Shown: positions 1-64,000 of the stretch, piece by piece
How positions within the stretch are numbered: the stretch's first letter is position 1
Layout of the letters: every line of letters begins with the position of its first letter
Assembly (NCBI GenBank): GCA_009780955.1
Contig: WQZB01000009.1
Location: 1 to 64,000 of the forward strand
DNA length: 64,000 bases
Direction: 5' to 3'
Origin: Polyangiaceae bacterium
GTDB lineage: Bacteria > Myxococcota_A > Polyangia > Polyangiales > Polyangiaceae
The notes under the pieces: generated by a model
The model's database searches: none
What the model was told of the DNA's origin: nothing
The model's input: the letters and a program-made list of their open reading frames with translations, nothing else
Made by a program: the position numbers and the translations under genes

Positions 1-478
<478 letters not shown>

Positions 479-543
479 AAAAGCTACGCCCAAATCAAAC
501 TAAGCGAGAGCACCATTCCTTAGCATGCCCGAAGTGAGCTGCG

Positions 544-2868
544 CTACCGTCCCCATGCGCGCAGAGCGCCAGGATTGATCGCACCCGGATTCGGATGCGC
601 CGGCTCGGCACCCTTCTGAGCCGAAAGCTCTTCGAACACAAGGGCGTGCATGACATCGGCCGCGAGCGGGTGCGTTGGCCGCAGATCGCTAAGGCACGCA
701 GCATCGAGAGAAAGGTTGCACAGCTTGGCTTCGTGACCCATGAAGGCCGCGAAAACAAAGCTTCCCCAGCGAAGCGAGTAGCGCGTGCTCGTTGTTGCAA
801 GCAGAGGGCGCATCGCGCGCATCGTGTCGGTGGGTGGCCGGTGAGCAAGCGACCAAAGGCTCTCTGCTCGAAGTTCGGTTGGTGGCGAGAGCCCAAATGC
901 CTCAAGCACGGTGCGCGCGATGTCGATGCTCGTCGTTGGGCTCGCCACACGCGGCGCGCGTGGCGCATTCGGTGATTCGGGCGATTTTACGACGAGCGGC
1001 AACGACAGCGACGCTTCGTCCAGAGTGTCGTCTTCGAGCATCGGCACACGCGCTGCCGGATCGATGCCGACGTCGCCGGTGACGATCCACGTCGTGTCAG
1101 CGTTGCGGCCAAGGCCCTTGGCTCGCGAAAGCAACCTGCCAAGCGCCGCGTCGTGCGCGAGCACGGCCCTGCCTTCGAGCGCAAAGGCGCGCTCGCGATC
1201 GGCATCGGCAAAAATGCGCGCCTGACCTGCCGTGTGCCGCGCCTTATAAAGCATTTCGCCGGCGCGCTTTGGGTCGAGCGCGCCCGCGTAGTCGGCAGGC
1301 GGTAGCTCTTTGAGTTCTTCGGCTGGCAAGTCCCACGGCGGATGTCCTCCGCGGGCATGCACGAAGACAAGAAAGCGATCGGTTTTGTGGTCGTCGAGCC
1401 ACTGCGCTGCATCGTCGAAAACGGCCGTGGCAGAGGCTTCTTCGTTCGGCATGCGAGCAATGAAGGTTTCCCATCCGCGCGCAAAGCCAAACGCACTCGA
1501 TGTCGTTGGGTTCGCCGTGAACATCGCTGTCACGATGCCGGCTTGTCTTGCCGCCTGCGCGACGGTCAAAACGCTGGGTGGCAGGACCGCGCCCGCGCTC
1601 TGCATGCCATGTTCGCGCGGGGAAAGCCCTGTCAACATCGACGCGACCGAACTGCTTGCGAAGCTCGTTGGTGCGCGATGTGCGTCGAAAATCGTGCCGC
1701 TGCTACCAAGTTCGGTGAGCTCGGTCATCGGGAGCGTGCCGCCATAAAGTGCCAGCGTGCTCGGTGACACCGAACCAAGAACCACCACGACAACGCCACG
1801 CGATACGGCGGGCGGCGGCACCCGAGGCGCGGCGGGCACGACGACGCGAGGCTCGCCAAAAACGACGCGCGCGCCCTTTGTGCTGCTTTTTGCAACGAGT
1901 TCAACGGCTGCGATCGTGTCTAGATCGACCAACTTTAGCGCGACGGGCCACCAGGCAGGAGCCGCTTCGCCACCAAGGTGAAAGCTGCCGACAACGCGTG
2001 GCTCGGCTCGATCGACGAGCACGCGCACCTCGGCATCGGCTTCGCCGCCGGTGACGCCAATCTTGGCTTTGAGCATGGCGCCGCTCGGGATAAACTCTGT
2101 GCACTGGGTGAAGCCCGGCGCACGCAGCGAAACGCTGCGGTATGCAAGGCCGCCAATCGATGCGGTGGCGATGGCATCGCCGCGTGTGGGAGCCGCGTAG
2201 GGGCTGTCGTCATCGATGGTGCCGATGCGAATCCAATCGATTTCGGCAAGCACGTCGTGCGACCCGCGTGTGCCGCCGTGCAAGCGGATGACAAGCTCGT
2301 TTTCTCCACGTGGGATGGTCGCGTTTGGCGCACGAATTTTGACTGTTTTCGTCTCGCCTTTGGCGAGCATTGGAGATCCGAGCAATTTGCCATTGAGGGA
2401 AAACGATGCCTTCTTGGCGATGCCGCCGCGAACGCGTGCTTCGATGACAACGCCTGCGTCGCTCGGGATGTCCGGTGGTGCCGTGAACGACAACGCGAGC
2501 GAGCGACTGCGTGCGGCAACCCATGTGGCACCTTCACGCTCGCGAATCTCGACGTCGTGCGGCGTCATCTTTGTGCCCGACATTCGCGTTTGCGTCGTTC
2601 GGTCGCCGAGGTCGAGCAAAATCCCTCGATGGCCAAACACGCATGAGGAGCCGACCTTGAGAAAATCGATGATGGTAGTCTCGTTTGGGCTGGCCGAGCT
2701 GCCAGGCCTGCTCAGCGCGCCTTCTGCGGCGGCAGCATCATCATGCGTCGCTGCAACAGACGAAGGCCCACTGTTGGCAGTGCCAGCGGTTGTGCGGCTA
2801 TGGGATTGTGGGGATTGCGAGCATGCCATTAGGCACGCGCCAAGTCCTAGTAGCCGGCTCGTCGCCAT
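544..2868 (-). CDS. Lipoprotein with a degenerate sulfatase-like domain
   Basis: This 774-residue protein begins with a short lipoprotein signal (lipobox-like LMAC near residue 16), followed by a Ser/Ala/Thr-rich linker. Residues ~65-355 form a beta-rich region with no family I can name. From ~360 to the end the order of elements follows the sulfatase/alkaline phosphatase superfamily: VVVVVLGSVSPSTLALYGG, then TSFASSSVASMLTGLSPREHG, then FLVFVHARGGHPPW, then TWIVTGDVG. The usual metal-binding DD at the first strand is replaced by GS. The formylglycine-type C/S-x-P-x-R motif is absent, and the DHG metal motif reads DVG. Catalysis by the normal sulfatase chemistry therefore looks unlikely, and a binding or structural role at the envelope is possible. 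It is transcribed in the same direction as the large regulator upstream, 12 bp away, so the two may form an operon. Confidence 0.75.
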   Translation of the reverse strand: MATSRLLGLGACLMACSQSPQSHSRTTAGTANSGPSSVAATHDDAAAAEGALSRPGSSASPNETTIIDFLKVGSSCVFGHRGILLDLGDRTTQTRMSGTKMTPHDVEIREREGATWVAARSRSLALSFTAPPDIPSDAGVVIEARVRGGIAKKASFSLNGKLLGSPMLAKGETKTVKIRAPNATIPRGENELVIRLHGGTRGSHDVLAEIDWIRIGTIDDDSPYAAPTRGDAIATASIGGLAYRSVSLRAPGFTQCTEFIPSGAMLKAKIGVTGGEADAEVRVLVDRAEPRVVGSFHLGGEAAPAWWPVALKLVDLDTIAAVELVAKSSTKGARVVFGEPRVVVPAAPRVPPPAVSRGVVVVVLGSVSPSTLALYGGTLPMTELTELGSSGTIFDAHRAPTSFASSSVASMLTGLSPREHGMQSAGAVLPPSVLTVAQAARQAGIVTAMFTANPTTSSAFGFARGWETFIARMPNEEASATAVFDDAAQWLDDHKTDRFLVFVHARGGHPPWDLPAEELKELPPADYAGALDPKRAGEMLYKARHTAGQARIFADADRERAFALEGRAVLAHDAALGRLLSRAKGLGRNADTTWIVTGDVGIDPAARVPMLEDDTLDEASLSLPLVVKSPESPNAPRAPRVASPTTSIDIARTVLEAFGLSPPTELRAESLWSLAHRPPTDTMRAMRPLLATTSTRYSLRWGSFVFAAFMGHEAKLCNLSLDAACLSDLRPTHPLAADVMHALVFEELSAQKGAEPAHPNPGAINPGALRAWGR

Positions 2869-2880
2869 GACTCGCGGCCT

Positions 2881-5694
2881 TTACCGCGGCTCGGCTGTGA
2901 CGGAAAGCGGACGAACATACTTCTGCCCCACGTCGGAGTAACGGAGCCCGGCCAACAGCACGAGAGCAATTATCGTGCAGAACGCAATCATCGGCAGGGT
3001 GCGGCGCTTTGGCAAGGCACCATCGCCCGGCTGCACTATGGCGGCGCTCACTTGCGTTGAGCCCGAAATCCGTGACTCACGCTCCGCTTCTATTCGAGAG
3101 CCACGGCCTTCGGGCTCAACGGAGCGCGACGTGTGCGCATCGCCTTGGATTTCCAAATTCAGCGCAACTGAGTTGCGCTGTAGCGTTGCGGCGGAAGCGT
3201 ATTCAGGGGCTTGCTTGGGGGCGTATTCAGGGGCGTGCTCAGGATTGCATGAATGATTGGTGGCAAGGATCTCATCGCACGCCGCGTAGACCGTATCGTC
3301 GACAACGGTAACCTCGGCGTGGACAGGCTCGGCGCCCGCGAGGCCTTCGGAATGAGCAGAGTGAGCGACGATCTCGCGCGTCACTACGTCATCAAGAGAT
3401 GGGCTGCTGCTCGTCGTTGGAATCGGGCTTTCGGACGGCGCTTGCGCATGCGCGAGCACGCGAAAGTCTTCTCCGCAATCGGTGTATTGAGCAGTGTATT
3501 TTGCAAATTCCGCAATCGCAGGAGACAAGAGATCGCTCCCGCTGCCACTCTCGACGCCGATGACGAGGCCACGAGAGGCGAGGTCAAAGGCGAGATCCTC
3601 CGCCAGCGCAGCATCGCATGCGCCGAGAGTAGCGAGCTCGCTCGGCGAGGTTCCCTCTGCCATGCGGAGCACCAGATCGCGCAGCCCAAACGGGGTTGCT
3701 TGCAGGTAGTCTGCGAGCGGATCGCGATCGAGCCGAATGCGCCGGACGCTGCGGCTCTCGAGACCCGCGAGACTGTCAAGACCGCTGGCGACCACGACAC
3801 GCAAACCGGAGCTGGTAAGCAGCGCCGTGGCTGCGCGAGCGCGCGCAATGGGCATGGCAAGCTGCGAGGTGAGATTGCCTTCGAGATCTCCTTCGATGTC
3901 GCTCGTGGCCGTGAGCACGGTAAAGCGCCCGGCACTGACACCGAGAAGCGCGGAGAGCACGCGGGAGCCTTTCCGCACATCGCCTTCGCCGTTGGTCCGC
4001 GTGGCGCGCACAGGAACGCCGCTGCGGATTTCGACTTCGTAGAGGAACGATGCATCGCGCACCGAAACGCGTGCATTGGGTCTTGATTCGCACGCAATCT
4101 CGAGCAAGGTGCGGACGCTGACGCCATCGAGTCGACCGCGAGCCTCGCCTTGCTCGCGCAAACGCGCTTCGATGCGTGTGCGCGGCCGGAGCGCTTCGCG
4201 GACGCGCGCAACGATGGCGCGCGTGTCGCTTTCTTTGCGAACATAGCCGGCAGCCCCGGCGCCGAGCTCGCGCACACGCTGAAGCAAGTCTTCTTTCCAC
4301 GACAGGAGAATGACCGGCACATCGCGAAGAGCCACGTCGTGGCGAAGCGCGCGGCAGAGCGAAAAGCCATCGAGCTTCGGCATCAAGATGTCGCTGATGA
4401 CAACGTCGGGGGTAACCCTGAACGCGATTTCGAGTGCCGATGCTCCATCGAGAGCTTCGTGTACAATGCACCCAGCGGCCCTCAGCAGATCGGCAAGGAA
4501 CCAAACCACCGCCGGATCGTCATCGGCAACGAGCACCTTGCGGCCTGGCAGCGCAATGTCGGTCGCGCTGCCGCGTGCATGCCCACGAACGCGATCGGCG
4601 TAGGCGTGCTCGTCTGCTGGCGCCTTCGGCGCTGTCGGCTGGCCTAACGGCTGGACTTCAGGGTGATGCAGCGACGGTGCAAACGCCAGGGCACCTTCGG
4701 GGGCGCGGCCAGCGTAGCGCACGGCCCCATTCGTGCGCGCCGCGATGATCTCACGCACGCGCGCAATGGCCCCCCAAAGTGCCGAGAGCACTTCGGTGCC
4801 ATCGCCGAGTGAAATGGGCAACTTTTTGGTTGCAGGATCGAGGTTACCGACCAGCGCGTTGCGCAGTTCGAGCGCAAGATGCTCGCCGAGCTGTTCCAGC
4901 GTTGGTTCGCCGAGCCGCGCCGGAGGGTCGGTGGTGCATGGCGGATCGAGCGCTTGCTCGCACGCCTTGCGGAGGGTCTCGCGCGACGTGGGCTTCGAGA
5001 GCGTCTTGGTAACGCCCATGGCGATGTAACGTGCTGCCTCGCCGGATGCGAGGAAACTGCCGACAACGACAATGGGCACGGTTTCCATCAGCGCGTCGTC
5101 CATCAGCGCGTCAACGAGCTCGCTCGTGTCTTCGAGATCGGCATCGATGACGACGAGGTCTGGCTCCATCGCACGCGCCAAGTCGAAAGCGGCTTGTGCG
5201 TCGGGCGCACACCGGCATGCAAAGGTGGGCTTGTTCTTGTTCTTTTCGACAAGGGCTTCGGCGAACAGGGGTGTGCCAACCACCAGCGTCGAGTAAGTCG
5301 GAGCCGGTGCATTGGGAACGCGTGAAACGTTCTCGTGGCGGTCTTGCTCGTCGCCCCACACCAGGGTTGGAAGACAATCGAGCATTTGCGTAAGGCTTTT
5401 GAGGTCTGCGTCGTCAACCGATTGGTCGTTGGGTGTGCGCTCGAGCATTCCAAGGGCTTCTGCGATGGCGCGCTCCATCACGTCGAACTTCATGAGTTTT
5501 GCGCTTGCGCCAAGAGCGCGCAGCTTTTGCCATAGATCGCTGCGCGATGGGCCGTCATCCGGAGCCAGTCGCACGCGCGCAAGCGATTTTCGAAGCTCGC
5601 CAACTTTTCGACCGAGCGAAGCGACAAAGTCGGCGCGTGCTCCGCCGAGCCGGAAATTCCCATCGCCCAGCCTTTGCGACGATTCCGCTGCCAT
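2881..5694 (-). CDS. Two-receiver response regulator with DUF4388-type and C-terminal membrane segment
   Basis: The 937-residue protein starts with a helical region (~20-110) resembling a phosphotransfer-like bundle. Residues ~135-250 form a first, divergent receiver domain (candidate acceptor in VVIDADLED, D184 or D186). Residues ~385-502 form a canonical receiver: DDD at 391-393, acceptor D435 in VVISDILMP, S465, K487. A DUF4388/PatA-like region follows (~510-650), then a Ser/Pro-rich stretch and a single hydrophobic segment close to the C-terminus (LPMIAFCTIIALVLLAGL). This arrangement suggests a signalling protein tethered to the inner membrane by its tail. DUF4388 regulators are common in Myxococcota and cyanobacteria. 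The gene lies 12 bp upstream of the sulfatase-like lipoprotein and is divergent from the membrane protein at 5793. The partner kinase is not visible here. Confidence 0.82.
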   Translation of the reverse strand: MAAESSQRLGDGNFRLGGARADFVASLGRKVGELRKSLARVRLAPDDGPSRSDLWQKLRALGASAKLMKFDVMERAIAEALGMLERTPNDQSVDDADLKSLTQMLDCLPTLVWGDEQDRHENVSRVPNAPAPTYSTLVVGTPLFAEALVEKNKNKPTFACRCAPDAQAAFDLARAMEPDLVVIDADLEDTSELVDALMDDALMETVPIVVVGSFLASGEAARYIAMGVTKTLSKPTSRETLRKACEQALDPPCTTDPPARLGEPTLEQLGEHLALELRNALVGNLDPATKKLPISLGDGTEVLSALWGAIARVREIIAARTNGAVRYAGRAPEGALAFAPSLHHPEVQPLGQPTAPKAPADEHAYADRVRGHARGSATDIALPGRKVLVADDDPAVVWFLADLLRAAGCIVHEALDGASALEIAFRVTPDVVISDILMPKLDGFSLCRALRHDVALRDVPVILLSWKEDLLQRVRELGAGAAGYVRKESDTRAIVARVREALRPRTRIEARLREQGEARGRLDGVSVRTLLEIACESRPNARVSVRDASFLYEVEIRSGVPVRATRTNGEGDVRKGSRVLSALLGVSAGRFTVLTATSDIEGDLEGNLTSQLAMPIARARAATALLTSSGLRVVVASGLDSLAGLESRSVRRIRLDRDPLADYLQATPFGLRDLVLRMAEGTSPSELATLGACDAALAEDLAFDLASRGLVIGVESGSGSDLLSPAIAEFAKYTAQYTDCGEDFRVLAHAQAPSESPIPTTSSSPSLDDVVTREIVAHSAHSEGLAGAEPVHAEVTVVDDTVYAACDEILATNHSCNPEHAPEYAPKQAPEYASAATLQRNSVALNLEIQGDAHTSRSVEPEGRGSRIEAERESRISGSTQVSAAIVQPGDGALPKRRTLPMIAFCTIIALVLLAGLRYSDVGQKYVRPLSVTAEPR

Positions 5695-5792
5695 TCATGT
5701 GGGCCTAGAACATATGGATGGCAACGGCCCAATTTCATGACCGCTTTCGATCCGCGTACGCGGTAAAGTCCCGAGGTTCGTCCTCGTGCCCC

Positions 5793-6578
5793 ATGCCGCC
5801 GCGCTCGCAGACCCCGCCCACGCTTGACCGAGAGCCGTTTGAGGGCAATGGCACTCCGGGTTCTCGCGTTACGCGTTTTGGTACTGTAGTTGGTGGCGGC
5901 GTGCTTGCGGCTCTTGTCGCGTCAATCCCCGCCGAGCTTCGTATCGGTGGTGGGTCAATCGCCACTTGGCTCGCGCTCTCCTCGGTGATCACACCCATCG
6001 GCATCGGGGTCGTGTTCGTCTTCCGCCGTGCGCGCGTTGGCCTTCGCCATGTCACGGGTAATTCTTCGTCCCTCTTTGCGTTCGGGGTGCTCTCGTGGGC
6101 CGTGATCGAGCTCGTGTTGCTGTCTATTTTTGGCAGTTTGCTTCGCGCGAAAACGCATCACCATGGTCTTGCGGGGGTAGCCTTCGCAGCCTTCGTCGTG
6201 GTCTCGGGTCTCGTCGTCGCTTTGCTCGCACGGCGCGGCATAGAGCGGCTTGGCAGAGCCGGTCCTGCCGCGCAGCGCCTCGCACTTGCTGTCAGTTCGG
6301 CCGCTGCATTCGTTTTGCTCGTCCTCGTTGCTTTGCGAATGGTGCGCGCCACGGGCCTTGTCACGGCAGCAGCACTCGTCGATGTGCTCGCACTGCTGCT
6401 CGCTTCAACCATTACCTCGTCACGCCTGCTCGCGCGCGTGCGCCCCTTTGCCATCGCGGGCGTGCCGCTAGCAGCCGGCGTTTTGCTTCTAGGCTTGCGC
6501 GCCGAGCCCCTCATTCGCGAGGCCATCATGAAGCATGCGCCGCTGCATGCGTGGGTCATCAACACCGTTTGGCACTAG
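5793..6578 (+). CDS. Polytopic membrane protein of unknown function
   Basis: The product (261 residues from this ATG) has several hydrophobic helices, starting with VVGGGVLAALVASIP and ending with FAIAGVPLAAGVLLLGLRA; I count about seven candidates. I recognise no family. An in-frame ATG at 5718 would add 25 residues without hydrophobic character, but it leaves only ~23 bp to the divergent regulator start at 5694. I therefore prefer the internal ATG at 5793, which leaves room for a divergent promoter. The stop is followed after one base by the start of the next gene, so the two are probably co-transcribed and may act together in the envelope. Confidence 0.7.
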   Translation: MPPRSQTPPTLDREPFEGNGTPGSRVTRFGTVVGGGVLAALVASIPAELRIGGGSIATWLALSSVITPIGIGVVFVFRRARVGLRHVTGNSSSLFAFGVLSWAVIELVLLSIFGSLLRAKTHHHGLAGVAFAAFVVVSGLVVALLARRGIERLGRAGPAAQRLALAVSSAAAFVLLVLVALRMVRATGLVTAAALVDVLALLLASTITSSRLLARVRPFAIAGVPLAAGVLLLGLRAEPLIREAIMKHAPLHAWVINTVWH

Positions 6579-6579
6579 T

Positions 6580-7374
6580 ATGCATCGAATCCGTCATTTT
6601 CTCGTCCTCGTTGCAACGGCACTCTCTCTCGTCCTGCTCACGAGCGTAGCCTTGGGTGCGCCCCAAGGCATCGCAGTTCTCGCCGCAGGGCAATCGCGCG
6701 AGAGTGCCTTCGTGCTTGCGCGTGCGGTTTACGCGAGCCATCTTCGTCCCGCGTCGGTCGACGAAGCGCACGCGCGCATCCTTGCTGGCGAGCCGCCGGC
6801 AGAAAATGCTCCTGCCGATCTTCGCGATCTTGCCGCGCTTCGAGAGGCCATCGCAGGCGACGATGCGCCAAGCCGTCGCCTGCTCGCGAGCATTGCCCAT
6901 CAGCTCGGCGTATCGGCGCTTCTGGTCCTGACGCGCGAGGGTGCATCTCGGTCGTCGCCCAACGCGAACGGAGCAGCCGGTGCCAGCGCGGATGCAGGTG
7001 CAGACACACAAAAAGCCGTTGTAGTGCGGCTTTTTTTGGCCGACGACGGTGAATACGATGCTGCGCGCTATGAGCCCGACCCGGCACGAACCGGACCTGA
7101 AGCGTGGCAAAAGGTCATTGCTTCGCTCGAGCGGCGTTTCGATACAACACCGGTTGCCTCGAGCACAAAACCCGCAATCGCCGCACCGAGCGCCGCCGTG
7201 CACGCGATTCCTCTCTCGCCAGTGAAATCGCAGGGCGATTCCACGCCATTTTACGCATCGCCATGGTTCTGGGGTGCTGTAGGTGCCGCTGTTCTTCTTG
7301 GTGGAGGAATTTACCTATTATCGCGGGACACGAGCTCGAGCCCGATTCATCTTAGAATGAATATTCCGCAATAA
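6580..7374 (+). CDS. Secreted/anchored protein of unknown function
   Basis: The protein has 264 residues with a clear signal sequence (hydrophobic core FLVLVATALSLVLLTSVALG, likely cleavage after VALGA). An alpha/beta-looking middle follows, with a segment that could be a small nucleotide-like or sensor fold, and a single hydrophobic helix near the C-terminus (WGAVGAAVLLGGGIYLL) is followed by a short tail. That makes it a periplasmic domain anchored by its C-terminus. The ATG at 6580 lies one base after the stop of the preceding membrane protein gene, so this start is favoured over upstream in-frame ATGs inside that gene. I do not recognise the family. Confidence 0.7.
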   Translation: MHRIRHFLVLVATALSLVLLTSVALGAPQGIAVLAAGQSRESAFVLARAVYASHLRPASVDEAHARILAGEPPAENAPADLRDLAALREAIAGDDAPSRRLLASIAHQLGVSALLVLTREGASRSSPNANGAAGASADAGADTQKAVVVRLFLADDGEYDAARYEPDPARTGPEAWQKVIASLERRFDTTPVASSTKPAIAAPSAAVHAIPLSPVKSQGDSTPFYASPWFWGAVGAAVLLGGGIYLLSRDTSSSPIHLRMNIPQ

Positions 7375-7404
7375 GGCTCGTCCGTCACCAAGGTTTCCTG
7401 AACC

Positions 7405-8595
7405 ATGCATCGTTTGCGCACGTGGCTTTCCATCTTCGCTTCCTTCGCGGCGTTCTTGCTTGCGTTCGCGGGCTTCAGCGCATCAGCGAAGGCGCTCGAA
7501 GCGCCTGCTCTCGCTGGAGCACCAACAGCGCCGGAGGCTCCGGCCCGATCGGGCGACAGCGATGCGTCGCTCCTTCTTCCTTACGACGTGCCTGTCGTTC
7601 ATTCCTCGGCCCAACTGCATCTGCCGCCGCTGCCCGCGGAATACGTCACGAAAGATTTTGGTTGGCTTCGTTTTTCATTCCCACCCAGAGCCGCGGAGCG
7701 CGTAGCGCCCCTCTTCCGCGATGCCAACGCTGTGCGCGCCGAGCTCGCCGAGGTGCTTGGTCAGCCCCCGCTCGATCACGTCGAGATCCGCCTTGCCGAA
7801 ACGGCAAGCGACATGGCGCGTCTCGCGCCGCAAGAAGCCTCCCCACCAGATTACGCCGATGGCGTCGCGTATCCGCGCGCGCGGCTCATCGTGCTCAGCA
7901 TGCTCGCGCCACGAGGTGGTGAAGCCGTCGATCTCGATCGCGTGTTTCGTCACGAGCTTGCGCATCTAGCCCTGGAAGACGCCGTGGCTGGGCAGCACGT
8001 GCCCCTCTGGTTCAACGAAGGCCTGGCCATGGCGCTGTCTGGCGAAAGCCGTTTCGACCGACTCAAAGTTCTTTGGAACGCGACGGTGTCCGGCACGCTC
8101 TTGCCTCTTTCCGAGCTCGATCGAAGCTTTCCGAGCGATCATTTCGAGGTGAACATCGCGTACGCCGAGAGCGCCGATTTCGTAGGCTTTCTCATGCGCA
8201 AGAGCGACAAGCTTCGCTTTGCCGCGATGGTCCGGCGGGTGCGCGAAGGCACGGCTTTCGACCGCGCGCTTGCCGATGCGTATGGCGACGATCTACGCAA
8301 GCTCGAATTCCAGTGGCGCAGCGATCTCGAGCGGCGCTACACGTTGCTTCCCACGCTAGCGGGCGGCGGAATCGTGTGGGTTGCGGCGATCGGCGGCCTC
8401 AGCCTCGCGTACGCGAAAAAACGTCGTCGTGAAAAAGCGATCTTGGCGCGATGGGAACGCGAGGAAGCCGTCGAAGACGCAGTCCGCGCCGCCGAGGCTG
8501 CCGCCGACTCGCTCCCCCAACCTCGCGCCCACGTTGCGATCTCCCATGGTTCCTCAAAAGTGGAGCATGACGGCTGCTTCCACACACTGCATTAG
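7405..8595 (+). CDS. Membrane-anchored gluzincin metalloprotease (peptidase MA-like)
   Basis: The 396-residue protein has an N-terminal signal peptide (FASFAAFLLAFAGFSASAKA) and a C-terminal hydrophobic helix followed by a basic stop-transfer (AYAKKRRRE). Between them is a zinc protease signature: FRHELAH at ~182-187 (His183, Glu184, His187) and WFNEGLA, with Glu205 as third ligand. This pattern is typical of the peptidase MA / M1-related gluzincin families found in many delta-type bacterial envelopes. The catalytic domain should face the periplasm. It follows the two preceding envelope genes in the same direction with a 30-bp gap. A second protease with the same HExxH-WFxEGL layout lies at 46698. 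The substrate is unknown. Confidence 0.82.
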   Translation: MHRLRTWLSIFASFAAFLLAFAGFSASAKALEAPALAGAPTAPEAPARSGDSDASLLLPYDVPVVHSSAQLHLPPLPAEYVTKDFGWLRFSFPPRAAERVAPLFRDANAVRAELAEVLGQPPLDHVEIRLAETASDMARLAPQEASPPDYADGVAYPRARLIVLSMLAPRGGEAVDLDRVFRHELAHLALEDAVAGQHVPLWFNEGLAMALSGESRFDRLKVLWNATVSGTLLPLSELDRSFPSDHFEVNIAYAESADFVGFLMRKSDKLRFAAMVRRVREGTAFDRALADAYGDDLRKLEFQWRSDLERRYTLLPTLAGGGIVWVAAIGGLSLAYAKKRRREKAILARWEREEAVEDAVRAAEAAADSLPQPRAHVAISHGSSKVEHDGCFHTLH

Positions 8596-8646
8596 GAACT
8601 GAGAAACCACATTGCGTGGGATCCGTGCTACCTTCGCTGGCCTTCC

Positions 8647-9807
8647 ATGAGCCAGTCCACGCATGCCCCTCCGAAGCCCGCTGTTCCCGGTCAGTCATCA
8701 CCTGAAGGAGGGAGTGTTGCCCTTTCCGGCGGAGCCGCCATTCTCGCGCCGATTCAGTCGTTTCCGAACGGCGTGCCGGCCAACGCGCTCGTTCTCATTC
8801 CGCTCGGCCCAAACGGCCAGCAGGTCGAAAAAGACATTGTAAAAGGCCCTACTCTACTGTCGATGGATCAGGTGTGGAAGCTTCTTGGCTTCAATGGTCC
8901 CGCGGTGCAGGTGCAAGACGACCAGGGCCGTCCCATTGCCATTGGCCGCGACGACTTGCTGGCTGGCCTCGAAAAGCATTGGAACGACAACCAAGACGAT
9001 CTCGATCGCGGCCGCATCTACTCGCAAGAGCTCATGAAGCACGAATTTCATGCAAAGGCGGAAACCGTGCTCGCGAAGATCGTGGCACGCGGCGGCGACG
9101 GCAACGACTGGCTCGCGCTCGGCGTTACCCAGCTTGCGCAAGACAAACTCGATAAGGCCGAAGGCACCCTCAAAGGCGCCCAGAATTTGATGAAAGATAA
9201 TCCTTATCCGGCCTTGCACCTTGCGAAGCTTTACCGCGCAAAGAAAGACACGAAAGCAGAACGCGAATCGGCGGAGCGTGCCATTCAGAACCAACCGGGC
9301 AATGTCGACGCCTGGGCCTATCTTTTCAACTTTATTAAAGAAGCGGAAGGCGAAGACAAAGCCATCGCCGAAATCGAAGAGCTCGCCAACGCACCGGTCA
9401 ACATCAAAACTGCCGCGCCCTTCGTCGCGCTCCAAGGCTTCTTCTCGGGCAACGAAAAAACACGCGACAAGGCGATTGCCTTTGCGAAGCGTGGCGTCGA
9501 TCGCTCACCCACCGACCCAATTCCGCTGCTTGTTTTGTCTGCCCTTTATGGCCAGTCGGGTAAGCTCGATGAGGTCATCAAGCTGCTTGCCCCGCACGAG
9601 GCGCTCATGCAGCAAGACGTTCGCCTTTCGCACAACTACCTCCAAGCGCTTTTGCAGTCACGCGACATGCCGAAGCTAACCGCGTTTTTGAACAAACTTG
9701 CAACTTCGTCAAACCGAGAAGTAAAGCAGTTTGCCATTGATCAGTCGCGCGCACTTGCGCAAATGCTCCAGCAACAGCAGCAAGCACTGACGGCAGTCAA
9801 GAATTAG
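8647..9807 (+). CDS. TPR-containing protein
   Basis: The 386-residue protein begins with a Pro/Ser-rich, low-complexity N-terminus and a ~90-residue unassigned segment. Tetratricopeptide-like helical repeats follow from about residue 120 (for example [19 protein letters not shown] and [20 protein letters not shown]), ending with a Gln-rich tail (MLQQQQQAL). There is no signal peptide, so it is probably cytoplasmic and mediates protein-protein contacts. The stop codon is followed 23 bp later by a 28-bp palindrome of family A. Confidence 0.75.
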
Positions 9808-9830
9808 GCCCCAAACAAGACACATATTTC

Positions 9831-9858
9831 GTAGGGGCGTATGGCCATACGCCCCTAC
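9831..9858. repeat. Family A palindrome (28 bp)
   Basis: This is a perfect 28-bp inverted repeat with arms gtaggggcgtatgg and ccatacgcccctac. The same 28-mer occurs at 40724-40751, and a close variant occurs at 60935-60963. Here it lies just after the stop of the TPR gene and ahead of thyA, where as RNA it would form a 14-bp hairpin. There is no U-tract, so it is not a classic terminator, though it could still affect transcript ends. Confidence 0.9.
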
Positions 9859-9864
9859 TCGCAA

Positions 9865-9903
9865 GCCGCCAACGATGAAATCGCGTCAAATCGAAAGCGG
9901 TCT
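9865..9903 (+). repeat. Partial copy of the ~123 bp family B element
   Basis: These 39 bases match the right end of the family B element (gccgccaacga...aaatcgaaagcggtc), found complete at 11642-11763, 16811-16933 and 54486-54608. Only the terminal part is present, directly abutting the family A palindrome on its left. The right end is followed by TA, as at several other copies. The first possible ATG of thyA (9875) lies inside this fragment. Confidence 0.8.
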
Positions 9904-10780
9904 AGGGTTGAGCGAATCTTCGTCGTGCAAGCCTTTGGAGCAACCGTATTTGGATTTGCTCAGGCTCATTCTCGAGCGTGGCAAAGAACGTACAGACCGC
10001 ACGGGAACAGGCACGCGTGGGATTTTTGGCCACCAGATGCGCTTCGATCTGCGTCGTGGCTTTCCACTTCTCACAACCAAAAAACTGCATATAAAATCCA
10101 TAATTTTAGAATTGCTTTGGTTTCTCCGCGGGCAAACGCATGCTCGCCCGCTCCAAGAAGCTGGCGTGCGCATTTGGAACGAGTGGGCAACGGCCGAGCA
10201 AACCGCGCGTTTTGGGCGCAAAGAGGGTGATCTTGGGCCTATTTACGGCCACCAGTGGCGCAATTTCGGCGCAACCATGCGTGCTGACGGAAGCTACGAG
10301 TCGGACGGCGTCGATCAACTCGCGCGAGTCGTACGCGATATCCAACAAGAGCCCGAGAGCCGGCGAATCCTCGTGACGGGTTGGAACCCCAAAGAGGTCG
10401 ATTGCGTTGCGCTCCCGCCCTGCCACACGCTCTTTCAATTTTATGTGCAAGATGATGAGTTATCGTGCCAGCTTTACCAGCGAAGCGCAGACGTGTTCCT
10501 CGGCGTGCCATTCAACATTGCGAGTTACGCACTGCTCACGCAAATGGTGGCGCACGTTACGGGGAAAAAACCTGGCGACTTCATTCACACTTTTGGTGAC
10601 GCACACCTTTATAAGAATCATATCAAGCAAGCGGAGCTGCAGCTTTCACGCGAGCCGTACCCCGCGCCGCGCATGATTCTGAACCCGGAAGTGACCGACT
10701 TGTGTTCCTTTCGCTACGAAGACTTCATGCTTGACGACTACCATGCACACCCGCACATCGCGGCCGAGGTGTCCGTGTGA
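9875..10780 (+). CDS. thyA: Thymidylate synthase
   Basis: ThyA methylates dUMP to dTMP with 5,10-methylene-tetrahydrofolate, giving dihydrofolate that the adjacent DHFR recycles. The sequence is full length and typical: [17 protein letters not shown] near the N-terminus, [18 protein letters not shown], the catalytic cysteine in [32 protein letters not shown], and GDAHLYKNH. The start is uncertain. The ATG used here sits inside a family B repeat fragment and adds ~20 residues not expected for the family. A TTG at 9935 gives [13 protein letters not shown], which aligns better with the usual N-terminus, and a TTG at 9908 is also in frame. The gene overlaps folA by four bases (GTGA), indicating translational coupling. 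Confidence 0.95.
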
Positions 10781-11283
10781 TCGCGCCGCCGCGCGAGCCG
10801 CTCGCGCCACTCGCGATTGTGGCTGCCGTTGCGGACGGTGGTGTCATTGGCAAACAAGGGAAATTGCCTTTTCGTATTCCCGAAGATTTACGTCACTTCA
10901 AGAAAATAACGATGGGCCATGCCATCATCATGGGCCGAAAAACCTACGAGTCGATCGGCAAGTCCTTGCCAGGGCGAAGAAACATCGTGGTGAGCCGCAC
11001 GCAAGGGTTTTGCGCGCAAGGTTGCCACGGTCTCGAGTGCGCCCGCTCGCTACAAGAGGCCATTTCCCTTGCGCGGGCAACCGACAAAGAGCCATATATC
11101 ATTGGAGGAGGCATGCTTTACGACGCGGCACTGCCGCTCGTAACACGAATGCACCTAACCTTGGTGCATCATCCCTACGAAGGGGATACGTTTTTCCCAG
11201 CGTTCGACCCGCGCGAGTGGCGTGAGGTTCTACGCTGTCGTGGCGAGACGGAAGGGGTGGAATTCGTTACACTCGAAAGGTAA
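10777..11283 (+). CDS. folA: Dihydrofolate reductase
   Basis: DHFR reduces dihydrofolate to tetrahydrofolate with NADPH, closing the cycle opened by ThyA. The 168-residue protein shows [31 protein letters not shown] with the active-site acidic residue, [24 protein letters not shown], and [13 protein letters not shown]. The residue after the LP motif is Phe where E. coli has Trp22 (LPF for MPW), a tolerated variation in the family. The GTG start overlaps the thyA stop as GTGA, so translation is probably coupled. It is followed by a small lipoprotein gene 18 bp downstream. Confidence 0.95.
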
Positions 11284-11301
11284 TACAATTCCTGGTTTCG
11301 C

Positions 11302-11643
11302 ATGCGCACAACGCCTTTTGCCTTTTCGCTTTGCTTATTTCTGAGCCTGTTTCTGGCTCTTGCCTCAGCGTGCGGGCAGCCCGAGCCGAAAACACCAGTC
11401 GCAAAGTGTACGCACAAGTGCGCGGCCATCGCATCGAATCAATGCACCCTGGCCGCGTGTGAGCGTGGCTGCGAGTTCGTGCTCGATCGGCTCATCGAGC
11501 AAGAAGCGAGCAGCGTGCTCGCGTGCGTCGCTCGAGAACCACGTCGTTGCAGCGACGTGGTTTGGGCCCAATGCGCGGTGCATGTCGGCCCGCATGCCGA
11601 TGGCGGGCCGCCGGGGCCGCCCCCACCCAGCGACGATGATTGA
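11302..11643 (+). CDS. Small Cys-containing lipoprotein
   Basis: The 113-residue product has a signal sequence (FAFSLCLFLSLFLALASAC) whose LASAC is a good lipobox. After it comes a compact region with eight further cysteines (CTHKC, CTLAAC, CEF, CVA, CSD, CAV) that could pair as disulfides in the periplasm. The tail is Pro/Gly-rich and ends in acidic residues. It follows folA closely and may be read from the same transcript. The TGA stop is formed together with the first two bases of a family B element. I recognise no family. Confidence 0.65.
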   Translation: MRTTPFAFSLCLFLSLFLALASACGQPEPKTPVAKCTHKCAAIASNQCTLAACERGCEFVLDRLIEQEASSVLACVAREPRRCSDVVWAQCAVHVGPHADGGPPGPPPPSDDD

Positions 11644-11763
11644 CCGCTTCCGATTTGACGCGATCTCTTCGTTGGCGGCTGCGGTGCGGTCCTCAAAGCC
11701 GAAGCAGGCTGTTCCGGTCCGCTCCTCGCCGCCGCCTCGATCTCGCGTCAACTTGAAAGCGGT
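11642..11763 (-). repeat. Family B element, complete copy 1 (reverse orientation)
   Basis: This 122-bp element is the reverse complement of the copies at 16811 and 54486. Its ends are long imperfect inverted repeats (gaccgctt.cgatttgacgcg on the left, ctcgcgtcaacttgaaagcggtc on the right). The right end is followed by TA. Its left edge contributes GA to the TGA stop of the preceding lipoprotein, and its right edge lies six bases from the stop of the GNAT gene, so it fills the space between two convergent genes. One reading frame through the element stays open in every complete copy (RDRGGGEERTGTA, then FEDRTAAANEEIA). Confidence 0.85.
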
Positions 11764-11769
11764 CTAACT

Positions 11770-12354
11770 CTAACTTCGTTTGCGTGGATCGGTTAGGAGC
11801 ATCGCGAAAACGGCGTGATCGAGCCAGCGGCCGCCACATCGTTCTGCGTGGCGCGCGATTCCTTCGAAGCGAAATCCGAGCCTGCCTATGACGCGAAGCG
11901 AGGCGTGATTGTCTGTTGCTGCTGCCACGCGGATGCGATGCGCATTGACCGGACCGAACGCCCAATCGATTACCGTGCGGCCGGCTTCGGTCATCAAACC
12001 ACGGCCGCACGAATCGACACGCAGCCAGTAGCCTAGCTCGACGCTTTCGTGTAGATGGGCAAAAGCCTCGAGGCTGACAACGCCGAGAAACTTTCGGCTA
12101 ACTTTGTCGCGAATGGAGAAGCGACACGCGCGCGCGGCGTCCCAGTCGGACATGCTTGCCTCGATGTAGCGCCCGCTCGACTCGAGATCGATGTTGAACG
12201 GCACCCATGGCAGCCACGGCTCGAGGTGGGGTCGCGAACCTTCTACGGAAGTATAAAGATCACGCGTGTCCGTGGTGTCGAGCGGGCGCAAAAAAACCCG
12301 ATGCGTTTCGAGTGGCCGTGCGCAAAGCTCGGATTGAGCGGGAACAACGAGCAC
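11770..12354 (-). CDS. GNAT-family N-acetyltransferase (RimJ/RimL type)
   Basis: The 194-residue protein fits the RimJ/RimL-like GNAT subfamily that acetylates N-termini of ribosomal proteins or small amines with acetyl-CoA. Visible elements are RVFLRPLDTTDTRDLY at the N-terminus, IRDKVSRKFLGVVSL, ELGYWLRVDSCGRGLMTEA (the Gly-rich acetyl-CoA loop, here CGRGL), IRVAAATDNHASLRVIGRLGF and FEGIARHAE. The start is GTG. It lies 66 bp downstream of the LolA-like gene on the same strand and may be the last gene of that operon. Confidence 0.85.
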   Translation of the reverse strand: MLVVPAQSELCARPLETHRVFLRPLDTTDTRDLYTSVEGSRPHLEPWLPWVPFNIDLESSGRYIEASMSDWDAARACRFSIRDKVSRKFLGVVSLEAFAHLHESVELGYWLRVDSCGRGLMTEAGRTVIDWAFGPVNAHRIRVAAATDNHASLRVIGRLGFRFEGIARHAERCGGRWLDHAVFAMLLTDPRKRS

Positions 12355-12420
12355 GCGCGCCAGCGTAGTACGGGGAAGCTCTATGAGCCACGGTTGGCGA
12401 CGGCGTCCCGAGCAAAAATA

Positions 12421-13074
12421 TCATGGGCGCATCAGTCGAAGATCGACGGGCGCGTTGACCACGGCGTTCGAAAACGCGATGTCTATGCTGTCGGCTTTTG
12501 CTTCGAGCAAACGCGCGGACAGCGGCACAACGAGACCTTTATCGAGTGTTATCGAAAAGCCGCGCACGCTTGCTGTTTTGTCTTTTGCTGCGCCTGCAAT
12601 TTCAATGTCGTTTGCGCTCCGCGAACCGGAAAGCTCGTAGCGCTCTCGGAGCGAGCCAAGGTCGCCGCCGAGAAGGGCACGCATATCGGCAAGCCCCCGC
12701 GCAACGCGATCGCCGCCGGCGGGCAAGGTCGCTTTTGATGAGCGCGTGCGATACGACAAGCCTTCGGGCCCAACCCAGTAGACAACATCGTCGGGTGGCA
12801 AAAGTTCCCACCTTAGCCTATTGGGCGTAACCGTCAAAAGCTTGCCTGTCGACTTCACACTAGTTAAAAGGAGCGCCATTTTTCGCTCTTGCGTGAAATC
12901 GGCTTTTAGCGTTTTGACCGATGCGCGTGCCAAAGCAATGTCGGAGATTGCGCGATCGAGCTTGGGGCCTTCGAGTTTTTCGCGAACGGGGTCGCTCCCC
13001 AACGCGCGATTCGTTGCGAACCAAGCCATGGCGCCCATGGTGCCGAAAGTGAACGATCGACGTCCGCATTTCAT
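12421..13074 (-). CDS. LolA-like outer-membrane lipoprotein carrier family protein
   Basis: The 217-residue protein resembles LolA-type periplasmic carriers that shuttle acylated cargo. It shows a signal region with a twin-Arg-like start (GRRSFTFGTMGAMAWF), KTLKADFTQERKMALL, SVKSTGKLLTVTPNRLRWELL, and a C-terminal part with FSITLDKGLVVPLSARL. The ATG overlaps the stop of the upstream hydrolase as ATGA, which decides the start and implies coupling; longer in-frame readings run into that gene. Its operon partners, a GT2 enzyme and a C45-type hydrolase, hint that the cargo may be a glycolipid or acylated product rather than general lipoproteins. That last point is inference. Confidence 0.75.
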   Translation of the reverse strand: MKCGRRSFTFGTMGAMAWFATNRALGSDPVREKLEGPKLDRAISDIALARASVKTLKADFTQERKMALLLTSVKSTGKLLTVTPNRLRWELLPPDDVVYWVGPEGLSYRTRSSKATLPAGGDRVARGLADMRALLGGDLGSLRERYELSGSRSANDIEIAGAAKDKTASVRGFSITLDKGLVVPLSARLLEAKADSIDIAFSNAVVNAPVDLRLMRP

Positions 13075-14687
13075 TGAGCTTGATCTCCTGAGATTTTTGG
13101 CGGCCATGGCTCTTCGCGACCGAACAGGGGACCACCTGCACGCGCGCGCCCTTCGGCGTAGCGTGAATCGCCGAGTACTTCGTCGGGGCCAATGGCGTCT
13201 TCGTTGGCGATTGGAGGACCGCCTGTGCTCGACACGATGGGCCCGAGCGCGATCTTCACGAAACGCCCTGAAAGATGAGGGCCTTCCGAGACCCAAAGGG
13301 TTTTTTCGGCGAGATCGAAGACAACGCCGTGGGTTGCAATGAGCGCGTCGATGCTGCGTCGATCGCCGATTTGGCATGCCACGCCGCCAGCGCATGCATG
13401 GTCGCGAAGCATGTGCACTGCATGCGCAACCGTGGCAGTTTTAGGCTCTACCTGGCCAAGCAGTTCGTCGATGCGCGCACGCCGTGCAAGCGAGGTTGTT
13501 GTTTGCATGACGCGAATGTTGCTTGGATCCGTGGCGAGAGGTCCCTCGAAGTGGTTTGTCACTGCAACGCGCGCGGGATCGGCGCTTTTGCGGACAAAGG
13601 CTTTTTCGCCCGGAGCTCGCTCGACGATCGCAAAATTTCCATTTTGGTCGCCAACGAAAACAAGATGCGAAACCATTACACTTTGCGCCGAGAGGATCGC
13701 AACGGCCTCCTTGGTGTCGCGGGCCTTCGAAAGCACTTCGCGCAGCGAGAACACGACGGGCATTCCCGTTGTCATTGGCTCTCTTGCGCGTGCTCCGTTG
13801 ACGGCAACGGCAACGCCCTCGGCATTCATCCCTGTGAACACACCAACGAGCCCTGGCCAAGCCACACTTGCAAATGGAATAAGCCCATTTTCGCGAACCA
13901 CAAAGACGGCCTTGTCGCGATCGAACACGTCGGCTGCTTCGAAGTCGAAGGCACGCGCAAAGAGCGGGTGGCCGCTGGCGGTTCGGGTCGGGCCGAGGCC
14001 GAACGCGCTGCAACCGTCGAGCTCGGGACCTGCCGGCGTGTCGTGAGCCGCCCTGATAGGACGGCTCAACGTGCTTGCGCCCGTACCAAGCAGTGGCGAA
14101 TGCTCAAAACTCAGCGCAATGTCGTAGAGCGCGTGCAATAGCACCATGCGCGAGTACGTTGCCATGTGCGCCGAATAGGGATCAGGCGAAAAGGCGAGCG
14201 CTCCGGCTGCGAGCTCGCGCTGTCTTGGCTCGGGAAAGCCGCTGGCCACGTGACGGTATCGAAATCGACCGACATCCAACATCAACGTGCGCAAGGGCCA
14301 GATGGGCACAAGTTGCTCGAAGCCTTCCCACAATACTTTTTCGTTTGCGATCATGTACTGTCGTACGAGCACCGCGTGCTGAGTTCCGATCTCTTCGGGC
14401 GTACCAGCAAGGCTCACCACACGAACGCCAGGGCCACCGCGAAGCCCGTAAAGCGTTGTCCATCCGTTGCCTGCGAAGCGAACGCCACCCTGCCCGGTTT
14501 TTGCGCTGATCGCGCTAATCGCGGCAATCGCGTTTGGCGCCACGGTTGGCGGTGTGATCGATGTCAAATGAACGATCGCGACGTGCGCGGCAACGGGGGT
14601 GAGCAGCAGAAGCCCCGCTATAACGAGTTTGTTTCGATGACGGCGGCCGAAGCCCCGCGCTCCGCCTTGCTGCGATTGCGAGCGCAC
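13071..14687 (-). CDS. C45-type (acyl-CoA:6-APA acyltransferase-like) Ntn hydrolase, membrane anchored
   Basis: The 538-residue protein has an N-terminal hydrophobic anchor (LVIAGLLLLTPVAAHVAIVHL). Its periplasmic domain resembles peptidase family C45 and related Ntn hydrolases. DGCSAFGLGP carries the probable nucleophile (Cys ~226), followed by LFARAFDFEA, VFTGMNAEGVAVAVNGARA, VSHLVFVGDQNG and RVAVTNHFEG. Such enzymes self-cleave before the Cys and then hydrolyse or form amide bonds to acyl groups. The start is GTG, one base after the stop of the GT2 gene, and the end overlaps the LolA-like gene, so all three are tightly coupled. A role in acyl or lipid processing fits this setting. Confidence 0.75.
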   Translation of the reverse strand: MRSQSQQGGARGFGRRHRNKLVIAGLLLLTPVAAHVAIVHLTSITPPTVAPNAIAAISAISAKTGQGGVRFAGNGWTTLYGLRGGPGVRVVSLAGTPEEIGTQHAVLVRQYMIANEKVLWEGFEQLVPIWPLRTLMLDVGRFRYRHVASGFPEPRQRELAAGALAFSPDPYSAHMATYSRMVLLHALYDIALSFEHSPLLGTGASTLSRPIRAAHDTPAGPELDGCSAFGLGPTRTASGHPLFARAFDFEAADVFDRDKAVFVVRENGLIPFASVAWPGLVGVFTGMNAEGVAVAVNGARAREPMTTGMPVVFSLREVLSKARDTKEAVAILSAQSVMVSHLVFVGDQNGNFAIVERAPGEKAFVRKSADPARVAVTNHFEGPLATDPSNIRVMQTTTSLARRARIDELLGQVEPKTATVAHAVHMLRDHACAGGVACQIGDRRSIDALIATHGVVFDLAEKTLWVSEGPHLSGRFVKIALGPIVSSTGGPPIANEDAIGPDEVLGDSRYAEGRARAGGPLFGREEPWPPKISGDQAQ

Positions 14688-14688
14688 G

Positions 14689-15504
14689 TCACGCTCCTAT
14701 TACCGTTCGCGCTCGCGTTCGCATTTTGCGCTCGCCAAGCGCGGTGACCACGGTGCAGACGATGCGCCATGGATCGCGCACGACGTGAAAGTGAGTGACG
14801 CGATCGGGCGGGTAAAGAACGCTTACGGGCTCTTCGACAATGGGAACGCCGCACCAAACGGCGCGAAGAAGCACTTCGGCCTCGAAATCGAACCCCTCGC
14901 CGCGTGCCCCCAGCGCCAGCGTTCGCTCGATGGGATAGCGGCGCAGACCGCACTGCGTGTCACAGAGGAGGCGGCCTGCGAAGCGCGAGATGAAGAAATT
15001 CGAGATGCCATTGGACATCTGGTTTTTCCTTGGTGCACCTGCGTGACGGAGATCGCGGATACCGAGCACGAGGCTTTGCGGATCGCTCGAAGCCATAAGC
15101 ACGCGCCGCGCCTGTTCGGCGGGGTGCTGCGCGTCGGCATCGACCGTGAGCGCAACGTGATGGCCGCGCGCGAGCGCCGTGGTGAAACCGGCGCGTAGAG
15201 CCGCGCCTTTGCCACGGTTTTTCCCATGCGAGATAAGCACGCAGCCGAGCTCGGCAGCGACTGCCGCGGTGGCGTCGCGCGAGCCATCGTCGACAACAAA
15301 AAGATTCGAGCCGAGCTCCGGGATTTGCGCACGCAAATCGTCAATCACCGTGCGAAGTGCTTTCTCGGCATTGTAAGCGGGAATGATCACGCACGCGCGC
15401 GCGAGCCACGAGCCGGCGGCCGCAGAGCGCCAAGCTTGCGAGCTTTCAGGCGCGTAGGCGCGAACATCGAACGGAGCGCAAGGTACATCGGTCATTGCCG
15501 CCAT
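14689..15504 (-). CDS. Family 2 glycosyltransferase
   Basis: The protein is a GT-A fold family 2 transferase. It shows ACVIIPAYNAEKALRTVIDDL, NLFVVDDGSRDAT (nucleotide binding), GKNRGKGAALRAGF, and VALTVDADAQHPAEQ, which has the metal-binding DxD. A later DTQCGLRRYPI and FDFEAEVLLRAVWCGVPIVEEPV resemble the dolichyl/undecaprenyl-phosphate mannose/glucose transferase group. No transmembrane tail is evident. Start candidates are ATGs at 15504 and 15495; a longer in-frame GTG/ATG further upstream would overlap the divergent ybeY start. It is the first gene of the GT2/C45/LolA-like unit. Confidence 0.85.
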   Translation of the reverse strand: MAAMTDVPCAPFDVRAYAPESSQAWRSAAAGSWLARACVIIPAYNAEKALRTVIDDLRAQIPELGSNLFVVDDGSRDATAAVAAELGCVLISHGKNRGKGAALRAGFTTALARGHHVALTVDADAQHPAEQARRVLMASSDPQSLVLGIRDLRHAGAPRKNQMSNGISNFFISRFAGRLLCDTQCGLRRYPIERTLALGARGEGFDFEAEVLLRAVWCGVPIVEEPVSVLYPPDRVTHFHVVRDPWRIVCTVVTALGERKMRTRARTVIGA

Positions 15505-15550
15505 TTTTGCATGTTGACCGGGGCGTGCGCAAAGGCTAGTCGCGCCGCTT

Positions 15551-16141
15551 GTGACGATTGCATTGACCATCGAGCACGGACCGTACAAAGGGCTTGTGCG
15601 CGGCGAAATCCTTCGCCGTCTCCAAGCGATGATTCGTCTTCTTCAATTGCACAAAATGGAAATTTCATTCGTTCTAACGACCGACGAACGAGTGCATCAA
15701 TTGAACAAATTCTATCGCAAGAAGGATCGCCCAACAGACGTCCTTTCCTTCGCGATGCACGAAGGCGAGTTTGGGGCACTCGCTGGTGGGCTGCTCGGCG
15801 ACGTCATTGTGAGCGTTCCAACGGCCCGTAGGCAGGCCGAAGCCCGTGGGGCCCACGTTCTCGACGAAGTCACGATGCTCTTTGCCCACGGGCTCCTTCA
15901 CCTGCTCGGTTGGGACCACAACAGCGCAGCGAAGGACCGTCGCATGCGCGCCGAAACGGCCCGGCTTTGCGCCGCTGCCGAGGCCACGGCCAGCCCACGC
16001 CCGAAGACGAAAATGCCTTCCAACGCTTCTTCAAAAGCAGGAGCCACCGAGGATCTGTCGCACAAATTCTTGGGGCGTCGAATGCTTGCAAGACGCAAGA
16101 AACTGGACCGTACCACGCGCAATGGGCCCGTCCTGGCCTAA
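15551..16141 (+). CDS. ybeY: Endoribonuclease YbeY
   Basis: YbeY is a zinc-dependent single-strand RNA endonuclease needed for 16S rRNA 3' maturation and ribosome quality control. The signature [11 protein letters not shown] is present at 113-123 (His113, His117, His123 as ligands), preceded by [10 protein letters not shown] and LLGDVIVSV. At 196 residues it is longer than usual: a ~45-residue Ser/Lys/Arg-rich tail follows the core, ending in a very basic stretch ([13 protein letters not shown]). The start is GTG. The gene is divergent from the GT2 gene. Confidence 0.92.
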
Positions 16142-16399
16142 AATTGCGAACGTTGATGGGGATAGCGAGGTTGGTCGGTCCCCATGAAAACGCTCGAACC
16201 CCTCGATTTTCCCTTGCGGGAATGAAACTACGAGGTGTAGCAATGACGGCAAGGCGGCTTCGACCCTAAAATTCGGGGCCGCGGTGATGTTCAAGACCTT
16301 TCTTCATCCGCTCGCTCTGGTGCCTGTCGGTGACTTGGGCGTGAATTTGGTTCGATTGAAAGGTGTCAAAAAGCGACGAAAGAAAACACGACTTCCGAC

Positions 16400-16405
16400 A
16401 GGAGG
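16400..16405 (+). promoter_or_regulatory. Strong Shine-Dalgarno of the HU gene
   Basis: AGGAGG lies eight bases ahead of ATG 16414. It fixes the start of the HU-like protein and rules out the longer in-frame reading that begins at 16363. Confidence 0.85.
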
Positions 16406-16413
16406 AATCACAA

Positions 16414-16728
16414 ATGGCTGCTGCAAAACGTATGACAAAGGCTCAGGTCATCTCCGATATCGCCCAGTACAGCGAGCTCGACAAAAAGAGCGTCGGTAAG
16501 GTCTTTGAAGGCCTCACAGATCTCATTAAGAAACAGCTCGGTCCGCGCGGTCCCGGCGAGTTCGTGATCCCCGGTCTGCTCAAACTCAAAACGGTCAAGA
16601 AGAAGGCAATTCCAGCGGGCGAGCGCCGCAATCCGTTCACCGGACAAATGCAACACTTCCCGGCAAAGCCCGCGTCGAAGAAGGTCCGCGCAACGGCACT
16701 GAAGGCACTCAAAGACCTCATCCAATAA
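16414..16728 (+). CDS. HU/IHF-family DNA-binding protein
   Basis: The 104-residue nucleoid protein bends DNA non-specifically as a dimer. It has the family layout: helical N-terminus (MTKAQVISDIAQYSELDKKSV), GLTDLIKKQL, and then the beta arm region, where the usual RNPxTG tip reads RNPFTG. A C-terminal helix follows (KVRATALKALKDLI). It is slightly longer than the standard 90-95 residues through an N-terminal MAAAKR and a Lys-rich segment before the arm (KTVKKKAIPAGER). A strong ribosome site and a dedicated terminator indicate high, monocistronic expression. Confidence 0.93.
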   Translation: MAAAKRMTKAQVISDIAQYSELDKKSVGKVFEGLTDLIKKQLGPRGPGEFVIPGLLKLKTVKKKAIPAGERRNPFTGQMQHFPAKPASKKVRATALKALKDLIQ

Positions 16729-16752
16729 GTTTTACGCGCGGCTAGCAGTTGT

Positions 16753-16792
16753 CGGGCGCCTTTCCTTTGCGAAGAGGCGCCCGCTGCTTTTT
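16753..16792 (+). terminator. Rho-independent terminator after the HU gene
   Basis: A perfect 9-bp stem (cgggcgcct / aggcgcccg) with a 13-nt loop is followed by ctgcttttt. It lies 24 bp after the HU stop codon in the correct orientation. Confidence 0.9.
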
Positions 16793-16810
16793 CTGCACCC
16801 GCGATTTTTA

Positions 16811-16933
16811 GACCTCTTTCAAGTTGGCGCGAGATCGAGGCGGCGGCGAGGAGCGGACCGGAACAGCCTGCTTCGGCTTTGAGGACCGCACCGGAGCCGC
16901 CAACGAAGAGATCGCGCCAAATCGAAAGAGGTC
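16811..16933 (+). repeat. Family B element, complete copy 2
   Basis: This 123-bp copy has left end gacctctttcaagttggcgcg and right end gcgccaaatcgaaagaggtc. The two ends are compensating variants of the consensus gaccgctttc / gaaagcggtc: both carry the same c-to-t or g-to-a change, so pairing of the termini is kept. TA precedes the left end. It lies between the HU terminator and the stop codon of the barrel gene, which begins one base after it. Confidence 0.85.
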
Positions 16934-16934
16934 T

Positions 16935-17855
16935 TCACCAGTAGAAGGTCAGGCCACCCTGCACCAAACCGGCACCCGACGTGTTCGTTGTTCGACCATT
17001 GCTGTCGACGAACTCGGGGTATCTGTCGCGGTCGTCATCGATACGGGTGCGGACAATGCCGCGAACGTCGACGTTCAGCGCAATAGTTGGAGAGAGGCGA
17101 AATTCCAAACCGATGCCGCCCTGGGCGCCGAAGTAGTCGAATGTGTACTTGTAGTCGTAATAGGCTGACGATTGATCGTCGGTAATGTTGGCGGTTGACC
17201 AACCAAACCCACCCACAAGGTAAACCTGAGTCATGTCGCGCGGGTTGAGAAAGAAGATACCATTGATGCTGAGCGCAGTTTCGAAGCGGCGAAAGTCGTA
17301 GTAATCGCGGCCGCCAGCGAAATCGAGATCTGCTTCGAGCGCGAAAACAGGCACAGGACGGAAACGCAGACCAACACCAACGAGACCCATGCCCGCGTCG
17401 CGGTTACGGCCGCTGCCATTAGGAAGAAAGAGACCGCCGGCATGCACGTTTAGACCCCATTCTGTGGGGGGAGGCCTTCGCACCACGTAACGAGGAGGAG
17501 GGGGGCCATACGCATAGGGCGGAGGCGGTGGCGGAGCTTGGCGCACTACGACAACCGTTGGTTGCTGCCGCTGGTAAAAACCCGATGGCGGAGGAGGAGG
17601 TGGTGGTGGCGGAGTCGTATCAGCCACGGTCCTTGGCATCATGGCTTTTTCGTCCGGAGCAGGCAACGCCGGCAGGCCGTTACCGTTGGCGGGGCCGCCG
17701 GTCGGCGCTGGCTGGGTGTTGCCACAAAACCAACTGCCTGGCGGGCAATTTTGGCTTTCATCGGCGTAGGCGCTTTGCGGCAAGGCCAACGCACATGCGA
17801 TGGGGAGTGAAACGACGAGCCCTTTGATGGCGTTGTGCCTAACGGTCTTTTTCAT
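16935..17855 (-). CDS. Outer-membrane beta-barrel protein with Pro-rich N-terminal region
   Basis: The 306-residue protein has a signal peptide (LVVSLPIACALALPQSAYA) and a Pro-rich spacer with runs of nine and six prolines. From ~135 a series of alternating beta strands follows (WGLNVHAGGLFL, GVGLRFRPVPVFALEADLDF, QVYLVGGFGW, GAQGGIGLEFRLSPTIALNVDVRG), ending in GGLTFYW. The terminal aromatic residue and alternating pattern fit an eight-stranded OmpA/OmpW-like barrel inserted by the BAM machinery. The Pro-rich spacer may cross the cell wall. Function is unknown, and a structural porin-like role is likely. Confidence 0.8.
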   Translation of the reverse strand: MKKTVRHNAIKGLVVSLPIACALALPQSAYADESQNCPPGSWFCGNTQPAPTGGPANGNGLPALPAPDEKAMMPRTVADTTPPPPPPPPPSGFYQRQQPTVVVVRQAPPPPPPYAYGPPPPRYVVRRPPPTEWGLNVHAGGLFLPNGSGRNRDAGMGLVGVGLRFRPVPVFALEADLDFAGGRDYYDFRRFETALSINGIFFLNPRDMTQVYLVGGFGWSTANITDDQSSAYYDYKYTFDYFGAQGGIGLEFRLSPTIALNVDVRGIVRTRIDDDRDRYPEFVDSNGRTTNTSGAGLVQGGLTFYW

Positions 17856-18042
17856 TGTGTTGAACCCTTGCAGCCCCTGCAGTCAAGGCTAGGACGTTTT
17901 GAATGACAGTCTTATTCAGCGTGCGCCAAAAGCAATGCGAGTACCCCGAGCAAGCAGTGCCGCACCAAGTGCACCGGTGTATGGGTGCGACTACCGGAAG
18001 TTTCAACGGTACTTTAGCGCTTCGTGTTAAAAAGCGCTCATC

Positions 18043-19260
18043 GTGGTAACTGTTCGTCTCAAGCCTGGTCACGTGCAGCCGGTGTGGGCCGGGCACCCTT
18101 GGGTGTACTCGCAAGCGATCGATCGCGTCGAAGGCAGCGCAACCCGCGGCGCTGAGGTCCGTGTCGTCGACCCGCGCGGCAACTTCCTTGGTCGCGGCTT
18201 CTATTCGCCGGGGTCTGCCATTCCCGTGCGCCTGCTCGTTCGCGATGAAACAACTGCGATCGACACGAATTTGTTTCGCGACCGGCTCGAGCGCGCGCTC
18301 GCGGCTCGCGCGGCGTTCGGCATCGGAACCTCCCCTGAGACAACGGGCTACCGCGTCGTGCATGCCGAAGGCGATGGCCTACCGGGTCTCATCGTCGATC
18401 GCGCGGGCGACGTGCTTAGCGTGCAGTTTCTCACCTATGGCATGAAGGAACGAGCAAGTATGGTCCTCGATGCACTCGAGCAAGTCATGCGCCCTCGTGC
18501 CATCGTCGATCGCACCCCGCTGAATGTGGCCAAGCTCGAAAACTTTACGGCCGCGCAGGGCGTCGTGCAGGGTGAGTCGATTTCTTCCCTGTCGTTTTCC
18601 GAGCGGGGCCTCGCCTACCGCATTCCGCTCGAATTAGGGCAAAAAACCGGTTTTTATTTTGATCAGCGCGATCTGCGTTGGCGCGTCGAGGCGCTTTCCA
18701 AAGGCAAGCGGGTGCTCGACGCCTACTCGTACGTCGGTTCGTTCGGGCTTGCGGCAGCACGCGGCGGCGCCACCGACGTAGTTTGCGTCGACGAAAGTGC
18801 GCCTGCCTTGGAAACGGGCGCCGAGTGCGCGCGCGCGAACGGGCTCGACGCCGTGATGCACTTCGAGCGCAGCGATGCGCGACGCATGATGCAAGATGCA
18901 CACGGTAGTTTCGACCTCGTGGTGGTGGACCCACCAAGGCTTGCGCCTTCGCGAGGCTCGCGTGAGCAGGCGCTTTTCATGTACGCTCGCCTGTCCGAGC
19001 TCGGCTGCCATGCCGTCAAGCCGGGAGGGCTGCTCATCATGTGTTCGTGCTCGGCAGCGGTCGACCTCACCGGTCTCACACGGGCACTCGCAACGGGTGC
19101 CGTGCGCGCAAACATGGACGCCATCGTGCTCGAGCGCGTTTTTCAAGGCATTGACCACCCGGTGCCTGCGGCCTTTGGCGAAGGGCTCTATTTGAAATCG
19201 CTGATTGCCCGCGTGTTGTCGCGCAGCAGTCATTCGTTCGCGCCGGCGGATCACGAATGA
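18043..19260 (+). CDS. RlmI-like class I SAM-dependent 23S rRNA (cytosine-C5) methyltransferase
   Basis: The 405-residue protein has an N-terminal PUA-like domain (VWAGHPWVYSQAI, RGAEVRVVDPRGNFLGRGFYS) and a Rossmann methyltransferase domain. Motifs visible are KTGFYFDQRDLR, VLDAYSYVGSFGLAAARGGA (SAM site), DLVVVDPPRLAPSR (NPPY-like motif IV) and GGLLIMCSCSA with the catalytic-type cysteines. This is the RlmI/YccW layout, modifying C1962 of 23S rRNA in E. coli. Its start is GTG. It overlaps the HAD gene by four bases (ATGA), suggesting coupled translation. Confidence 0.88.
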   Translation: MVTVRLKPGHVQPVWAGHPWVYSQAIDRVEGSATRGAEVRVVDPRGNFLGRGFYSPGSAIPVRLLVRDETTAIDTNLFRDRLERALAARAAFGIGTSPETTGYRVVHAEGDGLPGLIVDRAGDVLSVQFLTYGMKERASMVLDALEQVMRPRAIVDRTPLNVAKLENFTAAQGVVQGESISSLSFSERGLAYRIPLELGQKTGFYFDQRDLRWRVEALSKGKRVLDAYSYVGSFGLAAARGGATDVVCVDESAPALETGAECARANGLDAVMHFERSDARRMMQDAHGSFDLVVVDPPRLAPSRGSREQALFMYARLSELGCHAVKPGGLLIMCSCSAAVDLTGLTRALATGAVRANMDAIVLERVFQGIDHPVPAAFGEGLYLKSLIARVLSRSSHSFAPADHE

Positions 19261-20045
19261 GACCCTTGTCCACGATTCCGCCCGAGGTGCTCCGCAGCCT
19301 GCGCGGCGTGCTCTTCGATCTCGACGACACGGCTCTGTCGCACGGCGTGCTCACACGCGAGGCGTACGACGCGATTTGGTCGATGCATGATGCAGGGCTC
19401 GTGCTCGTTGCGGTCACCGGGCGCCCAAGCGGTTGGGGTGAGGTTATCGCGCGGCAATGGCCCGTTGACGGTGCCGTGACCGAAAATGGCGCGGTGCATG
19501 TCGTGCGTCATGGCGTGGGCGTCGACGTTCACGAAACCGGCACGCCCGAACAACTGGCAGAACGAAAAGAGCGCCTTCGGGCGCTCGTGGAGTCCGTCGC
19601 GCGTGCGGTGCCGCGTGCGCGTCTCGCCGATGACTCTTATGCCCGCAGGTCGGACGTGGCATGGGACATTGGCGAGCGTGATGCGCTCGATGGCGCCAGC
19701 ATTGCAGCGCTCGAGCGCGAAGTCATGTCGGCTGGCGCGCGCACCACGCGTTCGTCGGTGCACCTGCACGCCAGCTACGAGAGCGACGACAAGGCAACGG
19801 GAGCCGTGCGCTTTTTGCGCGAGCAGCTCGGCGAAGATCCTGGTCGAGCGCTCGGTCGCTATGCCTTCATTGGTGACAGCGGCAACGACGCACCTTGTTT
19901 TTCCGCCTTTCGTGTGACCTTTGGCGTTGCGAACGTGCGCGCGCATTTGCCACGGTTGCCCGTGCCTCCGCGCTGGGTTGCTTCGCGCGAGCGCGGCGCG
20001 GGCTTTGCCGAGATTGCACGCGTTCTTGTGGCTGCCCGCGGGTGA
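19257..20045 (+). CDS. HAD-superfamily phosphatase (Cof/MPGP type)
   Basis: The 262-residue protein shows HAD motif I (LFDLDDTALS, D21 and D23), motif II (VAVTGRPSG), a cap region, and motifs III/IV (SDDKATGAVRFL and FIGDSGNDAPCF). The type IIB cap arrangement fits Cof-like or mannosyl-3-phosphoglycerate phosphatases acting on sugar phosphates; the substrate cannot be read from sequence. The start ATG overlaps the stop of the methyltransferase gene, a pairing with no obvious functional logic. Confidence 0.85.
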   Translation: MRPLSTIPPEVLRSLRGVLFDLDDTALSHGVLTREAYDAIWSMHDAGLVLVAVTGRPSGWGEVIARQWPVDGAVTENGAVHVVRHGVGVDVHETGTPEQLAERKERLRALVESVARAVPRARLADDSYARRSDVAWDIGERDALDGASIAALEREVMSAGARTTRSSVHLHASYESDDKATGAVRFLREQLGEDPGRALGRYAFIGDSGNDAPCFSAFRVTFGVANVRAHLPRLPVPPRWVASRERGAGFAEIARVLVAARG

Positions 20046-20100
20046 TTGGAGCGCGTGAAGTTTCCGCCATTGCCCTTCATCAAGTAAAGTCGTCGACATC

Positions 20101-21366
20101 ATGCAGTCGATGCAGTCGAATCAGTCTAAGAAAGCGGGCGCGACCGAGGAGCTTTTGGCGATTGCGGCGAAGCACGTTTACCCCAATAACAAGCCTGCGA
20201 AGATTGTGCTCGCGCGCGGGCAAGGCTCGCGCCTTTTCGACGTCGAGGGCCGCCGCTTTCTCGACCTTGCCGCTGGTGTGGCGGTTTGCTCGCTCGGTCA
20301 CGCGCACCCAAAGCTTACCGCAACGATTGCCGCGCAGGCTGGGCGGCTCATGCACGTGTCGAACTACTTCTACAACGAAGAAAACATCCTGCTTGCGAGC
20401 GAGCTTTGCGAGCTTTGCGAGAAAGAGGGCTTGACTCGCGCCCTGCTTTGCAACTCGGGCACCGAGGCCAACGAAGCCATGTTCAAGGCTGTTCGTCGCC
20501 ACTTTTACGTGAAAGGCGACAAGCGCTCGCGCATCATCTCCTTTCACAACTCGTTTCATGGTCGCACCATGGGCTCGTTGGCCATGACGGGTACGCCAAA
20601 GTACCGCGAAGGCTTCGGGCGCATCGAAGGCATCACGCATGTAACCTACGGCGATCTCGACGCGGTTGCCGCCGAAATGGGCAGCGACGTCGCCGCCGTG
20701 ATCGTCGAAGCCGTGCAAGGGGAGGGCGGCGTCATCCCTGCACCTTTAGGCTTTCTCGAAGGGTTACGTGCACTATGCAATCAGCATGGCGCTCTTCTTG
20801 TTTTCGACGAGGTGCAGACCGGCATTGGAAGGCTCGGGCGCTGGTTCGGGTTTCAGCGCTCGGGGAGCTTTGCCGGCGTTCGCCCCGACGCCATTTCGCT
20901 TGCAAAGGGGCTTGGTGGCGGGTTCCCCATTGGTGCCATGGTCACGAGCGAAGAGCTCGGCTCTGCGCTTCCTCCTGGCACACACGGCTCCACATTTGGC
21001 GGAAACCCACTTGCGTGCGCCGCGGCGCGCACCGTGCTTCGCGTGATGGAAGCAGAGGACATCGTGCCGAATGTCGAGCGCAAAGGGCAGCTTTTGTCCG
21101 CCATGCTCGCAAGGGTCGCTCGCGAACTGCCCAACGTGTGCGAAGGGCAGCGAGGCGAGGGTTTGCTTCGCGGTCTCATTCTTAGGCCTGGGTTTGTCGC
21201 GCGTGACATCCTGCCGAAGCTTGTTGACGCTGGCGTTTTGCTCCTCGCAGCAGGCGAGCGCGTTTTGCGCTTTGCACCTCCACTCATCATTACCGATGCC
21301 GAGCTCGAAGAGGGCGTGGCCATCGTCCGCAAAGTGCTCGAGGAACTCCCAGCACACAGCAGTTGA
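20101..21366 (+). CDS. argD: Acetylornithine/succinylornithine-type class III aminotransferase
   Basis: This PLP enzyme of arginine biosynthesis transfers the amino group of glutamate to N-acetylglutamate semialdehyde. The 421-residue protein is complete: FLDLAAGVAVCSLGH, LLCNSGTEANEAMFKAVR, SFHNSFHGRTMGSLAMTG, VIVEAVQGEGGV, LLVFDEVQTGIGR, SLAKGLGGG with the Schiff-base lysine at ~269, STFGGNPLACAAA and LLAAGERVLRFAPPL. Related class III aminotransferases (ornithine, 4-aminobutyrate) share most motifs, so specificity is likely but not certain. ATG codons at 20101 and 20110 are both possible. Confidence 0.88.
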   Translation: MQSMQSNQSKKAGATEELLAIAAKHVYPNNKPAKIVLARGQGSRLFDVEGRRFLDLAAGVAVCSLGHAHPKLTATIAAQAGRLMHVSNYFYNEENILLASELCELCEKEGLTRALLCNSGTEANEAMFKAVRRHFYVKGDKRSRIISFHNSFHGRTMGSLAMTGTPKYREGFGRIEGITHVTYGDLDAVAAEMGSDVAAVIVEAVQGEGGVIPAPLGFLEGLRALCNQHGALLVFDEVQTGIGRLGRWFGFQRSGSFAGVRPDAISLAKGLGGGFPIGAMVTSEELGSALPPGTHGSTFGGNPLACAAARTVLRVMEAEDIVPNVERKGQLLSAMLARVARELPNVCEGQRGEGLLRGLILRPGFVARDILPKLVDAGVLLLAAGERVLRFAPPLIITDAELEEGVAIVRKVLEELPAHSS

Positions 21367-21410
21367 CTTGCCCACGTCTGGTCGAATGCGAGATACGCGA
21401 GATACTTGGG

Positions 21411-23624
21411 ATGCCTGGCGTTGTGACATCGGAAGGAGACGGCGGATCCTCGTCATCGGGCTCGGTGTGCGCGGGTTGTGGCAAGCCTATCGACCCGCTG
21501 CGTGCTGGTCACGTTGCCATCGTTGACGGCACTTTTCGCTATTTCTGCAATGCGGCGTGCAAAGTTCTGTACGTCGAGGCAAGTCCACGTCGCGCAGCGT
21601 TCGACGCGATGACGGCCGAACCTCCTCCTGTTGCGCCAGTCTCACAGCCTATTGCGCCGATTGCGATGGCTGCCACAGGCCGTGCAACGCTGCCAGGCAT
21701 TGCACCGGAAGCCACGCCATCGCACGACGCGAGTGACGACGGCGACGACGAAGTTGTCACTCCGCCATGGGCGCAGGAACCAGTCGATTCCGTAGGGGAG
21801 CAGCATGCTGCGCCCCTACCTCGCGACGCAAACCAACAAAACGCATTCGTAGGGGCGCCATTCATGGCGCCCAACCACGGTATTTTGGAATCCGCACCCT
21901 TGGCCGATTCCGAGGGCGCGATGAATCGCGCCCCTGCGCCCCTACAACGCGCTCTTGGCATTGCACCCGCCATTGGCATTGGTGCGGGTATTGTGGCCGC
22001 GGCCGCGCCGCTTGCGGGGGAATTGGCCTCCAAGTTTTGCCTGCCGCTCGCCATGCTGGCTGCATTTGTCGTCGTCATGCGTGCTGGACTTCGCCCGCGC
22101 GATCCAAGCGAACCGTCGCCATGGATTGTGGCGGTGCCGGTGGCGATCGCGGCCATCACCGCAGCCACAACCTTCGCGATGGTGGGCCGTGTGCCCGCCG
22201 GAAAGGTCGATGCTTACGCCGCCTTTGTAGGGGTTGCTGCTGCTGCATCGCTTCTCGTTGACTTGGCTTTGGGCCGCGCGCGACGTGACGTCGAAGCCGC
22301 GCGCACACGCATGGCTCGCGCAACGTCCACGGGCACCGATCACGCGTGGGGCCGTCTTGCCAACGCGCAGAGCTCGCGTCTCGACGTTGCAGCCCCTCTG
22401 GTGGGGTTCATGCGGCGGGCAGTCGAGCTCGCAGTGCCCATTGCTGCTGTCATCGTTGCGGTGGCTGCCTATGCAACGAGCCGCGATGCGTGGCCTGAGG
22501 TGTGGCCTGACGTTGTCATCGCGGCATGTGCGGGAGCGTATGCGCTAGCCGCGGTGGCTGCTGCATCGGCTGCGGCTCTTGCGCATGCGCATGGTCACCT
22601 ATCTGCTCTGCGGAGAGGCATTGTTTATAAAGACGCGCAGGCCTTTGACGTTGCCGCTCGTGCCGACGTTGCCGTCATCTGTTCGCGTGGAACCGTTCTG
22701 CTCGGTGAGCCCGAGATTGTGACCGTCGAAGCGATCGGTGATATAGCGACCGACCGCGTTTTATCGCTTGCTGCCGGCACAGAAATGGCGTCGAACCCCG
22801 CAGCGTCCACCGCGATCCTCGGCGAAGCACGCGCGCGCGAAGTACGCCCAGAACACGTTCGCTCGGCCATCGTTTACGAAGGCCTTGGTGTTACCGCGCT
22901 CGCGCCCGATGGCGACAAAGTAATTGTGGGTAGCCGCGGCTTGCTCTTGCAAGAAAAGGTTAGTGTTGCCATTTTCGACGCACGCGTTACCGAGCTCGAG
23001 GCCGAAGGGCGCAGCGTGCTGCTCGTGGCACTTGGCGATCGTTCGATTGGTCTGCTCGCATTGCAAGACGGCCTTCGCCGCGGCGCACGCGCTGCCATCC
23101 AGAGGCTGCATGATGCAGGTATCGAGCCCGTGCTTCTCAGCGGCGAGGCGCGTGAGACATGCGAAACCATCGCGCGTGCGCTTGACATCGAGCATGTTCG
23201 ACCCGAGATCCTCCCGGCTGATCGCGGAGCCGAAGTGCGCGCTCTTGCTGACGGGGGCCACGTGGTTGCTGCGATTGGCCACGCATCGTCCGACGGTGGG
23301 GCGCTTGGTTCCGCCGACGTGCCCGTGGCCATGGGACAGGCGGGGCCTGTGCCTGGAGAGTGGAGCGTTGCTCTGGCGTCCGACGATGTCCGCGACGCGG
23401 CTCTCGCACTCACCGTGCCCCGTGCCTGCCGCGAACGCGCGCGCGTGATCGCCCTCGTCGGCGCCGGCGCACAGGCACTTTCGCTTTTTGGCATTGTCTT
23501 CGGCATTGCGCCGCCGGTCGTAGCGCCGGTCGTATCGGTGATCGCCGCGGTGATCGTGGTTGGGTTGGTGCGCGAACCTCCACACGCACCGGCGCCATCG
23601 CCTTTGCCGCCGTCGTCGGAGTAG
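21411..23624 (+). CDS. TRASH/YHS-domain protein with a catalytically degenerate P1B-ATPase scaffold
   Basis: From this ATG the product has ~737 residues (an in-frame TTG at 21363 overlaps the argD stop). It opens with a metal-binding TRASH/YHS motif (CAGCGKPIDP, then YFCNAACKVLY). A variable linker, membrane helices and a region that aligns by eye with copper P-type ATPases follow. CPCALGLATP is replaced by CAGAYALAAV. GIVYKDAQAFDVAARADVAVI keeps the approach to the phosphorylation site, but DKTGT reads CSRGT (~22678). The N-domain HP reads NP (SNPAAS), and GDGxND reads GHASSD (~23277). The actuator domain is missing or much reduced. It is therefore probably a non-pumping homologue, perhaps a metal sensor or assembly factor. 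Family A repeats are translated in the linker at 21792-21945. Confidence 0.72.
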   Translation: MPGVVTSEGDGGSSSSGSVCAGCGKPIDPLRAGHVAIVDGTFRYFCNAACKVLYVEASPRRAAFDAMTAEPPPVAPVSQPIAPIAMAATGRATLPGIAPEATPSHDASDDGDDEVVTPPWAQEPVDSVGEQHAAPLPRDANQQNAFVGAPFMAPNHGILESAPLADSEGAMNRAPAPLQRALGIAPAIGIGAGIVAAAAPLAGELASKFCLPLAMLAAFVVVMRAGLRPRDPSEPSPWIVAVPVAIAAITAATTFAMVGRVPAGKVDAYAAFVGVAAAASLLVDLALGRARRDVEAARTRMARATSTGTDHAWGRLANAQSSRLDVAAPLVGFMRRAVELAVPIAAVIVAVAAYATSRDAWPEVWPDVVIAACAGAYALAAVAAASAAALAHAHGHLSALRRGIVYKDAQAFDVAARADVAVICSRGTVLLGEPEIVTVEAIGDIATDRVLSLAAGTEMASNPAASTAILGEARAREVRPEHVRSAIVYEGLGVTALAPDGDKVIVGSRGLLLQEKVSVAIFDARVTELEAEGRSVLLVALGDRSIGLLALQDGLRRGARAAIQRLHDAGIEPVLLSGEARETCETIARALDIEHVRPEILPADRGAEVRALADGGHVVAAIGHASSDGGALGSADVPVAMGQAGPVPGEWSVALASDDVRDAALALTVPRACRERARVIALVGAGAQALSLFGIVFGIAPPVVAPVVSVIAAVIVVGLVREPPHAPAPSPLPPSSE
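21792..21819. repeat. Family A palindrome variant inside coding sequence
   Basis: This 28-bp inverted repeat has gtagggg and cgcccctac ends around an agcagcatgctg core. It has one mismatch between the arms, and its core differs from that of the other family A copies. It is read in frame in the linker of the P1B-ATPase-like protein. Confidence 0.8.
21849..21945. repeat. Family A composite element inside coding sequence
   Basis: This composite starts with gtaggggcg and ends with cgcccctac. It contains a left hairpin (gggcgccattcatggcgccc), a ~45-bp spacer with tattttggaatccg, and a right hairpin (gggcgcgatgaatcgcgccc). The same three-part composite is present at 40773-40876, outside a gene. 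Here the reading frame is open throughout and gives GAPFMAP, GILESAPLA and GAMNRAP in the protein linker. The length is such that the frame of the host gene is kept. Confidence 0.85.
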
Positions 23625-23663
23625 GAAGTCTTACGTGACCGCGTTTGCGGCATACGGTTGATC

Positions 23664-23813
23664 AACTGCCGCGACGAGCTCTGGGCTGGGTTCGAGCAGC
23701 TGCGCAGCTAGTTGCCGAGACCTGTCGCGACGAGACCAAGGACGGCCTGGCGTTCGCCAAACAGGGCAACTCCTTGCTGCTGCTCATGGACGGCGACCAA
23801 TGAAACAGCGTTC
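23664..23813 (+). pseudogene. 3' fragment of the DUF7691-like gene at 32716-33432
   Basis: About 150 bases match, with few changes, the last ~45 codons plus stop and the following tgaaacag of the intact gene at 32716-33432 (opposite strand). The fragment encodes CRDELWAGFEQLRS and then loses frame: one base is missing where the intact gene has agctgggttaccgag. Reading frame is regained only by shifting, after which FAKQGNSLLLLMDG can be read up to TGA. The 5' part of the gene is absent. It lies directly upstream of the gene at 23878. Confidence 0.85.
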
Positions 23814-23877
23814 GTGTAGAGCATCAACGATCTTGGCAGTGCGGTGAGGCTCTCCGTAGGTAAAATGCACTGAACTC

Positions 23878-24450
23878 ATGGCCAAAGATCCACTTCGCTA
23901 CAAAGGCGACGAAACGAAATTGCGGGGCGGTGGCGTCTACGTGCGGGCCGAAGGGATCACACAAGACGACGTCGTCCTTGCAGTCAAACGCTTCTGGGCG
24001 TCGACGAAGGCAGCAGAAGAAGAGCCGGGCGACGCAGGCATATCCGGAGCCGATTTCAAGAGGCACGGCCTCCTTGGCGTCGCGATACTTCCCGCTGCGC
24101 CCGACGCCGATGGAAGCGACTGGATCGGCGTCTACGACACCGCTCCGTACTCGCACGAGGAGTGGCTCGACGATCTGTGTCGCGCCCTCAACGCTTACCT
24201 CGCCGTGCCGGTATTCTCGTTCTACATCGGGCCGAAGACGCGACTCGCCTCGCACGGTGAGAGCGGCTACGCCGGTCTAGCGAGAAAACCGACCCGTACG
24301 TGGGACAAGACGCTTCGCGCGGTCGACCGATTTCCTTACCCGTTCTTTGCGCCGGCAGATCCCGTCGAGGGTGTTGTCTGGCTTCGTTTTCGCATCGCCT
24401 CTGATGTTTTGCTTCGTAAGCTGGAGTTCGAGAAGGAATTCTGGCGATAG
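23878..24450 (+). CDS. Island protein, family X (immunity-like, unrecognised)
   Basis: This 190-residue soluble protein has no signal peptide and no family I can name. It is homologous to the N-terminal domain of the gene at 29116: GGGVYVRAEGITQDDVVLAVKRFW corresponds there to GGIYVASKHGVTRAKVVAEIKAFW, WIGVYDTAPY to WIAVYDSERY, and VPVFSFYI to VPVLHYEL. Two inverted partial copies of this gene occur at 28384-28452 and 30440-30640. Small, acidic, multi-copy proteins that stand without an enzyme signature are typical of immunity proteins to polymorphic toxins; that is inference here. Confidence 0.75.
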   Translation: MAKDPLRYKGDETKLRGGGVYVRAEGITQDDVVLAVKRFWASTKAAEEEPGDAGISGADFKRHGLLGVAILPAAPDADGSDWIGVYDTAPYSHEEWLDDLCRALNAYLAVPVFSFYIGPKTRLASHGESGYAGLARKPTRTWDKTLRAVDRFPYPFFAPADPVEGVVWLRFRIASDVLLRKLEFEKEFWR

Positions 24451-24495
24451 GGAGGCTAACGCAATCACGGGGCCTCCCCCTTTGGTACTTCTTTA

Positions 24496-25941
24496 TCAAA
24501 GTGCGAAATCGATCGCCGACATCCGCGTCCCCGCGGGTGCGATGAGCCACGCGAGCGCGCGATAGCGTTCGTGCGCGAGGCTCGCGACGCGATCGGCCTT
24601 CGCCGTCGAGGCGCTCGTCAAAGGCTTATTGGAGATCGCAAGATCTCCTCCCGCGAGCTCCGCGCCGAGCTCGAGCCCAGGGAGATCCTCGATCATTTTC
24701 GCGAGATCGACCGCGCGATCAGGATGCACCCTCCGCTCTTCCATCCTCCAATGGAGCGTGAGCTGCTCGCGGTAACGACGATGGATCTCCTCCTCCGATC
24801 GCAGCGACGCGGTCTCGAGGAGCGCATCTGCCGCCGGCGTTCCCAGGCCGAACGTCTTGAGGAGCGTCTTCTCAACGTCCATGTCTCGGATCTTCGCTTG
24901 AAGTTGCGGTAGCCGCACACGATCCAGCGCCCACCCCAGCATAATGGCGGCTTCGATCGACCATGAGCGGTCGATACACTCCGGCGTCATCGACGACTGG
25001 AGCGGCTCCGCGAAGAGCGCCGCTTCACGCTCATCGAGCTCCTCTTCGATCCCGCGCTCGCGCAGCCACAGCCGCATCGCCGCGACCTCCTTCTGCGTCT
25101 TCTCATACTGGTCTGACAGAATGAGCGCACGTTGCCCCGGTAGACTCGCGCGCCATGACACCGCCGCGAGCGCGAGCGCCCGCGCTGCGACACGTCGCGG
25201 CGAGTGATGAACGACCCGGGGCGACGCCGCGAGCTCGGCGAGCCGCGTGCGCAAGAGCAGAGTGGGATGCTCCTCCGGAGGGCACGCCATGATCTCCGCA
25301 AACGGAGCTTCTTTCAGGAGCGAAGTGAGATCCGGATCGGCCGCGATCTTGGCGAGGTCATGCCCATAGCGGGCCGCGCCTCGGAGCGCATGGAGCGCGC
25401 CCGCTCTGTCACCGAGCTCCGCGAAGACGCAGAGCGCGTTGTGAAACGCTGTTGGGTTGAACCTCGCGTTGGGCAGACAGTAGCGAAGATACCTCCGGGC
25501 TCGGTCCGCATCGACGCCGAGTTTGTGGATGGCGTTTTGAACCGTGTAGAGCGCATTCACATAGGTTGAATCCTCTTCGAGGTGAGGCACCGTGATGAGG
25601 TCGTCGAAGAGCCGGAGGGAGTCGGCGTGTCGGCCTTGTTCGTTCCACTTCCACGTGAGCTGCAACGCTTGATAGTTGACGCTCTCAGTCCCCCATAACT
25701 CCCATGTTGCGCGGTCGAAGAGGAGCCGGCGTTCGCTGGGCTCGAGCGACATGAGGGTCTGCACGTGCGCCTTTTTCTTCGCGCGCATGGTGCTGACCGC
25801 GCTTTGTGGGAGCTCGCCCTCCGCCTCTTCCAACGCGATCGCCGCACGCACCGAGGCCACGTCGCTCCAGTCGACGTGCATGTCCTTCATCTTGCGGAGT
25901 TCGCTGGGCTTCTGCTCGCCGTCGTCGCGTTCGTTTGTCAT
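24496..25941 (-). CDS. TPR-like plus DUF4272-like island protein
   Basis: The 481-residue soluble protein has an N-terminal half of helical repeats (SLRLFDDLITVPHLEEDS, AFHNALCVFAELGDRAGALHAL). Its C-terminal half resembles DUF4272: IDRSWSIEAAIMLGWALDRV, ASLRSEEEIHRRYREQLTLHW, and ERYRALAWLIAP near the end. The helical half is homologous to the C-terminal part of the frameshifted gene at 29116 (LGDTDRALEHVRAAVRCGY there, LGDRAGALHALRGAARYGH here). DUF4272 proteins are often found beside toxin/immunity genes. It is convergent with the gene at 23878, 45 bp apart. Confidence 0.75.
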   Translation of the reverse strand: MTNERDDGEQKPSELRKMKDMHVDWSDVASVRAAIALEEAEGELPQSAVSTMRAKKKAHVQTLMSLEPSERRLLFDRATWELWGTESVNYQALQLTWKWNEQGRHADSLRLFDDLITVPHLEEDSTYVNALYTVQNAIHKLGVDADRARRYLRYCLPNARFNPTAFHNALCVFAELGDRAGALHALRGAARYGHDLAKIAADPDLTSLLKEAPFAEIMACPPEEHPTLLLRTRLAELAASPRVVHHSPRRVAARALALAAVSWRASLPGQRALILSDQYEKTQKEVAAMRLWLRERGIEEELDEREAALFAEPLQSSMTPECIDRSWSIEAAIMLGWALDRVRLPQLQAKIRDMDVEKTLLKTFGLGTPAADALLETASLRSEEEIHRRYREQLTLHWRMEERRVHPDRAVDLAKMIEDLPGLELGAELAGGDLAISNKPLTSASTAKADRVASLAHERYRALAWLIAPAGTRMSAIDFAL

Positions 25942-26021
25942 TGGAGCGAAAACATACCCCAGCTTAGTGGCTGTCCTTGCGCCGCTGCGCTGCTCGGCAT
26001 GGCGCTCTGGTGAAGCCTAAA

Positions 26022-26215
26022 AAGTTTCCCAGACGATCGTTCGAAGCTTCCCAGATGAGAATGAAGCTTCCTAGACCAAAAATTTGCCGAGAAATACGCT
26101 CTTTCAAGATTGGGGCGGCCAGGCGCTGGTTTCGAGATCGAAAATTTAGGCCAAAATCTGACGCGGGAGACTTGGCGACCAATCCGGGAAGCTTCGTGGC
26201 CGTCCGTGAAACTTC
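26022..26215 (+). repeat. Element C, copy 1 (~190 bp)
   Basis: This stretch is the near reverse complement of 27590-27785. Shared landmarks in order are gaagcttccc.gatga, gaagcttcct, aaaatttg.cgagaaa.acgc, a GGCCGGGCGC/GGCCAGGCGC block, tttcgaga.cgaaaatttagg, ccaaaatc, gggaga, and gggaagcttcgtggcc. It holds several copies of the short motif gaagcttcc. It lies upstream of the DUF4272-like gene and downstream of the gene at 26296, in a 350-bp space with no gene. The base composition (runs of aaatttt) differs from neighbouring coding DNA. Confidence 0.85.
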
Positions 26216-26295
26216 GTTCTTTGGTATCCGCGACGGCCAGACGTTCGCGTTCAAGATGCCGCCGTTCGACGCAGGAACTCCAATCGCTCGCAGCG

Positions 26296-26979
26296 TCAGA
26301 GCAGCCCCAACTTGGCCAAGGGTTCGTTCCAGTGGTGGGGGTCGACTCCGGTTTTTGCTCCGATGGCCGCTTGCGCCATTCGTTGAACCTTCAAACACTG
26401 TTCGGACGTTGGTTTGCAGCCGCTCTCGGCGTAGAGCGCGGCGATTTGTAGGGAGATGTTTTCAAGAACAACCGAGCCGCCCTCGACCGTGAGATTGTGG
26501 AATAAGTTCGTCAACCGAGGAACGATGTTTGGGATGCGTGGGATGCTGCGTTCGAGCCATGGTTGATACTGAAGAGATGGCTCGATGAGCTCGCACGTGT
26601 AGGCAAATTGAAGAGGCGAAATTTCGTGGGTTGAATGGATCCAGCGATGAATGTCGGCGTGAAAAGCTGCGTACTCCTCATTGCTAGGTGCGTCGTCAAA
26701 CTGCTCGGTGATGACATTGACATTGTCGACTCCTCCCGCAACAAGCCCGCGTTGATGCGCGTACTCTCGAATTTCGTCGTTGTATGCAATCCGCAGATCA
26801 ACCTCGAACCAATCCGCGGTGGACACGAACCGCTGCTCCGCGAGGTCGGCGCGTTCATCGGTAAGCAAGAGCACGGCGCGTTGGGGTGGTTTGACGCGCT
26901 CTCCGCCGAGGCGATCCCAAAGGAGTGGAACGAAGAGAACGCCGGGCGCCTCCATGCGAGCGGGTTCGCTTTCCTTCAC
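26296..26979 (-). CDS. Hypothetical island protein
   Basis: The product has 227 residues from a GTG at 26979 (219 from the ATG at 26955). It is soluble, without a signal peptide or recognisable motif. It contains VLLLTDERADLAEQRF, an acidic-aromatic middle (WFEVDLRIAYNDEIREYA, ADIHRWIHSTHEISP) and an alpha-helical end. The Trp-rich, acidic character and its place in the island would fit an immunity or effector-associated role, but I cannot assign one. It is flanked by the two inverted copies of element C. Confidence 0.6.
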   Translation of the reverse strand: MKESEPARMEAPGVLFVPLLWDRLGGERVKPPQRAVLLLTDERADLAEQRFVSTADWFEVDLRIAYNDEIREYAHQRGLVAGGVDNVNVITEQFDDAPSNEEYAAFHADIHRWIHSTHEISPLQFAYTCELIEPSLQYQPWLERSIPRIPNIVPRLTNLFHNLTVEGGSVVLENISLQIAALYAESGCKPTSEQCLKVQRMAQAAIGAKTGVDPHHWNEPLAKLGLL

Positions 26980-27226
26980 CTCCCCGACGGATCTCGATAC
27001 TGGCGCTTATCAAGGTCGACGCAACCCGCCCGGCTGCCGTTGCGCTGCTCGGCTCCGAGGGAGAGGCGCGTACGATAAAGCGTGAGGCCATGCCCACGAT
27101 GAAAGAGCTCGGTCCGAAAAGCTCCAATAGCTCGCATCGATGCTGCCATGAAGTAGCGCAAGGCAAAGGGCTCGGATCTCTTGAAGGCGGCGTGCCTGCG
27201 GGCGGTGTCCCGGCGATTGTTGAAAT

Positions 27227-27595
27227 TTGAAGGTGGTGGTTCCCCCGGCCCCGATCGAAAAATCGGGGTGCAATCCCAAAAATGCCTCTGGCGAGATCGA
27301 GGTCACGGCCTATACGAACGTCGAAGGCACAGTCACCCAAGTCGGAGTCCACCCCTCTCTGTCGAGCATTTCTCGGAGCATCACGCCTACGGCCGACGGC
27401 ACATTTGTCCCAGTTGGGGTCTACCCTGGTATGCTTAAAAGCAGCGCGATCTCAAACTGTCTCGAGAAGACCCTGAGCGCATGGACCTTCGGTGATCGCG
27501 TCTACGGATCGGCGACCCAGCGGCTCCATTTTCGTCCGCGGTCGGCCAAGACCCCGCAAATCCCGCGAAAACAGACACTCCCTAAGCTTCTCTGA
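27227..27595 (+). CDS. Possible fragment of an AgmX/TonB-like secreted protein
   Basis: A 122-codon open frame contains SGEIEVTAYTNVEGTVTQVGV, a Cys (SNCLEKTLSAWTFG), and an otherwise non-matching C-terminus that runs into element C. In myxobacterial AgmX/PglI-type C-terminal domains a G-x-hydrophobic beta strand, a V-x-x-C segment and a final W/F-x-F occur in this order, so this may be the remnant of such a domain. It lacks a signal peptide and a ribosome site, so I treat it as a doubtful or broken gene. Confidence 0.3.
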   Translation: MKVVVPPAPIEKSGCNPKNASGEIEVTAYTNVEGTVTQVGVHPSLSSISRSITPTADGTFVPVGVYPGMLKSSAISNCLEKTLSAWTFGDRVYGSATQRLHFRPRSAKTPQIPRKQTLPKLL

Positions 27596-27785
27596 TGGCC
27601 ACGAAGCTTCCCTGATGGGTCACCACGTCTCCCTGACTGGATTTTGGCCTAAATTTTCGTTCTCGAAACCCGCGCCCGGCCATTCCAACCTCGAAAGTGC
27701 GTCTTTCTCGACAAATTTTCGATCCAAGAAGCTTCCTTCTCATCGGGGAAGTTTCGAAGATCATCAGGGAAGCTTCACAACAGAA
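27590..27785 (-). repeat. Element C, copy 2 (inverted relative to copy 1)
   Basis: This is the reverse-complement partner of 26022-26215. It also carries gaagcttcc/ggaagcttc motifs at both ends and internally, some in the form cttccctgatg. It ends 20 bp before the ATG of the Uma2 gene, so any promoter for that gene must lie inside it. The two copies enclose ~1.37 kb. Confidence 0.85.
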
Positions 27786-27804
27786 CCTGTCATAAACTCG
27801 ATGC

Positions 27805-28380
27805 ATGGGCGAACCAGCGAAGAGGCTACGCAGCGACGCGGAACTCTGGGCCGAGCTCGAAGCGTTGCCGTTGAATCTCAAGGGTGAGATCATCGATAGC
27901 GAACTGCACGTGATGCCGCGACCGCGACCGCGTCACACGTGGACTACCACCATGCTCGGTCAGCATATCGGTGGTCCATTCAATGCCGATAACGATGGCC
28001 CTGGCGGCTGGATCATCCTTGTGGAACCTGGCATCGAGCTGCCTTCCGCGCCCGAAGTTGCGCCCGACGTTGCGGGCTGGCGCCGCGAACGTTTCGCCTG
28101 GCCAGAGGGCAACGAACCCCTTCGCATCGTGCCCGACTGGGTTTGCGAAGTGCTCTCGCCATCGAACGCAGTTTATGATCGCCGCATCAAGTTTCCTTTT
28201 TACGCACGCATCGGGGTGTCGTGGCTGTGGGTGGTCGAACCTCGCGATCGGACCGTCGAAGTCCGCAAGCGCGAGACCGATCGCTGGAGCGTGCTCGCCA
28301 CTTTTGCGGGCGACGAGGCGATGCGCGCCGAGCCATTCGACGCGATCGAGATCCCGCTCGGCCGCCTGTGGGCGGGTTGA
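27805..28380 (+). CDS. Uma2-family putative PD-(D/E)xK endonuclease
   Basis: The 191-residue protein matches the Uma2 (DUF820) family of small restriction-endonuclease-fold proteins. It shows LKGEIIDSELHVMPRPRPRH at the N-terminus, LVEPGIEL, EVAPDVAGWRRER (the PD motif), PDWVCEVLSPSN (ExL), and YDRRIKFPFYARIGVSWLWVVEP (K plus the family-typical Y-G-V-x-x-x-W). The family is widely spread in multiple copies in cyanobacteria and Myxococcota, and its biological role is still unclear. Codon use looks like the surrounding chromosome. Confidence 0.88.
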   Translation: MGEPAKRLRSDAELWAELEALPLNLKGEIIDSELHVMPRPRPRHTWTTTMLGQHIGGPFNADNDGPGGWIILVEPGIELPSAPEVAPDVAGWRRERFAWPEGNEPLRIVPDWVCEVLSPSNAVYDRRIKFPFYARIGVSWLWVVEPRDRTVEVRKRETDRWSVLATFAGDEAMRAEPFDAIEIPLGRLWAG

Positions 28381-28383
28381 TGG

Positions 28384-28452
28384 GTCGGTTTTCTCGCTAG
28401 ACCGGCGTGGCCGCTCTCGCCGTACGAGACGAATCGCGTCTTCGGCCCGATG
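28384..28452 (-). pseudogene. Inverted fragment of the family X gene
   Basis: About 69 bases match the reverse complement of 24224-24294 in the gene at 23878, including the stretch that encodes SGYAGLARKP. It sits immediately after the stop of the Uma2 gene. No reading frame remains. Confidence 0.8.
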
Positions 28453-28483
28453 TCGAAGTGGGACGAATGAAAGGATCAATGAA

Positions 28484-29017
28484 ATGTCAAGAAACATGGT
28501 TTTGGTCTTGGCGGGATTGCTTGTCGGTTTCGTGGCGTGCTCATCTTCCGATTCTGACGATAACCTCCTCCAGTCGTCCTGCGTCCAAAAGAATCTGTCA
28601 TTCCATCGAACCCTCCAGGATGGAAGCAAGTGCACTAATTTCGGCTATGCAGACTGCAAAGGCTTTGCAAGTGATTGTATCAATGATTGCGCTGAGGGGA
28701 TTTGCCAACCGCGTGAATGCCAGGGCGACGGAGATTGTACGGGGTTCGGCAGCGGCTACCTGTGCGGCGAATACATTGTTAGCGATAAGTCCTATGGCCA
28801 CTGGTGCTATTACTGCGAAGAAGGGAATAGCACCTGTTGCATATCTGGAAGGCGCGGCTGCCCGTGCTTGTCGGGGGGCGGGTGCTCGTCATCGTCCGAC
28901 ACGTGCGTCAGCGGCGTGTGCACAGACACTTGCCCTGCGGGGTGCCGTGCAGGCTCGGTCTGCTGCGGCGGTGCATTTTGTAGCGGCAATTGCATCGGAA
29001 CGCCTTGCTGCGATTAG
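28484..29017 (+). CDS. Cysteine-rich lipoprotein
   Basis: The 177-residue protein starts with a lipoprotein signal (MVLVLAGLLVGFVAC, Cys at the +1 position) and then has more than twenty cysteines. They lie in short loops such as CEEGNSTCC, GCPCLSGGGC, CVSGVCTDTC and CCGGAFCSGNC, reminiscent of the Cys-rich secreted proteins abundant in Myxococcota. It is likely surface or periplasmic and disulfide-stabilised. An in-frame open stretch extends far upstream, but the signal sequence and a nearby AAAGGA fix this ATG. Function is unknown. Confidence 0.75.
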   Translation: MSRNMVLVLAGLLVGFVACSSSDSDDNLLQSSCVQKNLSFHRTLQDGSKCTNFGYADCKGFASDCINDCAEGICQPRECQGDGDCTGFGSGYLCGEYIVSDKSYGHWCYYCEEGNSTCCISGRRGCPCLSGGGCSSSSDTCVSGVCTDTCPAGCRAGSVCCGGAFCSGNCIGTPCCD

Positions 29018-29115
29018 CGGCGCGCTGCAAACTAGTAAACGCGGTCGAACGGGCATGGTCAAGTGCGACGCGGACCAAACGCGATCCGCAGTGCATTCGT
29101 TGATACCATCGGCAT

Positions 29116-30565
29116 ATGTCGCTCAACGTCGGGGGCATTTACGTCGCCAGCAAGCACGGCGTCACGCGCGCAAAGGTCGTCGCCGAGATCAAAGCGTTCT
29201 GGACCAAAATCGGCGCGCGACCCTACGCCGGTGACGTCCTCGCGATCGCGCCGTTGTCGCTCGATAAGACGGGCGTGCTCGGGTTCGTTGTTAGCCGCAA
29301 GACCGACGGTTGGATCGCCGTGTACGACTCGGAGCGTTATCGCGCCGACCCTGCGCTTGCGCGACATCTGTCGATCGCGCTCGGAGTTCCGGTGCTGCAC
29401 TACGAGCTTCATGGCGCGACCGACAGCGCCTACGCGAAGGTTTGGGGTGAGGGAGGTCCCAAGGTTTCTGCGAGGCCGAAGTGGGACGAGGTCGAAGAAC
29501 TCGTGAGCACGCTTCCGTATCCGACGCTCTATTTCAACCACCTGCAGCGCGAGGTGCCGAAAGAAATCCTCGCGGAGTTCGAGCTTTTCGCGTTCGAAGG
29601 CATCCCCGCGCGGCCCAAAGCGCAATACACGGGGCCGACGCCGCAAGTGCTCGACGAAGAAGCGCAGAAGGCCGAGGCCAAGCGCCTTTGCGAGGCTTAC
29701 GACATCGAAGGCATGCGCGCGCTCCTCGAGAAGGCGCCACACACCGTGTGGGTTGTGCGGGGTAGCATGGAGATACGCAGACCAAAGCAAGCCCGCAGGG
29801 CTCGCGTTCGTTCTCGCATTCGCCGACGTGTGCGCGACCGCCCCGTGGGGGTCGAATCTCGCGGTCGCCGCGGCCGCGGCGCGCACGGGCGATCACGCGC
29901 TGTTCGCGCGCGCGTTCGAGTCCGCGAAGGACGAATCCTCGTTCGTGCTCTGGGAGCAAAAGGCGTTCGAGCTCTATCAACAGGAAAAGAACGTCGCGGG
30001 CGCGCTCGAGATCCTCTCCGCGGTGATCACGCGGCCCAACGCGGCTCTCACGGCGTGGAACAACTGGCTCGCAATTCTCTTGCAGCAGCCGCTCCCGCCG
30101 CGCGCGGAGATCGCCGAACGGCTCGACGCTGCGGCAAAGCTCGCGCCGCAGAATCCGACGATGTTCCGCAACCTCGCATGCATCGAGCACAAACTCGGCG
30201 ACACCGATCGCGCGCTCGAGCACGTACGCGCTGCGGTTCGCTGCGGCTACACGAACCTCGACGGGCTCCGAAACGACGACTCCTTCGACGACATCCGCGG
30301 CGACGCACGCTTCGAGGAAGCCTTTGTTCCATCGGGCGATTTCGACATTGGTCATCTCGAACTCGAGCTCCATGTTCGAAGCCGAGCCCGACGAGCGCTT
30401 CATCCCACGGGCGGGGAAGGCCCCGTGACCGTGTCAACCTCCCGATCGCCAGAATTCCTTTTCGAACTCCAGCTTACGAAGCAAAACGTCAGAAGCGACG
30501 CGAAAACGAAGCCAGACAACACCCTCGACGAGATCTGCCGGCGCAAAGAATGGGTAAGGAAATAG
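29116..30565 (+). pseudogene. Frameshifted family X + TPR protein
   Basis: The first part (29116 to about 29750) encodes a family X domain (GGIYVASKHGVTRAKVV, WIAVYDSERY, VPVLHYEL) followed by a linker (ALLEKAPHTVW). The continuation is in the +1 frame from ~29753 (WRYADQSKPAGLAFVLAFADVC, then TPR-like FRNLACIEHKLGDTDRAL and AAVRCGY). This second half is homologous to the helical half of the 24496-25941 protein. One lost base near the gcgggg at ~29760 would restore a single ~415-residue protein. After ~30350 the frame runs into an inverted fragment of the 23878 gene, so the natural stop is also lost. I see no slippery heptamer that would support programmed shifting. Confidence 0.75.
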
Positions 30566-30640
30566 GTCGACCGCGCGAAGCGTCTTCTCCCACGTACGGG
30601 TCGGTTTTCTCGCTAGACCGGCGTAACCGCTCTCACCGTG
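30440..30640 (-). pseudogene. Inverted 3' fragment of the family X gene
   Basis: The minus strand matches the 3' half of the gene at 23878 (about 24250-24450), including LLRKLEFEKEFW at its end. It has several substitutions and internal stops. It lies next to a fragment of the DUF7691-like gene in the same relative order as at 23664-24450, so the 30440-30828 block is an inverted, truncated copy of that arrangement. Confidence 0.85.
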
Positions 30641-30641
30641 C

Positions 30642-30828
30642 GCAGTCGTTAGCGCCCCAATTCGCACCTTCTTCATCGACGAGCACCGCGTCGGACAAGG
30701 CGTTCAGGTGCTCACGCGTGATAGGCTTCAGCTCGGCTTCGCAAGCTCGCGCCATGCAGTAAGGTCCACGCCGGCCAGTCTACGTTGGAGGTTCCTCCAG
30801 GGCCAGGGAAAGGTGAGGTTGGTTTCCC
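30642..30828 (-). pseudogene. Internal fragment of the DUF7691-like gene
   Basis: The sequence matches 32862-33047 of the intact minus-strand gene closely (the part encoding TFPWPGG, AWTLLQGA and KPITREHLNALSDA). There is a ~15-base deletion at the ELKPI region, one extra base in cctccagggcc, and no start. Confidence 0.85.
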
Positions 30829-30923
30829 CAGGAACGGAAGTTCTACGATATAGTCAACCTGTTCGCCAAACTGGGTGAGGCTCAGTATGCAGCGGAAAAC
30901 GAATTGTTCAGGAGAGATAAACC

Positions 30924-31730
30924 ATGAATGTCACTGAATTTGCCGCGACGCTTTATTTCGAAACTGAGCCTGCATTGACGGCGGAGCAGCTTTTCGAGAC
31001 TTGGGGCCGTGAGGGTTATACCTGCGAATGGGACGAACAACGTGAGGCAGATGACATTTTCGCCGGTTTTCGCGGAGGCACCTTCGTCAAGCTGAAAAGG
31101 TCTCGACCTGCTGATCTGAAAGCCGTCGTGGCGGCCTGCCCAGATTATCCGAATCTGGCCGACGTCGATATTGATTGGGATAGCACCTTTCTCATCAATC
31201 CCAAAGTAGCATGGGAAGACGTACAGCGGGCCAGTCATGAAATCAAATTCGGTTTTCGCATCGTCGCCGAACCCGACCAGCCGCGGATAGCGCATAACGA
31301 GCTGGTCGCCACGCTTCTGGGGATTCATCAGGCGGCCCCATTGCAAGCCCTATGGCTGCGTTCGCTGGGCGCCCTAATCGGGCGACGGGACCTCGACGAG
31401 TATCTGGCCTATGCCAACAGCAACACTGAAGGAGCCAGCGTGCAATTCGCACCAATGCTGGCATTCGGAAGCTTCGTTCGCCGTGATGGCGACACTGTGA
31501 CAGCCTGGACCACAGGGCTCGCTCACTTCGGCCATGACGACCTTTGGCTCGAAGAAAATGGAATGAATCCCATGGATGCGCAGCTCCTGATTTTCAACAC
31601 CGGCTGCATGATTACGGGTGGACACCATTACCCTGCTGGCGACACGATGGAGACAAGCGATGTCCACTGCCGTTTTCTGCAGGAGCCTTTCAAAGGGAAA
31701 CCCGCCTTGCGCCTGCAGTGGTTGAAATGA
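30924..31730 (+). CDS. DUF4261-like island protein
   Basis: The 268-residue soluble protein has a C-terminal region resembling DUF4261: TVTAWTTGLAHFGHDDLWLEE, LIFNTGCMITGGHHYPAGDTM. The N-terminal ~110 residues carry an unassigned alpha/beta segment. AGGAG nine bases ahead of the ATG is a good ribosome site. The base composition is visibly less GC-rich than the housekeeping genes, with codons such as ata and att in use, which suggests recent acquisition. DUF4261 proteins often occur near toxin systems. No partner gene is adjacent except the small genes downstream. Confidence 0.7.
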   Translation: MNVTEFAATLYFETEPALTAEQLFETWGREGYTCEWDEQREADDIFAGFRGGTFVKLKRSRPADLKAVVAACPDYPNLADVDIDWDSTFLINPKVAWEDVQRASHEIKFGFRIVAEPDQPRIAHNELVATLLGIHQAAPLQALWLRSLGALIGRRDLDEYLAYANSNTEGASVQFAPMLAFGSFVRRDGDTVTAWTTGLAHFGHDDLWLEENGMNPMDAQLLIFNTGCMITGGHHYPAGDTMETSDVHCRFLQEPFKGKPALRLQWLK

Positions 31731-31788
31731 GCAACCCTGGAGTCACCTGCGCGAAGAGCGTGTTCCGAATCGTTGTAACGTGGGCTTC

Positions 31789-32331
31789 ATGCCGTCGCAC
31801 CTCGATGTCCGTCCCCCGCTCACCGATCTGCGACGTGGCAAACTCGGTCTCGATGAGTGGGAAGAAACACTCTACGTCGCGATCGAATTCGATCGCGTGT
31901 TGACAAAGACAGAGAAAGCCAGCGTCACAAAGCTCTACGCTGATTGGACAAAGCGGATCATCATAGAGTCCGCGGCTGACGAAGACTTCGACGGCGACAG
32001 CATGCGTATCGACGCGCTGTTCATCGGCGACAAGACTGTTCGCGGTGGCGTCTCGCGGTTCATCGCGGCGAGCGATGCGTGCGTGTGGCTGGTCGGCGAG
32101 CTCCGCAAGCTGCCCAGCGTCGTCTCCGTGGTGTTCGGCGATCCGCCCGACGACGGTGCGCCTCTCGAACACGAGGTCGCGCCTGCGAGCGATGAGCCTC
32201 CGGAGGATATGGCGAAACTCGAGCTCGTTGCCAACGGTCAGCTAGCAGCGTCGCTTTGCTTCTCGATCCGCGCTTCCTTGCCGCCTTCAAACGCAAGAAG
32301 TCGAAGCGAGCGTAACCAAGGCCGAAGATGA
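31789..32331 (+). CDS. Hypothetical island protein
   Basis: The 180-residue acidic protein has no signal or membrane segment. It contains LGLDEWEETLYVAIEFDRVL, DALFIGDKTVRGGVSRFI and a Pro/Glu-rich linker (FGDPPDDGAPLEHE), and the last ~25 residues are Ser/Arg-rich. I recognise no family. The C-terminus is unlike the rest and may reflect a frameshift or read-through into neighbouring sequence. The ATG at 31789 is preferred over an in-frame GTG at 31780. Confidence 0.55.
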   Translation: MPSHLDVRPPLTDLRRGKLGLDEWEETLYVAIEFDRVLTKTEKASVTKLYADWTKRIIIESAADEDFDGDSMRIDALFIGDKTVRGGVSRFIAASDACVWLVGELRKLPSVVSVVFGDPPDDGAPLEHEVAPASDEPPEDMAKLELVANGQLAASLCFSIRASLPPSNARSRSERNQGRR

Positions 32332-32335
32332 GTGC

Positions 32336-32742
32336 ATGGCGTCGCGCTCAGGCCCGCTTCCCAACGACACTTCGACAGCAGTCGTATGCGCTTTCTATGA
32401 GGATCTTCCCTGCTGCAAGGAACTCTGGCCAAGCTTCGGAACTTGGTTCACGCCAGAGGAATTCACCATGCTGCTGCCGGCATTCGCCTACCACCTCTCT
32501 GCCGAGGATCTGGAGGCATTGCAGATTGCCTATCAGAGGGGGCGATCACGCGCACGGCCATCGCGCGCGTGACGGATCCCATGCACACCGATCTTTTTTG
32601 TACCTTACTCGCCCGACCCACCACGCTATTTATCGTATATTTGACATGGGCTTGGTGGCAGCATCGGGGAAAGAAGCTCAAGCCGGTGCTCGATAGGTTC
32701 ATCGCGGACGCTGTTTCATTGGCTGCCGTCCATGAGCAGTAG
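32336..32742 (+). pseudogene. Broken small island gene
   Basis: A 78-codon frame from 32336 (VVCAFYEDLPCCKELWPSFG, AEDLEALQIAYQRG) is open until ~32572. A second frame carries the likely continuation from about 32540 (AITRTAIARVTDPMHTDL, then the hydrophobic LFIVYLTWAWWQHRGKK). Joining them at a run of six G's (agagggggcg) would give a ~135-residue protein with one membrane helix. The second frame continues into the reverse strand of the gene at 32716, so the true 3' end is probably also lost. Confidence 0.5.
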
Positions 32743-33432
32743 CAAGGAGTTGCCCTGTTTGGCGAACGCAAGGCCGTCTTTGGCCTCGTCGCAGCGGACC
32801 TCGGTAACCCAGCTTCGCAGCTGTTCGAGCCCAGCCCAGAGCTCGTCGCGGCAGTCGTTAGCGCCCCAATTCGCACCTTCTTCATCGACGAGCGCGGCGT
32901 CGGACAGGGCGTTCAGGTGCTCACGCGTGATGGGCTTCAGCTCGGCTTCGATCGCTTCCAAGCTCGCGCCCTGCAGCAAGGTCCACGCCGGCCAGTCTAC
33001 GTCGGAGGTTCCTCCAGGCCAGGGAAAGGTGAGGTTGGTTTCCCCCCACAGACCAGCCAACACCGGCAGGCCCAGGATCTTGAGCACCGGGTTCCAGCGG
33101 CCGAATGCATCATTCGGCATGTAATAGGTCAACTGCATGAGGATCTCGTCGCCACACGGCCTGGCTGCGTGGTTGAGCAAAAGCTCTGTAACCCGCGCGT
33201 ATTCGTAAGCCTGCTCCAGCTCCAGCGGCCCTTTGAAGATTGCCTCCAGCGCGTTCTTGACGACCTTCTTACCCTCTGCTTTGTCGTCACCCAAGGTCAT
33301 GAACACGTCATTGAGGTAGTTGGCGTTGGCTTCGCTCTTAAGCACCTCCACCGCCGCGAGTTGCTTGCTTCCCACCAGGCCTTGCAGCCTATCGGGCGCC
33401 ACCTTCCAACCGCGTACGAACCGTTCTGCCAT
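32716..33432 (-). CDS. DUF7691-like island protein, intact copy
   Basis: The 238-residue soluble protein contains RLQGLVGSKQLAAVEVLKSEA, YEYARVTELLLNHAARPCGDE, LPVLAGLWGETNLTFPWPGG and LFAKQGNSLLLLMDG-like residues at the end. The layout recalls DUF7691, a guess I cannot confirm. It is the only complete member of this family here; degenerate pieces lie at 23664-23813 and 30642-30828. No hydrophobic segments are present. The presence of one intact and two broken copies in ~10 kb suggests turnover of an immunity-like gene. Confidence 0.7.
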   Translation of the reverse strand: MAERFVRGWKVAPDRLQGLVGSKQLAAVEVLKSEANANYLNDVFMTLGDDKAEGKKVVKNALEAIFKGPLELEQAYEYARVTELLLNHAARPCGDEILMQLTYYMPNDAFGRWNPVLKILGLPVLAGLWGETNLTFPWPGGTSDVDWPAWTLLQGASLEAIEAELKPITREHLNALSDAALVDEEGANWGANDCRDELWAGLEQLRSWVTEVRCDEAKDGLAFAKQGNSLLLLMDGSQ

Positions 33433-33600
33433 TGGCCTCTTTCCTTTCCGTGCGACTTGATGAACTCGAAGTTAATCAGGTTAACCCGCACATGGCCCCC
33501 GTCATTTCAATCTGGCGACGGAAGGCGTCGAAAAAGTCGTCGGCGTGCACTCGGCGCGATGGCCCTTACCCTTGCGCGTCGCCGCCGCAAAGGGAGGGCG

Positions 33601-34851
33601 CTAACGCGGCTGGTGTATGGGCAAAGGCACGGTACGCAGGGACGAGACGACCTGCCGAAGCGTTGCAAGCTTCTCGTTACGTTCCGAGCCTGTGAGTGCG
33701 TGGCGTGCCACTTGGGCGAACTCTCCGAGTGCACGCCATTGTGGCGTGTCTGGCAACCCGAGCGCACAGCGAAACGCGTCGCCCATCTCGATGGCACTCG
33801 AGAAGCGCGCGGCGGGATCTTTTGCAAGGGCGCGAGCAAAAAGCTCGTCGACGACGAGCGGCGCCTGCGGGACGAACGTGCGGATGGGCGGTGGCGGCGC
33901 TTCGACTTGCTCGATTCGGATCGCGATTTCAGACTTGCCTGTGGGAAGAAACGGCGGGCGGCCCGCTAGCGTCTCGTACAAGACGATGGCTGCAGAATAC
34001 AAATCGCTCCGCCCGTCGAGCGGCGCGCCGAGAACTTGTTCGGGCGACATGTACGTGCCTGTTCCTGGCGACAGCTCTTGGGGCGACGGCGCTTTGTATC
34101 CGTGGGCTGGCCGAACGAGATACGCGATGCCGAAGTCGGCGAGTTTCACGATGCCGTCACGGCGGATCATGATGTTCGAAGGCTTGACGTCACGGTGAAC
34201 GATGCCAAGCGAATGCGCGGCGGCAAGCGCGCCAAGAAGCTGCTGCACGTAGTACCAGGCTCGTTGGAACGCGAGCCCGGGCAGCTGACTGGGGCCTGCG
34301 AGCCTGGCCCTTTTGACGTTGCGAGCGATGACGATGTCGAGCGTGTCTCCGTCGACGTACTCCATGGCAAGGGTCAACCAGTTTGACGCCTGTGGTGCGG
34401 TTGGCAGAGCCATTGTGGCAGATGCATTGGGATCTTGGGGGACTGGATCAGGGGGCAAGCCGATGGTCGTTTGCCCGTATGTGAACAAATCGTAGAAGCG
34501 CACGACGTTCGGATGATCGAGCCGCTCCAAAGCCTCGGCCTCGTTCTGGAAGAAAGCGAAAATCTCAGGGCTTTGACTGGCTTTTGGCTTGAGTTGCTTG
34601 AGGGCGAGCGGTACGGGTGCTTCGCCTCCGCGCGGCCCTCTGGGATTGTGAAACAGCCATGCGCGGTACACGGTGCCCATGGCGCCCGAGCCGACGCGCG
34701 TGTCGACGACGATCGTGCCATAGCCGCGGTCGATCTTCGTACCGGGATTGAGAGCGTTCATCTCGCTCGAGGGCAGCCAAGGCCTGCCACATTGCGGGCA
34801 TGCGGAGGCGTCGTCGGGGATGACACGGTTGCATTGGGTGCAAGCACGCAC
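33601..34851 (-). CDS. Ser/Thr protein kinase with N-terminal zinc ribbon
   Basis: The 416-residue eukaryote-like kinase has a CxxC...CxxC zinc ribbon at its N-terminus (Cys4, 7, 18, 21). It then shows the glycine loop GSGAMG (54-59), ALK with Lys85, an inserted segment at ~125-160, the catalytic loop HRDVKPSN (Asp221), DFG (239-241), GTGTYMSPEQV, and SDLYSAAIVLYETLAGRPPF. All catalytic residues are present, so it should be active. No transmembrane segment follows the kinase domain, unlike PknB types, and the C-terminal ~60 residues are helical. Substrates are unknown. Myxococcota encode many such kinases. Confidence 0.9.
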   Translation of the reverse strand: MRACTQCNRVIPDDASACPQCGRPWLPSSEMNALNPGTKIDRGYGTIVVDTRVGSGAMGTVYRAWLFHNPRGPRGGEAPVPLALKQLKPKASQSPEIFAFFQNEAEALERLDHPNVVRFYDLFTYGQTTIGLPPDPVPQDPNASATMALPTAPQASNWLTLAMEYVDGDTLDIVIARNVKRARLAGPSQLPGLAFQRAWYYVQQLLGALAAAHSLGIVHRDVKPSNIMIRRDGIVKLADFGIAYLVRPAHGYKAPSPQELSPGTGTYMSPEQVLGAPLDGRSDLYSAAIVLYETLAGRPPFLPTGKSEIAIRIEQVEAPPPPIRTFVPQAPLVVDELFARALAKDPAARFSSAIEMGDAFRCALGLPDTPQWRALGEFAQVARHALTGSERNEKLATLRQVVSSLRTVPLPIHQPR

Positions 34852-34919
34852 GATTTCTTTAGCGTAGCGGAGTCGCCATGAATTATCCGGGCTAGGTGTG
34901 CTTAGGTGGTCTTATAAAA

Positions 34920-35885
34920 ATGGCGAAGCTTGAGCTGACAGTCAGCGATGGTGAAGATGGCGTGCGTCTTGATAAAGCCGTTGTTGCGCTGGCCAAAGGT
35001 GCATCGCGCGCACGCGTAAAAAAAGCGATCGAAGCCGGCAGTGTGCGCGTCAACGGCCGCATCGTGCCAAAGGGCGGCGTCGTCAAAACGGGCGACATCA
35101 TCACCATCGACGAAGCCGTGGCGCGACCTAGCGACGCGCCGTGCGAGGCTGAACCCGATGCGCCGCTTTGCATCCGTTTCGAGTCGAGCGAGGTCCTCGT
35201 TGTCGACAAGCCCGCCCATCAACCCACGGCACCACTACGGGAAGGCGAAGTTGGTACGCTTGCCAGTGCACTGCTCGGTCACTTTCCAGAGCTCCGTGGC
35301 GTTGGCTACTCGGCGCGCGAGCCCGGCATCGTTCATCGCCTTGACACCGGCACTTCGGGCCTCGTGATTGTGGCTCGCAACGCGGGTGCGTTCGAAAAGC
35401 TGCGCCATGCACTCAAAAACGGACAGATCCACAAAGAGTATTTGCTTTTATGCCGCTCGGCGGACTTGCCCGACAATGGCTCAATCGAGTACCCGATTGC
35501 CAATCATCCAAAAGACAAGCGGCGTGTTTATCCGTGTGTGCACCCGCGCGATGTGATCCGCTATGCGCCGCGCCCGGCGATAACCCGCTATTGCATACAA
35601 GCGCGCGTGGGCAACTGGGCCTTGGTTCGCGCCGAGGCGCCGCAAGCCATTCGCCACCAGCTGCGCGCCCATTTTGCGGCCATTGAGCATCCGCTTGCGG
35701 GTGACGTGCTCTACGGTGGCGAAGAAGTGGCCGGCCTCGATCGTCATGCATTGCATGCCGGACGTGTCGCGTTCGATGGATCGGGCGATCACGAGCTAGT
35801 CGAGATGCTGCGGTTTGACGTCAGCTCACCGTTGCCCGACGACATGTCCAGGCATGTGCAGATCGATTCGTTGTCCTCTGCGTAA
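34920..35885 (+). CDS. RluA-family 23S rRNA pseudouridine synthase
   Basis: The 321-residue protein starts with an S4 RNA-binding domain (VRLDKAVVALAKGASRARVKKAI, GSVRVNGRIVPKGG) and has the RluA/RluD catalytic motif HRLDTGTSGLVIVAR with Asp142, plus IHKEYLLLC and IRHQLRAHFAAIEHPLAGDVLYGG. It isomerises uridine to pseudouridine in large-subunit rRNA; RluA, RluC and RluD cannot be told apart here, though the S4 domain points to RluC/RluD. The ATG at 34920 has AGGTGG ten bases ahead and is preferred to a GTG at 34896. The gene is divergent from the kinase. Confidence 0.92.
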   Translation: MAKLELTVSDGEDGVRLDKAVVALAKGASRARVKKAIEAGSVRVNGRIVPKGGVVKTGDIITIDEAVARPSDAPCEAEPDAPLCIRFESSEVLVVDKPAHQPTAPLREGEVGTLASALLGHFPELRGVGYSAREPGIVHRLDTGTSGLVIVARNAGAFEKLRHALKNGQIHKEYLLLCRSADLPDNGSIEYPIANHPKDKRRVYPCVHPRDVIRYAPRPAITRYCIQARVGNWALVRAEAPQAIRHQLRAHFAAIEHPLAGDVLYGGEEVAGLDRHALHAGRVAFDGSGDHELVEMLRFDVSSPLPDDMSRHVQIDSLSSA

Positions 35886-35897
35886 TAAGCCCCTGCC

Positions 35898-38800
35898 ATG
35901 AAGGAAACGACGCTGCTCTACGGCGCTCTCGCCGCCACAGGAATTGCCGCGCTTTACGCCATCACGCACACGCATTCGCCTGATGTGCCTGCAACCGCAG
36001 AGCCGCTCGCCTACCGCGAGCCCAACTCCGTCGTTGATGATCCGCCAGCACTCGCACGCGCCGAAGTGCCCATTCGGCTCACCGCGTCCGATGGCACGGG
36101 GCTCACACTTTCGTCGATGAGCGCCAACGCTGTCCTCGAAGATCCGCTCGCGCTGACCGAACTGCATCTCGTGTTCGAGAATCCGAACGACCGCGTGCTC
36201 GAGGGCACCTTCCGCATCACACTTCCGCAAGGCGCATCGCTAAGCCGCTTTGCGATGAAGGTCGGCGAGGCATGGCAGGAGGGCGAGGTCGTCGAGAAGC
36301 AGGCGGCACGGCGCGCTTACGAAGATTTCCTGCATCGCCGGCAAGATCCCGCGCTCATGGAGCAAGGCGCGGGCAACGAATTCGCGGTGCGTGTGTTTCC
36401 GATCCCCGCGCGCGGCAAAAAAGAATTGATCGTGACGTATTCCGAATTACTAAAAGTGGGCGCCCCTTTCGTGCTGCCGCTCCGAGGCTTGCCCATGCTC
36501 GGGAATCTCGATGTCGACGTGCACGCGGTTGGCTCGCAGAGCGCGCTCGAGGGCGGGCGCACGAGCACTTCCTTCTCGCTTCATCAGCAAAGGTTTCAGC
36601 CCGCCGAAAACTTCGTCGTTCCCAGCCGGCAAATCCCGCGCAGCCCTGGCCTGCGCAGCGGCGAGTTCGCCATCGCACGCGTCGTTCCTTTTGCCGAATC
36701 ACGTCCCGAGCCGATCGAGTCAGCCGTTGTCCTCGTCGATACGAGCGCTTCACGCGCGCTCGGCCTTGCCGAAGAGGCCAAGCTCGTCGAAAGCACAATC
36801 GCCAAGCTGCCATCGAAAGCGTTCGTCACCGTTGCCTGTTTCGATCAAGAAATCGCCCCCATCTATGAAGGCAACGTAGCGGGCTACGGCACGAAACAAA
36901 CCGCGGCGATCCTTGCACGCAAAGCGCTCGGCGCCACCGACGTCGACCGGGCCATTGGTTGGGCCGCAGAGACCGCGAAAAAGGCGAGCGCCAAACGCGT
37001 GGTGCTCGTCGGCGACGGCGTTGCCACAGCGGGCGAGATCGATGCACAGAAGCTCCGCGAACGCGTCGAAAAGCTTCGCGATGCGGGTGTCGAGCGCATG
37101 GATGCCGTGGCAACAGGGGGGATCCGCGACGACGCGTTCTTCCGTACCATCGTGCACGGCGTGCTCAATCGAGACGGCGTCGTGCTCGACGGCAAGCTCG
37201 GTGCAAGCGCTGTTGCGAAACGCCTTCAAGAAGCAACGACGTCAGGCCTGCCCGTCAAAGTCGAGGGCGCGCGCTGGTCATGGCCCGAACAACTCGACGG
37301 GCTTCAAGCTGGCGACCAAGTCATGGTTTACGCCGAGCTCGATCCGTCGGAACCGGTGTCAATCACCGTAGGCAACCAAAAGTTTATGCCAAACATGCGC
37401 ACGATCGATCGACCTTTGGTTGAGCGCGCATGGGCGAGCGCGAAAATCCAGAGCCTCATCGAGGCTCCACAAGACAAGCAAGACAACGCGAACGCCACCA
37501 AGCGCGCCGCTATCGATCTGTCGACGCGCCACCGTGTTCTCAGTCCATACACAGCGCTGCTCGTGCTCGAAACAGATTGGGACTACCAGCGCTTCGGCAT
37601 CGATCGCAACGCAACGGTCAACATTCTCACCGTTGATGCGGGTCGCGTTGCAGTCACGCACGCTCCTCGACGCGCTCCTCGCTACTTGGAAGAAAAGACT
37701 CGCGAGACCGATGCGAGAGCCAACGACCGCGAAAGCTCGCCATCAGCAAGGATGGCAGCGAGGGCCGCACCGCAGCCGGCACCTGCACCCATGGGAGAAG
37801 CAGCGACGGCAGCCGATGAATCACTGGAAACACCCACGGCAGCAGCAGCGGCGGCACCCGTGACAGCCGAGCGGCCACCGGCGGCAGCAGCGATGGAGCC
37901 ACCAGCGGCAGCAGCAGTTCCCATGGCAGCGAGCAAGTCATTGGCAGCACCCATGGCAGCGGCAGCAGCGGACGCAAACGATCGACGGGCAGACGATTCC
38001 GCCCCGAACGTGGCTCGGCGAGCACCGATGCCGCGACCGGCGGGCCCTCGCATGAGCGCCCCCGCCGATATCGATCGCTCAGACTGGCGCATGCCAGAAG
38101 CCCGTCCTTACGAAGGACGCATGCGCATGGTGATGGATAAGATCGCCGCTGGTAACAAGGAAGGCGCGTTCATCGAAGCTTCGAACTGGCAGATGAATCA
38201 GCCGGGCGATGTGATGGCGCTCGTTGCGCTTGGCGAAGCTTCCGAAGCGATTGGCGAGGTGAAAACTGCGGCGCGCGCCTATGGATCGATCCTCGAGCTT
38301 TTTTCGTTTCGCGCTGACTCGCGAAGGTTCGCTGGCGAGCGTCTCGAGCGACTCAATGATCCACTCGCGCTACGTCTCGCGACCGACACCTACGGCAAGG
38401 CTGCTGAGCAGCGGCCCGATCATCCTGCCAGCCATCGCCTTTACGCGTATGCCCTGCTCAAAAGCGGCGAGTACGAGCGCGCCTTTGCGGCGATGAAAGC
38501 TGGCGCAACGCGTTCCTACCCCCAGGGCCGCTTCCCGGGCGTTACGCGCATTCTCAAAGAAGATCTTGGGCTCATTGCTGCGGCATGGGCCAAGGCCGAA
38601 CCGGCGCGCAGCGCCGAAATCATGCAGAAGCTCCATGAAGCAGGCGGCATCGAAGAAAATGGTCCATCTTTGCGCTTCGTCCTCGTTTGGGAAACCGATG
38701 CGAACGACGTCGACTTCCACATTCGTGATGCGAACGGAGGTCATGCATATTACAAGCAACTCACCTTGCCGTCGGGCGGCGAGCTCTATGCCGACGTGAC

Positions 38801-39035
38801 AACAGGCTACGGCCCCGAGTGCTTTACGATTCGCACCGCGAAAGCCGCGCGCGCGTACCCGTACGAGTTGCAGGCGCACTACTACTCACGTGGCCCCATG
38901 GGCTACGGCATGGGCAAGCTTGAAATCATTGACCACGACGGCAAAGGCAACCTCACATTCGAAGAGCGGCCTTTCGTGGTCATGGCCGACAGGGCTTATG
39001 TTGACCTTGGCGTTGTCAAGGGAGCGATAAAGTAG
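35898..39035 (+). CDS. VIT/VWA-domain surface protein with TPR-like and DUF2135 regions
   Basis: The 1045-residue protein begins with a short hydrophobic N-terminus (YGALAATGIAALYAI, probably an uncleaved anchor). A VIT domain follows at ~45-190 (TELHLVFENPNDRVLEGTF, VVEKQAARRAYE). A VWA domain at ~275-420 has MIDAS motif DTSAS (AVVLVDTSASRAL). Next is an Ala/Pro-rich low-complexity linker (nt 37790-37975) built from repeated cccatgg-type codons, then TPR-like helices (ALVALGEASEAIGEVKTAAR). A C-terminal DUF2135/YfaP-like beta domain ends the protein (FVLVWETDANDVDFHIRDANG, GPECFTIR). VIT plus VWA pairs occur in secreted or surface adhesion and assembly proteins; the exact role is unknown. 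It starts 12 bp after the RluA-type gene. Confidence 0.85.
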   Translation: MKETTLLYGALAATGIAALYAITHTHSPDVPATAEPLAYREPNSVVDDPPALARAEVPIRLTASDGTGLTLSSMSANAVLEDPLALTELHLVFENPNDRVLEGTFRITLPQGASLSRFAMKVGEAWQEGEVVEKQAARRAYEDFLHRRQDPALMEQGAGNEFAVRVFPIPARGKKELIVTYSELLKVGAPFVLPLRGLPMLGNLDVDVHAVGSQSALEGGRTSTSFSLHQQRFQPAENFVVPSRQIPRSPGLRSGEFAIARVVPFAESRPEPIESAVVLVDTSASRALGLAEEAKLVESTIAKLPSKAFVTVACFDQEIAPIYEGNVAGYGTKQTAAILARKALGATDVDRAIGWAAETAKKASAKRVVLVGDGVATAGEIDAQKLRERVEKLRDAGVERMDAVATGGIRDDAFFRTIVHGVLNRDGVVLDGKLGASAVAKRLQEATTSGLPVKVEGARWSWPEQLDGLQAGDQVMVYAELDPSEPVSITVGNQKFMPNMRTIDRPLVERAWASAKIQSLIEAPQDKQDNANATKRAAIDLSTRHRVLSPYTALLVLETDWDYQRFGIDRNATVNILTVDAGRVAVTHAPRRAPRYLEEKTRETDARANDRESSPSARMAARAAPQPAPAPMGEAATAADESLETPTAAAAAAPVTAERPPAAAAMEPPAAAAVPMAASKSLAAPMAAAAADANDRRADDSAPNVARRAPMPRPAGPRMSAPADIDRSDWRMPEARPYEGRMRMVMDKIAAGNKEGAFIEASNWQMNQPGDVMALVALGEASEAIGEVKTAARAYGSILELFSFRADSRRFAGERLERLNDPLALRLATDTYGKAAEQRPDHPASHRLYAYALLKSGEYERAFAAMKAGATRSYPQGRFPGVTRILKEDLGLIAAAWAKAEPARSAEIMQKLHEAGGIEENGPSLRFVLVWETDANDVDFHIRDANGGHAYYKQLTLPSGGELYADVTTGYGPECFTIRTAKAARAYPYELQAHYYSRGPMGYGMGKLEIIDHDGKGNLTFEERPFVVMADRAYVDLGVVKGAIK

Positions 39036-39177
39036 ACCTATTTTTGCTGAGCTTGCAGGTGCCGCGCATGCAGTGTATGGAACAAATTGAGGCATGTTGC
39101 CGCGTTTAGTTTTTCATTGTGGTCGATTTTTTTCATTTTCAACGCAACAAAATGCGGCACCGGCCGAATATAAAATT

Positions 39178-40719
39178 ATGCGTAAATCGTTCCTTTTCGT
39201 TGCACTTTTGAGTGCAGTAGGTTGCAGCACGCCGTTCGGCGAGGCTCCCGCGCCCGATGGCGGGGCCTCTTCGGCTGACGCCGGAGGCGACGCGACGCCC
39301 GAGCAACCAGCAGTGGTCACGCAGCCGCCTGCCAACGATGAACTAAACGAAACCTACGGCGTTTTCGTTTCATTTGCTGGCACGCCCAACGGCGACGGCA
39401 CGCGAGCAAAACCGCTTTCGTCAATTCAAGCGGGCATTGAAAAAGCCACTCCACCTGGCAAGCGCGTTTACGTTTGCAAAGGCACATACAAAGAAACGCT
39501 CACGCTGCAAAGTGGCATTTCGGTCATTGGCGGCTACGATTGCACGGTCGGTTGGGTTGCCGACCAAAATGGCCGTTCGCGCATTGAGTCGCCTACAAGT
39601 CCAGCCATTCGTGCGAATAACATTGCTATTAACACAAGCTTCATGGGCTTTGACGTGGTCGCGCCAGATGCATCGGGCACGGGCAGCAACGCATCGTCAA
39701 TTGGGCTTATTGCGCAAAACGCAAGTTCTTTGACCGTTGCCAATGGCAGTATCATCGCTGGTAAAGGTGCCGATGGCGCGCCAGGTACTACGCCGGCGGA
39801 TGCGGTGATTGACGCAGAAATGGCGAAGGGAGGTGACGGAATGGTCGAAACATACGATACCAAAAGCTGGAACGCCGGCATTGTCAACAGTGATTGGCTC
39901 GGTGGCAAGGGTGGCCAAAGCTCGTGTGGCGCCGATGCTGGCGGAAATGGAGGAACAAGCGGTGTTTTTTTGTGTGATTACTTCCACAACGTATGGGAAT
40001 ATTATCTCAATCAAGGATACACATACAATCCAATACCTGTTGGTACGCCAGCCGAAGCCGGCGGAGCGGGGCTAGCAGGACACGACGGCGTGTCCGCCAC
40101 CACGATTGGCACGCTAACAGCCGACGGCTATGTCACGGCAGATGGGACGGCGGGCAGCGACGGCAATCCCGGGCACGGGGGTCGTGGAGGCACAGCCGAG
40201 GCCACCGCGGTGCTTGTTGGAGTTGGACAGTCATGCACGGTCACCACTACCCTATACAATAGCGGCACGGGGGCGGGTGGTGGTGCAGGCGGATGCGGAG
40301 GTCTCGCTGGCACGCCGGGCAAAGGCGGCGGAGCAAGCATTGCGGCGCTTCTGTCAGCAAGCGAGGGACTGACGTTCGACGCGGCCCTGGTGCTTGCTGG
40401 CCAGGCAGGTGCCGGTGGGAAAGGCAGTCTTGGCGGCTCGCCAACACCCGGCGGTGCTGCCGGTGCAACGGCTGCAGGCGCGGGCGCGGCGCAACCTGGC
40501 GGGCCTGGTGGCCTACCCGGTGTCAGTGGAAGCGGCGCGGGTGGCCCAAGCATTGGCGTTGCTTATACCGGCGGCAAGCCCAATCTCATCAACGGCACGA
40601 TTGCAAAGGCTGGCGGCTTTGGTGCAGGCGTTGCTGGGGACTCGAACACGTTCCAAGACGTGACTTGGATTCTTCCAGCATCGGATCCGGGTATTGCGGA
40701 AGACATGCACGAGTTTTGA
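39178..40719 (+). CDS. Gly-rich lipoprotein with DUF1565/pectate-lyase-like beta region
   Basis: The 513-residue lipoprotein has signal FLFVALLSAVGCS with lipobox AVGC. A first domain resembles DUF1565/right-handed beta-helix proteins (NGDGTRAKPLSSIQAGIEKA, RVYVCKGTYKETLTLQSGISV, IGGYDC). From residue ~180 on it becomes extremely Gly/Ala-rich (GGKGGQSSCGADAGGNGG, GAGGGAGGCGGLAG). The gene differs from its neighbours in frequent aat, att and gca codons. An upstream in-frame start at 39094 would remove the signal, so ATG 39178 is preferred. Such surface lipoproteins are common in Polyangiales; the function is unknown. Confidence 0.8.
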   Translation: MRKSFLFVALLSAVGCSTPFGEAPAPDGGASSADAGGDATPEQPAVVTQPPANDELNETYGVFVSFAGTPNGDGTRAKPLSSIQAGIEKATPPGKRVYVCKGTYKETLTLQSGISVIGGYDCTVGWVADQNGRSRIESPTSPAIRANNIAINTSFMGFDVVAPDASGTGSNASSIGLIAQNASSLTVANGSIIAGKGADGAPGTTPADAVIDAEMAKGGDGMVETYDTKSWNAGIVNSDWLGGKGGQSSCGADAGGNGGTSGVFLCDYFHNVWEYYLNQGYTYNPIPVGTPAEAGGAGLAGHDGVSATTIGTLTADGYVTADGTAGSDGNPGHGGRGGTAEATAVLVGVGQSCTVTTTLYNSGTGAGGGAGGCGGLAGTPGKGGGASIAALLSASEGLTFDAALVLAGQAGAGGKGSLGGSPTPGGAAGATAAGAGAAQPGGPGGLPGVSGSGAGGPSIGVAYTGGKPNLINGTIAKAGGFGAGVAGDSNTFQDVTWILPASDPGIAEDMHEF

Positions 40720-40723
40720 TGAC

Positions 40724-40751
40724 GTAGGGGCGTATGGCCATACGCCCCTAC
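40724..40751. repeat. Family A palindrome (28 bp)
   Basis: This is identical to 9831-9858: arms gtaggggcgtatgg and ccatacgcccctac. It lies five bases after the stop codon of the Gly-rich lipoprotein gene and 22 bp before a composite family A element. Confidence 0.9.
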
Positions 40752-40772
40752 GATGAATCCGTGTTTGGAAAT

Positions 40773-40876
40773 GTAGGGGCGCCATTCATGGCGCCCAAAT
40801 TCATGGCGCCCGACCGCAGCATTTTGGAATCCGTACCATTGGCCAATACCAAGGGCGCGATGAATCGCGCCCCTAC
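40773..40876. repeat. Family A composite element
   Basis: This has the same three-part structure as the copy in the gene at 21411: a left hairpin with gggcgccattcatggcgccc (followed here by a partial duplication of atggcgccc), a spacer with cattttggaatccgtacc, and a right hairpin gggcgcgatgaatcgcgccc ending in ctac. The frame giving GAPFMAP, SILESVPLA and GAMNRAP stays open although no gene lies here. The terminal ctac supplies the TAG stop of the DHH gene on the minus strand. Confidence 0.88.
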
Positions 40877-41814
40877 CCAATGCCATCAATTTCCGATCGC
40901 GGCACGCCCAGGCGCATTAGCACTTCGACCAGCCGTGATTTCTGAACCGACACGAGGGTTGGCATTCCACCAGAAAGCCCGAGCAACTCGAGAAAATGGA
41001 TGTTGCTATCGAAAGGGGCTGCAAGCGTCATCGTGTCGCCATCGATCACGATGGCAACGCTGGCGCGCTCTTGGCCAATAAGAAGAAGCATGGTTTTGTC
41101 ATACCGAGTGGAGTACATTTTTCGCGGCTCGGTCACGTCGACGAAAGCCACGGACGTGCACGCCGGCAAACATGGCTTTGCAATGTCGATGCGCCGGTAG
41201 CCGCGCGCCAAGTCCATGGTGACGCGCTCGATGGCATGGAGCTCGGCGCCCGCTTCGTCGATGGGCACCCAAAGCGATTTTTCGGCCAGACCCGCCGCGA
41301 GATGGCGAACCACGATGCCGAGCAGCCCGGTGTCGCGCGGGCGCGCGCGAATCGCACGGTCGAAGCGACGCGCAATGGCCGACGGCGTGCCCAAGCGCGT
41401 GTCGATGGCGCGCGCGTCGTTGTCCGCGCCAGGGTAAGGCTCGCGGCCTTCACGTAGCCATTTCGCTGCACTGCAAAGCCCGTCGAAATCGGTGTGACAC
41501 ACGATGGTGTCAACGAGGCCGACGCGCGCGCAGAGCTCTTCGGAAATCATTTCAGGACAAGCGCCGTGCTCGGCTTTCGTCGTGAGAACGAAGCGCGGAT
41601 CGTGATTGTATTGCGCATGCATTGCATGGTCGTGATGATCGACCCACGCCGCAAGGCGGACGCCAAGGCCATCGATGAAGGGTTTCGTGATCTTTTCGAA
41701 CCCGCCGCCCGAGGCTTCCGACGCGAAGGCCACATCGAGCACGACGACGCGGCCATGGATCGAAGCTGCCTTCGGAAGCTTCCTCGGAGTGACGAAGGCG
41801 AGCTGGGCGCGCAT
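40873..41814 (-). CDS. DHH-superfamily-like phosphoesterase with unusual motif order
   Basis: In this 313-residue protein VVVLDVAF (motif II type) and AAWVDHHDHAM (the DHH motif, Asp59-His60-His61) come first, while the usual first motif appears later as IVCHTDFDGLCSA. In RecJ, NrnA and exopolyphosphatase-type enzymes the HxDxDG motif precedes DHH. A C-terminal part (SVAFVDVTEPRKMYSTRYDKTMLLLIG, HFLELLGLSGGMP) may be the DHHA1-like substrate domain. It could hydrolyse small phosphodiesters or nanoRNA, but the permuted order needs checking. Its TAG stop is part of a family A element. Confidence 0.65.
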   Translation of the reverse strand: MRAQLAFVTPRKLPKAASIHGRVVVLDVAFASEASGGGFEKITKPFIDGLGVRLAAWVDHHDHAMHAQYNHDPRFVLTTKAEHGACPEMISEELCARVGLVDTIVCHTDFDGLCSAAKWLREGREPYPGADNDARAIDTRLGTPSAIARRFDRAIRARPRDTGLLGIVVRHLAAGLAEKSLWVPIDEAGAELHAIERVTMDLARGYRRIDIAKPCLPACTSVAFVDVTEPRKMYSTRYDKTMLLLIGQERASVAIVIDGDTMTLAAPFDSNIHFLELLGLSGGMPTLVSVQKSRLVEVLMRLGVPRSEIDGIG

Positions 41815-41913
41815 GAATGCAAGGCTAGCTCATCGCGCAGTGTCTCTTGCTCGTCTCTCACGCAAGCACTCCGGCATTGGGACTAGGGCAGTCGTGCTAG
41901 CTTGGAATGTCCT

Positions 41914-42612
41914 ATGGATTCATTTGAGCATCACGCGAAAGGGCTTCGCTTCGACGAGCACGGCTTGCTTCCCGTTGTCGCGCAAGATCGCCTGACCGGC
42001 GAAATTCGGATGGTTGCGTTCGCAACCTTAGGATCCGTGCGCCATACACTTGAAACCGGGCGAGCCACCTTCTTCAGCCGCTCGCGCAACGAGCTGTGGG
42101 AAAAGGGGCGCACGAGCGGATCTACTATGGATGTTACAGGCATTCTTGTCGATTGCGACGCCGATTGCCTCATTTACCTCGTTACGCCTCACGGTCCCTC
42201 GTGCCACACAGAAGCACCTTCGTGCTTTTTTCGCCGCGCGGTGCTCAAAGGTGACAACGTTGACATCGACGACAGCGAGGTGCCGGGGGCAACCCTGCTC
42301 GCCAGGCTCGAGCGTGTGCTCGAAGCACGAAAAAGTGATGATGCCGGCCGAAGCTATACGAAAAGCTTGTACGATGCAGGGCCAGGGAAAATAGGCGAAA
42401 AGCTGCGCGAAGAAGCGTCGGAGCTCGCTCTGGCCGTTGCGTCGGAAGACGACGCGCGGGTTGTCAGCGAAGCCGCAGATGTCGTTTTTCATATGATGGT
42501 TGCGCTTCAATTCCGCGGTATCTCGATGGATCGCGTACTCGGTGAGCTTGACCGCCGCTCTGGAACCAGCGGCCACGACGAAAAGCGAAAGCGCCACGGC
42601 AAGATCTTGTAG
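41914..42612 (+). CDS. hisIE: Bifunctional phosphoribosyl-AMP cyclohydrolase / phosphoribosyl-ATP pyrophosphatase
   Basis: HisIE catalyses steps two and three of histidine synthesis: pyrophosphate removal from PR-ATP and ring opening of PR-AMP. The N-terminal HisI part shows FSRSRNELWEKGRTSGST, DCDADCLIYLV (the zinc/magnesium site) and CHTEAPSCFFR. The C-terminal HisE part shows SYTKSLYDAGPGKIGEKLREEASELALAV and SEAADVVFHMMVAL. The motif after TSG reads STMDV where NTQ or ETS is more usual. ATG 41914 is preferred to TTG 41902. No other his gene is nearby. Confidence 0.92.
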   Translation: MDSFEHHAKGLRFDEHGLLPVVAQDRLTGEIRMVAFATLGSVRHTLETGRATFFSRSRNELWEKGRTSGSTMDVTGILVDCDADCLIYLVTPHGPSCHTEAPSCFFRRAVLKGDNVDIDDSEVPGATLLARLERVLEARKSDDAGRSYTKSLYDAGPGKIGEKLREEASELALAVASEDDARVVSEAADVVFHMMVALQFRGISMDRVLGELDRRSGTSGHDEKRKRHGKIL

Positions 42613-42645
42613 CGATTCTCTGCGCCTTCTATCCTCGCATCCGCG

Positions 42646-44676
42646 ATGGGGCAGTCCGTCCTGATCTTCGAGAGCGACGCCGAATTTGCAGGTGAGCTCC
42701 GCGCCGAGCTCGAACGACTCGATTGTCAAGTACAAGTCGTCGACGATGGCGTGGCCGGTTTGCAGCAGGCCGCCTTGGCGCAACCCGATCTCATTTTGTT
42801 GTCCATCGAGTTGCCGCGGATGAACGGGTTTTCCGTCTGCAACAAGCTAAAAAAAGATCCTTCACTTCGAGACATTCCGCTCATCATCATGTCGAGCGAG
42901 TCGAGCGACGAAACGTTCGTGCAGCATCAAAAGCTACGAACACGAGCCGAAGACTACGTCCACAAGCCAATCGCGTTTTCCGATCTGCTTACGCACATCG
43001 AGCCGCTCGTGTCCATCGCGCCGCCACCCGAGACCGCGTACAGAACCCCCGGGACTGCGTACATCGAGGAGCCCGAAACCCCCGCACCAACCATGATTGC
43101 ACACACCATCGAACTCGATGGCGCCGAACTTGAAAGCGGCGAACTCGAGCCCGCTGAACTCGAGCCCGCCGAACCCGAAAGCGGTAGCGATGCCATCGTC
43201 CCCGAAAGCAGGCAGTCCGATCGCGTGCAAGCCCCGGAGCGTGATTCCGATCGCGTGCAAGTCCTCGAGCGCGATGTCGATTCGGCCAAGGCGCAGATCA
43301 GCAGGCTCGCACAGGAGCTTCTAGCAGCGCAGCGTCAAAGCGAACAAGCACGCCGCGAAGCAGAAGACGCCCGAGCGCGGGCTGTGGCAGCAAGCGCGGC
43401 CAGGTCCACGCCGCCAGTGTCAAACGCGGCCAGGTCCACGCCGCCAACACCATCAGCGCCGCCACCGCCGCCGCCGCCAGGGCCGCCTGGTAGCGGACGC
43501 GAAATCCTCAATCTGCGTGAGGCGCTCAACAAAAAGGACAGAGAGCTTCTTGCTCTTCGGGAAGGGCTTGGCAAGAAAGACAGAGAAATCGTCGAAACGC
43601 GCGAAAGGTCGCTCGCCCTCGAGCTGCAAAAGGCCGATCTCGACGACAAAGTCCTCGAGCAAGAGCGGGCGCTTGCCGACTACGGTGACAAGCTTGCTTC
43701 GCTGCAGGCCGACAAAGAGCAGGCAAAAAAAGCGGGGGAAGACTTTAGGCGGCGCGCCGAACGTGCCCAGCAGGAAGCCGAAGCTCGCACCAAAGAGCTC
43801 ACCGAGATCAAAGACAATCTGACACAAGAAATCGCTGCACGCGAAGCCGCTGCGCGAGCCGAGGCGGATGCAGCGATTACCCACGCGATGCAAGTGCACC
43901 AGAACGCGCTGGCACAGGCAGACGCCGAAAATCGAGCCGCGATCGACAGCGCCCAAGCCACGCTCGAGGCAACGCAAAAAGCCGCTGAACAAGAGCAAGC
44001 GGAGGCTCTGGCCGAGCAGCGGCAAGAGCTGGCCATCGAGTACGAAGCGCAAGCCGCTGCTGTAGCGCGAGATCACCACGGCAAGATCACCAAGATGGCC
44101 GCCGAGCATGAAGCTGCCATGGCTGCAATGATGAGCGGCCACGCTGAAGCGCTTGCCGAAGCATCGCGCACGCACGAACAAGAGCTCACACTACAGAAAA
44201 GCGTGCTCGAAACCGAGTACAACGAAAGGGTTGCGGCAGCCCTTGCCGATGTGGCAATAGCGCGCAAAGACGGCGACAAGCGCGTGGCATTGGCCGAGAA
44301 AATGGCTGCCGACAAGCATGCTTTTGCCGAGCAAGAAGCAGCCAACAAGCTTACGGCGCTCGAAGGCGAACTCGAAAGCATACGCCAAATGTGGGGCAAG
44401 CAGACCGAGGAGCTCGCGTATGCGGTGGCGGCACGCAACGGGTTCGAGCTCGACGTGGTGCGCGCCCGCGAGCACGTTGCCATGCTCGAAGCCGATCTGG
44501 CCGCCACAAAGGCTGCTCACGATGAGATCAAAGAACAACTTTTGACGCAAACTGGGCGGCTCGACAAAGCACTCGCAAAGATCGAAGCGGATAAGTCGTC
44601 GCTCGATCGCGCGAAAGACGCGTTGACCGTGGCCCTTGCGCAAATCGAAGAAGCCGAAGCGCGCACAACGTCGTGA
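42646..44676 (+). CDS. FrzS/AglZ-like pseudo-receiver coiled-coil protein
   Basis: The 676-residue protein has an N-terminal receiver-type domain (~4-120). The acidic pair is reduced to ESD (Glu9, Asp11), and the phospho-acceptor position reads LLSIELPRMNG, with Ser53 instead of Asp. Lys107 is kept in YVHKPIA. FrzS and AglZ of Myxococcus, which direct gliding and type IV pilus polarity, have such pseudo-receivers followed by coiled coils. Here a Glu/Pro-rich linker with repeated ELEPAEL, a Pro stretch and then a ~390-residue coiled coil (~280-670) follow. A cytoplasmic polarity or motility scaffold is the best guess. It precedes a DUF4388 regulator by 90 bp. Confidence 0.78.
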   Translation: MGQSVLIFESDAEFAGELRAELERLDCQVQVVDDGVAGLQQAALAQPDLILLSIELPRMNGFSVCNKLKKDPSLRDIPLIIMSSESSDETFVQHQKLRTRAEDYVHKPIAFSDLLTHIEPLVSIAPPPETAYRTPGTAYIEEPETPAPTMIAHTIELDGAELESGELEPAELEPAEPESGSDAIVPESRQSDRVQAPERDSDRVQVLERDVDSAKAQISRLAQELLAAQRQSEQARREAEDARARAVAASAARSTPPVSNAARSTPPTPSAPPPPPPPGPPGSGREILNLREALNKKDRELLALREGLGKKDREIVETRERSLALELQKADLDDKVLEQERALADYGDKLASLQADKEQAKKAGEDFRRRAERAQQEAEARTKELTEIKDNLTQEIAAREAAARAEADAAITHAMQVHQNALAQADAENRAAIDSAQATLEATQKAAEQEQAEALAEQRQELAIEYEAQAAAVARDHHGKITKMAAEHEAAMAAMMSGHAEALAEASRTHEQELTLQKSVLETEYNERVAAALADVAIARKDGDKRVALAEKMAADKHAFAEQEAANKLTALEGELESIRQMWGKQTEELAYAVAARNGFELDVVRAREHVAMLEADLAATKAAHDEIKEQLLTQTGRLDKALAKIEADKSSLDRAKDALTVALAQIEEAEARTTS

Positions 44677-44766
44677 GCCATATGCCCTCGACTGCCCGCA
44701 TAACGTGTTGGCGAAAAAATCGCGTCAAGATGCTAAAGTACAGGCGTTATTTAGGCCTGGCGTAGC

Positions 44767-46218
44767 ATGGCAACACGCATTCTCGTCGTAGACGATAGCC
44801 CCACGATCGGTCGAGTCGTATCCACGATGCTCGAACGTCATGGCTACGACGTCACGCTCGCATACGACGGTCAAGACGCCATGGAGGTGCTCGCAAACGG
44901 CCAAGTCAAAGCCGATCTCGTTCTTCTCGACTACGTCATGCCGCGCATGAACGGCTACGAGTTTTGCCGCGAGCTTCGAGCCAATCCGGAGCTTGCCACG
45001 ACGCCCGTAGTCTTGATGAGCGCCAAGACCGATCGCATTCGCGACCAATTCCTCGAGCGGCGCGATGCCATCGACGCAATCACCAAGCCCTTTGACGCAC
45101 AAGCCATCGTCACGGTCATCGAAAACGCGCTCCGACGCGTTGCGATGTTACGTGCAAGCTACACGCAGCACAGCGGCTCCGCACCAGCCTCGAGCGAGGT
45201 GCCCGGCAGCGACGTTCGGCGCGCCACGGACGGCGACTTCGAAACGCGTCGCACGAACCTCCCACAGATTGTCGCAACGAAAATCGCGCACGTCGTCTCG
45301 AACATCTTGACCGACATGCCCGGCATCACGCCCGCCGAGTTCACAGCAAATCTCGCGGGCCACCTCGAGCAAGACGCAATCGTCGAGATCCTCAAAGTCA
45401 TGCGCGATCTCGAACGCAACGACGAGGCAGGCCCTCTGCTCTCAGGCGAGATAGGCGTCATACCGATCGGCGCGGTGCTGCAGCTGCTCCAGGTCGAAAG
45501 CCAAAGCGGCGTTTTCACATGCTGGGGTCCGAACATCACGGTCTCGGCAACGTTTCAGAGCGGCCTCATCGAGGGTGTGCAATCAACGGGCCCGAGCGAC
45601 GAACTGCGCCTCGGTCGCTTTTTCGTCGAGGACGGCATTCTTTCGCCCAACGACATCGACGAAGTCGTGGCCGACGTATCTCACATTGGGCGCATCGAAC
45701 GTGCCGAAACGACTGTCCACCGCTTGCTCGGCGCAGCACTTCTCGAGCGAAGAAAAATCACCGAAGCCCAACTCAGCGCCGCCTTGAACCGCCAGGCGAG
45801 AGAAATGCTTTACGAAGTGCTTCGTTGGTCAAAGGGCCACTTCGACTTCCGGCGCGTGCCCGCAGCCGCAAACCCCAGCACCGACGAGGCGCACGAGGCG
45901 CACGAGGCGCACGAGACCAGCCACCTGGCGCTGTCCGTTACCTCCGTTATCGTCGAGGGCCTACGGCGTGTCGAACAATGGCGCGTCCTCGAGCAAATAC
46001 TGGGCAGCTTCGACGGCGTGCTCGTCCGCGACGACGTTGCCCTTGGTTTGCTCGACGAAGACTCGCTGCCTGCCAAAGAAAGAGTCGTGCTTGCGGCAGT
46101 CGATGGCAAGCGCACCGTGCGCGCCATCATACGCGCGAGCTATATGTCGAGTTTCGATGCGTGCCGCATTCTCGTGCAGCTCATCGAGGCACGCGTGCTT
46201 CAGCAGAGAACCGATTAA
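44767..46218 (+). CDS. Response regulator with DUF4388 (PatA-like) domain
   Basis: The 483-residue protein has a fully canonical receiver (Asp9-Asp10, acceptor Asp55, Ser85, Lys107). After a ~60-residue linker, a DUF4388-type region from ~200 follows (GVIPIGAVLQLLQVESQSGVF, GLIEGVQSTGPSDELRLG) with a later helical segment (LRRVEQWRVLEQIL). A 9-bp tandem repeat (gaggcgcac, three times, ~45888-45915) codes HEAHEAHE. Together with the pseudo-receiver protein just upstream it may form one signalling unit. It resembles the regulator at 2881 in the DUF4388 part. Confidence 0.85.
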   Translation: MATRILVVDDSPTIGRVVSTMLERHGYDVTLAYDGQDAMEVLANGQVKADLVLLDYVMPRMNGYEFCRELRANPELATTPVVLMSAKTDRIRDQFLERRDAIDAITKPFDAQAIVTVIENALRRVAMLRASYTQHSGSAPASSEVPGSDVRRATDGDFETRRTNLPQIVATKIAHVVSNILTDMPGITPAEFTANLAGHLEQDAIVEILKVMRDLERNDEAGPLLSGEIGVIPIGAVLQLLQVESQSGVFTCWGPNITVSATFQSGLIEGVQSTGPSDELRLGRFFVEDGILSPNDIDEVVADVSHIGRIERAETTVHRLLGAALLERRKITEAQLSAALNRQAREMLYEVLRWSKGHFDFRRVPAAANPSTDEAHEAHEAHETSHLALSVTSVIVEGLRRVEQWRVLEQILGSFDGVLVRDDVALGLLDEDSLPAKERVVLAAVDGKRTVRAIIRASYMSSFDACRILVQLIEARVLQQRTD

Positions 46219-46233
46219 ACGGGCTAGTTTGCC

Positions 46234-46701
46234 GTGAGTCCCGTTGCGCCCATCACGATTGATTTCATGACAGAGGCAGATCTCGATGCGGCGTGTGCCA
46301 TCGACGGAGCAGCCTTTCCAAGCGTTGATCCAGCACGCGCTGCGAGAGAACGAAGCCTGCGCGAAGAGCTCTCACGACCGTTTGCACGCGCCCGCGTTGC
46401 CCGTCGTGATTCGTGCGAAGTCCTTGGTTATTCGCTTTCATGGCATGCAGTAGACGAAATAGAATTGCATCATGTTGCCGTTGCCGCTCATGCACGCAGG
46501 CGCGGCATTGGGCGAGCTCTCATGAATGATTTGCTTACGTATGCGCACGAAAATGGCAAAAAAAGGATTTTCCTCGAAGTCCGAAAAAGTAACCTTTTTG
46601 CCATTGCTCTCTACGAATCGCTTGGCTTTTCTTCCTTCAACGTGCGTAAGGGCTATTATGCCAATGGAGAAGACGCCATCGAAATGGTTTGCACGCTATG
46701 A
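46234..46701 (+). CDS. rimI: Ribosomal-protein S18-alanine N-acetyltransferase
   Basis: The 155-residue GNAT enzyme acetylates the N-terminal alanine of ribosomal protein S18 with acetyl-CoA. Visible motifs are TEADLDAACAIDGAAFP, IELHHVAVAAHARRRGIGRALM (the acetyl-CoA loop R/Q-x-x-G-x-G/A), and FLEVRKSNLFAIALYESLGF, which is characteristic of RimI. The start is GTG. It overlaps the next gene as ATGA. Confidence 0.9.
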   Translation: MSPVAPITIDFMTEADLDAACAIDGAAFPSVDPARAARERSLREELSRPFARARVARRDSCEVLGYSLSWHAVDEIELHHVAVAAHARRRGIGRALMNDLLTYAHENGKKRIFLEVRKSNLFAIALYESLGFSSFNVRKGYYANGEDAIEMVCTL

Positions 46702-49382
46702 AGATGCGAATCGTCACTTTATCGTTCGGTCTTGCTGCCTTGGCCCTTGCCCGCCCGCTAGTCGCGCAGCGCGCACAACGCAGAGAGCCTTCCCCCACCC
46801 TTCCAAGCGATGCGAGCAAGGTCAAAGCCACGGTGCTCCGCGCGGAGATCCTCGAAGCCGAGGGCAAAATCAAGCAAGCCATTTCGCTGCTCGAAAGCGT
46901 AAAGAACGCGGGCCCCAAAAACGCGACCCCAAAAAACGTGGACCAAAGCGCCGACGCACGGCGAGCGCGCCTTTTGCTCGGCGAGTATCTCATTCGCAGC
47001 GGACGCCGCGCCGAGGCCGAGGCCCCGTTGCACGAAGTAATTGCCGACTACAACAATAATACCATTTCGTCGCAAGACGCCGAGGGTCTTGCGCAAGTCG
47101 GCCGTGCGGCGTTCCTTCTGAGAAGCCCCAAAGACGCCAATCAGGCGTACAAAGAAAGCGAGCGCGCCGATCCCAAACGCATCGAAACGCGAATCTGGGC
47201 CGCCGAACTTTTTCTCGACAACTACGATCCGGGGCACGCGGAAGAAGAGGCCGCGGACGCCCTCGCGATCGCCCCGAAAAACGCCGACGCCCTGGTGATG
47301 ATGGCGCGCGTGAAGCTCGAGCAGTCGCTCGACTTCGACGCGGCCGACAAACTCACGAGCCAGGCCCTTGCAGCGAGCCCTCGGCACAAGGGCGCGCTTG
47401 CCGTTCGCGCCGGCCTTTTTTTGCGTGATATGGATATTGCAGACGCCGACCAAGCGATCGCGCAAGGCCTGGCAATCAATCCGATCGATCTCGAGCTGCT
47501 CAGCCTCAAAGCGGCGGCGCGCTTTCTCGATGACGACACCGTGGGCTTCGAAACCGCAAAAAAAGAAGTTTTCGCGAAAAACTCCGAATATTCACGCTTC
47601 TACCAAACGGTTGGCGACTATGCCGAGTGGGAGCATCGCTACGACGACATCATCGCCATGATGAAAGAAGCGACGAAAATCGACCCTGACGACGCAAAAG
47701 CGTGGGCCGCCCTTGGGCTCACGCAAATGCGCCGTGGCAACGAAGCGGAAGGACAACAGAACATCGAAAAGGCGTGGTCAAAGGACAGATTCAATGTCAA
47801 GGTTTACAATACGCTAAACCTTTATGAAAAAATCATTCCCAATCAATACGATCTCGTCACGAGCGGCATCTTCAAAATGCGCTATGCCAAAAACGAACGC
47901 GCCGTGATGGAGCATTACGTACCCGCCATGCTCGACGAGGCGTGGGCGTCGATGAAGGCACGTTACGGTTTTGTACCGACGGTTCCGGTACAAATCGAAA
48001 TGTACAGCTCGCGCCAGCATTTCAGCGTGCGCACGAGCGGTCTACCAAATCTTGGCATCCAGGGCGTGTGCTTCGGGCACGTGATTGCCGCCATCAGCCC
48101 AAAGGCCGAAGCCTTCAACTGGGGCAATGTACTTTGGCACGAGCTCGGTCACGTTTTTGCCATTCAGCTGTCGAAAGGCCGTGTGCCGCGCTGGTTCACC
48201 GAGGGGCTGAGCGAATACGAAACCACCTTACAAAGGCCAGAGTGGGCACGCGAACTCGATCTCGAGCTTTACACGGCCATCACGAACAACAAGCTTCCGT
48301 CGGCGCTCAACATGAACCGCGCCTTCACGCGCGCGGGCGACGCAAGCGAGGTGACCGTGGCGTATTACGCCGCAAGCCAAATGCTCACATGGACGGTCGA
48401 AAACTTCGGCATGCCGCGCGTGGTCCAGGCGCTCAAGCTGTGGGGACAAGGCAAAAAAACACCCGAGGTTTTCCAAAGCGCCTTTGGCGTCACGCCACGA
48501 GAGTACGACGCGGGCTATCGCGCATGGCAACTTGCGCGCTTGTCACGATACAAAACTCAATATTTATTCACGCGCCAACCTAAGCCACTCGAAGAAAGCG
48601 AGAAAGCCAAAAAGGCGAACCCTACGAATGCGCCTTTGCTCGTCGATTACGCGCTTTCGCTTGCGCAAGCCGGCAAAACCAACGATGCCAAGAAAGAACT
48701 CGAAGCGGCACTCGCCATCGAACCGAAAAACCTCGACGCGCATTTTCTGCTCGCGCGCCTTCTGCATGGCGACCACGACTTCGAGGGCGCGAAAAAGCAC
48801 CTTTTTGCGATGCGCAGCGGCGGCGCGAACGGTTATGCCATCGAATCGATCCTTGCCGATATCGCTCGCGAGCAGAAAAACGATGCGGCCATGCGCTTCC
48901 ATCTCGAATCGGCGCACAGGTTCGACCCGACCGAGGCCGAGCCGCTCCAAGGGCTGTACGACCTTGCAACGAAAGAGAATCGCGAGCGCGACGCGCTCGA
49001 TGCCCTTCGCAAGCTCGCCGCGCTCGAACAGCACGACGCCAAGGCGTGGAACGCTCTCCTTGGCAAGCTTGTCGCGCAAAAGCAATGGCCCGAAGCCTTG
49101 CGGGTCGGGCAAGGCGCGATCTTCGTCGATGTCATGGGTGGCGCCACACACATGCTTTATGCACGGGCGCTCGCTGCAACGGGTGCGCACGACAAGGCTG
49201 CAAGCGAGCTCGAAGTGGCTCTTCTCTGCACCATGAAACCGGAGGGCCAAGCCTCGGCGCATGCGCTTCTTGCGCAAGAACTCGCGATGCTTGGGCGCGC
49301 GCCCGAAGCCAAGAAACACTTGGACATCGCGCACTCGCTCGACCCCGATAACGCGGACGCCAGGGCTGTGAAGCTACCGTAG
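46698..49382 (+). CDS. TPR-rich secreted gluzincin metalloprotease
   Basis: The 894-residue protein has a signal peptide (IVTLSFGLAALALARPLVAQ), TPR arrays on both sides and a central zinc protease: WHELGHVFAIQL at ~480-491 (His481, Glu482, His485) and WFTEGLSEYE (third ligand Glu502). TPR helices are clear both before (LLSLKAAARFLDDD) and after (LLVDYALSLAQAGKTNDAKK, LDAHFLLARLLHGDHD). The ATG overlaps the rimI stop, so translation is coupled. It shares the active-site layout of the protease at 7405 but is far larger; the TPRs may dock substrate or partner proteins in the periplasm. Confidence 0.83.
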   Translation: MKMRIVTLSFGLAALALARPLVAQRAQRREPSPTLPSDASKVKATVLRAEILEAEGKIKQAISLLESVKNAGPKNATPKNVDQSADARRARLLLGEYLIRSGRRAEAEAPLHEVIADYNNNTISSQDAEGLAQVGRAAFLLRSPKDANQAYKESERADPKRIETRIWAAELFLDNYDPGHAEEEAADALAIAPKNADALVMMARVKLEQSLDFDAADKLTSQALAASPRHKGALAVRAGLFLRDMDIADADQAIAQGLAINPIDLELLSLKAAARFLDDDTVGFETAKKEVFAKNSEYSRFYQTVGDYAEWEHRYDDIIAMMKEATKIDPDDAKAWAALGLTQMRRGNEAEGQQNIEKAWSKDRFNVKVYNTLNLYEKIIPNQYDLVTSGIFKMRYAKNERAVMEHYVPAMLDEAWASMKARYGFVPTVPVQIEMYSSRQHFSVRTSGLPNLGIQGVCFGHVIAAISPKAEAFNWGNVLWHELGHVFAIQLSKGRVPRWFTEGLSEYETTLQRPEWARELDLELYTAITNNKLPSALNMNRAFTRAGDASEVTVAYYAASQMLTWTVENFGMPRVVQALKLWGQGKKTPEVFQSAFGVTPREYDAGYRAWQLARLSRYKTQYLFTRQPKPLEESEKAKKANPTNAPLLVDYALSLAQAGKTNDAKKELEAALAIEPKNLDAHFLLARLLHGDHDFEGAKKHLFAMRSGGANGYAIESILADIAREQKNDAAMRFHLESAHRFDPTEAEPLQGLYDLATKENRERDALDALRKLAALEQHDAKAWNALLGKLVAQKQWPEALRVGQGAIFVDVMGGATHMLYARALAATGAHDKAASELEVALLCTMKPEGQASAHALLAQELAMLGRAPEAKKHLDIAHSLDPDNADARAVKLP

Positions 49383-49436
49383 TATTCGAACACCAGGGCG
49401 TGATATTTTGCTGCAAACCTTGGGAGGCGGGCTTTT

Positions 49437-51221
49437 ATGAAAGCGCTTCGTCTTTGCAACTGGCTTGTCGTAGGTAGCTGTCTCGCATCGTGCACCGGAT
49501 CTGACTACGCCCCGCAAACCACCGACAATCAACAAATTGATAGCGGTTCGCCATCACCTGAACCCGCCACGAGCGTGTTCGCCGCCACGTTGGATGTGCC
49601 GGCACTCACCACGGTGGTTCAGGGCACGTCAGACAACAAGGTCGTCGTCACAGTTCATCGAACCAATGGGTACACGGGATCTGTGTTCCTCCGCGTCACG
49701 GGTTTGCCCGATGGTCTTCGTGCGGATCCCATCACGGTTGCCGAGAGCGCCGATCCTGCAAAGGTCGACCAAGTCGAACTCACGCTCGTCGCCGACGCCG
49801 ATATGCCTGCGCAGGGCAACGTTGATCCAGCGCCAACGGTCGTTGCGAGCCAAGCAGACGGAGATGAACCGACAACCGAAGCGCCGCTACCGCTTTTTGT
49901 TCGTGGAAAACCGGGAACGCTCGATACCACGTTTGCGGAGGGGGGCATGTATTACAGGGACGATCTGGGAGGATTAGGGGGCGTCAACAATGCGGTCCAG
50001 CAAAGCGATGGGAAAATCGTCATCAGCGCAGGAGGATGCGGAAGTGAGAGTAGCATACTCATCCGCCTGAACGCAGATGGATCACTCGATCAAACATTTG
50101 CTGCGGCACAGCAGAGAATTGCTTCGGGGGTTGTGGCTACAGCTTCCGACGGTTCTATCGTCACAGCCGGGAAGGTTGACGCGCAGTCAATAGTTGACAT
50201 CAAACGCTTCAAGCCCGACGGAACTCCCGATCTCGAGTTCAATCCAACGGGAAGCACCCCTGGCACCGTTATTCTGGCCCCCCCAGCAGTCGTCTGGGTA
50301 GTCCCCGACGGGCCAATTCCCGGCGGGTTGAACTACTTGCAGCCAACAGCCGTCACTGTTGCGTTGGATGGAACCATTTATGTTGGAGGCAGAGGCTATA
50401 CCGATAATGCACCCGATTCCCTTTATGGGTTCTTCGAGCTCTCGCCGGACGGGGTTGTCCAAACCAACACAGGCATCGGAAGCAACTGCGTTGTTAATGG
50501 TTGGAATCCTAACGACGACAATTCCTTAAACTATCTGACCGATCTATTTTTGGTTCCAAACACCGGAGCTCTCACCTTCACGGGCTACGATGGGCAAAGC
50601 ATTGGCGTGGGACGATTTGGGCAATGGTGGGCATCCCCTTACTGCGGATGGGACAACAACTATGGCGGCGTTGGGGGCAACGTGACGGGCGGCACGGGAA
50701 CTGCGCCTACCACTGGCAACAACGGGGTATCTACTTTCACGAACTGGACAACCGCAGATGCTTCCCTTATCGATGACGACGGAAGCTTCGTCATCCTTGC
50801 TCACTCCGATCCTGGAATCCCCTATTCGCTTGTTCGTGTGGACCCGACAGGCAGGCAAGTGACGAGCGCGGCGTCGCTCATATTTAGTTACGCAAGAGGT
50901 CTTTCACGCACGCAAGACGGCCACTATCTCGTTGCGGGGTCGTATGTGCCACCTGGGTCGTCGACCTCCTCCATGACTGTTGCTTTTCATAATTCTGACC
51001 TGACACTGGATACGTCCTTAGGGGATCAGGGAATCACCGTCGTCCCCAACACTGGTGCCTACTCGTTGGCGTACGGTTTGGCGTACGATAGCGTACGCGC
51101 CATTCCCACACTAGACGGACAACACACGATTGTCGTGGGTGTCTGGGATGAAAATACCTACGGCGGCAGTAGCTACGTGGGCTGCCCCGGGCCCCTCGTC
51201 GTCGCGAGCCTTTGGAACTAG
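49437..51221 (+). CDS. Delta-60 repeat lipoprotein 1
   Basis: The 594-residue lipoprotein has signal LVVGSCLASC with lipobox. An immunoglobulin-like ~110-residue domain follows (FAATLDVPALTTVVQGTSDNK, VTGLPDGLRADPITV). Next is a beta-propeller-like region with delta-60 repeats, whose hallmark LDTTF or similar opens each blade (LDTTFAEGG, LDQTFAAAQ, LDTSLGDQG). Gly/Tyr/Asn-rich stretches mark the middle. It is paralogous to the gene at 51574: the first ~165 residues are nearly the same while the propellers differ strongly. It is likely a surface-exposed binding protein. Confidence 0.82.
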   Translation: MKALRLCNWLVVGSCLASCTGSDYAPQTTDNQQIDSGSPSPEPATSVFAATLDVPALTTVVQGTSDNKVVVTVHRTNGYTGSVFLRVTGLPDGLRADPITVAESADPAKVDQVELTLVADADMPAQGNVDPAPTVVASQADGDEPTTEAPLPLFVRGKPGTLDTTFAEGGMYYRDDLGGLGGVNNAVQQSDGKIVISAGGCGSESSILIRLNADGSLDQTFAAAQQRIASGVVATASDGSIVTAGKVDAQSIVDIKRFKPDGTPDLEFNPTGSTPGTVILAPPAVVWVVPDGPIPGGLNYLQPTAVTVALDGTIYVGGRGYTDNAPDSLYGFFELSPDGVVQTNTGIGSNCVVNGWNPNDDNSLNYLTDLFLVPNTGALTFTGYDGQSIGVGRFGQWWASPYCGWDNNYGGVGGNVTGGTGTAPTTGNNGVSTFTNWTTADASLIDDDGSFVILAHSDPGIPYSLVRVDPTGRQVTSAASLIFSYARGLSRTQDGHYLVAGSYVPPGSSTSSMTVAFHNSDLTLDTSLGDQGITVVPNTGAYSLAYGLAYDSVRAIPTLDGQHTIVVGVWDENTYGGSSYVGCPGPLVVASLWN

Positions 51222-51573
51222 GATTTTGATGGCCTCATGGCGCACCGATCAAGGCACGGCTGATCAAGCCTGTGCCGAAGCTCGCGGCGTTGGCAAGGAG
51301 TGACCCCCCGAGCGCGACAATCCGCATCAAAGGTATCGGATCAAAAATTATCCATAGTTGATCTTGAAATGATCCGCAGACAATGGAATTCTCGCGCCCG
51401 AGGATCTGCCGAAAACGCTTGGTTTCCGAGCAATACTCTCCTTCTTGCCATCTCCCACCCCACAGCAACGCGCTGGCACATCTTGTGGATAGGGTGTTGT
51501 CTACGAGGCAACGAGGCAACTCCTCCCTCGAAACCGTAAAACCGATTTGGGGTTGCACTTACTGGAGGCGCGA
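51222..51573. other. Intergenic stretch between the two delta-60 genes
   Basis: I see no convincing gene. A minus-strand open frame of ~107 codons exists but shows no recognisable motif, signal or ribosome site. The segment is more AT-rich than the surrounding genes and probably holds the promoter of the gene at 51574. Confidence 0.45.
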
Positions 51574-53229
51574 ATGCGTCACTTCTTTTATGGGACTACT
51601 TTTTTCGTGTTGGCCGCTGCAGCATGCACCGGGGGCAATTCCGACTCACAAGTCGCCGATGATCAACAAAATAGCGGTTCTCCGTCACCTGGGACCACGA
51701 GTGGGGTCTCCGTCACCTTGGATGTGCCGGCACTTACCACGGTGGTTCAGGGCACGTCAGACAACAAGGTCGTTGTCAAGGTTCATCGAACCAATGGGTA
51801 CACGGGGCCTGTTTTCCTCCGCGTCACGGGCTTGCCCGAGGGTCTTCGTGCGGATCCCATCACGATTGCCGATTCCGCCGACCAAGGAGAGATAGCGATT
51901 GTCGCTGACATGCCCGCGCAGGGCAACGTGGATCCAACGCCAACGGTCGTTGCGAGCCGCGCCGACGGAGATGCACTGACAACCGAAGCGCCGCTACCGC
52001 TCTTCGTCCGCGGCAAACCGGGAACGCTTGATACCACGTTTGCAACCGATGGCCGGCTCATCAATCTGCTCGGAGGAACGCTGGCACCCATCAATGCCTT
52101 CGTGTCGGCGGACGATTCTATTTTGCTGCCCGGCACCTGCACCTCGGAGGCCAACGCAACCGCAGGAACATGCGTTGCACGGCTTACCCCCGATGGCGCG
52201 CTCGATCCATCGTATGGCAATAGCGGCATTGCCACGCTGGATGGCTTTTCGCCGACGGATGCGGTGCTCTTTTCGGACGGCAGCATTGTCGTAGGAGGCT
52301 CATTGAATGATACGGCTGCCTACGGCATCATTGACGAAAATGGCAAAAGCAGCACAATTACGTATTTCCCCGCCACGACAGCGCTTGGAACCACGGCTGG
52401 CAACGTGGTTCAAACGGCCCTTGCTCCGAACGACAGTGTTGTCATGCTTGTCCAAGTTACGGACAATAATGGCAATGCTGCGACAGGAATTGCGAAAGCC
52501 AATGCCAAAGGATTCGACCCAACGTTTGGCTCGAACGGCTTCGTGAATGGCAACCTTACGGGTATCTATTCGGATGTGACCAATGCCACTGTGTCTTTGT
52601 CAATGGGACCCCATGTTGCCGTGCGACCGAATGGTAAGATTGTTATCATGAGCGCTGGATTAACTGGAGTCGATGGAGGTACCCCCCCGTTGCATACTTA
52701 TGTCGGCTTTTTGCAACTCGAGAGCAACGGTACACATGACACGACCTTCGGAACAAATGGAACTGGGCAGACGGCGCTCGATGTGGGGGGGGATAAGCGT
52801 ACGATATTGCCAATGATACTTCCCGACGGCCGCATCCTATCAAAGATGGAAGCCATGGGCGACTGCTGGATCTCAGCCTTCAAAGCGGATGGAACGGATC
52901 TCGACAGCACGTTTGGTGACAGTGGCTCCTTGTCCGTGCCCGTGAACCCCTACGGGTGGGGATGCATTTCTTTGTCTGTTTCCGTCGACGATCAGAACCG
53001 TCTCCTCGCAACCAGTGTGAACCTCCCCTCGGTAGAGTCTGTTTGGCGCTATACGGACGAAGGTATACTGGATAATTCCTTTGGCGTGGACGGGCAGGCA
53101 ACAACTCCTTCTCTTGCGGGCGTGTCGTTTGGGTGGTCCTTTTCAGCGCGCGTGCAAAAGGACGGACGAATCGTTGTTCTTACCTGGACCGACCAGAACA
53201 TCTTGGTGGTCTCGCGCCTCTGGAACTAA
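51574..53229 (+). CDS. Delta-60 repeat lipoprotein 2
   Basis: The 551-residue lipoprotein has signal FFVLAAAACTGG and the same Ig-like N-terminal domain as its neighbour (VSVTLDVPALTTVVQGTSDNK). It then has a regular propeller with six or more delta-60 blades: LDTTFATDG, LDPSYGNSG, FDPTFGSNG, HDTTFGTNG, LDSTFGDSG, LDNSFGVDG. The ATG 51574 gives an intact lipobox; an in-frame earlier start would bury it. The last residues (ILVVSRLWN) parallel LVVASLWN of its paralogue, suggesting both propellers close in the same way. Confidence 0.85.
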   Translation: MRHFFYGTTFFVLAAAACTGGNSDSQVADDQQNSGSPSPGTTSGVSVTLDVPALTTVVQGTSDNKVVVKVHRTNGYTGPVFLRVTGLPEGLRADPITIADSADQGEIAIVADMPAQGNVDPTPTVVASRADGDALTTEAPLPLFVRGKPGTLDTTFATDGRLINLLGGTLAPINAFVSADDSILLPGTCTSEANATAGTCVARLTPDGALDPSYGNSGIATLDGFSPTDAVLFSDGSIVVGGSLNDTAAYGIIDENGKSSTITYFPATTALGTTAGNVVQTALAPNDSVVMLVQVTDNNGNAATGIAKANAKGFDPTFGSNGFVNGNLTGIYSDVTNATVSLSMGPHVAVRPNGKIVIMSAGLTGVDGGTPPLHTYVGFLQLESNGTHDTTFGTNGTGQTALDVGGDKRTILPMILPDGRILSKMEAMGDCWISAFKADGTDLDSTFGDSGSLSVPVNPYGWGCISLSVSVDDQNRLLATSVNLPSVESVWRYTDEGILDNSFGVDGQATTPSLAGVSFGWSFSARVQKDGRIVVLTWTDQNILVVSRLWN

Positions 53230-53240
53230 CTTACTATTTA

Positions 53241-54449
53241 CTACTGCCAGCCCGTGGCCGCTTGGACAACCGGCGCAAGTTCGCGGGCCATGCGCTGGTG
53301 CAATTGCGCGTTGCCATGGCCTTCGCACCCGGTCGTCTCTTCCGGGGTCGTCTCGGCAGGCAAAAAGAGCTGGATGCGCGTATCGCCACTTGCCTTTTGC
53401 TGATCCACGGCTGTGGATATGCCCAAAAGCGCGCTATCGCGAACAGGATTTGGCTCGCCGTCGTCCGGTCCTGGGCCCACGATGGAAATGAATTGCGCCG
53501 TTGGATAGTGAGCCCGCAGCATTTGGAGGAACGCCACGTACCCGGCAACGAAATCGGTTTGGGTGGCAGGGCCGTTGTCGACCGGTTGACCCTCGGCGAA
53601 GTCGAGCCCACCAATTCCAATGATGAGCACGTCGGGCGAATAGTCTTTGAAGTCGAAGATTGCGTCCTCATCGATTGGATTGCTGAGCGGATAAATGAGC
53701 GGCATCGTCCAAGGGTCTGGCCGCCAGATGTTCTGCGTGATTCCTTTGCCTGAATACCCCGTTCCATACACGTCGGCATTGAATGTGTCGCCGAGTAGCG
53801 CGCCGAAACTAATGTGAAAGTTTTCCCACGCTGCGGCTTGATTCGAGACGGGGCAATCGGGTCCAACTCCTTCGTCGCCGAAGCCGGTGAGCATGGAGTC
53901 GCCTATCATCTCGATGGCCCGCGTGCGTCGCGGCGGCGGCGACAAGAGCTTTCCATCGGCGCCGAAATCGAAGCCGCCAAACTGCGTGTAGCCTTCCTGA
54001 GCCTCTGTTCGCTTGTAAAGCTCGACGCTGTGCGGACCGTCGCCGAGATCTTTTGCGAGCGAGATCGTTTGCTGCCCAATACGCATCACGAGTTTCGGTT
54101 GCCACACGCCATCGATCGCGTAGTCCCACTCGCTTGGCGCGCCCACCATCCAGTCTTCCACCATTTCCGTGAGCGAGACCGAGACTTCGCTGCCTTCGAA
54201 GTTCGCGATGATTCGACAGCCTGGCCATCCGCAGATTGGCGCATCCGGCACGCGCGTGTCGAAACGACCAATGTACTGAATTGCGGGCGGCCCGGTATCT
54301 GGGTTTGCGGGCGTTGGATCGCTGCCGGAGTCAGGGGTTTGGCCCGAAATGGCGGTGGGAGAGTCGTCGCTCCCACTCGACCCACAGCTGCAGATTGCAA
54401 ACAATAGAGCGATGGCTAACGAAGCCTGACTAGTAGAGATTCGCTTCAC
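53241..54449 (-). CDS. SGNH-type carbohydrate esterase (CE2-like) lipoprotein
   Basis: The 402-residue lipoprotein (signal ending IALLFAICSC) has an N-terminal jelly-roll-like domain (YIGRFDTRVP, SLTEMVEDW) and a C-terminal SGNH hydrolase domain, the order found in CE2 acetyl-xylan or acetylmannan esterases. IEMIGDSMLTGFG holds the nucleophile Ser. The oxyanion block reads LIIGIGGLDFAEG, where a G-N-D or G-T-N-D is normal, so the Asn position is Leu. TGCEGHGNAQLHQRMA holds the catalytic His. Activity is plausible but the Asn loss may change it. The stop is 12 bp from the end of the convergent delta-60 gene. Confidence 0.78.
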   Translation of the reverse strand: MKRISTSQASLAIALLFAICSCGSSGSDDSPTAISGQTPDSGSDPTPANPDTGPPAIQYIGRFDTRVPDAPICGWPGCRIIANFEGSEVSVSLTEMVEDWMVGAPSEWDYAIDGVWQPKLVMRIGQQTISLAKDLGDGPHSVELYKRTEAQEGYTQFGGFDFGADGKLLSPPPRRTRAIEMIGDSMLTGFGDEGVGPDCPVSNQAAAWENFHISFGALLGDTFNADVYGTGYSGKGITQNIWRPDPWTMPLIYPLSNPIDEDAIFDFKDYSPDVLIIGIGGLDFAEGQPVDNGPATQTDFVAGYVAFLQMLRAHYPTAQFISIVGPGPDDGEPNPVRDSALLGISTAVDQQKASGDTRIQLFLPAETTPEETTGCEGHGNAQLHQRMARELAPVVQAATGWQ

Positions 54450-54485
54450 GTCTTTATCTCCTAAAAACTAGACCGCTTTCAATTA

Positions 54486-54608
54486 GACCGCTTTCAAGTT
54501 GACGCGAGATCGAGGCGGCGGCGAGGAGCGGACCGGAACAGCCTCTTCCGGCTTTGAGGACCGCACCGCAGCCGCCAACGAAGAGATCGCGGCAAATCGA
54601 AAGCGGTC
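54486..54608 (+). repeat. Family B element, complete copy 3, with an extra end fragment
   Basis: This complete copy starts gaccgctttcaagttgacgcg and ends with gcaaatcgaaagcggtc, preceded by TA. Fifteen bases upstream (54471-54485) there is a second copy of just the left end (gaccgctttcaatta), also preceded by TA, as if part of another copy had been lost. It lies between the SGNH-esterase gene and the stop of the PHB-depolymerase-like gene. The right boundary is placed to within one base. Confidence 0.85.
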
Positions 54609-54609
54609 T

Positions 54610-55590
54610 TCACTTCAGCGATTCGATCAACTCCCACGTTCCCTGATTCGAGCCATCCCAGAGCTGGTGCGGCCAGCCAGGAAGGTGGCACCAAATGACG
54701 GGCCGGTCGCAGCCCACGTACGAAACGCACGGGCTCGGGTCGAAGTCCGTCGTCTGCTGCGAACAGTGGTTGACCGTGGTCCAATGGTTGACCGCGTCGA
54801 CACCGGCCGAAAAATCGATCGTTTGGTCTGCATCGCCGTGGATGATCATCGCGGCCACAGGTTGCGTGGGGCACAAGAAGAACTGGTTGTCGTCGTAGTC
54901 GAGGGGATTCTGCGAGGAAGGACCGGCGCCCGAGTTTGCGATGATGCCGCGGAACGTGTTGCCGCGGTAGCAGCCAAGCATGTTCACGAACGAAGCGCCG
55001 CGGCTGATTCCCCACGCGAAGATACGGTTTTCGTCGATGCAGAGTTTGCTTTTCACATCCTCGAGAATGGCGTCAACCAAGGCATAATCCGGATTGACGC
55101 CATATGGCGTCGAACAATCCCATGTCTGCCACGGGCCATTCGGATACACGAAAATGCCGTTCCCTCCTGATTCGTATTCGAGCGAGACCCAGCTGCGGAT
55201 CTCGTCGCCCGTCATCCCATCGCCGTGAAACACGAACGTGAGTGGCAAGCGCGTGTGTCCGTCGTAGTTGTAGCCGACGTCGAGCACATAGCTGTACTGG
55301 CCGCCTGCGAACTCGAGCGTTTGATAAGCGTAACCTGTCTGGTATTGCAGGTTGCACGAAGCAGGAGTGTTGTTGCCCGAGCCGGCCGAGGTATCGGCAT
55401 TGGGTTGTAGCGGTTTGGACACCGTGGGGCCATCGTCCGGTGGAGTTGCGGGCGTGGGCTCAACAGATGAACCGGGTCCGGCGTCGGTCGGGTCTTCGGG
55501 CGCCACGATAGGCGATTGTGTCGACTGACTCTCGCAACTCGCGAAGGCGGCGAGCACGAAGCAAGAGGCCATAAGCGATCGGAAACGCAT
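54610..55590 (-). CDS. PHB-depolymerase/feruloyl-esterase-like alpha/beta hydrolase lipoprotein
   Basis: The 326-residue lipoprotein has signal MASCFVLAAFASC and a Pro/Thr-rich linker (EPTPATPPDDGPTV). The hydrolase domain of the LpqC/PHB-depolymerase group follows: LTFVFHGDGMTGDE (oxyanion), FAWGISRGASFVNML (GxSxG nucleophile), AAMIIHGDADQTIDF (Asp) and PGWPHQLW (His). The triad is complete, so it is probably active on polyester or feruloylated polysaccharide. The start is the ATG at 55590, at the signal sequence; the open frame extends far upstream without motif support. Confidence 0.85.
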   Translation of the reverse strand: MRFRSLMASCFVLAAFASCESQSTQSPIVAPEDPTDAGPGSSVEPTPATPPDDGPTVSKPLQPNADTSAGSGNNTPASCNLQYQTGYAYQTLEFAGGQYSYVLDVGYNYDGHTRLPLTFVFHGDGMTGDEIRSWVSLEYESGGNGIFVYPNGPWQTWDCSTPYGVNPDYALVDAILEDVKSKLCIDENRIFAWGISRGASFVNMLGCYRGNTFRGIIANSGAGPSSQNPLDYDDNQFFLCPTQPVAAMIIHGDADQTIDFSAGVDAVNHWTTVNHCSQQTTDFDPSPCVSYVGCDRPVIWCHLPGWPHQLWDGSNQGTWELIESLK

Positions 55591-55932
55591 GATGCAGGGC
55601 AATGTTCCGAATCGCGTGCCAATCGACGGCGTCGCACGCCGCGGCCGCGCGTCAAGAGATCGTGGTGAAGAAGCCGCGGGAGCGGCTTCGGGGGTCAGGG
55701 GGCGGAGTCCCCGGGAAAAGCGGCGGTTTGAGGCCTCGGCGATGAGGCAAATGTCGCCCCAAAGCGGCGGGGACTTTTTCATCGGGAAGAAATCCGCTAG
55801 GAAAGCCGTTCCCGCGGCGCCCGGTGCTCGGGCCCCGCACGCCAACGCAGGTTTCACCATGTTCTCGCGCTCGCAATCGGGCTTTCCAAACGGCAAAAAA
55901 CCAGGTTTTCGTAATGCTTTCTCGGAGGTCGG
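55591..55932. other. Intergenic region with divergent promoters
   Basis: This 342-bp gap separates the esterase gene from the ABC operon, which runs the other way. It holds GC-rich inverted repeats, among them aagccgc/gcggctt at 55671-55688 and gggg/cccc around 55715, with no U-tract. GGAGG at 55924-55928 precedes the ABC ATPase ATG closely. I see no gene. Confidence 0.5.
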
Positions 55933-57018
55933 ATGTCCACCGACGTGATGATTTACGCTAGCGGGCTGACCAAGCGATACGGCGCGTTCCGCGCGCTCGA
56001 CGACGTCAGCTTCGAGGTTCGCCGCGGCGAGATCGTCGGCTTCCTCGGTCCCAACGGGGCCGGAAAGTCGACGACCATGCGCATTCTCACCTGCTTCATT
56101 GCGCCCACGGCGGGGGTCGCGAAGGTTCGCGGCCACGACGTGTTCGATGACACGCTCGCCGTTCGCTCGAGCCTTGGTTATCTCCCGCAACGCGCGCCGC
56201 TATACATGGAGATGACCGTTTTCGAATACTTGCGCTTCGCCGCGCAAATGCGTAACCTGACAGGCGATTCTTTCAAGACGCGCGCGCGAAGCGTCGTTGA
56301 AATTTGCGGCCTCGCGCAGTCGCTCTCAAAAGAGATCCGGCAGCTTTCGCACGGCTACCGCCAGCGCGTTGGCCTTGCCCAAGCACTCATTCACGACCCG
56401 CCCATTCTCGTCCTCGACGAGCCCACGAGCGATCTCGATCCAAACGAGAAGGCCGAATTTCTCAACTACTTGAAGCAAATTGGTCGCGATCGCACGGTTT
56501 TGCTCTCGACCCACAACCTCAAAGAGGTCGAAACCGCTTGCGCGCGCGCCATCATTGTGTCACGCGGCCGCGTCGTTGCCGACGGTGCACTCGACGAAAT
56601 TCGCGCGAAAAGCGGTCGCGTTCGTTACGTTGCTGCCGTGCAAGAATCAGCGGGCGAAATGCCGTATCGCGGAAAGGGAGCCGCGCCGAAGGCAAGCGAA
56701 GTCGAGCAAGCCCTCGCAAGCTTGCGCGGAGCCAAAAAAGTCGTCGAGCTCCCAACCGACGAGAGCGCGCATGCCTTCAGCATCGCCGGTGAAGAAGGCA
56801 CAGATCTGCGCCCCGAGATTTTCCGGCTCGCTGCAGACAAGGGCTGGATATTGCTCGAGCTGCATCGCGACACGCAAACGCTCGAAGACGTATTCCGCCA
56901 ACTGACCATCGGCGACGAGCGACGCAACCGCCAAATTGGACCTGCCTCCGCGCAAGGCGAAGAAGAAGACGACGACGAGGACGAAGAGTCCGACGACGAG
57001 CAAGAGGACGAGCGATGA
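55933..57018 (+). CDS. GldA-like ABC transporter ATPase
   Basis: The 361-residue protein has Walker A GPNGAGKST (39-47), signature LSHGYRQRVGLAQAL (~138-152), and Walker B VLDEPTSDLDP (~160-170), followed by TVLLSTHNLKEVE. The first three genes of this unit match the GldA-GldF-GldG arrangement known from Flavobacterium gliding motility and from many other bacteria as a DUF-type export system. The C-terminus ends in a run of acidic residues (EEEDDDEDEESDDEQEDE), and the next gene begins with another acidic block. It overlaps the permease gene by four bases. Confidence 0.88.
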   Translation: MSTDVMIYASGLTKRYGAFRALDDVSFEVRRGEIVGFLGPNGAGKSTTMRILTCFIAPTAGVAKVRGHDVFDDTLAVRSSLGYLPQRAPLYMEMTVFEYLRFAAQMRNLTGDSFKTRARSVVEICGLAQSLSKEIRQLSHGYRQRVGLAQALIHDPPILVLDEPTSDLDPNEKAEFLNYLKQIGRDRTVLLSTHNLKEVETACARAIIVSRGRVVADGALDEIRAKSGRVRYVAAVQESAGEMPYRGKGAAPKASEVEQALASLRGAKKVVELPTDESAHAFSIAGEEGTDLRPEIFRLAADKGWILLELHRDTQTLEDVFRQLTIGDERRNRQIGPASAQGEEEDDDEDEESDDEQEDER

Positions 57019-57935
57019 GCAGCGAGACCACTCTCGAAAAAGGCGAAGAGAACAAACCGCTCGAGGACGACAGCGACGAGTCGGACAACGAGCAAGACGA
57101 GCAAGAGGACGCGCCAAGCGAGCGGCATAGCACGCGTCGCGATGTCGACGCCGATCCAACCGAAAAGGCAATTCTCGATCGACCATCGCCTTCGCGAATG
57201 ATCTGGACGGTGGCAAGGCGCGAGATGGCCTCGTACCTTCAATCACCCATCACGTACATTGTGATCTCGGTCAGCCTCGTCGTGCTTGGCCTCTGGTTTT
57301 TCCTCTACAAAGGTGGGTTTTGGCAAATCGACCGCGCAAGCACGACGCGCCTGGTAGAAAGCGTGCCTTATGGACTCATGTTCTTGATTCCGCTTTTTAC
57401 GATGCGTGCTCTTTCCGACGAAAAGCGCGTTGGAACCATTGAGCTTCTGATCACCATGCCCGTCAAAGACAGCGAAATCATCCTTGGCAAGTACTTGGGC
57501 TCGCTCGCGATGATCGTCATCGGGCTCTTGCTCGTTGCCACATACCCAATCGTCATGTTCACCCGCGCGCCGTTTTGGCACCTTGGCGAACTCGATTGGA
57601 GCCCGTTTTGGGTTGGCATGCTCGGCCTCGTTTTCTTTTCAGCAGCGGGCACCGCGGTTGGCCTGATGTGGTCAAGCTTCACCGAGAGCCAAATTCTGTC
57701 GTTCTTCGCAACTCTCATTACGCTCGCCGTTCTGTACTTCATTGGTCAGGTGAGCGTTGTCGAACTGTTGCAAGGTTGGCCTGGCGACGCCGTCGCCTTC
57801 CTCAGCATGCAAACGAGGTTCGAGCCGTTCGCGCGCGGCATCCTCGACACGCGCGCCATCATTTATTTTCTCTCTCTCACCGTGCTCTGTCTCATGGTTG
57901 CATTCCGTGCTCTCGAAAGCCGGAAGTGGACCTGA
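57015..57935 (+). CDS. GldF-like ABC-2 type permease
   Basis: The 306-residue protein has an acidic N-terminal tail of ~50 residues (LEDDSDESDNEQDEQED). An ABC-2 permease with about six membrane helices follows (ITYIVISVSLVVLGLWFFLY, YGLMFLIPLFTMRALSDEKR, MIVIGLLLVATYPIVMF, FWVGMLGLVFFSAAGTAVGL, ILSFFATLITLAVLYF, IYFLSLTVLCLMVAFRAL). The TMRALSDEKRVGTIELLITMP segment is the classic permease loop of this family. It is coupled to the ATPase by a 4-bp overlap. Confidence 0.88.
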   Translation: MSSETTLEKGEENKPLEDDSDESDNEQDEQEDAPSERHSTRRDVDADPTEKAILDRPSPSRMIWTVARREMASYLQSPITYIVISVSLVVLGLWFFLYKGGFWQIDRASTTRLVESVPYGLMFLIPLFTMRALSDEKRVGTIELLITMPVKDSEIILGKYLGSLAMIVIGLLLVATYPIVMFTRAPFWHLGELDWSPFWVGMLGLVFFSAAGTAVGLMWSSFTESQILSFFATLITLAVLYFIGQVSVVELLQGWPGDAVAFLSMQTRFEPFARGILDTRAIIYFLSLTVLCLMVAFRALESRKWT

Positions 57936-57992
57936 GGCTTTTTCGACGAATTCAATTGTCTGTCATTCGACACTCGCAGAGGCAAGCAAGCC

Positions 57993-59834
57993 ATGGCGAT
58001 GGAACGTAAAAAAAAGGCTTCGGCGGAGAGCAGCATGCTTCTCCTCGTGGTTGCCGCAATCCTCATTGCGGTCAATGCACTCAGCTACTTCATGTACTAC
58101 CGCAAAGACACGACCAAGGCCGAGCGCTACACCCTCTCCGAGGGCAGCGCACGGCTGCTTCGCAGCATGAAGGGCAACATGAAGGTCGACGCCTACGTCA
58201 CCAAAGGCCTTCCAAAGCTCGACGCGTTCGTGCGCGACTTGCGCGACCTGCTCCAGCAGTACAAAGACGCAAGCAAGGGCAAGTTCGACTACACCATCAT
58301 CGAAGCCAAAGACGAAGAGCAAAAAAAGAAGGCGAAGGAAGCAGGGCTGCAAGAAGTCCAATTTGGCGAAGGCTCCGACACGGAAGACAAGGCCGAATTC
58401 GCGAAAGGCTACATGGGCCTTGTTTTGAATTACGGCGCGGAGCGCGAAACCATTCCCGTGCTTTCGCCCGACAACAACGTTGGCCTCGAATTTTGGATAA
58501 CCAACAAAATTCGCGAGGTTCGCGACAAGGGCGACGGCATCAAGCATAAAATTGGGCTTCTTACAGGCAACGACGAAATCAAACTCTCGGCGCCTGATTT
58601 GCTACCAGCCAACACAGGCCAGAAGCCAACGCTTCAAGGCCTTATCACGCGGTATTGGCCATTCTATCAGATCGTCGACGTTGACTTGAAAAATGGCGAA
58701 GCCGACGTCGACGAATCGCTCGACGGAATCATCATTACCCAACCTGGCAAAGACATCTCCGAAAAAGAGCTTCGCCGCATCGACGCCTTCGTCATGAAAG
58801 GCAAAAGCCTCGCGGTCGTTGCCAGCGCCGTGAATGTGAAGCCAAGCGACGCGAGCATGACGGGCACGCTTTCCACCCGCGGCCTTGAAAAGCTTCTCGA
58901 AGGCTACGGCATTGAAATGCGCAAAGATGCGCTGCTCGAATTCGGTCGCCCGTTCCGTGTGCCTATGCAAAGTTATGGCGGTCTGCAGATCATGCGTTTT
59001 CCGCCCGTGCTCGACGTGCACGACGATTTCCGCTTCACCGGCGACGAGCAGCTTCTCGACACAAGCTTCGCCCCGTTTTTCCGCGTCCCGCAGATTGGCT
59101 TTCCGTTCGCCTCGTCGCTCGTTTTGCACCGCGAAAAGCAGCCCGACGTTGCGCCCGACAAATTCAAAGTCGTTGCACGCACGACACCAAAAACAATGCA
59201 AGAAACCGGCGATACCGTCGACCTCAGACCGCTGCGCCAGTGGCGTCCGAAAGGCGCATTCAACCAGTTTCCGATCGCGGTTTCGATCGAAGGAAAGTTG
59301 AAAAGCGCGTTTGCCGGCAGCGACAAAATGGGTGTCGAGGCACCGACCGAGTCGACCAACACCGCGCGCGTTCTGGTGATCTCCTCGTCGCAGTTTTTCG
59401 CCAACCCGTTTGCTCGCGCTGGCAATGGCCCAGAAATGGGAGGTCAAATGGGCATGATGATGCAGGGCATGGGCGGCGACGAAACACTCCAGGCCATTGC
59501 CGGCTCCTACGCGCAGCAGATCGTCACCAACGTTATCCTTGTCACGAAGAACACACTCGACTGGGTTACCGGCGATGTCGATCTGCTTGCGGCCTCGGCG
59601 AAAATCCTCCAAGAGCCGAGCCTCGCCTACGGCGATGTGTCGAAGCCCAACTTCGATGACATGACCGAAGAGCAGCTCAAAAGAGCTGACGACACCATGA
59701 AGAAAGAGCGCAAAAAGACCCAATATTGGGTCGAAAGCACGCTCATCGTCGGTTTGCCGGTACTTTTCGGATTGCTTGGTGTGGTCTTGTGGCGGCGCCG
59801 CATTTCGGCGCGCGAGAACTACCAGCTTGCGTAA
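57993..59834 (+). CDS. GldG-like periplasmic-domain subunit
   Basis: The 613-residue protein has an N-terminal helix (SMLLLVVAAILIAVNALSYF) and a C-terminal helix (TLIVGLPVLFGLLGVVLW). Between them lies a large periplasmic domain (TLSEGSARLLRSM, MKVDAYVTKGLPKLDAFVRDL, GKSLAVVASAVNV), with a Met/Gly-rich loop before the last helix (MGGQMGMMMQGMGGDE). This is the GldG/uncharacterised ABC periplasmic protein layout. It follows the permease gene by 57 bp. The system probably exports or reorganises an envelope component; its substrate is not known in this group. Confidence 0.82.
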   Translation: MAMERKKKASAESSMLLLVVAAILIAVNALSYFMYYRKDTTKAERYTLSEGSARLLRSMKGNMKVDAYVTKGLPKLDAFVRDLRDLLQQYKDASKGKFDYTIIEAKDEEQKKKAKEAGLQEVQFGEGSDTEDKAEFAKGYMGLVLNYGAERETIPVLSPDNNVGLEFWITNKIREVRDKGDGIKHKIGLLTGNDEIKLSAPDLLPANTGQKPTLQGLITRYWPFYQIVDVDLKNGEADVDESLDGIIITQPGKDISEKELRRIDAFVMKGKSLAVVASAVNVKPSDASMTGTLSTRGLEKLLEGYGIEMRKDALLEFGRPFRVPMQSYGGLQIMRFPPVLDVHDDFRFTGDEQLLDTSFAPFFRVPQIGFPFASSLVLHREKQPDVAPDKFKVVARTTPKTMQETGDTVDLRPLRQWRPKGAFNQFPIAVSIEGKLKSAFAGSDKMGVEAPTESTNTARVLVISSSQFFANPFARAGNGPEMGGQMGMMMQGMGGDETLQAIAGSYAQQIVTNVILVTKNTLDWVTGDVDLLAASAKILQEPSLAYGDVSKPNFDDMTEEQLKRADDTMKKERKKTQYWVESTLIVGLPVLFGLLGVVLWRRRISARENYQLA

Positions 59835-59883
59835 ACCCGATTAAACCTTTCCCCTCATTGTTTGCCATCGTTTGAAACGGATC

Positions 59884-60924
59884 ATGGAACGCTCCACACA
59901 AATCTGGGTTGGTGTTGTCGTCCTCGCGGTGCTTGGCGGCGGCATCTATTACAAGGCAAAGGAAGATCAGAAAATCGGCGCAGTGCAAACCATGAGCGCC
60001 GATCTTCCTGATATGAAGGTGCCTGACGAGGTCGACAAAATCAGCATTACGAACGCCGACAAAGGCGAGGTGGTGCTCGAGAAAAAGGGCGACAAGTGGG
60101 AACTCACGAAACCCATTCGTGCTCCCGCAAACCAAGCCAACGTCAAGTCACTCATCGACAACATGAAGGAGCTCAAAGCGAAAGACGTCGTCGCCGTGGC
60201 TCTTTCCGACGAACAGAAGAAAGACTTCCAGTTCGAGCCAAACAAAGGCGTTCACGTGGTTGCCTACCAAGGCGAGAACAAGAAGCTCGACGCAACGTTT
60301 GGCAAGTCCGGGGGGCGTGGCCAGATGGCCATGGTCGATGGAAAACCGGGCGTGTTCGTGGTTGGCGGATACGCGAGCTACCTTTACACACGCGAAGCAA
60401 AAGGCTGGCGCGACACCGAGATTTTCAAATTCGATGACGCGAATGCCAATCAGTTTTCGATCGAGAACAAAAACGGCACGCTTTCGTTCACCAAGGGCGA
60501 CAACTGGGCCGGCACAGCGAAAGGCGCACCCATTGCCGATCTCGACGAAGACAAGGTAAAAAGCGCACTTCGCACATTCAAGTCGCTCAACGCGGAAGAC
60601 TTTGGCGACGGCAAAACACCTGCGGACACCGGTCTTGACAACCCCGAAGGCAAAATCACCATCAACCTCAAAGACGGCGCCGGGAAATATTCGCTGAAGG
60701 TTGGCAAGGTGGCCACGGGCACGTCGCACTATGCGCAAAAAGAAGGCGACGCTGCGGTGTTCGTCATTGGCTCCCACGCAGCAGACCTCGTGCTCGGCGA
60801 CGCGTCAAAGTTCCAGAAAGCGAAAGACGCCGGTGCTGCGAAAGACGCGGGCAAGCCCGTTCCGCCTCCGGCTTTGACGGTAACGCCGGCAGCCGACTTC
60901 GGTGGTCCTTCGGAAGAGCCTTGA
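59884..60924 (+). CDS. DUF4340 membrane-anchored protein of the Gld-like operon
   Basis: The 346-residue protein has one N-terminal membrane helix (IWVGVVVLAVLGGGIYY) and a repeated beta-rich periplasmic region of DUF4340 type (KISITNADKGEVVLEKKGDKWELTKPI, AGKYSLKVGKVATG). DUF4340 genes regularly follow GldG-like genes, and this pairing is kept here. An Ala/Pro-rich C-terminus ends the protein. The upstream in-frame TTG/ATG at 59872 is less likely than ATG 59884. Together with the previous three genes it forms one operon ending in family A repeats. Confidence 0.82.
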   Translation: MERSTQIWVGVVVLAVLGGGIYYKAKEDQKIGAVQTMSADLPDMKVPDEVDKISITNADKGEVVLEKKGDKWELTKPIRAPANQANVKSLIDNMKELKAKDVVAVALSDEQKKDFQFEPNKGVHVVAYQGENKKLDATFGKSGGRGQMAMVDGKPGVFVVGGYASYLYTREAKGWRDTEIFKFDDANANQFSIENKNGTLSFTKGDNWAGTAKGAPIADLDEDKVKSALRTFKSLNAEDFGDGKTPADTGLDNPEGKITINLKDGAGKYSLKVGKVATGTSHYAQKEGDAAVFVIGSHAADLVLGDASKFQKAKDAGAAKDAGKPVPPPALTVTPAADFGGPSEEP

Positions 60925-60934
60925 GAAATCGCCC

Positions 60935-61006
60935 GTAAGGGCGTATGGCCATTACGCCCTTACCGCGCGATCACCACCGCGAGGGCGCGATGAATCGCGC
61001 CCCTAC
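60935..61006. repeat. Family A palindrome pair
   Basis: A variant palindrome (gtaagggcgtatgg / ccattacgcccttac, 29 bp) is followed 18 bp later by the right-hand hairpin of the composite element (agggcgcgatgaatcgcgcccctac). The a for g change in the left arm is matched by t in the right arm, so pairing is kept. It fills the space between the convergent DUF4340 and YjbQ genes and could end both transcripts. Confidence 0.88.
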
Positions 61007-61012
61007 GCCCTA

Positions 61013-61477
61013 TTATATCCCCATGACCTTCACGATAACCCGCTTGTCGCGCTGGCCGTCGAACTCGGCATAGAACACTCGCTGCCATGTGCCAAGGTCG
61101 AGCCGGCCTTTGGTAATGGGAACGATGACCTCATGATGCACGAGCATGGATTTGAGGTGCGCGTCGCCGTTGTCTTCGCCCGTGCGATGATGCTTGTATT
61201 CTGCACGAGCCGGTGCGACCTCCTCGAGCCACGCCCAAATGTCTTCGTGCAGCCCGGGCTCGTTGTCGTTGACGAAAACGCCCGCCGTGATGTGCATGGC
61301 GCTGATGAGCATGAAGCCTTCCTCAATGCCGCTTCGGCTGCGCACTTGCTCGAGTTGGGGCGTTAGGTGAATCAGATCGCGTCGCTTTTTTGCGTGAAAT
61401 GTGAAGTACTCCGTGTGAACTTTCACGCCTCGACTCTCGACTGTGCGAACGATGTGGGGAGCGTCTGGGTCGGTCAT
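61013..61477 (-). CDS. YjbQ/UPF0047 family protein
   Basis: The 154-residue protein has the YjbQ signature: SGIEEGFMLISAMHITAGVFVNDNEPGLHEDIWAWL and AHLKSMLVHHEVIVPITKGRLDLGTWQRVFYAEFDG. E. coli YjbQ has thiamine-phosphate synthase side activity; the true role of the family is uncertain. An N-terminal ~20 residues (TDPDAPHIVRTVESRG) precede the core. The start ATG at 61477 leaves 65 bp to the divergent radical SAM gene. Confidence 0.85.
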   Translation of the reverse strand: MTDPDAPHIVRTVESRGVKVHTEYFTFHAKKRRDLIHLTPQLEQVRSRSGIEEGFMLISAMHITAGVFVNDNEPGLHEDIWAWLEEVAPARAEYKHHRTGEDNGDAHLKSMLVHHEVIVPITKGRLDLGTWQRVFYAEFDGQRDKRVIVKVMGI

Positions 61478-61541
61478 AGAAAGCAAGACGTACCACTCTT
61501 TTCTTCGCTCGCGGCATCGTTGTAACGTGGCGGGCCCTACC

Positions 61542-63449
61542 ATGGCTTCGTTTCCACACGCGATCCAACGCACCGTCTCGCATTCTTTGTGGCGTTCTTT
61601 TGCCCACTCGGCGAAAATTGCCTGGCCGCTGGTGCAGCGGCTGAACCGCGTGATCGAAAAGCGGGCAGAACAGCCCGCCTGGGCGCCAGCACCCCTCATC
61701 AAACGGCGCGATCGCACCTTCCCCACGTTCGGTTTCCCGCGCGAAACCGACTCGCTCTGCCCGAAGTGCGTGAAGAAGATCCGTGGCGACGTGCTCGCTG
61801 GCAAGCGCGACGTCCGCGAGCTTTTGAAAGGCCACCCGGGCGAAATCAAAGCGCGCATCGTCGAAAAATGGGTCGATGGTCGCTTGTGCGTCGTCATGGA
61901 AAAAGAGTGCTTGGACCACGGCCGCTTCGAAGACGTCATGGCCATCGATCCGGCATTCTTGCGCAGGCTCGAAAGCCTTTACCCGGGCCGCGATTTCCTG
62001 GCACCGTTCACGACACTTCGCGATCATGGCAGCTCGAGCATCAAGTACGGGCGCGGCAGCGTGCTCACAGTCGATCTCACGAATCGCTGCAACATGATGT
62101 GCGAGCCGTGTTTCATGGACGCCAACCAAGTTGGCTACGTCCACGAGCTCGCATGGAACGAAGTAAAAACGATTCTCGACGATGCCATTCGCGTTGAGCC
62201 ACGGCGTCAAATGAGCATTCAATTTTCCGGCGGCGAACCCACACTAAGCCCGCTCTTTCTCGCGGCCATCGAATACGCGCGCGACGTTGGGTTCTTTGCT
62301 GTGCAGTGTGCAACGAATGGTATCGCTTTCGCGCAAGATCCCGAGCTGGCGCACAAAGCCAAAAAGGCCGGGCTTCGCATGGCGTACTTGCAATTCGACG
62401 GAATTGGCAATGAAGCCAACGCACATCGCAAGGTTCGGAATCTTTTCGATGTGAAAGTTCGGGCCATCGAGAATTTGCACAATGCAGGCATCGATGTGAT
62501 CCTCGTGGTTACCGTAGTCCGTGGCGTCAACGACGACGAGGTCGGCAAAATCATCGAATACGCCATCGAGAATGCCGACAAAGTCACGGTGGTGAGCTTT
62601 CAGCCCGTGAGCTTCACGGGCCGCGACGAAGACATTTCCGACGAAATGCGCAAAGCGCAGCGTTACACGCTTTCGCACCTGGCACACGACATCAAAGAGC
62701 AATGCGGCGGCTTGCTGGAACCCATGCGCGATTGGTTTCCACTATCAGCCATGGGGCCATTCAGCGATTTGACCGACACGCTTCTTGGCAGCCGTGCCGA
62801 TTGGGGGTCCATGAAATGCGGGTGTCACCCGAATTGCGGCATAGGAACGATCCTCTTTGTGCACAAGAAAACGAAAAAGGCGGTGCCGCTGACTAAATTT
62901 CTCAATCTTGAGCAGCTTCTTTCCGACATTCAAGACATTACCGACGCTGCTCGAGGGCGCGCGGTGACCCTTGCCGAGCTCGGTCTGGCGATTCTCAAGA
63001 ACTTCGATGTAAGCGAATCTCCCGTTCCATTCCCAATCTTGCTCAAGCAATTTCTTAGTCAAACAGGCGCGCGTGGAAAGAAGGTGGGGCAGTTCGAAAG
63101 CGACGCGCACGAGTTCGAATGGCGTGTGCTTTTCGTCGCCGGCATGTGGTTTCAAGATTTGTTCAATTACGACTTTCGCCGCACCGAAATGTGCATCATT
63201 CCTTATGGCACACAACTGGGCGAAATTAGCTTCTGCGCCTACAACACGGGCATTGGCTTTCGCCAGGTGGTGGAAACAAGAAAGGCCACGGCGAGCGTTG
63301 CCGAGTGGTATCGCAAAAACGGACGGCACCCGATTTACGCGAAAAACCAGAACATCGAGCTTCCTCCTTCACCCCAAGACGCCACGGCTCGTACCGCTCG
63401 CGCCGAAAGGCGGGAGACGCGCGTTCACCTGCCGGTGGTATCGATTTAG
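61542..63449 (+). CDS. Radical SAM protein of the MJ0619/Tes-like group
   Basis: The 635-residue protein has an N-terminal Cys motif (LCPKCVKKI), then VMEKECLDHGRFED, then the radical SAM cluster motif LTNRCNMMCEPCFMDAN (Cys183, 187, 190; spacing CxxxCxxC). QFSGGEPTLSPLF follows as the GGEP motif. A second conserved Cys block near the end (FNYDFRRTEMCIIPYG, GEISFCAYNTG) with GCHPNCGIG earlier suggests additional clusters. This N-terminal Cys/HG block plus late CxI...FCxxN pattern matches the MJ0619 family, in which tetraether synthase (Tes) joins lipid tails and others methylate pterins. The substrate is unknown here. Confidence 0.8.
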   Translation: MASFPHAIQRTVSHSLWRSFAHSAKIAWPLVQRLNRVIEKRAEQPAWAPAPLIKRRDRTFPTFGFPRETDSLCPKCVKKIRGDVLAGKRDVRELLKGHPGEIKARIVEKWVDGRLCVVMEKECLDHGRFEDVMAIDPAFLRRLESLYPGRDFLAPFTTLRDHGSSSIKYGRGSVLTVDLTNRCNMMCEPCFMDANQVGYVHELAWNEVKTILDDAIRVEPRRQMSIQFSGGEPTLSPLFLAAIEYARDVGFFAVQCATNGIAFAQDPELAHKAKKAGLRMAYLQFDGIGNEANAHRKVRNLFDVKVRAIENLHNAGIDVILVVTVVRGVNDDEVGKIIEYAIENADKVTVVSFQPVSFTGRDEDISDEMRKAQRYTLSHLAHDIKEQCGGLLEPMRDWFPLSAMGPFSDLTDTLLGSRADWGSMKCGCHPNCGIGTILFVHKKTKKAVPLTKFLNLEQLLSDIQDITDAARGRAVTLAELGLAILKNFDVSESPVPFPILLKQFLSQTGARGKKVGQFESDAHEFEWRVLFVAGMWFQDLFNYDFRRTEMCIIPYGTQLGEISFCAYNTGIGFRQVVETRKATASVAEWYRKNGRHPIYAKNQNIELPPSPQDATARTARAERRETRVHLPVVSI

Positions 63450-63504
63450 AGCGGGTTCGATATGATGATCGCCGCGCGTGAGCGGTCAAAGGGAGCAAGC
63501 CGTG

Positions 63505-64000
63505 ATGATGAAGAAGCCGAGCACCAAGACGGCCTCGCAGCCGGACACTCGGCGTGCCCTCGGACGCGCACGCCCCGACGGCGAGGCGATGTTTCCGATC
63601 GCGCCGCCGAAGTCCGAGCTACCGAGCAGCTACGGCGACGCACTCCAGGAACTGAAGTCGCGCATCCAGCAGGCGCGCCTGCGCACGGTACTCGCAGCCA
63701 ATGCGGCGATGATCCAGCTCTACTGGGACATGGGGCGTACAATCCTCGCACGACAAGAACGCGAGGGTTGGGGCGCGAAGGTCATCGACCGGCTCTCGGC
63801 AGACTTACGAGAGGCTTTCCCAGACATGTCAGGCTTGTCGCCGCGCAACCTCCTGTTCATGCGCAGCTTCGCCGAGGCGTACCCGGACGCCGAAATAGTG
63901 AAACAGCTCGTTTCACAATTGCCGTGGGGCCACATCGTCAAGCTGCTCCAGCGCGTGAAGCCCCAGGGAGCACGTCACTGGTACATGTGCCAGGCCGTCG
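63505..64000 (+). CDS. YhcG/DUF1016-type nuclease, 5' part
   Basis: This frame runs off the right edge of the window. It encodes an N-terminal Lys/Arg-rich segment, then the YhcG (DUF1016) N-terminal helical domain: ELKSRIQQARLRTVLAANAAMI, QLYWDMGRTIL, WGAKVIDRLSADLREAFPD, GLSPRNLLFMRSFAEAYPD and VKQLVSQLPWGHIVKLLQRVK. The PD-(D/E)xK nuclease half would follow outside the window. These proteins often stand in defence and mobile islands. GGGAG lies nine bases upstream of the ATG pair (63505/63508). The gene starts 55 bp after the radical SAM gene. Confidence 0.85.
   Translation, partial: MMKKPSTKTASQPDTRRALGRARPDGEAMFPIAPPKSELPSSYGDALQELKSRIQQARLRTVLAANAAMIQLYWDMGRTILARQEREGWGAKVIDRLSADLREAFPDMSGLSPRNLLFMRSFAEAYPDAEIVKQLVSQLPWGHIVKLLQRVKPQGARHWYMCQAV

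Follow-up and report, generated by a model that had tools for sequence, protein, structure and literature searches.

A coupled GT2, C45 Ntn-enzyme and LolA-like gene trio as a probable part of a dispersed aryl-polyene/flexirubin-type lipid pathway in a Polyangiaceae bacterium

Three coupled genes in the window (the whole 64,000-nucleotide stretch analysed, positions 1 to 64,000 of contig WQZB01000009.1 of a Polyangiaceae bacterium) probably carry out the last steps, glycosylation, acyl transfer and export, of an aryl-polyene/flexirubin-type outer-membrane lipid pathway whose other genes are dispersed in the genome; we infer both the product of this pathway and the reaction of its C45 enzyme.

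Arrangement and conservation of the trio

The genes, all on the minus strand, encode a GT2 glycosyltransferase (271 aa, 14689..15504), a C45/AAT-family Ntn enzyme (538 aa, 13071..14687) and a LolA-like periplasmic carrier (217 aa, 12421..13074). The start of the GT2 gene was taken as the ATG at 15504, adjacent starts being possible. The stop codon of the GT2 gene (14689-14691) and the GTG start of the C45 gene (14685-14687) are separated by 1 bp, and the TGA of the C45 gene (13071-13073) shares bases with the ATG of the LolA gene (13072-13074) in an ATGA overlap; the trio, both junctions and the DGCSAFG sequence of the C45 protein were all found where the original prediction had placed them, and the three family assignments that it made are upheld by Pfam matches above the gathering scores.

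Conservation of the trio, which the original prediction left to be checked, is evident among near Myxococcota loci: GT2 lies immediately upstream of C45 in 52 of 67, the two form one fused open reading frame in three of these, a 4-base stop/start overlap joins them in 28 of the other 49, and LolA follows within 6 kb in 33 of 64 loci tested. Because GT2-C45 adjacency, overlaps and fusions recur across near loci, the arrangement is non-random. At one locus (L220) GT2 is followed directly by LolA, with no C45 gene between. The trio was rejected as a self-contained pathway, since most of the genes around it at near loci have housekeeping roles (YbeY, HU-like, primosomal protein, P-type ATPase and others). 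Two genes downstream of LolA were considered as extra members and rejected: a GNAT protein and a 125-aa protein, present with 13 and 12 of 41 compared sequences, respectively; no link of either to the pathway was found.

The three proteins and their relatives

The GT2 protein matches PF00535 (8.7e-23) and is predicted to be cytoplasmic. By profile score its family is far closer to the glycosyltransferase domain of Escherichia coli ApeJ (130.8 bits) than to PgaC (45.1 bits). Its DADAQH motif (residues 122-127, 15124..15141), aligned with VDADGQH of ApeJ, is a putative metal/sugar-nucleotide site, by analogy with the GT2 family.

The C45 protein matches PF03417 (7.6e-22, 78.5 bits against a cut-off of 23.2) and NF040521 (159.6 bits against 85). 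A membrane-anchor helix preceded by basic residues is predicted at residues 18-42 (14562..14636) from the AlphaFold model and alignment, which would place the catalytic domain outside the cytoplasm. DGCSAFG contains Cys226 (14010..14012), the predicted autocatalytic N-terminal nucleophile, the position at which the alignments to the NAAA and ceramidase beta chains begin; its Gly-Cys pair is invariant in 25 of 25 rows of the family alignment. Likewise invariant in the 25 rows are Arg245-X-X-Asp248 (13944..13955), aligned to the R..D pair of NAAA (GRNLDY), and Asn378 (TNHF, 13554..13556), aligned to TNHC of Penicillium acyl-CoA:isopenicillin N acyltransferase (IAT) and predicted to be the oxyanion-hole residue. 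An insert of about 24 residues (14016..14087) just ahead of the predicted self-cleavage site is shared, among the 25 rows, only by the window protein and that of locus L031 (about 18 aa), and model confidence is low nearby (pLDDT below 50 over residues 201-220).

The enzyme thus modelled and aligned has the fold of IAT, NAAA and acid ceramidase with the catalytic residues intact, and its self-cleavage and acyl-transfer or hydrolytic activities are putative. NAAA and acid ceramidase are lysosomal hydrolases, and the C45 enzyme might itself be a lipid amidase or ceramidase-like hydrolase that removes an N-acyl chain from a glycolipid or recycles lipids. The alignment of Cys, Arg-X-X-Asp and Asn with NAAA and the fold matches to NAAA and acid ceramidase (Z 29.4 each, about 14% identity) are in keeping with this, but the top fold match is an acyltransferase, Penicillium IAT (Z 36.6, 2.8 A over 338 residues, 18% identity), with which the window protein shares the fold and the C45 autoproteolytic class, the membrane anchor and bacterial envelope setting being its own. 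Fold alone does not settle the reaction. The GT2-C45 fusions point to a C45 reaction on the GT2 product, and this coupling, with the setting among synthesis genes, favours a biosynthetic step, yet trimming would also fit; a hydrolytic role is rather unlikely, and transacylation is the preferred reading.

The LolA-like protein matches PF03548 (2e-9, 37.9 bits against a cut-off of 23.6), does not reach the canonical LolA equivalog TIGR00547 (26.5 against 112), and has as its best NCBIfam match NF053544, LolA2_flexi (47.3 bits, under the cut-off of 125). Arg5-Arg6 (13057..13062) belong to a Tat-like signal (GRRSFTFG), and an RR-x-hydrophobic signal is present in 27 of 34 members of the trio LolA family. 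The family profile scores 78.8 bits against the LolA of a Verrucomicrobia cluster but only 31.5 bits against ApeL, fewer than against the other LolA of the genome (48.6 bits); the aryl polyene loci in which, according to the original prediction, such carriers appear are a fitting analogy. That the protein is instead simply a second lipoprotein carrier for the ordinary Lol system is very improbable: the PF03548 match and the detectable relation to the other LolA of the genome (48.6 bits) would agree with duplication, but that other LolA, encoded on contig C8, is the better LolA by score (86.4 versus 36.7 bits), and the trio type, found in 37 genomes, is a class of its own, marked off by a clear drop in score (189.9 to 80 bits) and co-occurring with an MMPL gene.

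Candidate partner genes at other sites and their co-occurrence

The genome of the window encodes, on contig C15, an ACP and two fused KS-CLF synthases in a chain-building operon, together with P0006, a protein with a fold match to LolB (Z 15.3); an MMPL exporter is on contig C88, and a lipid acyltransferase (LPLAT) is on a contig other than that of the trio. Over 623 aa the KS-CLF shares 36% identity with that of a C45 locus (L138), and it scores 291.8 bits with PRK09185, under the cut-off of 407; the ACP scores 60.9 with PRK09184, under the cut-off of 70. P0006 was ruled out as a homologue of ApeN/DUF3261 by sequence: it has no Pfam match, whereas ApeN of E. coli is DUF3261, and the pairs tried gave no detectable match with either ApeN or the Verrucomicrobia lipoprotein (hhalign probability below 1). 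Its likeness to LolB is therefore one of fold alone.

A single contiguous cluster of the aryl polyene/flexirubin kind was not found, the genes of this genome being on different contigs. In none of the Myxococcota loci examined was the trio seen to be physically linked to the synthase, and they are megabases apart in two genomes (G125, a single contig, and contig C1 of G096). C45 homologues do occur within aryl-polyene/flexirubin-like type II FAS clusters at four Verrucomicrobia loci, in a planctomycete and in some deltaproteobacteria, and acyl carrier and acyltransferase genes are present near some orthologues. The route to an acylated, glycosylated envelope compound that the original prediction offered fits these results and becomes more specific with an ApeJ-like GT2 and with C45 in aryl-polyene-like clusters, but the trio is not the whole of it, since the genes for chain building, the exporter and the acyltransferase lie elsewhere, unlinked to it.

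A profile survey covered seven genes (the trio, KS-CLF, LPLAT, MMPL and P0006) in 144 genomes, with presence thresholds picked by eye at gaps after the hit lists had been viewed. All seven are absent from 89 genomes and present in 29, and 11 have the synthesis genes only, LolA, MMPL and P0006 being jointly missing; by genus (n = 70) the corresponding numbers are 42, 16 and 5. GT2 is found in all 48 genomes with C45 and all 45 with KS-CLF, and co-occurrence of LolA, MMPL and P0006 is near-perfect. Three genomes lack C45 and retain the other six genes, so C45 is dispensable or replaceable there. Within one family (f1), C45 is associated with KS-CLF (p = 1.5e-10) and not with a control CLF of contig C46 (p = 0.32), these P values being descriptive only, as they treat related genomes as independent. 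In the whole order the association of C45 with the control is negative (odds 0.26), and general KS content was rejected as the driver of the association.

The trio might belong to a separate glycolipid or lipoprotein-modifying route that shares only phyletic history with the KS-CLF operon. Such a history could account for genes that are unlinked in Myxococcota, for profiles confounded by phylogeny, and for the 15 of 67 near loci in which GT2 does not adjoin C45. Against it, phyla other than Myxococcota have C45 and KS-CLF in physical linkage, the control CLF carried by these genomes shows no positive association, and GT2, C45 and KS-CLF are absent together from 90 of the 144 genomes; a separate route is accordingly improbable. 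Across these related soil bacteria, the whole gene set tends to be retained or lost jointly.

Proposed pathway and its known relatives

In the proposed dispersed lipid pathway, the unlinked ACP and KS-CLF synthases would make an acyl chain, and the cytoplasmic GT2 would put a sugar onto a presumed lipid acceptor. The C45 enzyme, anchored in the inner membrane with a probably periplasmic catalytic domain, would mature by self-cleavage at Cys226 and form or remodel an acyl linkage on the GT2 glycolipid, by transacylation more likely than by hydrolysis. From the MMPL pump the product would go on to the LolA-like carrier and from there to the LolB-fold lipoprotein at the outer membrane. The order of these steps is, like the product, one that we infer. 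Several results count against the proposal: trio and synthase were not seen linked in the Myxococcota loci examined, three genomes do without C45, the LolA-like protein scores below both NCBIfam cut-offs and its family nearer to the other LolA of the genome than to ApeL, and P0006 has no detectable sequence resemblance to ApeN or the Verrucomicrobia lipoprotein. The Lol lipoprotein pathway also has a LolA-family carrier and a LolB-fold partner, but the partner pump here is MMPL, by co-occurrence, rather than LolCDE, the carrier signals are mostly Tat-like, and a separate LolA is also in the genome.

The aryl polyene cluster of E. coli CFT073 (ApeA-R; PMC8253772) has in common with this system an ApeJ-like glycosyltransferase domain, a LolA-like carrier, an MMPL exporter, a lysophospholipid acyltransferase, an ACP, a KS and a chain-length factor. 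Its genes are contiguous, whereas those of the window's genome are dispersed, and no C45 is among its annotated genes; ApeJ, described there as a glycosyltransferase/acyltransferase, combines both functions, whereas in the present system GT2 is paired or, elsewhere, fused with C45. The aryl-polyene gene set of Flavobacterium johnsoniae, as listed in PMC5932025, includes a C45-type acyltransferase, GT2, LolA, ACP, synthases, and lipid A-type and phospholipid/glycerol acyltransferases, and flxP-U of Chitinophaga pinensis, as described in PMC3992019, comprise a deacetylase, an acyltransferase, LolA, a glycosyltransferase and an exporter; both sets are clustered, unlike that of the window's genome, and are likened to it by gene descriptions, not sequences. 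Literature searches found no paper on this trio in myxobacteria, and the original prediction knew of no such described pathway; that does not hold in general, since C45, GT2 and LolA are listed for Flavobacterium in PMC5932025, and the combination is therefore not undescribed. The antiSMASH aryl-polyene hits reported in some Polyangiales (PMC11821767) may be the KS operon.

Tentatively, many Polyangia-type myxobacteria may have a complete aryl-polyene-like outer-membrane glycolipid pathway whose genes, seven or more, are spread over four places instead of forming a cluster. In it, a periplasmic C45 Ntn transacylase coupled to GT2 would stand in for the acyltransferase part of ApeJ; a dedicated export line would consist of an MMPL pump, a LolA that is mostly Tat-exported and a LolB-fold lipoprotein not named before, and one genus group would keep synthesis without this line. 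That LolA, MMPL and the LolB-fold protein were found missing together suggests such a dedicated lipid export line. The proposal also makes concrete the question of what the C45 enzyme does in aryl-polyene/flexirubin gene sets. Cluster-finding programs search by gene adjacency; if the proposal is true, they would detect no more than part of a widespread envelope lipid pathway in Myxococcota, and the co-occurrence pattern would supply a defined, testable gene list.

Layout and conservation of the trio

In the 4.2-Mb genome (112 contigs), three genes on the minus strand of the window encode a GT2 glycosyltransferase (14689-15504), a predicted membrane-anchored C45-family Ntn enzyme (13071-14687) and a LolA-like periplasmic carrier (12421-13074), each with a Pfam match above the gathering score, and the sequence reads with the one-base gap and ATGA overlap first described. 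Among titled records, the nearest C45 protein belongs to a Polyangiaceae MAG (L071, 73% identity), followed by those of Labilithrix sp. and Myxococcales MAGs. When 40 loci from relatives were searched with the trio by tblastn, 32 had GT2 upstream of C45 and 24 had LolA immediately after it. A second set of 78 loci from genome contigs, which overlaps the first, includes 67 from near relatives, of which 52 have GT2 directly 5' of C45 and 15 do not; LolA is within 6 kb downstream of C45 in 33 of the 64 loci tested (31 lack it there), three loci with fused GT2-C45 having been left out and three Sorangium loci, with LolA about 3 kb off beyond a kinase-like gene, having been counted among the 33. 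Some of these loci come from one assembly (e.g., L116, which starts inside C45, and L145), so that not every locus stands for a separate genome. Of the 49 unfused loci, 28 have a first possible C45 start that overlaps the GT2 stop by four bases. Among the fused loci, L114 and L121 carry both Pfam domains on a single ORF, and L145 is a partial contig. In family f8 (L038, L041, L045, L046), C45 adjoins an isocitrate-dehydrogenase-like gene (named by eye) instead of GT2, which is found on a different contig of these genomes. At L220:6230-7656 (genome G109), GT2 is followed directly by LolA, and C45 is absent from the genome at the threshold used.

Fold and catalytic residues of the C45 enzyme

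The AlphaFold model of C45 (pLDDT 86.6) matches IAT (2x1c; Z 36.6, rmsd 2.8, 338 residues) and, at Z 29.4 each, the human NAAA precursor and acid ceramidase, and in structure comparison the mature beta chains line up starting at Cys226. Cys226, Arg245, Asp248 and Asn378 do not vary among the 25 orthologues aligned and line up with residues of NAAA or IAT; by sequence and model, C45 is likely to be an active, self-processing enzyme, either hydrolase or transferase. An insert of about 24 low-confidence residues (14016-14087) immediately precedes the predicted self-cleavage site; among the 25 rows it is present only in the window and, shorter, in L031.

Linked and unlinked genes of the proposed pathway

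The original prediction looked to acyl carrier and acyltransferase genes near orthologues, and some loci do have them. Four Verrucomicrobia loci (L137-L139, L143) encode C45 homologues of approximately 30-33% identity, each with genes for a lipoprotein and a lipid acyltransferase (LPLAT) as neighbours; in three of these loci they are accompanied by ACP, a KS-CLF (ketosynthase-chain-length factor), polysaccharide deacetylase and LolA, FabZ is present in three, and L139 and L143 add FabD, FabG and thioesterase. The L139 LolA scores 85.5 bits against LolA2_flexi. Other C45 loci contain ACP and KS-CLF (L141, Planctomycetota); KS, a FabZ-like gene and an MMPL exporter gene (L131, L132); an MMPL-like stretch, ApeJ-like GT2, ACP and FabG (L148); or MMPL, GT2 and a gene used as AMP-ligase-like query (L140). 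LPLAT is directly 5' of C45 in Myxococcota L096, L112 and L126; in L134 and L146 no neighbours of these kinds were found.

In the window's genome, a row on contig C15 comprises ACP, the KS-CLF fusion P0004 (36% identical to that of L138 over 623 residues), the protein P0006 and a second KS-CLF, P0005, and recurs in most of 20 relatives examined. An MMPL gene on contig C88 is 27% identical over 797 aa to that adjoining C45 in L131, and an LPLAT homologue is on contig C20. Each of seven genes was searched in one set of 144 genomes from the order, and found in 48 (C45, E <= 1e-55), 45 (KS-CLF, second half E <= 1e-16), 35 (P0006, any hit), 54 (GT2, E <= 1e-55), 51 (LPLAT, E <= 1e-23), 38 (MMPL, E <= 1e-40) and 37 (LolA, profile A2 > 185 bits). 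Counted without regard to kinship, 89 genomes have none of the seven, 29 have all, 11 have GT2, C45, KS-CLF and LPLAT alone, 3 have everything except C45, and 12 have other patterns; by genus (n = 70, any member counting), 42 have none, 16 all, 5 the synthesis genes only, and 7 other patterns. A control CLF from contig C46, found in 79 of the 144 genomes, has no positive association with the C45 system, and over the whole order the association is negative. This contig carries a second type II set (L168:8676-13275) of ACP, KS, CLF and a BioF/serine-palmitoyltransferase-like enzyme.

The three genes of the putative export line, LolA, MMPL and P0006, are present or missing together in almost all of the 144 genomes (LolA and MMPL: both in 36, one in 3, neither in 105). 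The P0006 family (L167:5908-6603) has no Pfam or NCBIfam match in profile searches; the best VIA match of its model (pLDDT 87.0) is Porphyromonas LolB (Z 15.3, 3.6 A, 199 residues), tied within 1 by a DUF1329 protein and a lipoprotein-sorting domain from Vibrio, with further LolA/LolB structures at Z 11-13.5; the modelled fold is that of LolB. A pattern search found a lipobox-like signal in 7 of 12 family members.

Relation to aryl polyene genes

The GT2 family profile (47 sequences) scores 130.8 bits with E. coli ApeJ, aligned across the whole glycosyltransferase domain, versus 45.1 with PgaC. The LolA family profile (34 sequences) gives 77-79 bits with the Verrucomicrobia cluster LolAs, 48.6 with the genome's other LolA and 31.5 with ApeL, and the relation to ApeL itself is therefore weak. 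RR-x-hydrophobic occurs in the signals of 27 of the 34 trio-type LolAs; most have such Tat-like twin-arginine signals (13057-13062 in the window), from which the genome's other LolA differs. In published work, ApeJ of the E. coli aryl polyene genes is a proposed glycosyltransferase/acyltransferase and Lol-like export is proposed (PMC8253772), flexirubin genes flxP-U are described (PMC3992019), and the aryl-polyene genes of Flavobacterium include, according to a figure legend, GT2, LolA and an acyltransferase of the C45 type (PMC5932025). The best reading of the trio is that it supplies the glycosyl, acyl and export functions at the end of an aryl-polyene-like lipid pathway whose genes are dispersed. 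Its membership in this pathway is supported by the fusion, the linkage in other phyla, the co-occurrence and the fold; we infer the product, the acceptor and the C45 reaction.

Follow-up and report, generated by a model that had tools for sequence, protein, structure and literature searches.

A probable TRASH-headed P1B-type pseudo-ATPase family in one Myxococcota order, encoded mostly beside arginine genes

The phosphorylated aspartate is the defining feature of P-type ATPases. Among these enzymes, the CopA-type P1B-1 copper ATPases (TIGR01511, TIGR01525) share with the family described here the order of helices, the fold of the P and N domains, the placement of a metal-binding domain at the N-terminus and, in most family members, an actuator (A) domain. 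In contrast to CopA-type ATPases, the family has no phosphorylated Asp and no TGE, GDGxND or CPC motif, and its N-terminal domain is a TRASH domain, not an HMA domain. The same kind of head precedes the P1B body in bacterial YHS/TRASH-headed P1B ATPases, for example in Rhizobium, which, unlike our family, are annotated as pumps (PMC4626032). In the Mycobacterium phlei adenylyl cyclase, a YHS/TRASH domain acts as a copper switch of the attached effector, and eL24 binds Cd via four Cys (PMC4626032). The cyclase is a functional analogy only: its effector differs, and no activity is known for the pseudo-ATPase body. Another functional analogy is provided by bacterial pseudokinases and PcrP (PMC12599244, PMC12632274), which keep an enzyme fold for a non-catalytic role and, unlike the pseudo-ATPase, have no membrane pump body. 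In the literature searched, we found neither a description of this family nor any P-type ATPase pseudoenzyme family.

The window is the whole 64,000-nucleotide stretch of Polyangiaceae DNA that was analysed, and all genes and domains below lie on its plus strand. The gene for the TRASH-headed P1B-type pseudo-ATPase occupies 21411..23624 and encodes 737 residues from ATG 21411, or 753 residues with TTG 21363. The ATG is the more likely start, since the sister protein in G010 begins with MARVVTEEGD and the window protein with MPGVVTSEGD. The frame has no stop and no frameshift, as a sequence-only reading of this DNA had noted. The P1B scaffold proposed in that reading is borne out by strong homology over residues 319–733 (NCBIfam TIGR01525, E 2e-41; PDB CopA structures 3rfu and 3a1e, E 1e-25) and by the predicted structure. 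Pfam PF00702 and PF00122 are found in 47/47 relatives scanned, and the window protein and its Sorangium relatives in the family fall well short of the curated TIGR01511 and TIGR01525 cut-offs.

AlphaFold models (pLDDT 86.7 and 83.2) predict eight membrane helices as in CopA, and their best PDB matches are CopA in the E1 state (7r0g, target TM 0.67–0.70) and the CopA P/N domains with ADP-Mg (3a1d, TM 0.91–0.92; TM 0.92 and rmsd 1.9 Å for the window copy). On these models, the protein would adopt a P-type ATPase fold with an eight-helix P1B membrane part, a HAD P domain and an inserted N domain. Helices MA, MB, M1 and M2, which match CopA, are modeled at 21936..22322, M3–M4 at 22395..22613 and M5–M6 at 23388..23570; the cytosolic P and N domains (22620..23375) are strongly conserved. 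The actuator TGE domain is absent from the window copy, in agreement with the earlier reading; the genus alignment and the DNA junction (22317..22322) reveal an in-frame loss of ~82 residues at ~22320. The A domain is present in every relative with sequence covering this region, except a divergent G036 member.

Alignment of the window protein shows that CSRGT (residues 440–444, 22680..22694) replaces DKTGT, abolishing the phosphorylation site, and that GHASSD (residues 639–644, 23277..23294) replaces GDGxND; both substitutions had been read correctly from the sequence. The loss of the HP motif had also been recognized, but its reading as NP was one residue off: the HP columns contain P479-A480 (PA, 22797..22802), so that His and Pro are both lost. 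The CAG proposed to replace CPC sits at residues 389–391, and the true CPC columns contain A396-A397-V398 (AAV, 22548–22556).

To place these changes, we compared 82 distinct family members with 45 intact P1B homologues. The phosphorylated Asp, the Lys of DKTGT, the Glu of TGE and the first Asp of GDGxND are each found in 0/82 family members versus 45/45 intact homologues, whereas the last Asp of GDGxND is kept in 80/82. The metal site of CPC is gone across the family, with the first Cys in 1/82 and the second absent among the residues listed; this motif and other conserved polar membrane positions have become small or hydrophobic, variable residues. Because the same losses recur in 82/82 distinct members, those in the window copy are not due to chance. 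Pumping has very likely been lost.

The family is confined to one order of soil-dwelling Myxococcota (Polyangiaceae, Sandaracinaceae and relatives) and forms one side of a branch in the tree (SH-aLRT 99). A search of the relatives, of a sample of the phylum and of 84,980 species genomes, which included a scan with a 12-row family alignment and a single-protein search of the phylum, gave no orthologue with an intact DKTGT or GDGxND motif, and all matches read outside the family are intact, clearly separate P1B pumps. The intact rows of the tree include FCxxxC-headed homologues from the same order (L094, L096), which keep both motifs. No copy was seen in a few genomes of the order (G022, G185, G126 and possibly fragmented G041). 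On our best explanation, the catalytic and membrane metal-site losses were fixed in the order's ancestor.

Relative to the intact homologues, conservation in the family is lower in the membrane helices and higher in the cytosolic headpiece. Pairwise identity among family members is 0.52 in the P/N domains, 0.46 in the TRASH domain and 0.26–0.36 in the membrane helices, versus 0.47 in the P/N domains and 0.42–0.61 in the helices of the intact homologues. The N domain keeps its glycines almost without exception (81/82 and 82/82 for GxG, 82/82 for the third Gly), together with Glu in 68/82, Pro in 68/82 and His in 55/82, and most adenine-pocket residues are still there in the N/P cleft. Nucleotide binding may not be general, since the N-domain His is missing in 27/82 members, including the window copy, which also lacks the A domain.

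At the N-terminus, a TRASH/eL24-like head (CxxCGKPIDPLRAG...FRYFCxxxC, 21462..21572) contains C36, C39, C62 and C66 in a CxxC...CxxxC spacing. The four cysteines are kept in 75, 75, 74 and 74 of 76 relatives. The best PDB profile matches of the head are to eL24 and are weak (E 0.008), and Pfam TRASH/DUF7576 models match it weakly, under their cut-offs. A match of the head to the lysine-biosynthesis protein 5k2m (E 0.15) covers ten residues, and we take it as a chance CPxCG match. An order-wide family on one side of a branch, purifying selection and kept cysteines, as well as losses shared among the Myxococcota orthologues, agree with the earlier suggestion of a maintained pseudo-transporter with a putative metal-binding head. 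Neither of the two outcomes named in advance as counting against it occurred: the models clearly resemble CopA, and no orthologue in the search retains DKTGT or GDGxND.

Since the metal-binding head and the ATP-binding-like inner domains are preserved, the pump has apparently been converted to another device, probably a sensor or regulator. We favor, at roughly even odds, a P1B-type ATPase turned pseudoenzyme, which would act as a membrane-anchored sensor or scaffold. In this model, a heavy-metal pump in the order's ancestor would have lost the residues needed for phosphorylation and dephosphorylation, for Mg binding and for binding metal within the membrane. It would have retained all eight helices of the membrane part, the headpiece of P and N domains and the four-Cys TRASH domain. 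The TRASH head may bind a transition metal, and the N/P cleft probably binds nucleotide without hydrolysis. The surface of the headpiece, which is conserved, could then relay the combined metal and nucleotide state to a partner; an enzyme or regulator of the arginine genes encoded alongside is a plausible candidate.

The gene neighborhood probably links the family to arginine biosynthesis. Directly upstream in the window lies an argD-like acetylornithine transaminase gene (20101..21366; Pfam Aminotran_3, 6.9e-108; TIGR00707 above cut-off), on the same strand and 44 nt from ATG 21411, and this adjacency is kept across the family. Comparison of family loci identifies two further conserved upstream neighbors, an RlmI-type RNA methyltransferase gene (18043..19260) and a HAD-type phosphatase-like gene ("mpgP", 19257..20045, without an NCBIfam match). 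A same-strand argD, argF or argH neighbor is found at 55/65 family loci, and a Fur-family regulator is among the conserved neighbors in many genomes. No copper genes were seen at the family loci examined, which leaves the copper part of the earlier idea of a copper sensor, buffer or assembly factor unsupported.

The arginine genes may, however, mark an inherited position only, with the protein having a general role in the membrane or in metal handling that does not involve arginine. We regard this as a serious possibility, of somewhat less than even probability, because the linkage is gone at about 8–10/65 loci where the gene is retained (among them L053, L057, L066, L068, L070 and L099), and because L053 and L057 lie beside rlmI in a layout resembling the window without argD. 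Yet family members adjoin argD-argF in some lineages and argH-lysA in others, two separate loci on different contigs in outgroups, and in several genera the coupling to argF is so tight that the start of the pseudo-ATPase gene overlaps the argF end (ATGNNTGA). The reading of an inherited position overlaps our best explanation except for the arginine target. In its most specific form, our proposal is a pseudo-pump, gated by metal and able to bind nucleotide, with which the cell would control or scaffold arginine biosynthesis at the membrane. It would have become fixed a single time, in the order's ancestor, and stayed with arginine genes at two different loci; we put this forward tentatively, as unlikely to hold in every part.

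A hetero-oligomer partner or dominant regulator of intact P1B pumps, or a factor that buffers or delivers copper, would be compatible with the fold and the TRASH head, and the same genomes, including the window's own (G000:C33), also encode intact P1B pumps. We consider such a role improbable, as the membrane helices, the expected packing face of such partners, are the least conserved structured part, and the loci examined carry arginine genes and no copper genes. A new enzyme, with the HAD site rebuilt on Cys/Arg of C(A/S)RGT and His/Arg of GHxxxD, is very improbable. The nucleophile position is Cys in 62/82 members and Ser in 9/82, the Thr position is Arg or His in 79/82 and the Mg-binding Asp position is His or Arg in 68/82; but 11/82 members have neither Cys nor Ser at the nucleophile position, and the conserved P-domain Lys has become Arg in 73/82. 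To our knowledge, there is no Cys-dependent HAD enzyme.

That the window gene is a true pseudogene decaying in its own genome is hardly credible. The copy does lack the A domain and the His and Pro of HP, and its linker contains a dispersed repeat, but the frame is open, dN/dS is 0.11–0.13 in the P/N domains and 0.15–0.2 in the membrane part (0.16–0.25 for the whole gene against congeners), and its P/N dN to the outgroup L040 (0.152) is close to that of its sister L039 (0.137), so there is no clear acceleration. For the family, decay is rejected on the order-wide recurrence of the losses and on dN/dS. A transporter or leak channel with a driving force other than phosphorylation would fit the eight CopA-like predicted helices, but the poor conservation of these helices and the replacement of the CPC site and other polar positions in them make it scarcely believable.

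The family is large and old and under strong constraint, yet has neither the phosphorylated Asp nor an ion path; it thus shows that a pump body can take on a different task, much as kinases gave rise to pseudokinases. Because the genes match the models for heavy-metal pumps, automatic annotation may label them as such, and copper resistance in myxobacteria would then be miscounted. Through the tight association with argD, argF and argH, a connection of metal state to amino-acid synthesis can be tested directly.

The linker repeat (21849..21935, no strand assigned) is a palindromic, hairpin-forming element of ~87 bp, read through in frame in a disordered segment, with ~40 copies of 80–93% identity in its own genome. 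Dispersed matches to residues 155–197 resemble paralogues but are copies of this repeat.

The open reading frame at 21363-23624 is real and uninterrupted. We place the N-terminus of the TRASH-headed protein best at the ATG at 21411 (+), because the matching residue is the start of its closest relative, a protein of genome G010 that is 76% identical over the shared core. HMM and PDB searches matched residues 319-733 to P1B ATPases (TIGR01525, 2e-41; CopA structures, 1e-25). The sequence-only reading had described a CopA-like protein with every catalytic motif replaced; these changes are present, apart from small misalignments at CPC and HP. The CPC columns fall at A396-A397-V398 and the HP columns at P479-A480, both HP residues being gone from this copy. 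The actuator (A) domain is missing, as that reading held: about 82 of its residues have gone through an in-frame loss with its junction near 22320 (as assembled). Its evolutionary rates compared with its sister revealed no clear relaxation.

The AlphaFold models of the window protein (pLDDT 83.2) and of a Sorangium member (86.7) both display eight membrane helices and the P/N domains, and the A domain is the sole part missing from the former. The expected structural similarity to P1B ATPases was found, the best PDB matches being 7r0g, CopA in its E1 conformation, and 3a1d, the ADP-Mg-bound P/N domain of CopA (rmsd 1.9-2.3 Å).

Close relatives occur in most of the 58 related genomes searched, many of which are MAGs. 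They form the group of orthologues sharing the losses that had been proposed: no member has DKTGT, TGE or GDGxND. The intact P1B pumps found alongside them in these genomes separate cleanly from this group and have all retained DKTGT and GDGxND. When 84,980 species genomes were scanned, members turned up in Sorangium cellulosum, Polyangium fumosum, Minicystis rosea, Labilithrix, Sandaracinus and other Myxococcota MAGs; DKTGT was absent from all of them, and the matches outside Myxococcota were intact pumps. In the phylum sample, members had E below 1e-55 and belonged to one order, except a divergent member in G021. A score gap separates them from the best outside matches (E 1e-42), and the ten outside or lower-scoring matches inspected were all intact. 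A quick IQ-TREE analysis parted 39 members from 35 intact homologues by one branch (SH-aLRT 99). Our literature search, covering open-licence papers, found no description of such a family.

Motifs were counted in 82 distinct family members and 45 intact homologues. In the family, the DKTGT Asp is never retained, with Cys at that position in 62/82 and Ser in 9/82; the motif's Lys is Ala or Ser in 62/82, and its Thr is Arg in 69/82 or His in 10/82. The first Asp of GDGxND becomes His (37/82) or Arg (31/82), and the last is kept in 80/82. Ala replaces the TGE Glu in 64/82, and CPC is gone. Meanwhile, the N domain keeps its acidic residue (68/82), His (55/82), Pro (68/82) and glycines (81, 82 and 82 of 82). 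Among the 76 members that have the TRASH part, its four cysteines are conserved in 75, 75, 74 and 74. Read with general knowledge of P1B ATPases, these counts suggest that an acidic, Mg-binding active site has turned basic in most members, and that its adenine side is probably better kept than its phosphate side.

Between the window copy and its congeners, Nei-Gojobori dN/dS was 0.11-0.13 for P/N and 0.16-0.25 for the whole gene, values that are rough because dS is near saturation. Pairwise identity within the family is 0.52 for P/N, 0.46 for TRASH, 0.42 for A and 0.26-0.36 for the membrane helices; among intact homologues, helices M3-M6 are best conserved (0.57-0.61) and P/N reaches 0.47. Because the two sets differ in breadth, they can be compared only through the ratio between parts, and by that ratio the ion path has been released from constraint while the cytosolic headpiece is still held.

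Neighbouring genes were placed by tblastn rather than full annotation, with argD, argF, argH and lysA backed by NCBIfam. In the window and most close relatives the order is rlmI, a HAD phosphatase-like gene, argD and then the pseudo-ATPase, which in the window starts 44 nt after argD. A same-strand argD, argF or argH lies within 400 nt at 55 of 65 distinct loci with enough flank, and some remaining loci adjoin a divergent argH-lysA. Several genera show an overlap between the pseudo-ATPase start codon and the 3' end of argF (ATGNNTGA), pointing to translational coupling. Outgroups without the pseudo-ATPase carry argD-argF and argH-lysA as separate pairs on different contigs. In G045 and G053 it sits at argH-lysA, with argD-argF elsewhere lacking it; in G027 it follows argD-argF. 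The gene has thus remained next to arginine genes in two different locations, either because it moved or because the two pairs were once joined in an ancestral cluster. An extremely diverged TRASH-headed member in G036 (L225, 6804-8936, -), in which neither a P motif nor an A domain can be recognised, lies immediately upstream of argH-lysA.

A same-strand Fur-family metal regulator gene often lies 3', no more than about 200 nt away (at least 16 loci), directly downstream in L049, L050, L054, L119, L126, L128 and others, and is convergent in Sorangium; the two genes might form a metal-regulated unit. Loci with the argH-lysA layout often have, upstream of the pseudo-ATPase, a gene for an apparently secreted L,D-transpeptidase-like protein, presumably YkuD-like and with no NCBIfam match (L072, L101, L104, L107, L069).

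The family protein is very likely not a phosphorylating pump. Most economically, it is a pseudo-ATPase that would bind metal through TRASH, perhaps nucleotide through N/P, and act via its cytosolic surface, by analogy with an adenylyl cyclase rendered copper-dependent by a YHS domain (PMC4626032). Metal binding by the TRASH head is likely; nucleotide binding by intact members is slightly favoured. An action on arginine metabolism is a tentative proposal, to which only gene position points.

A palindromic element of about 87 bp (GTAGGGGCGCCATTCATGGCGCCC...GGGCGCGATGAATCGCGCCCCTAC), folding as a strong hairpin, occurs at 21849-21935 and 40773-40889. The source genome holds about 40 copies, 80-93% identical, and one is translated in frame within the disordered linker of the window pseudo-ATPase. 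ORF translations at about 24188-24550 (-) and 28200-28450 (+) have GSVFSLDRR..R..R..ASSARCR in common, and those at 25977-26150 and 27590-27890 KICRE.R.F..G...R.FR.RKFRPKS...GSFVA.RE, which suggests further dispersed repeats.
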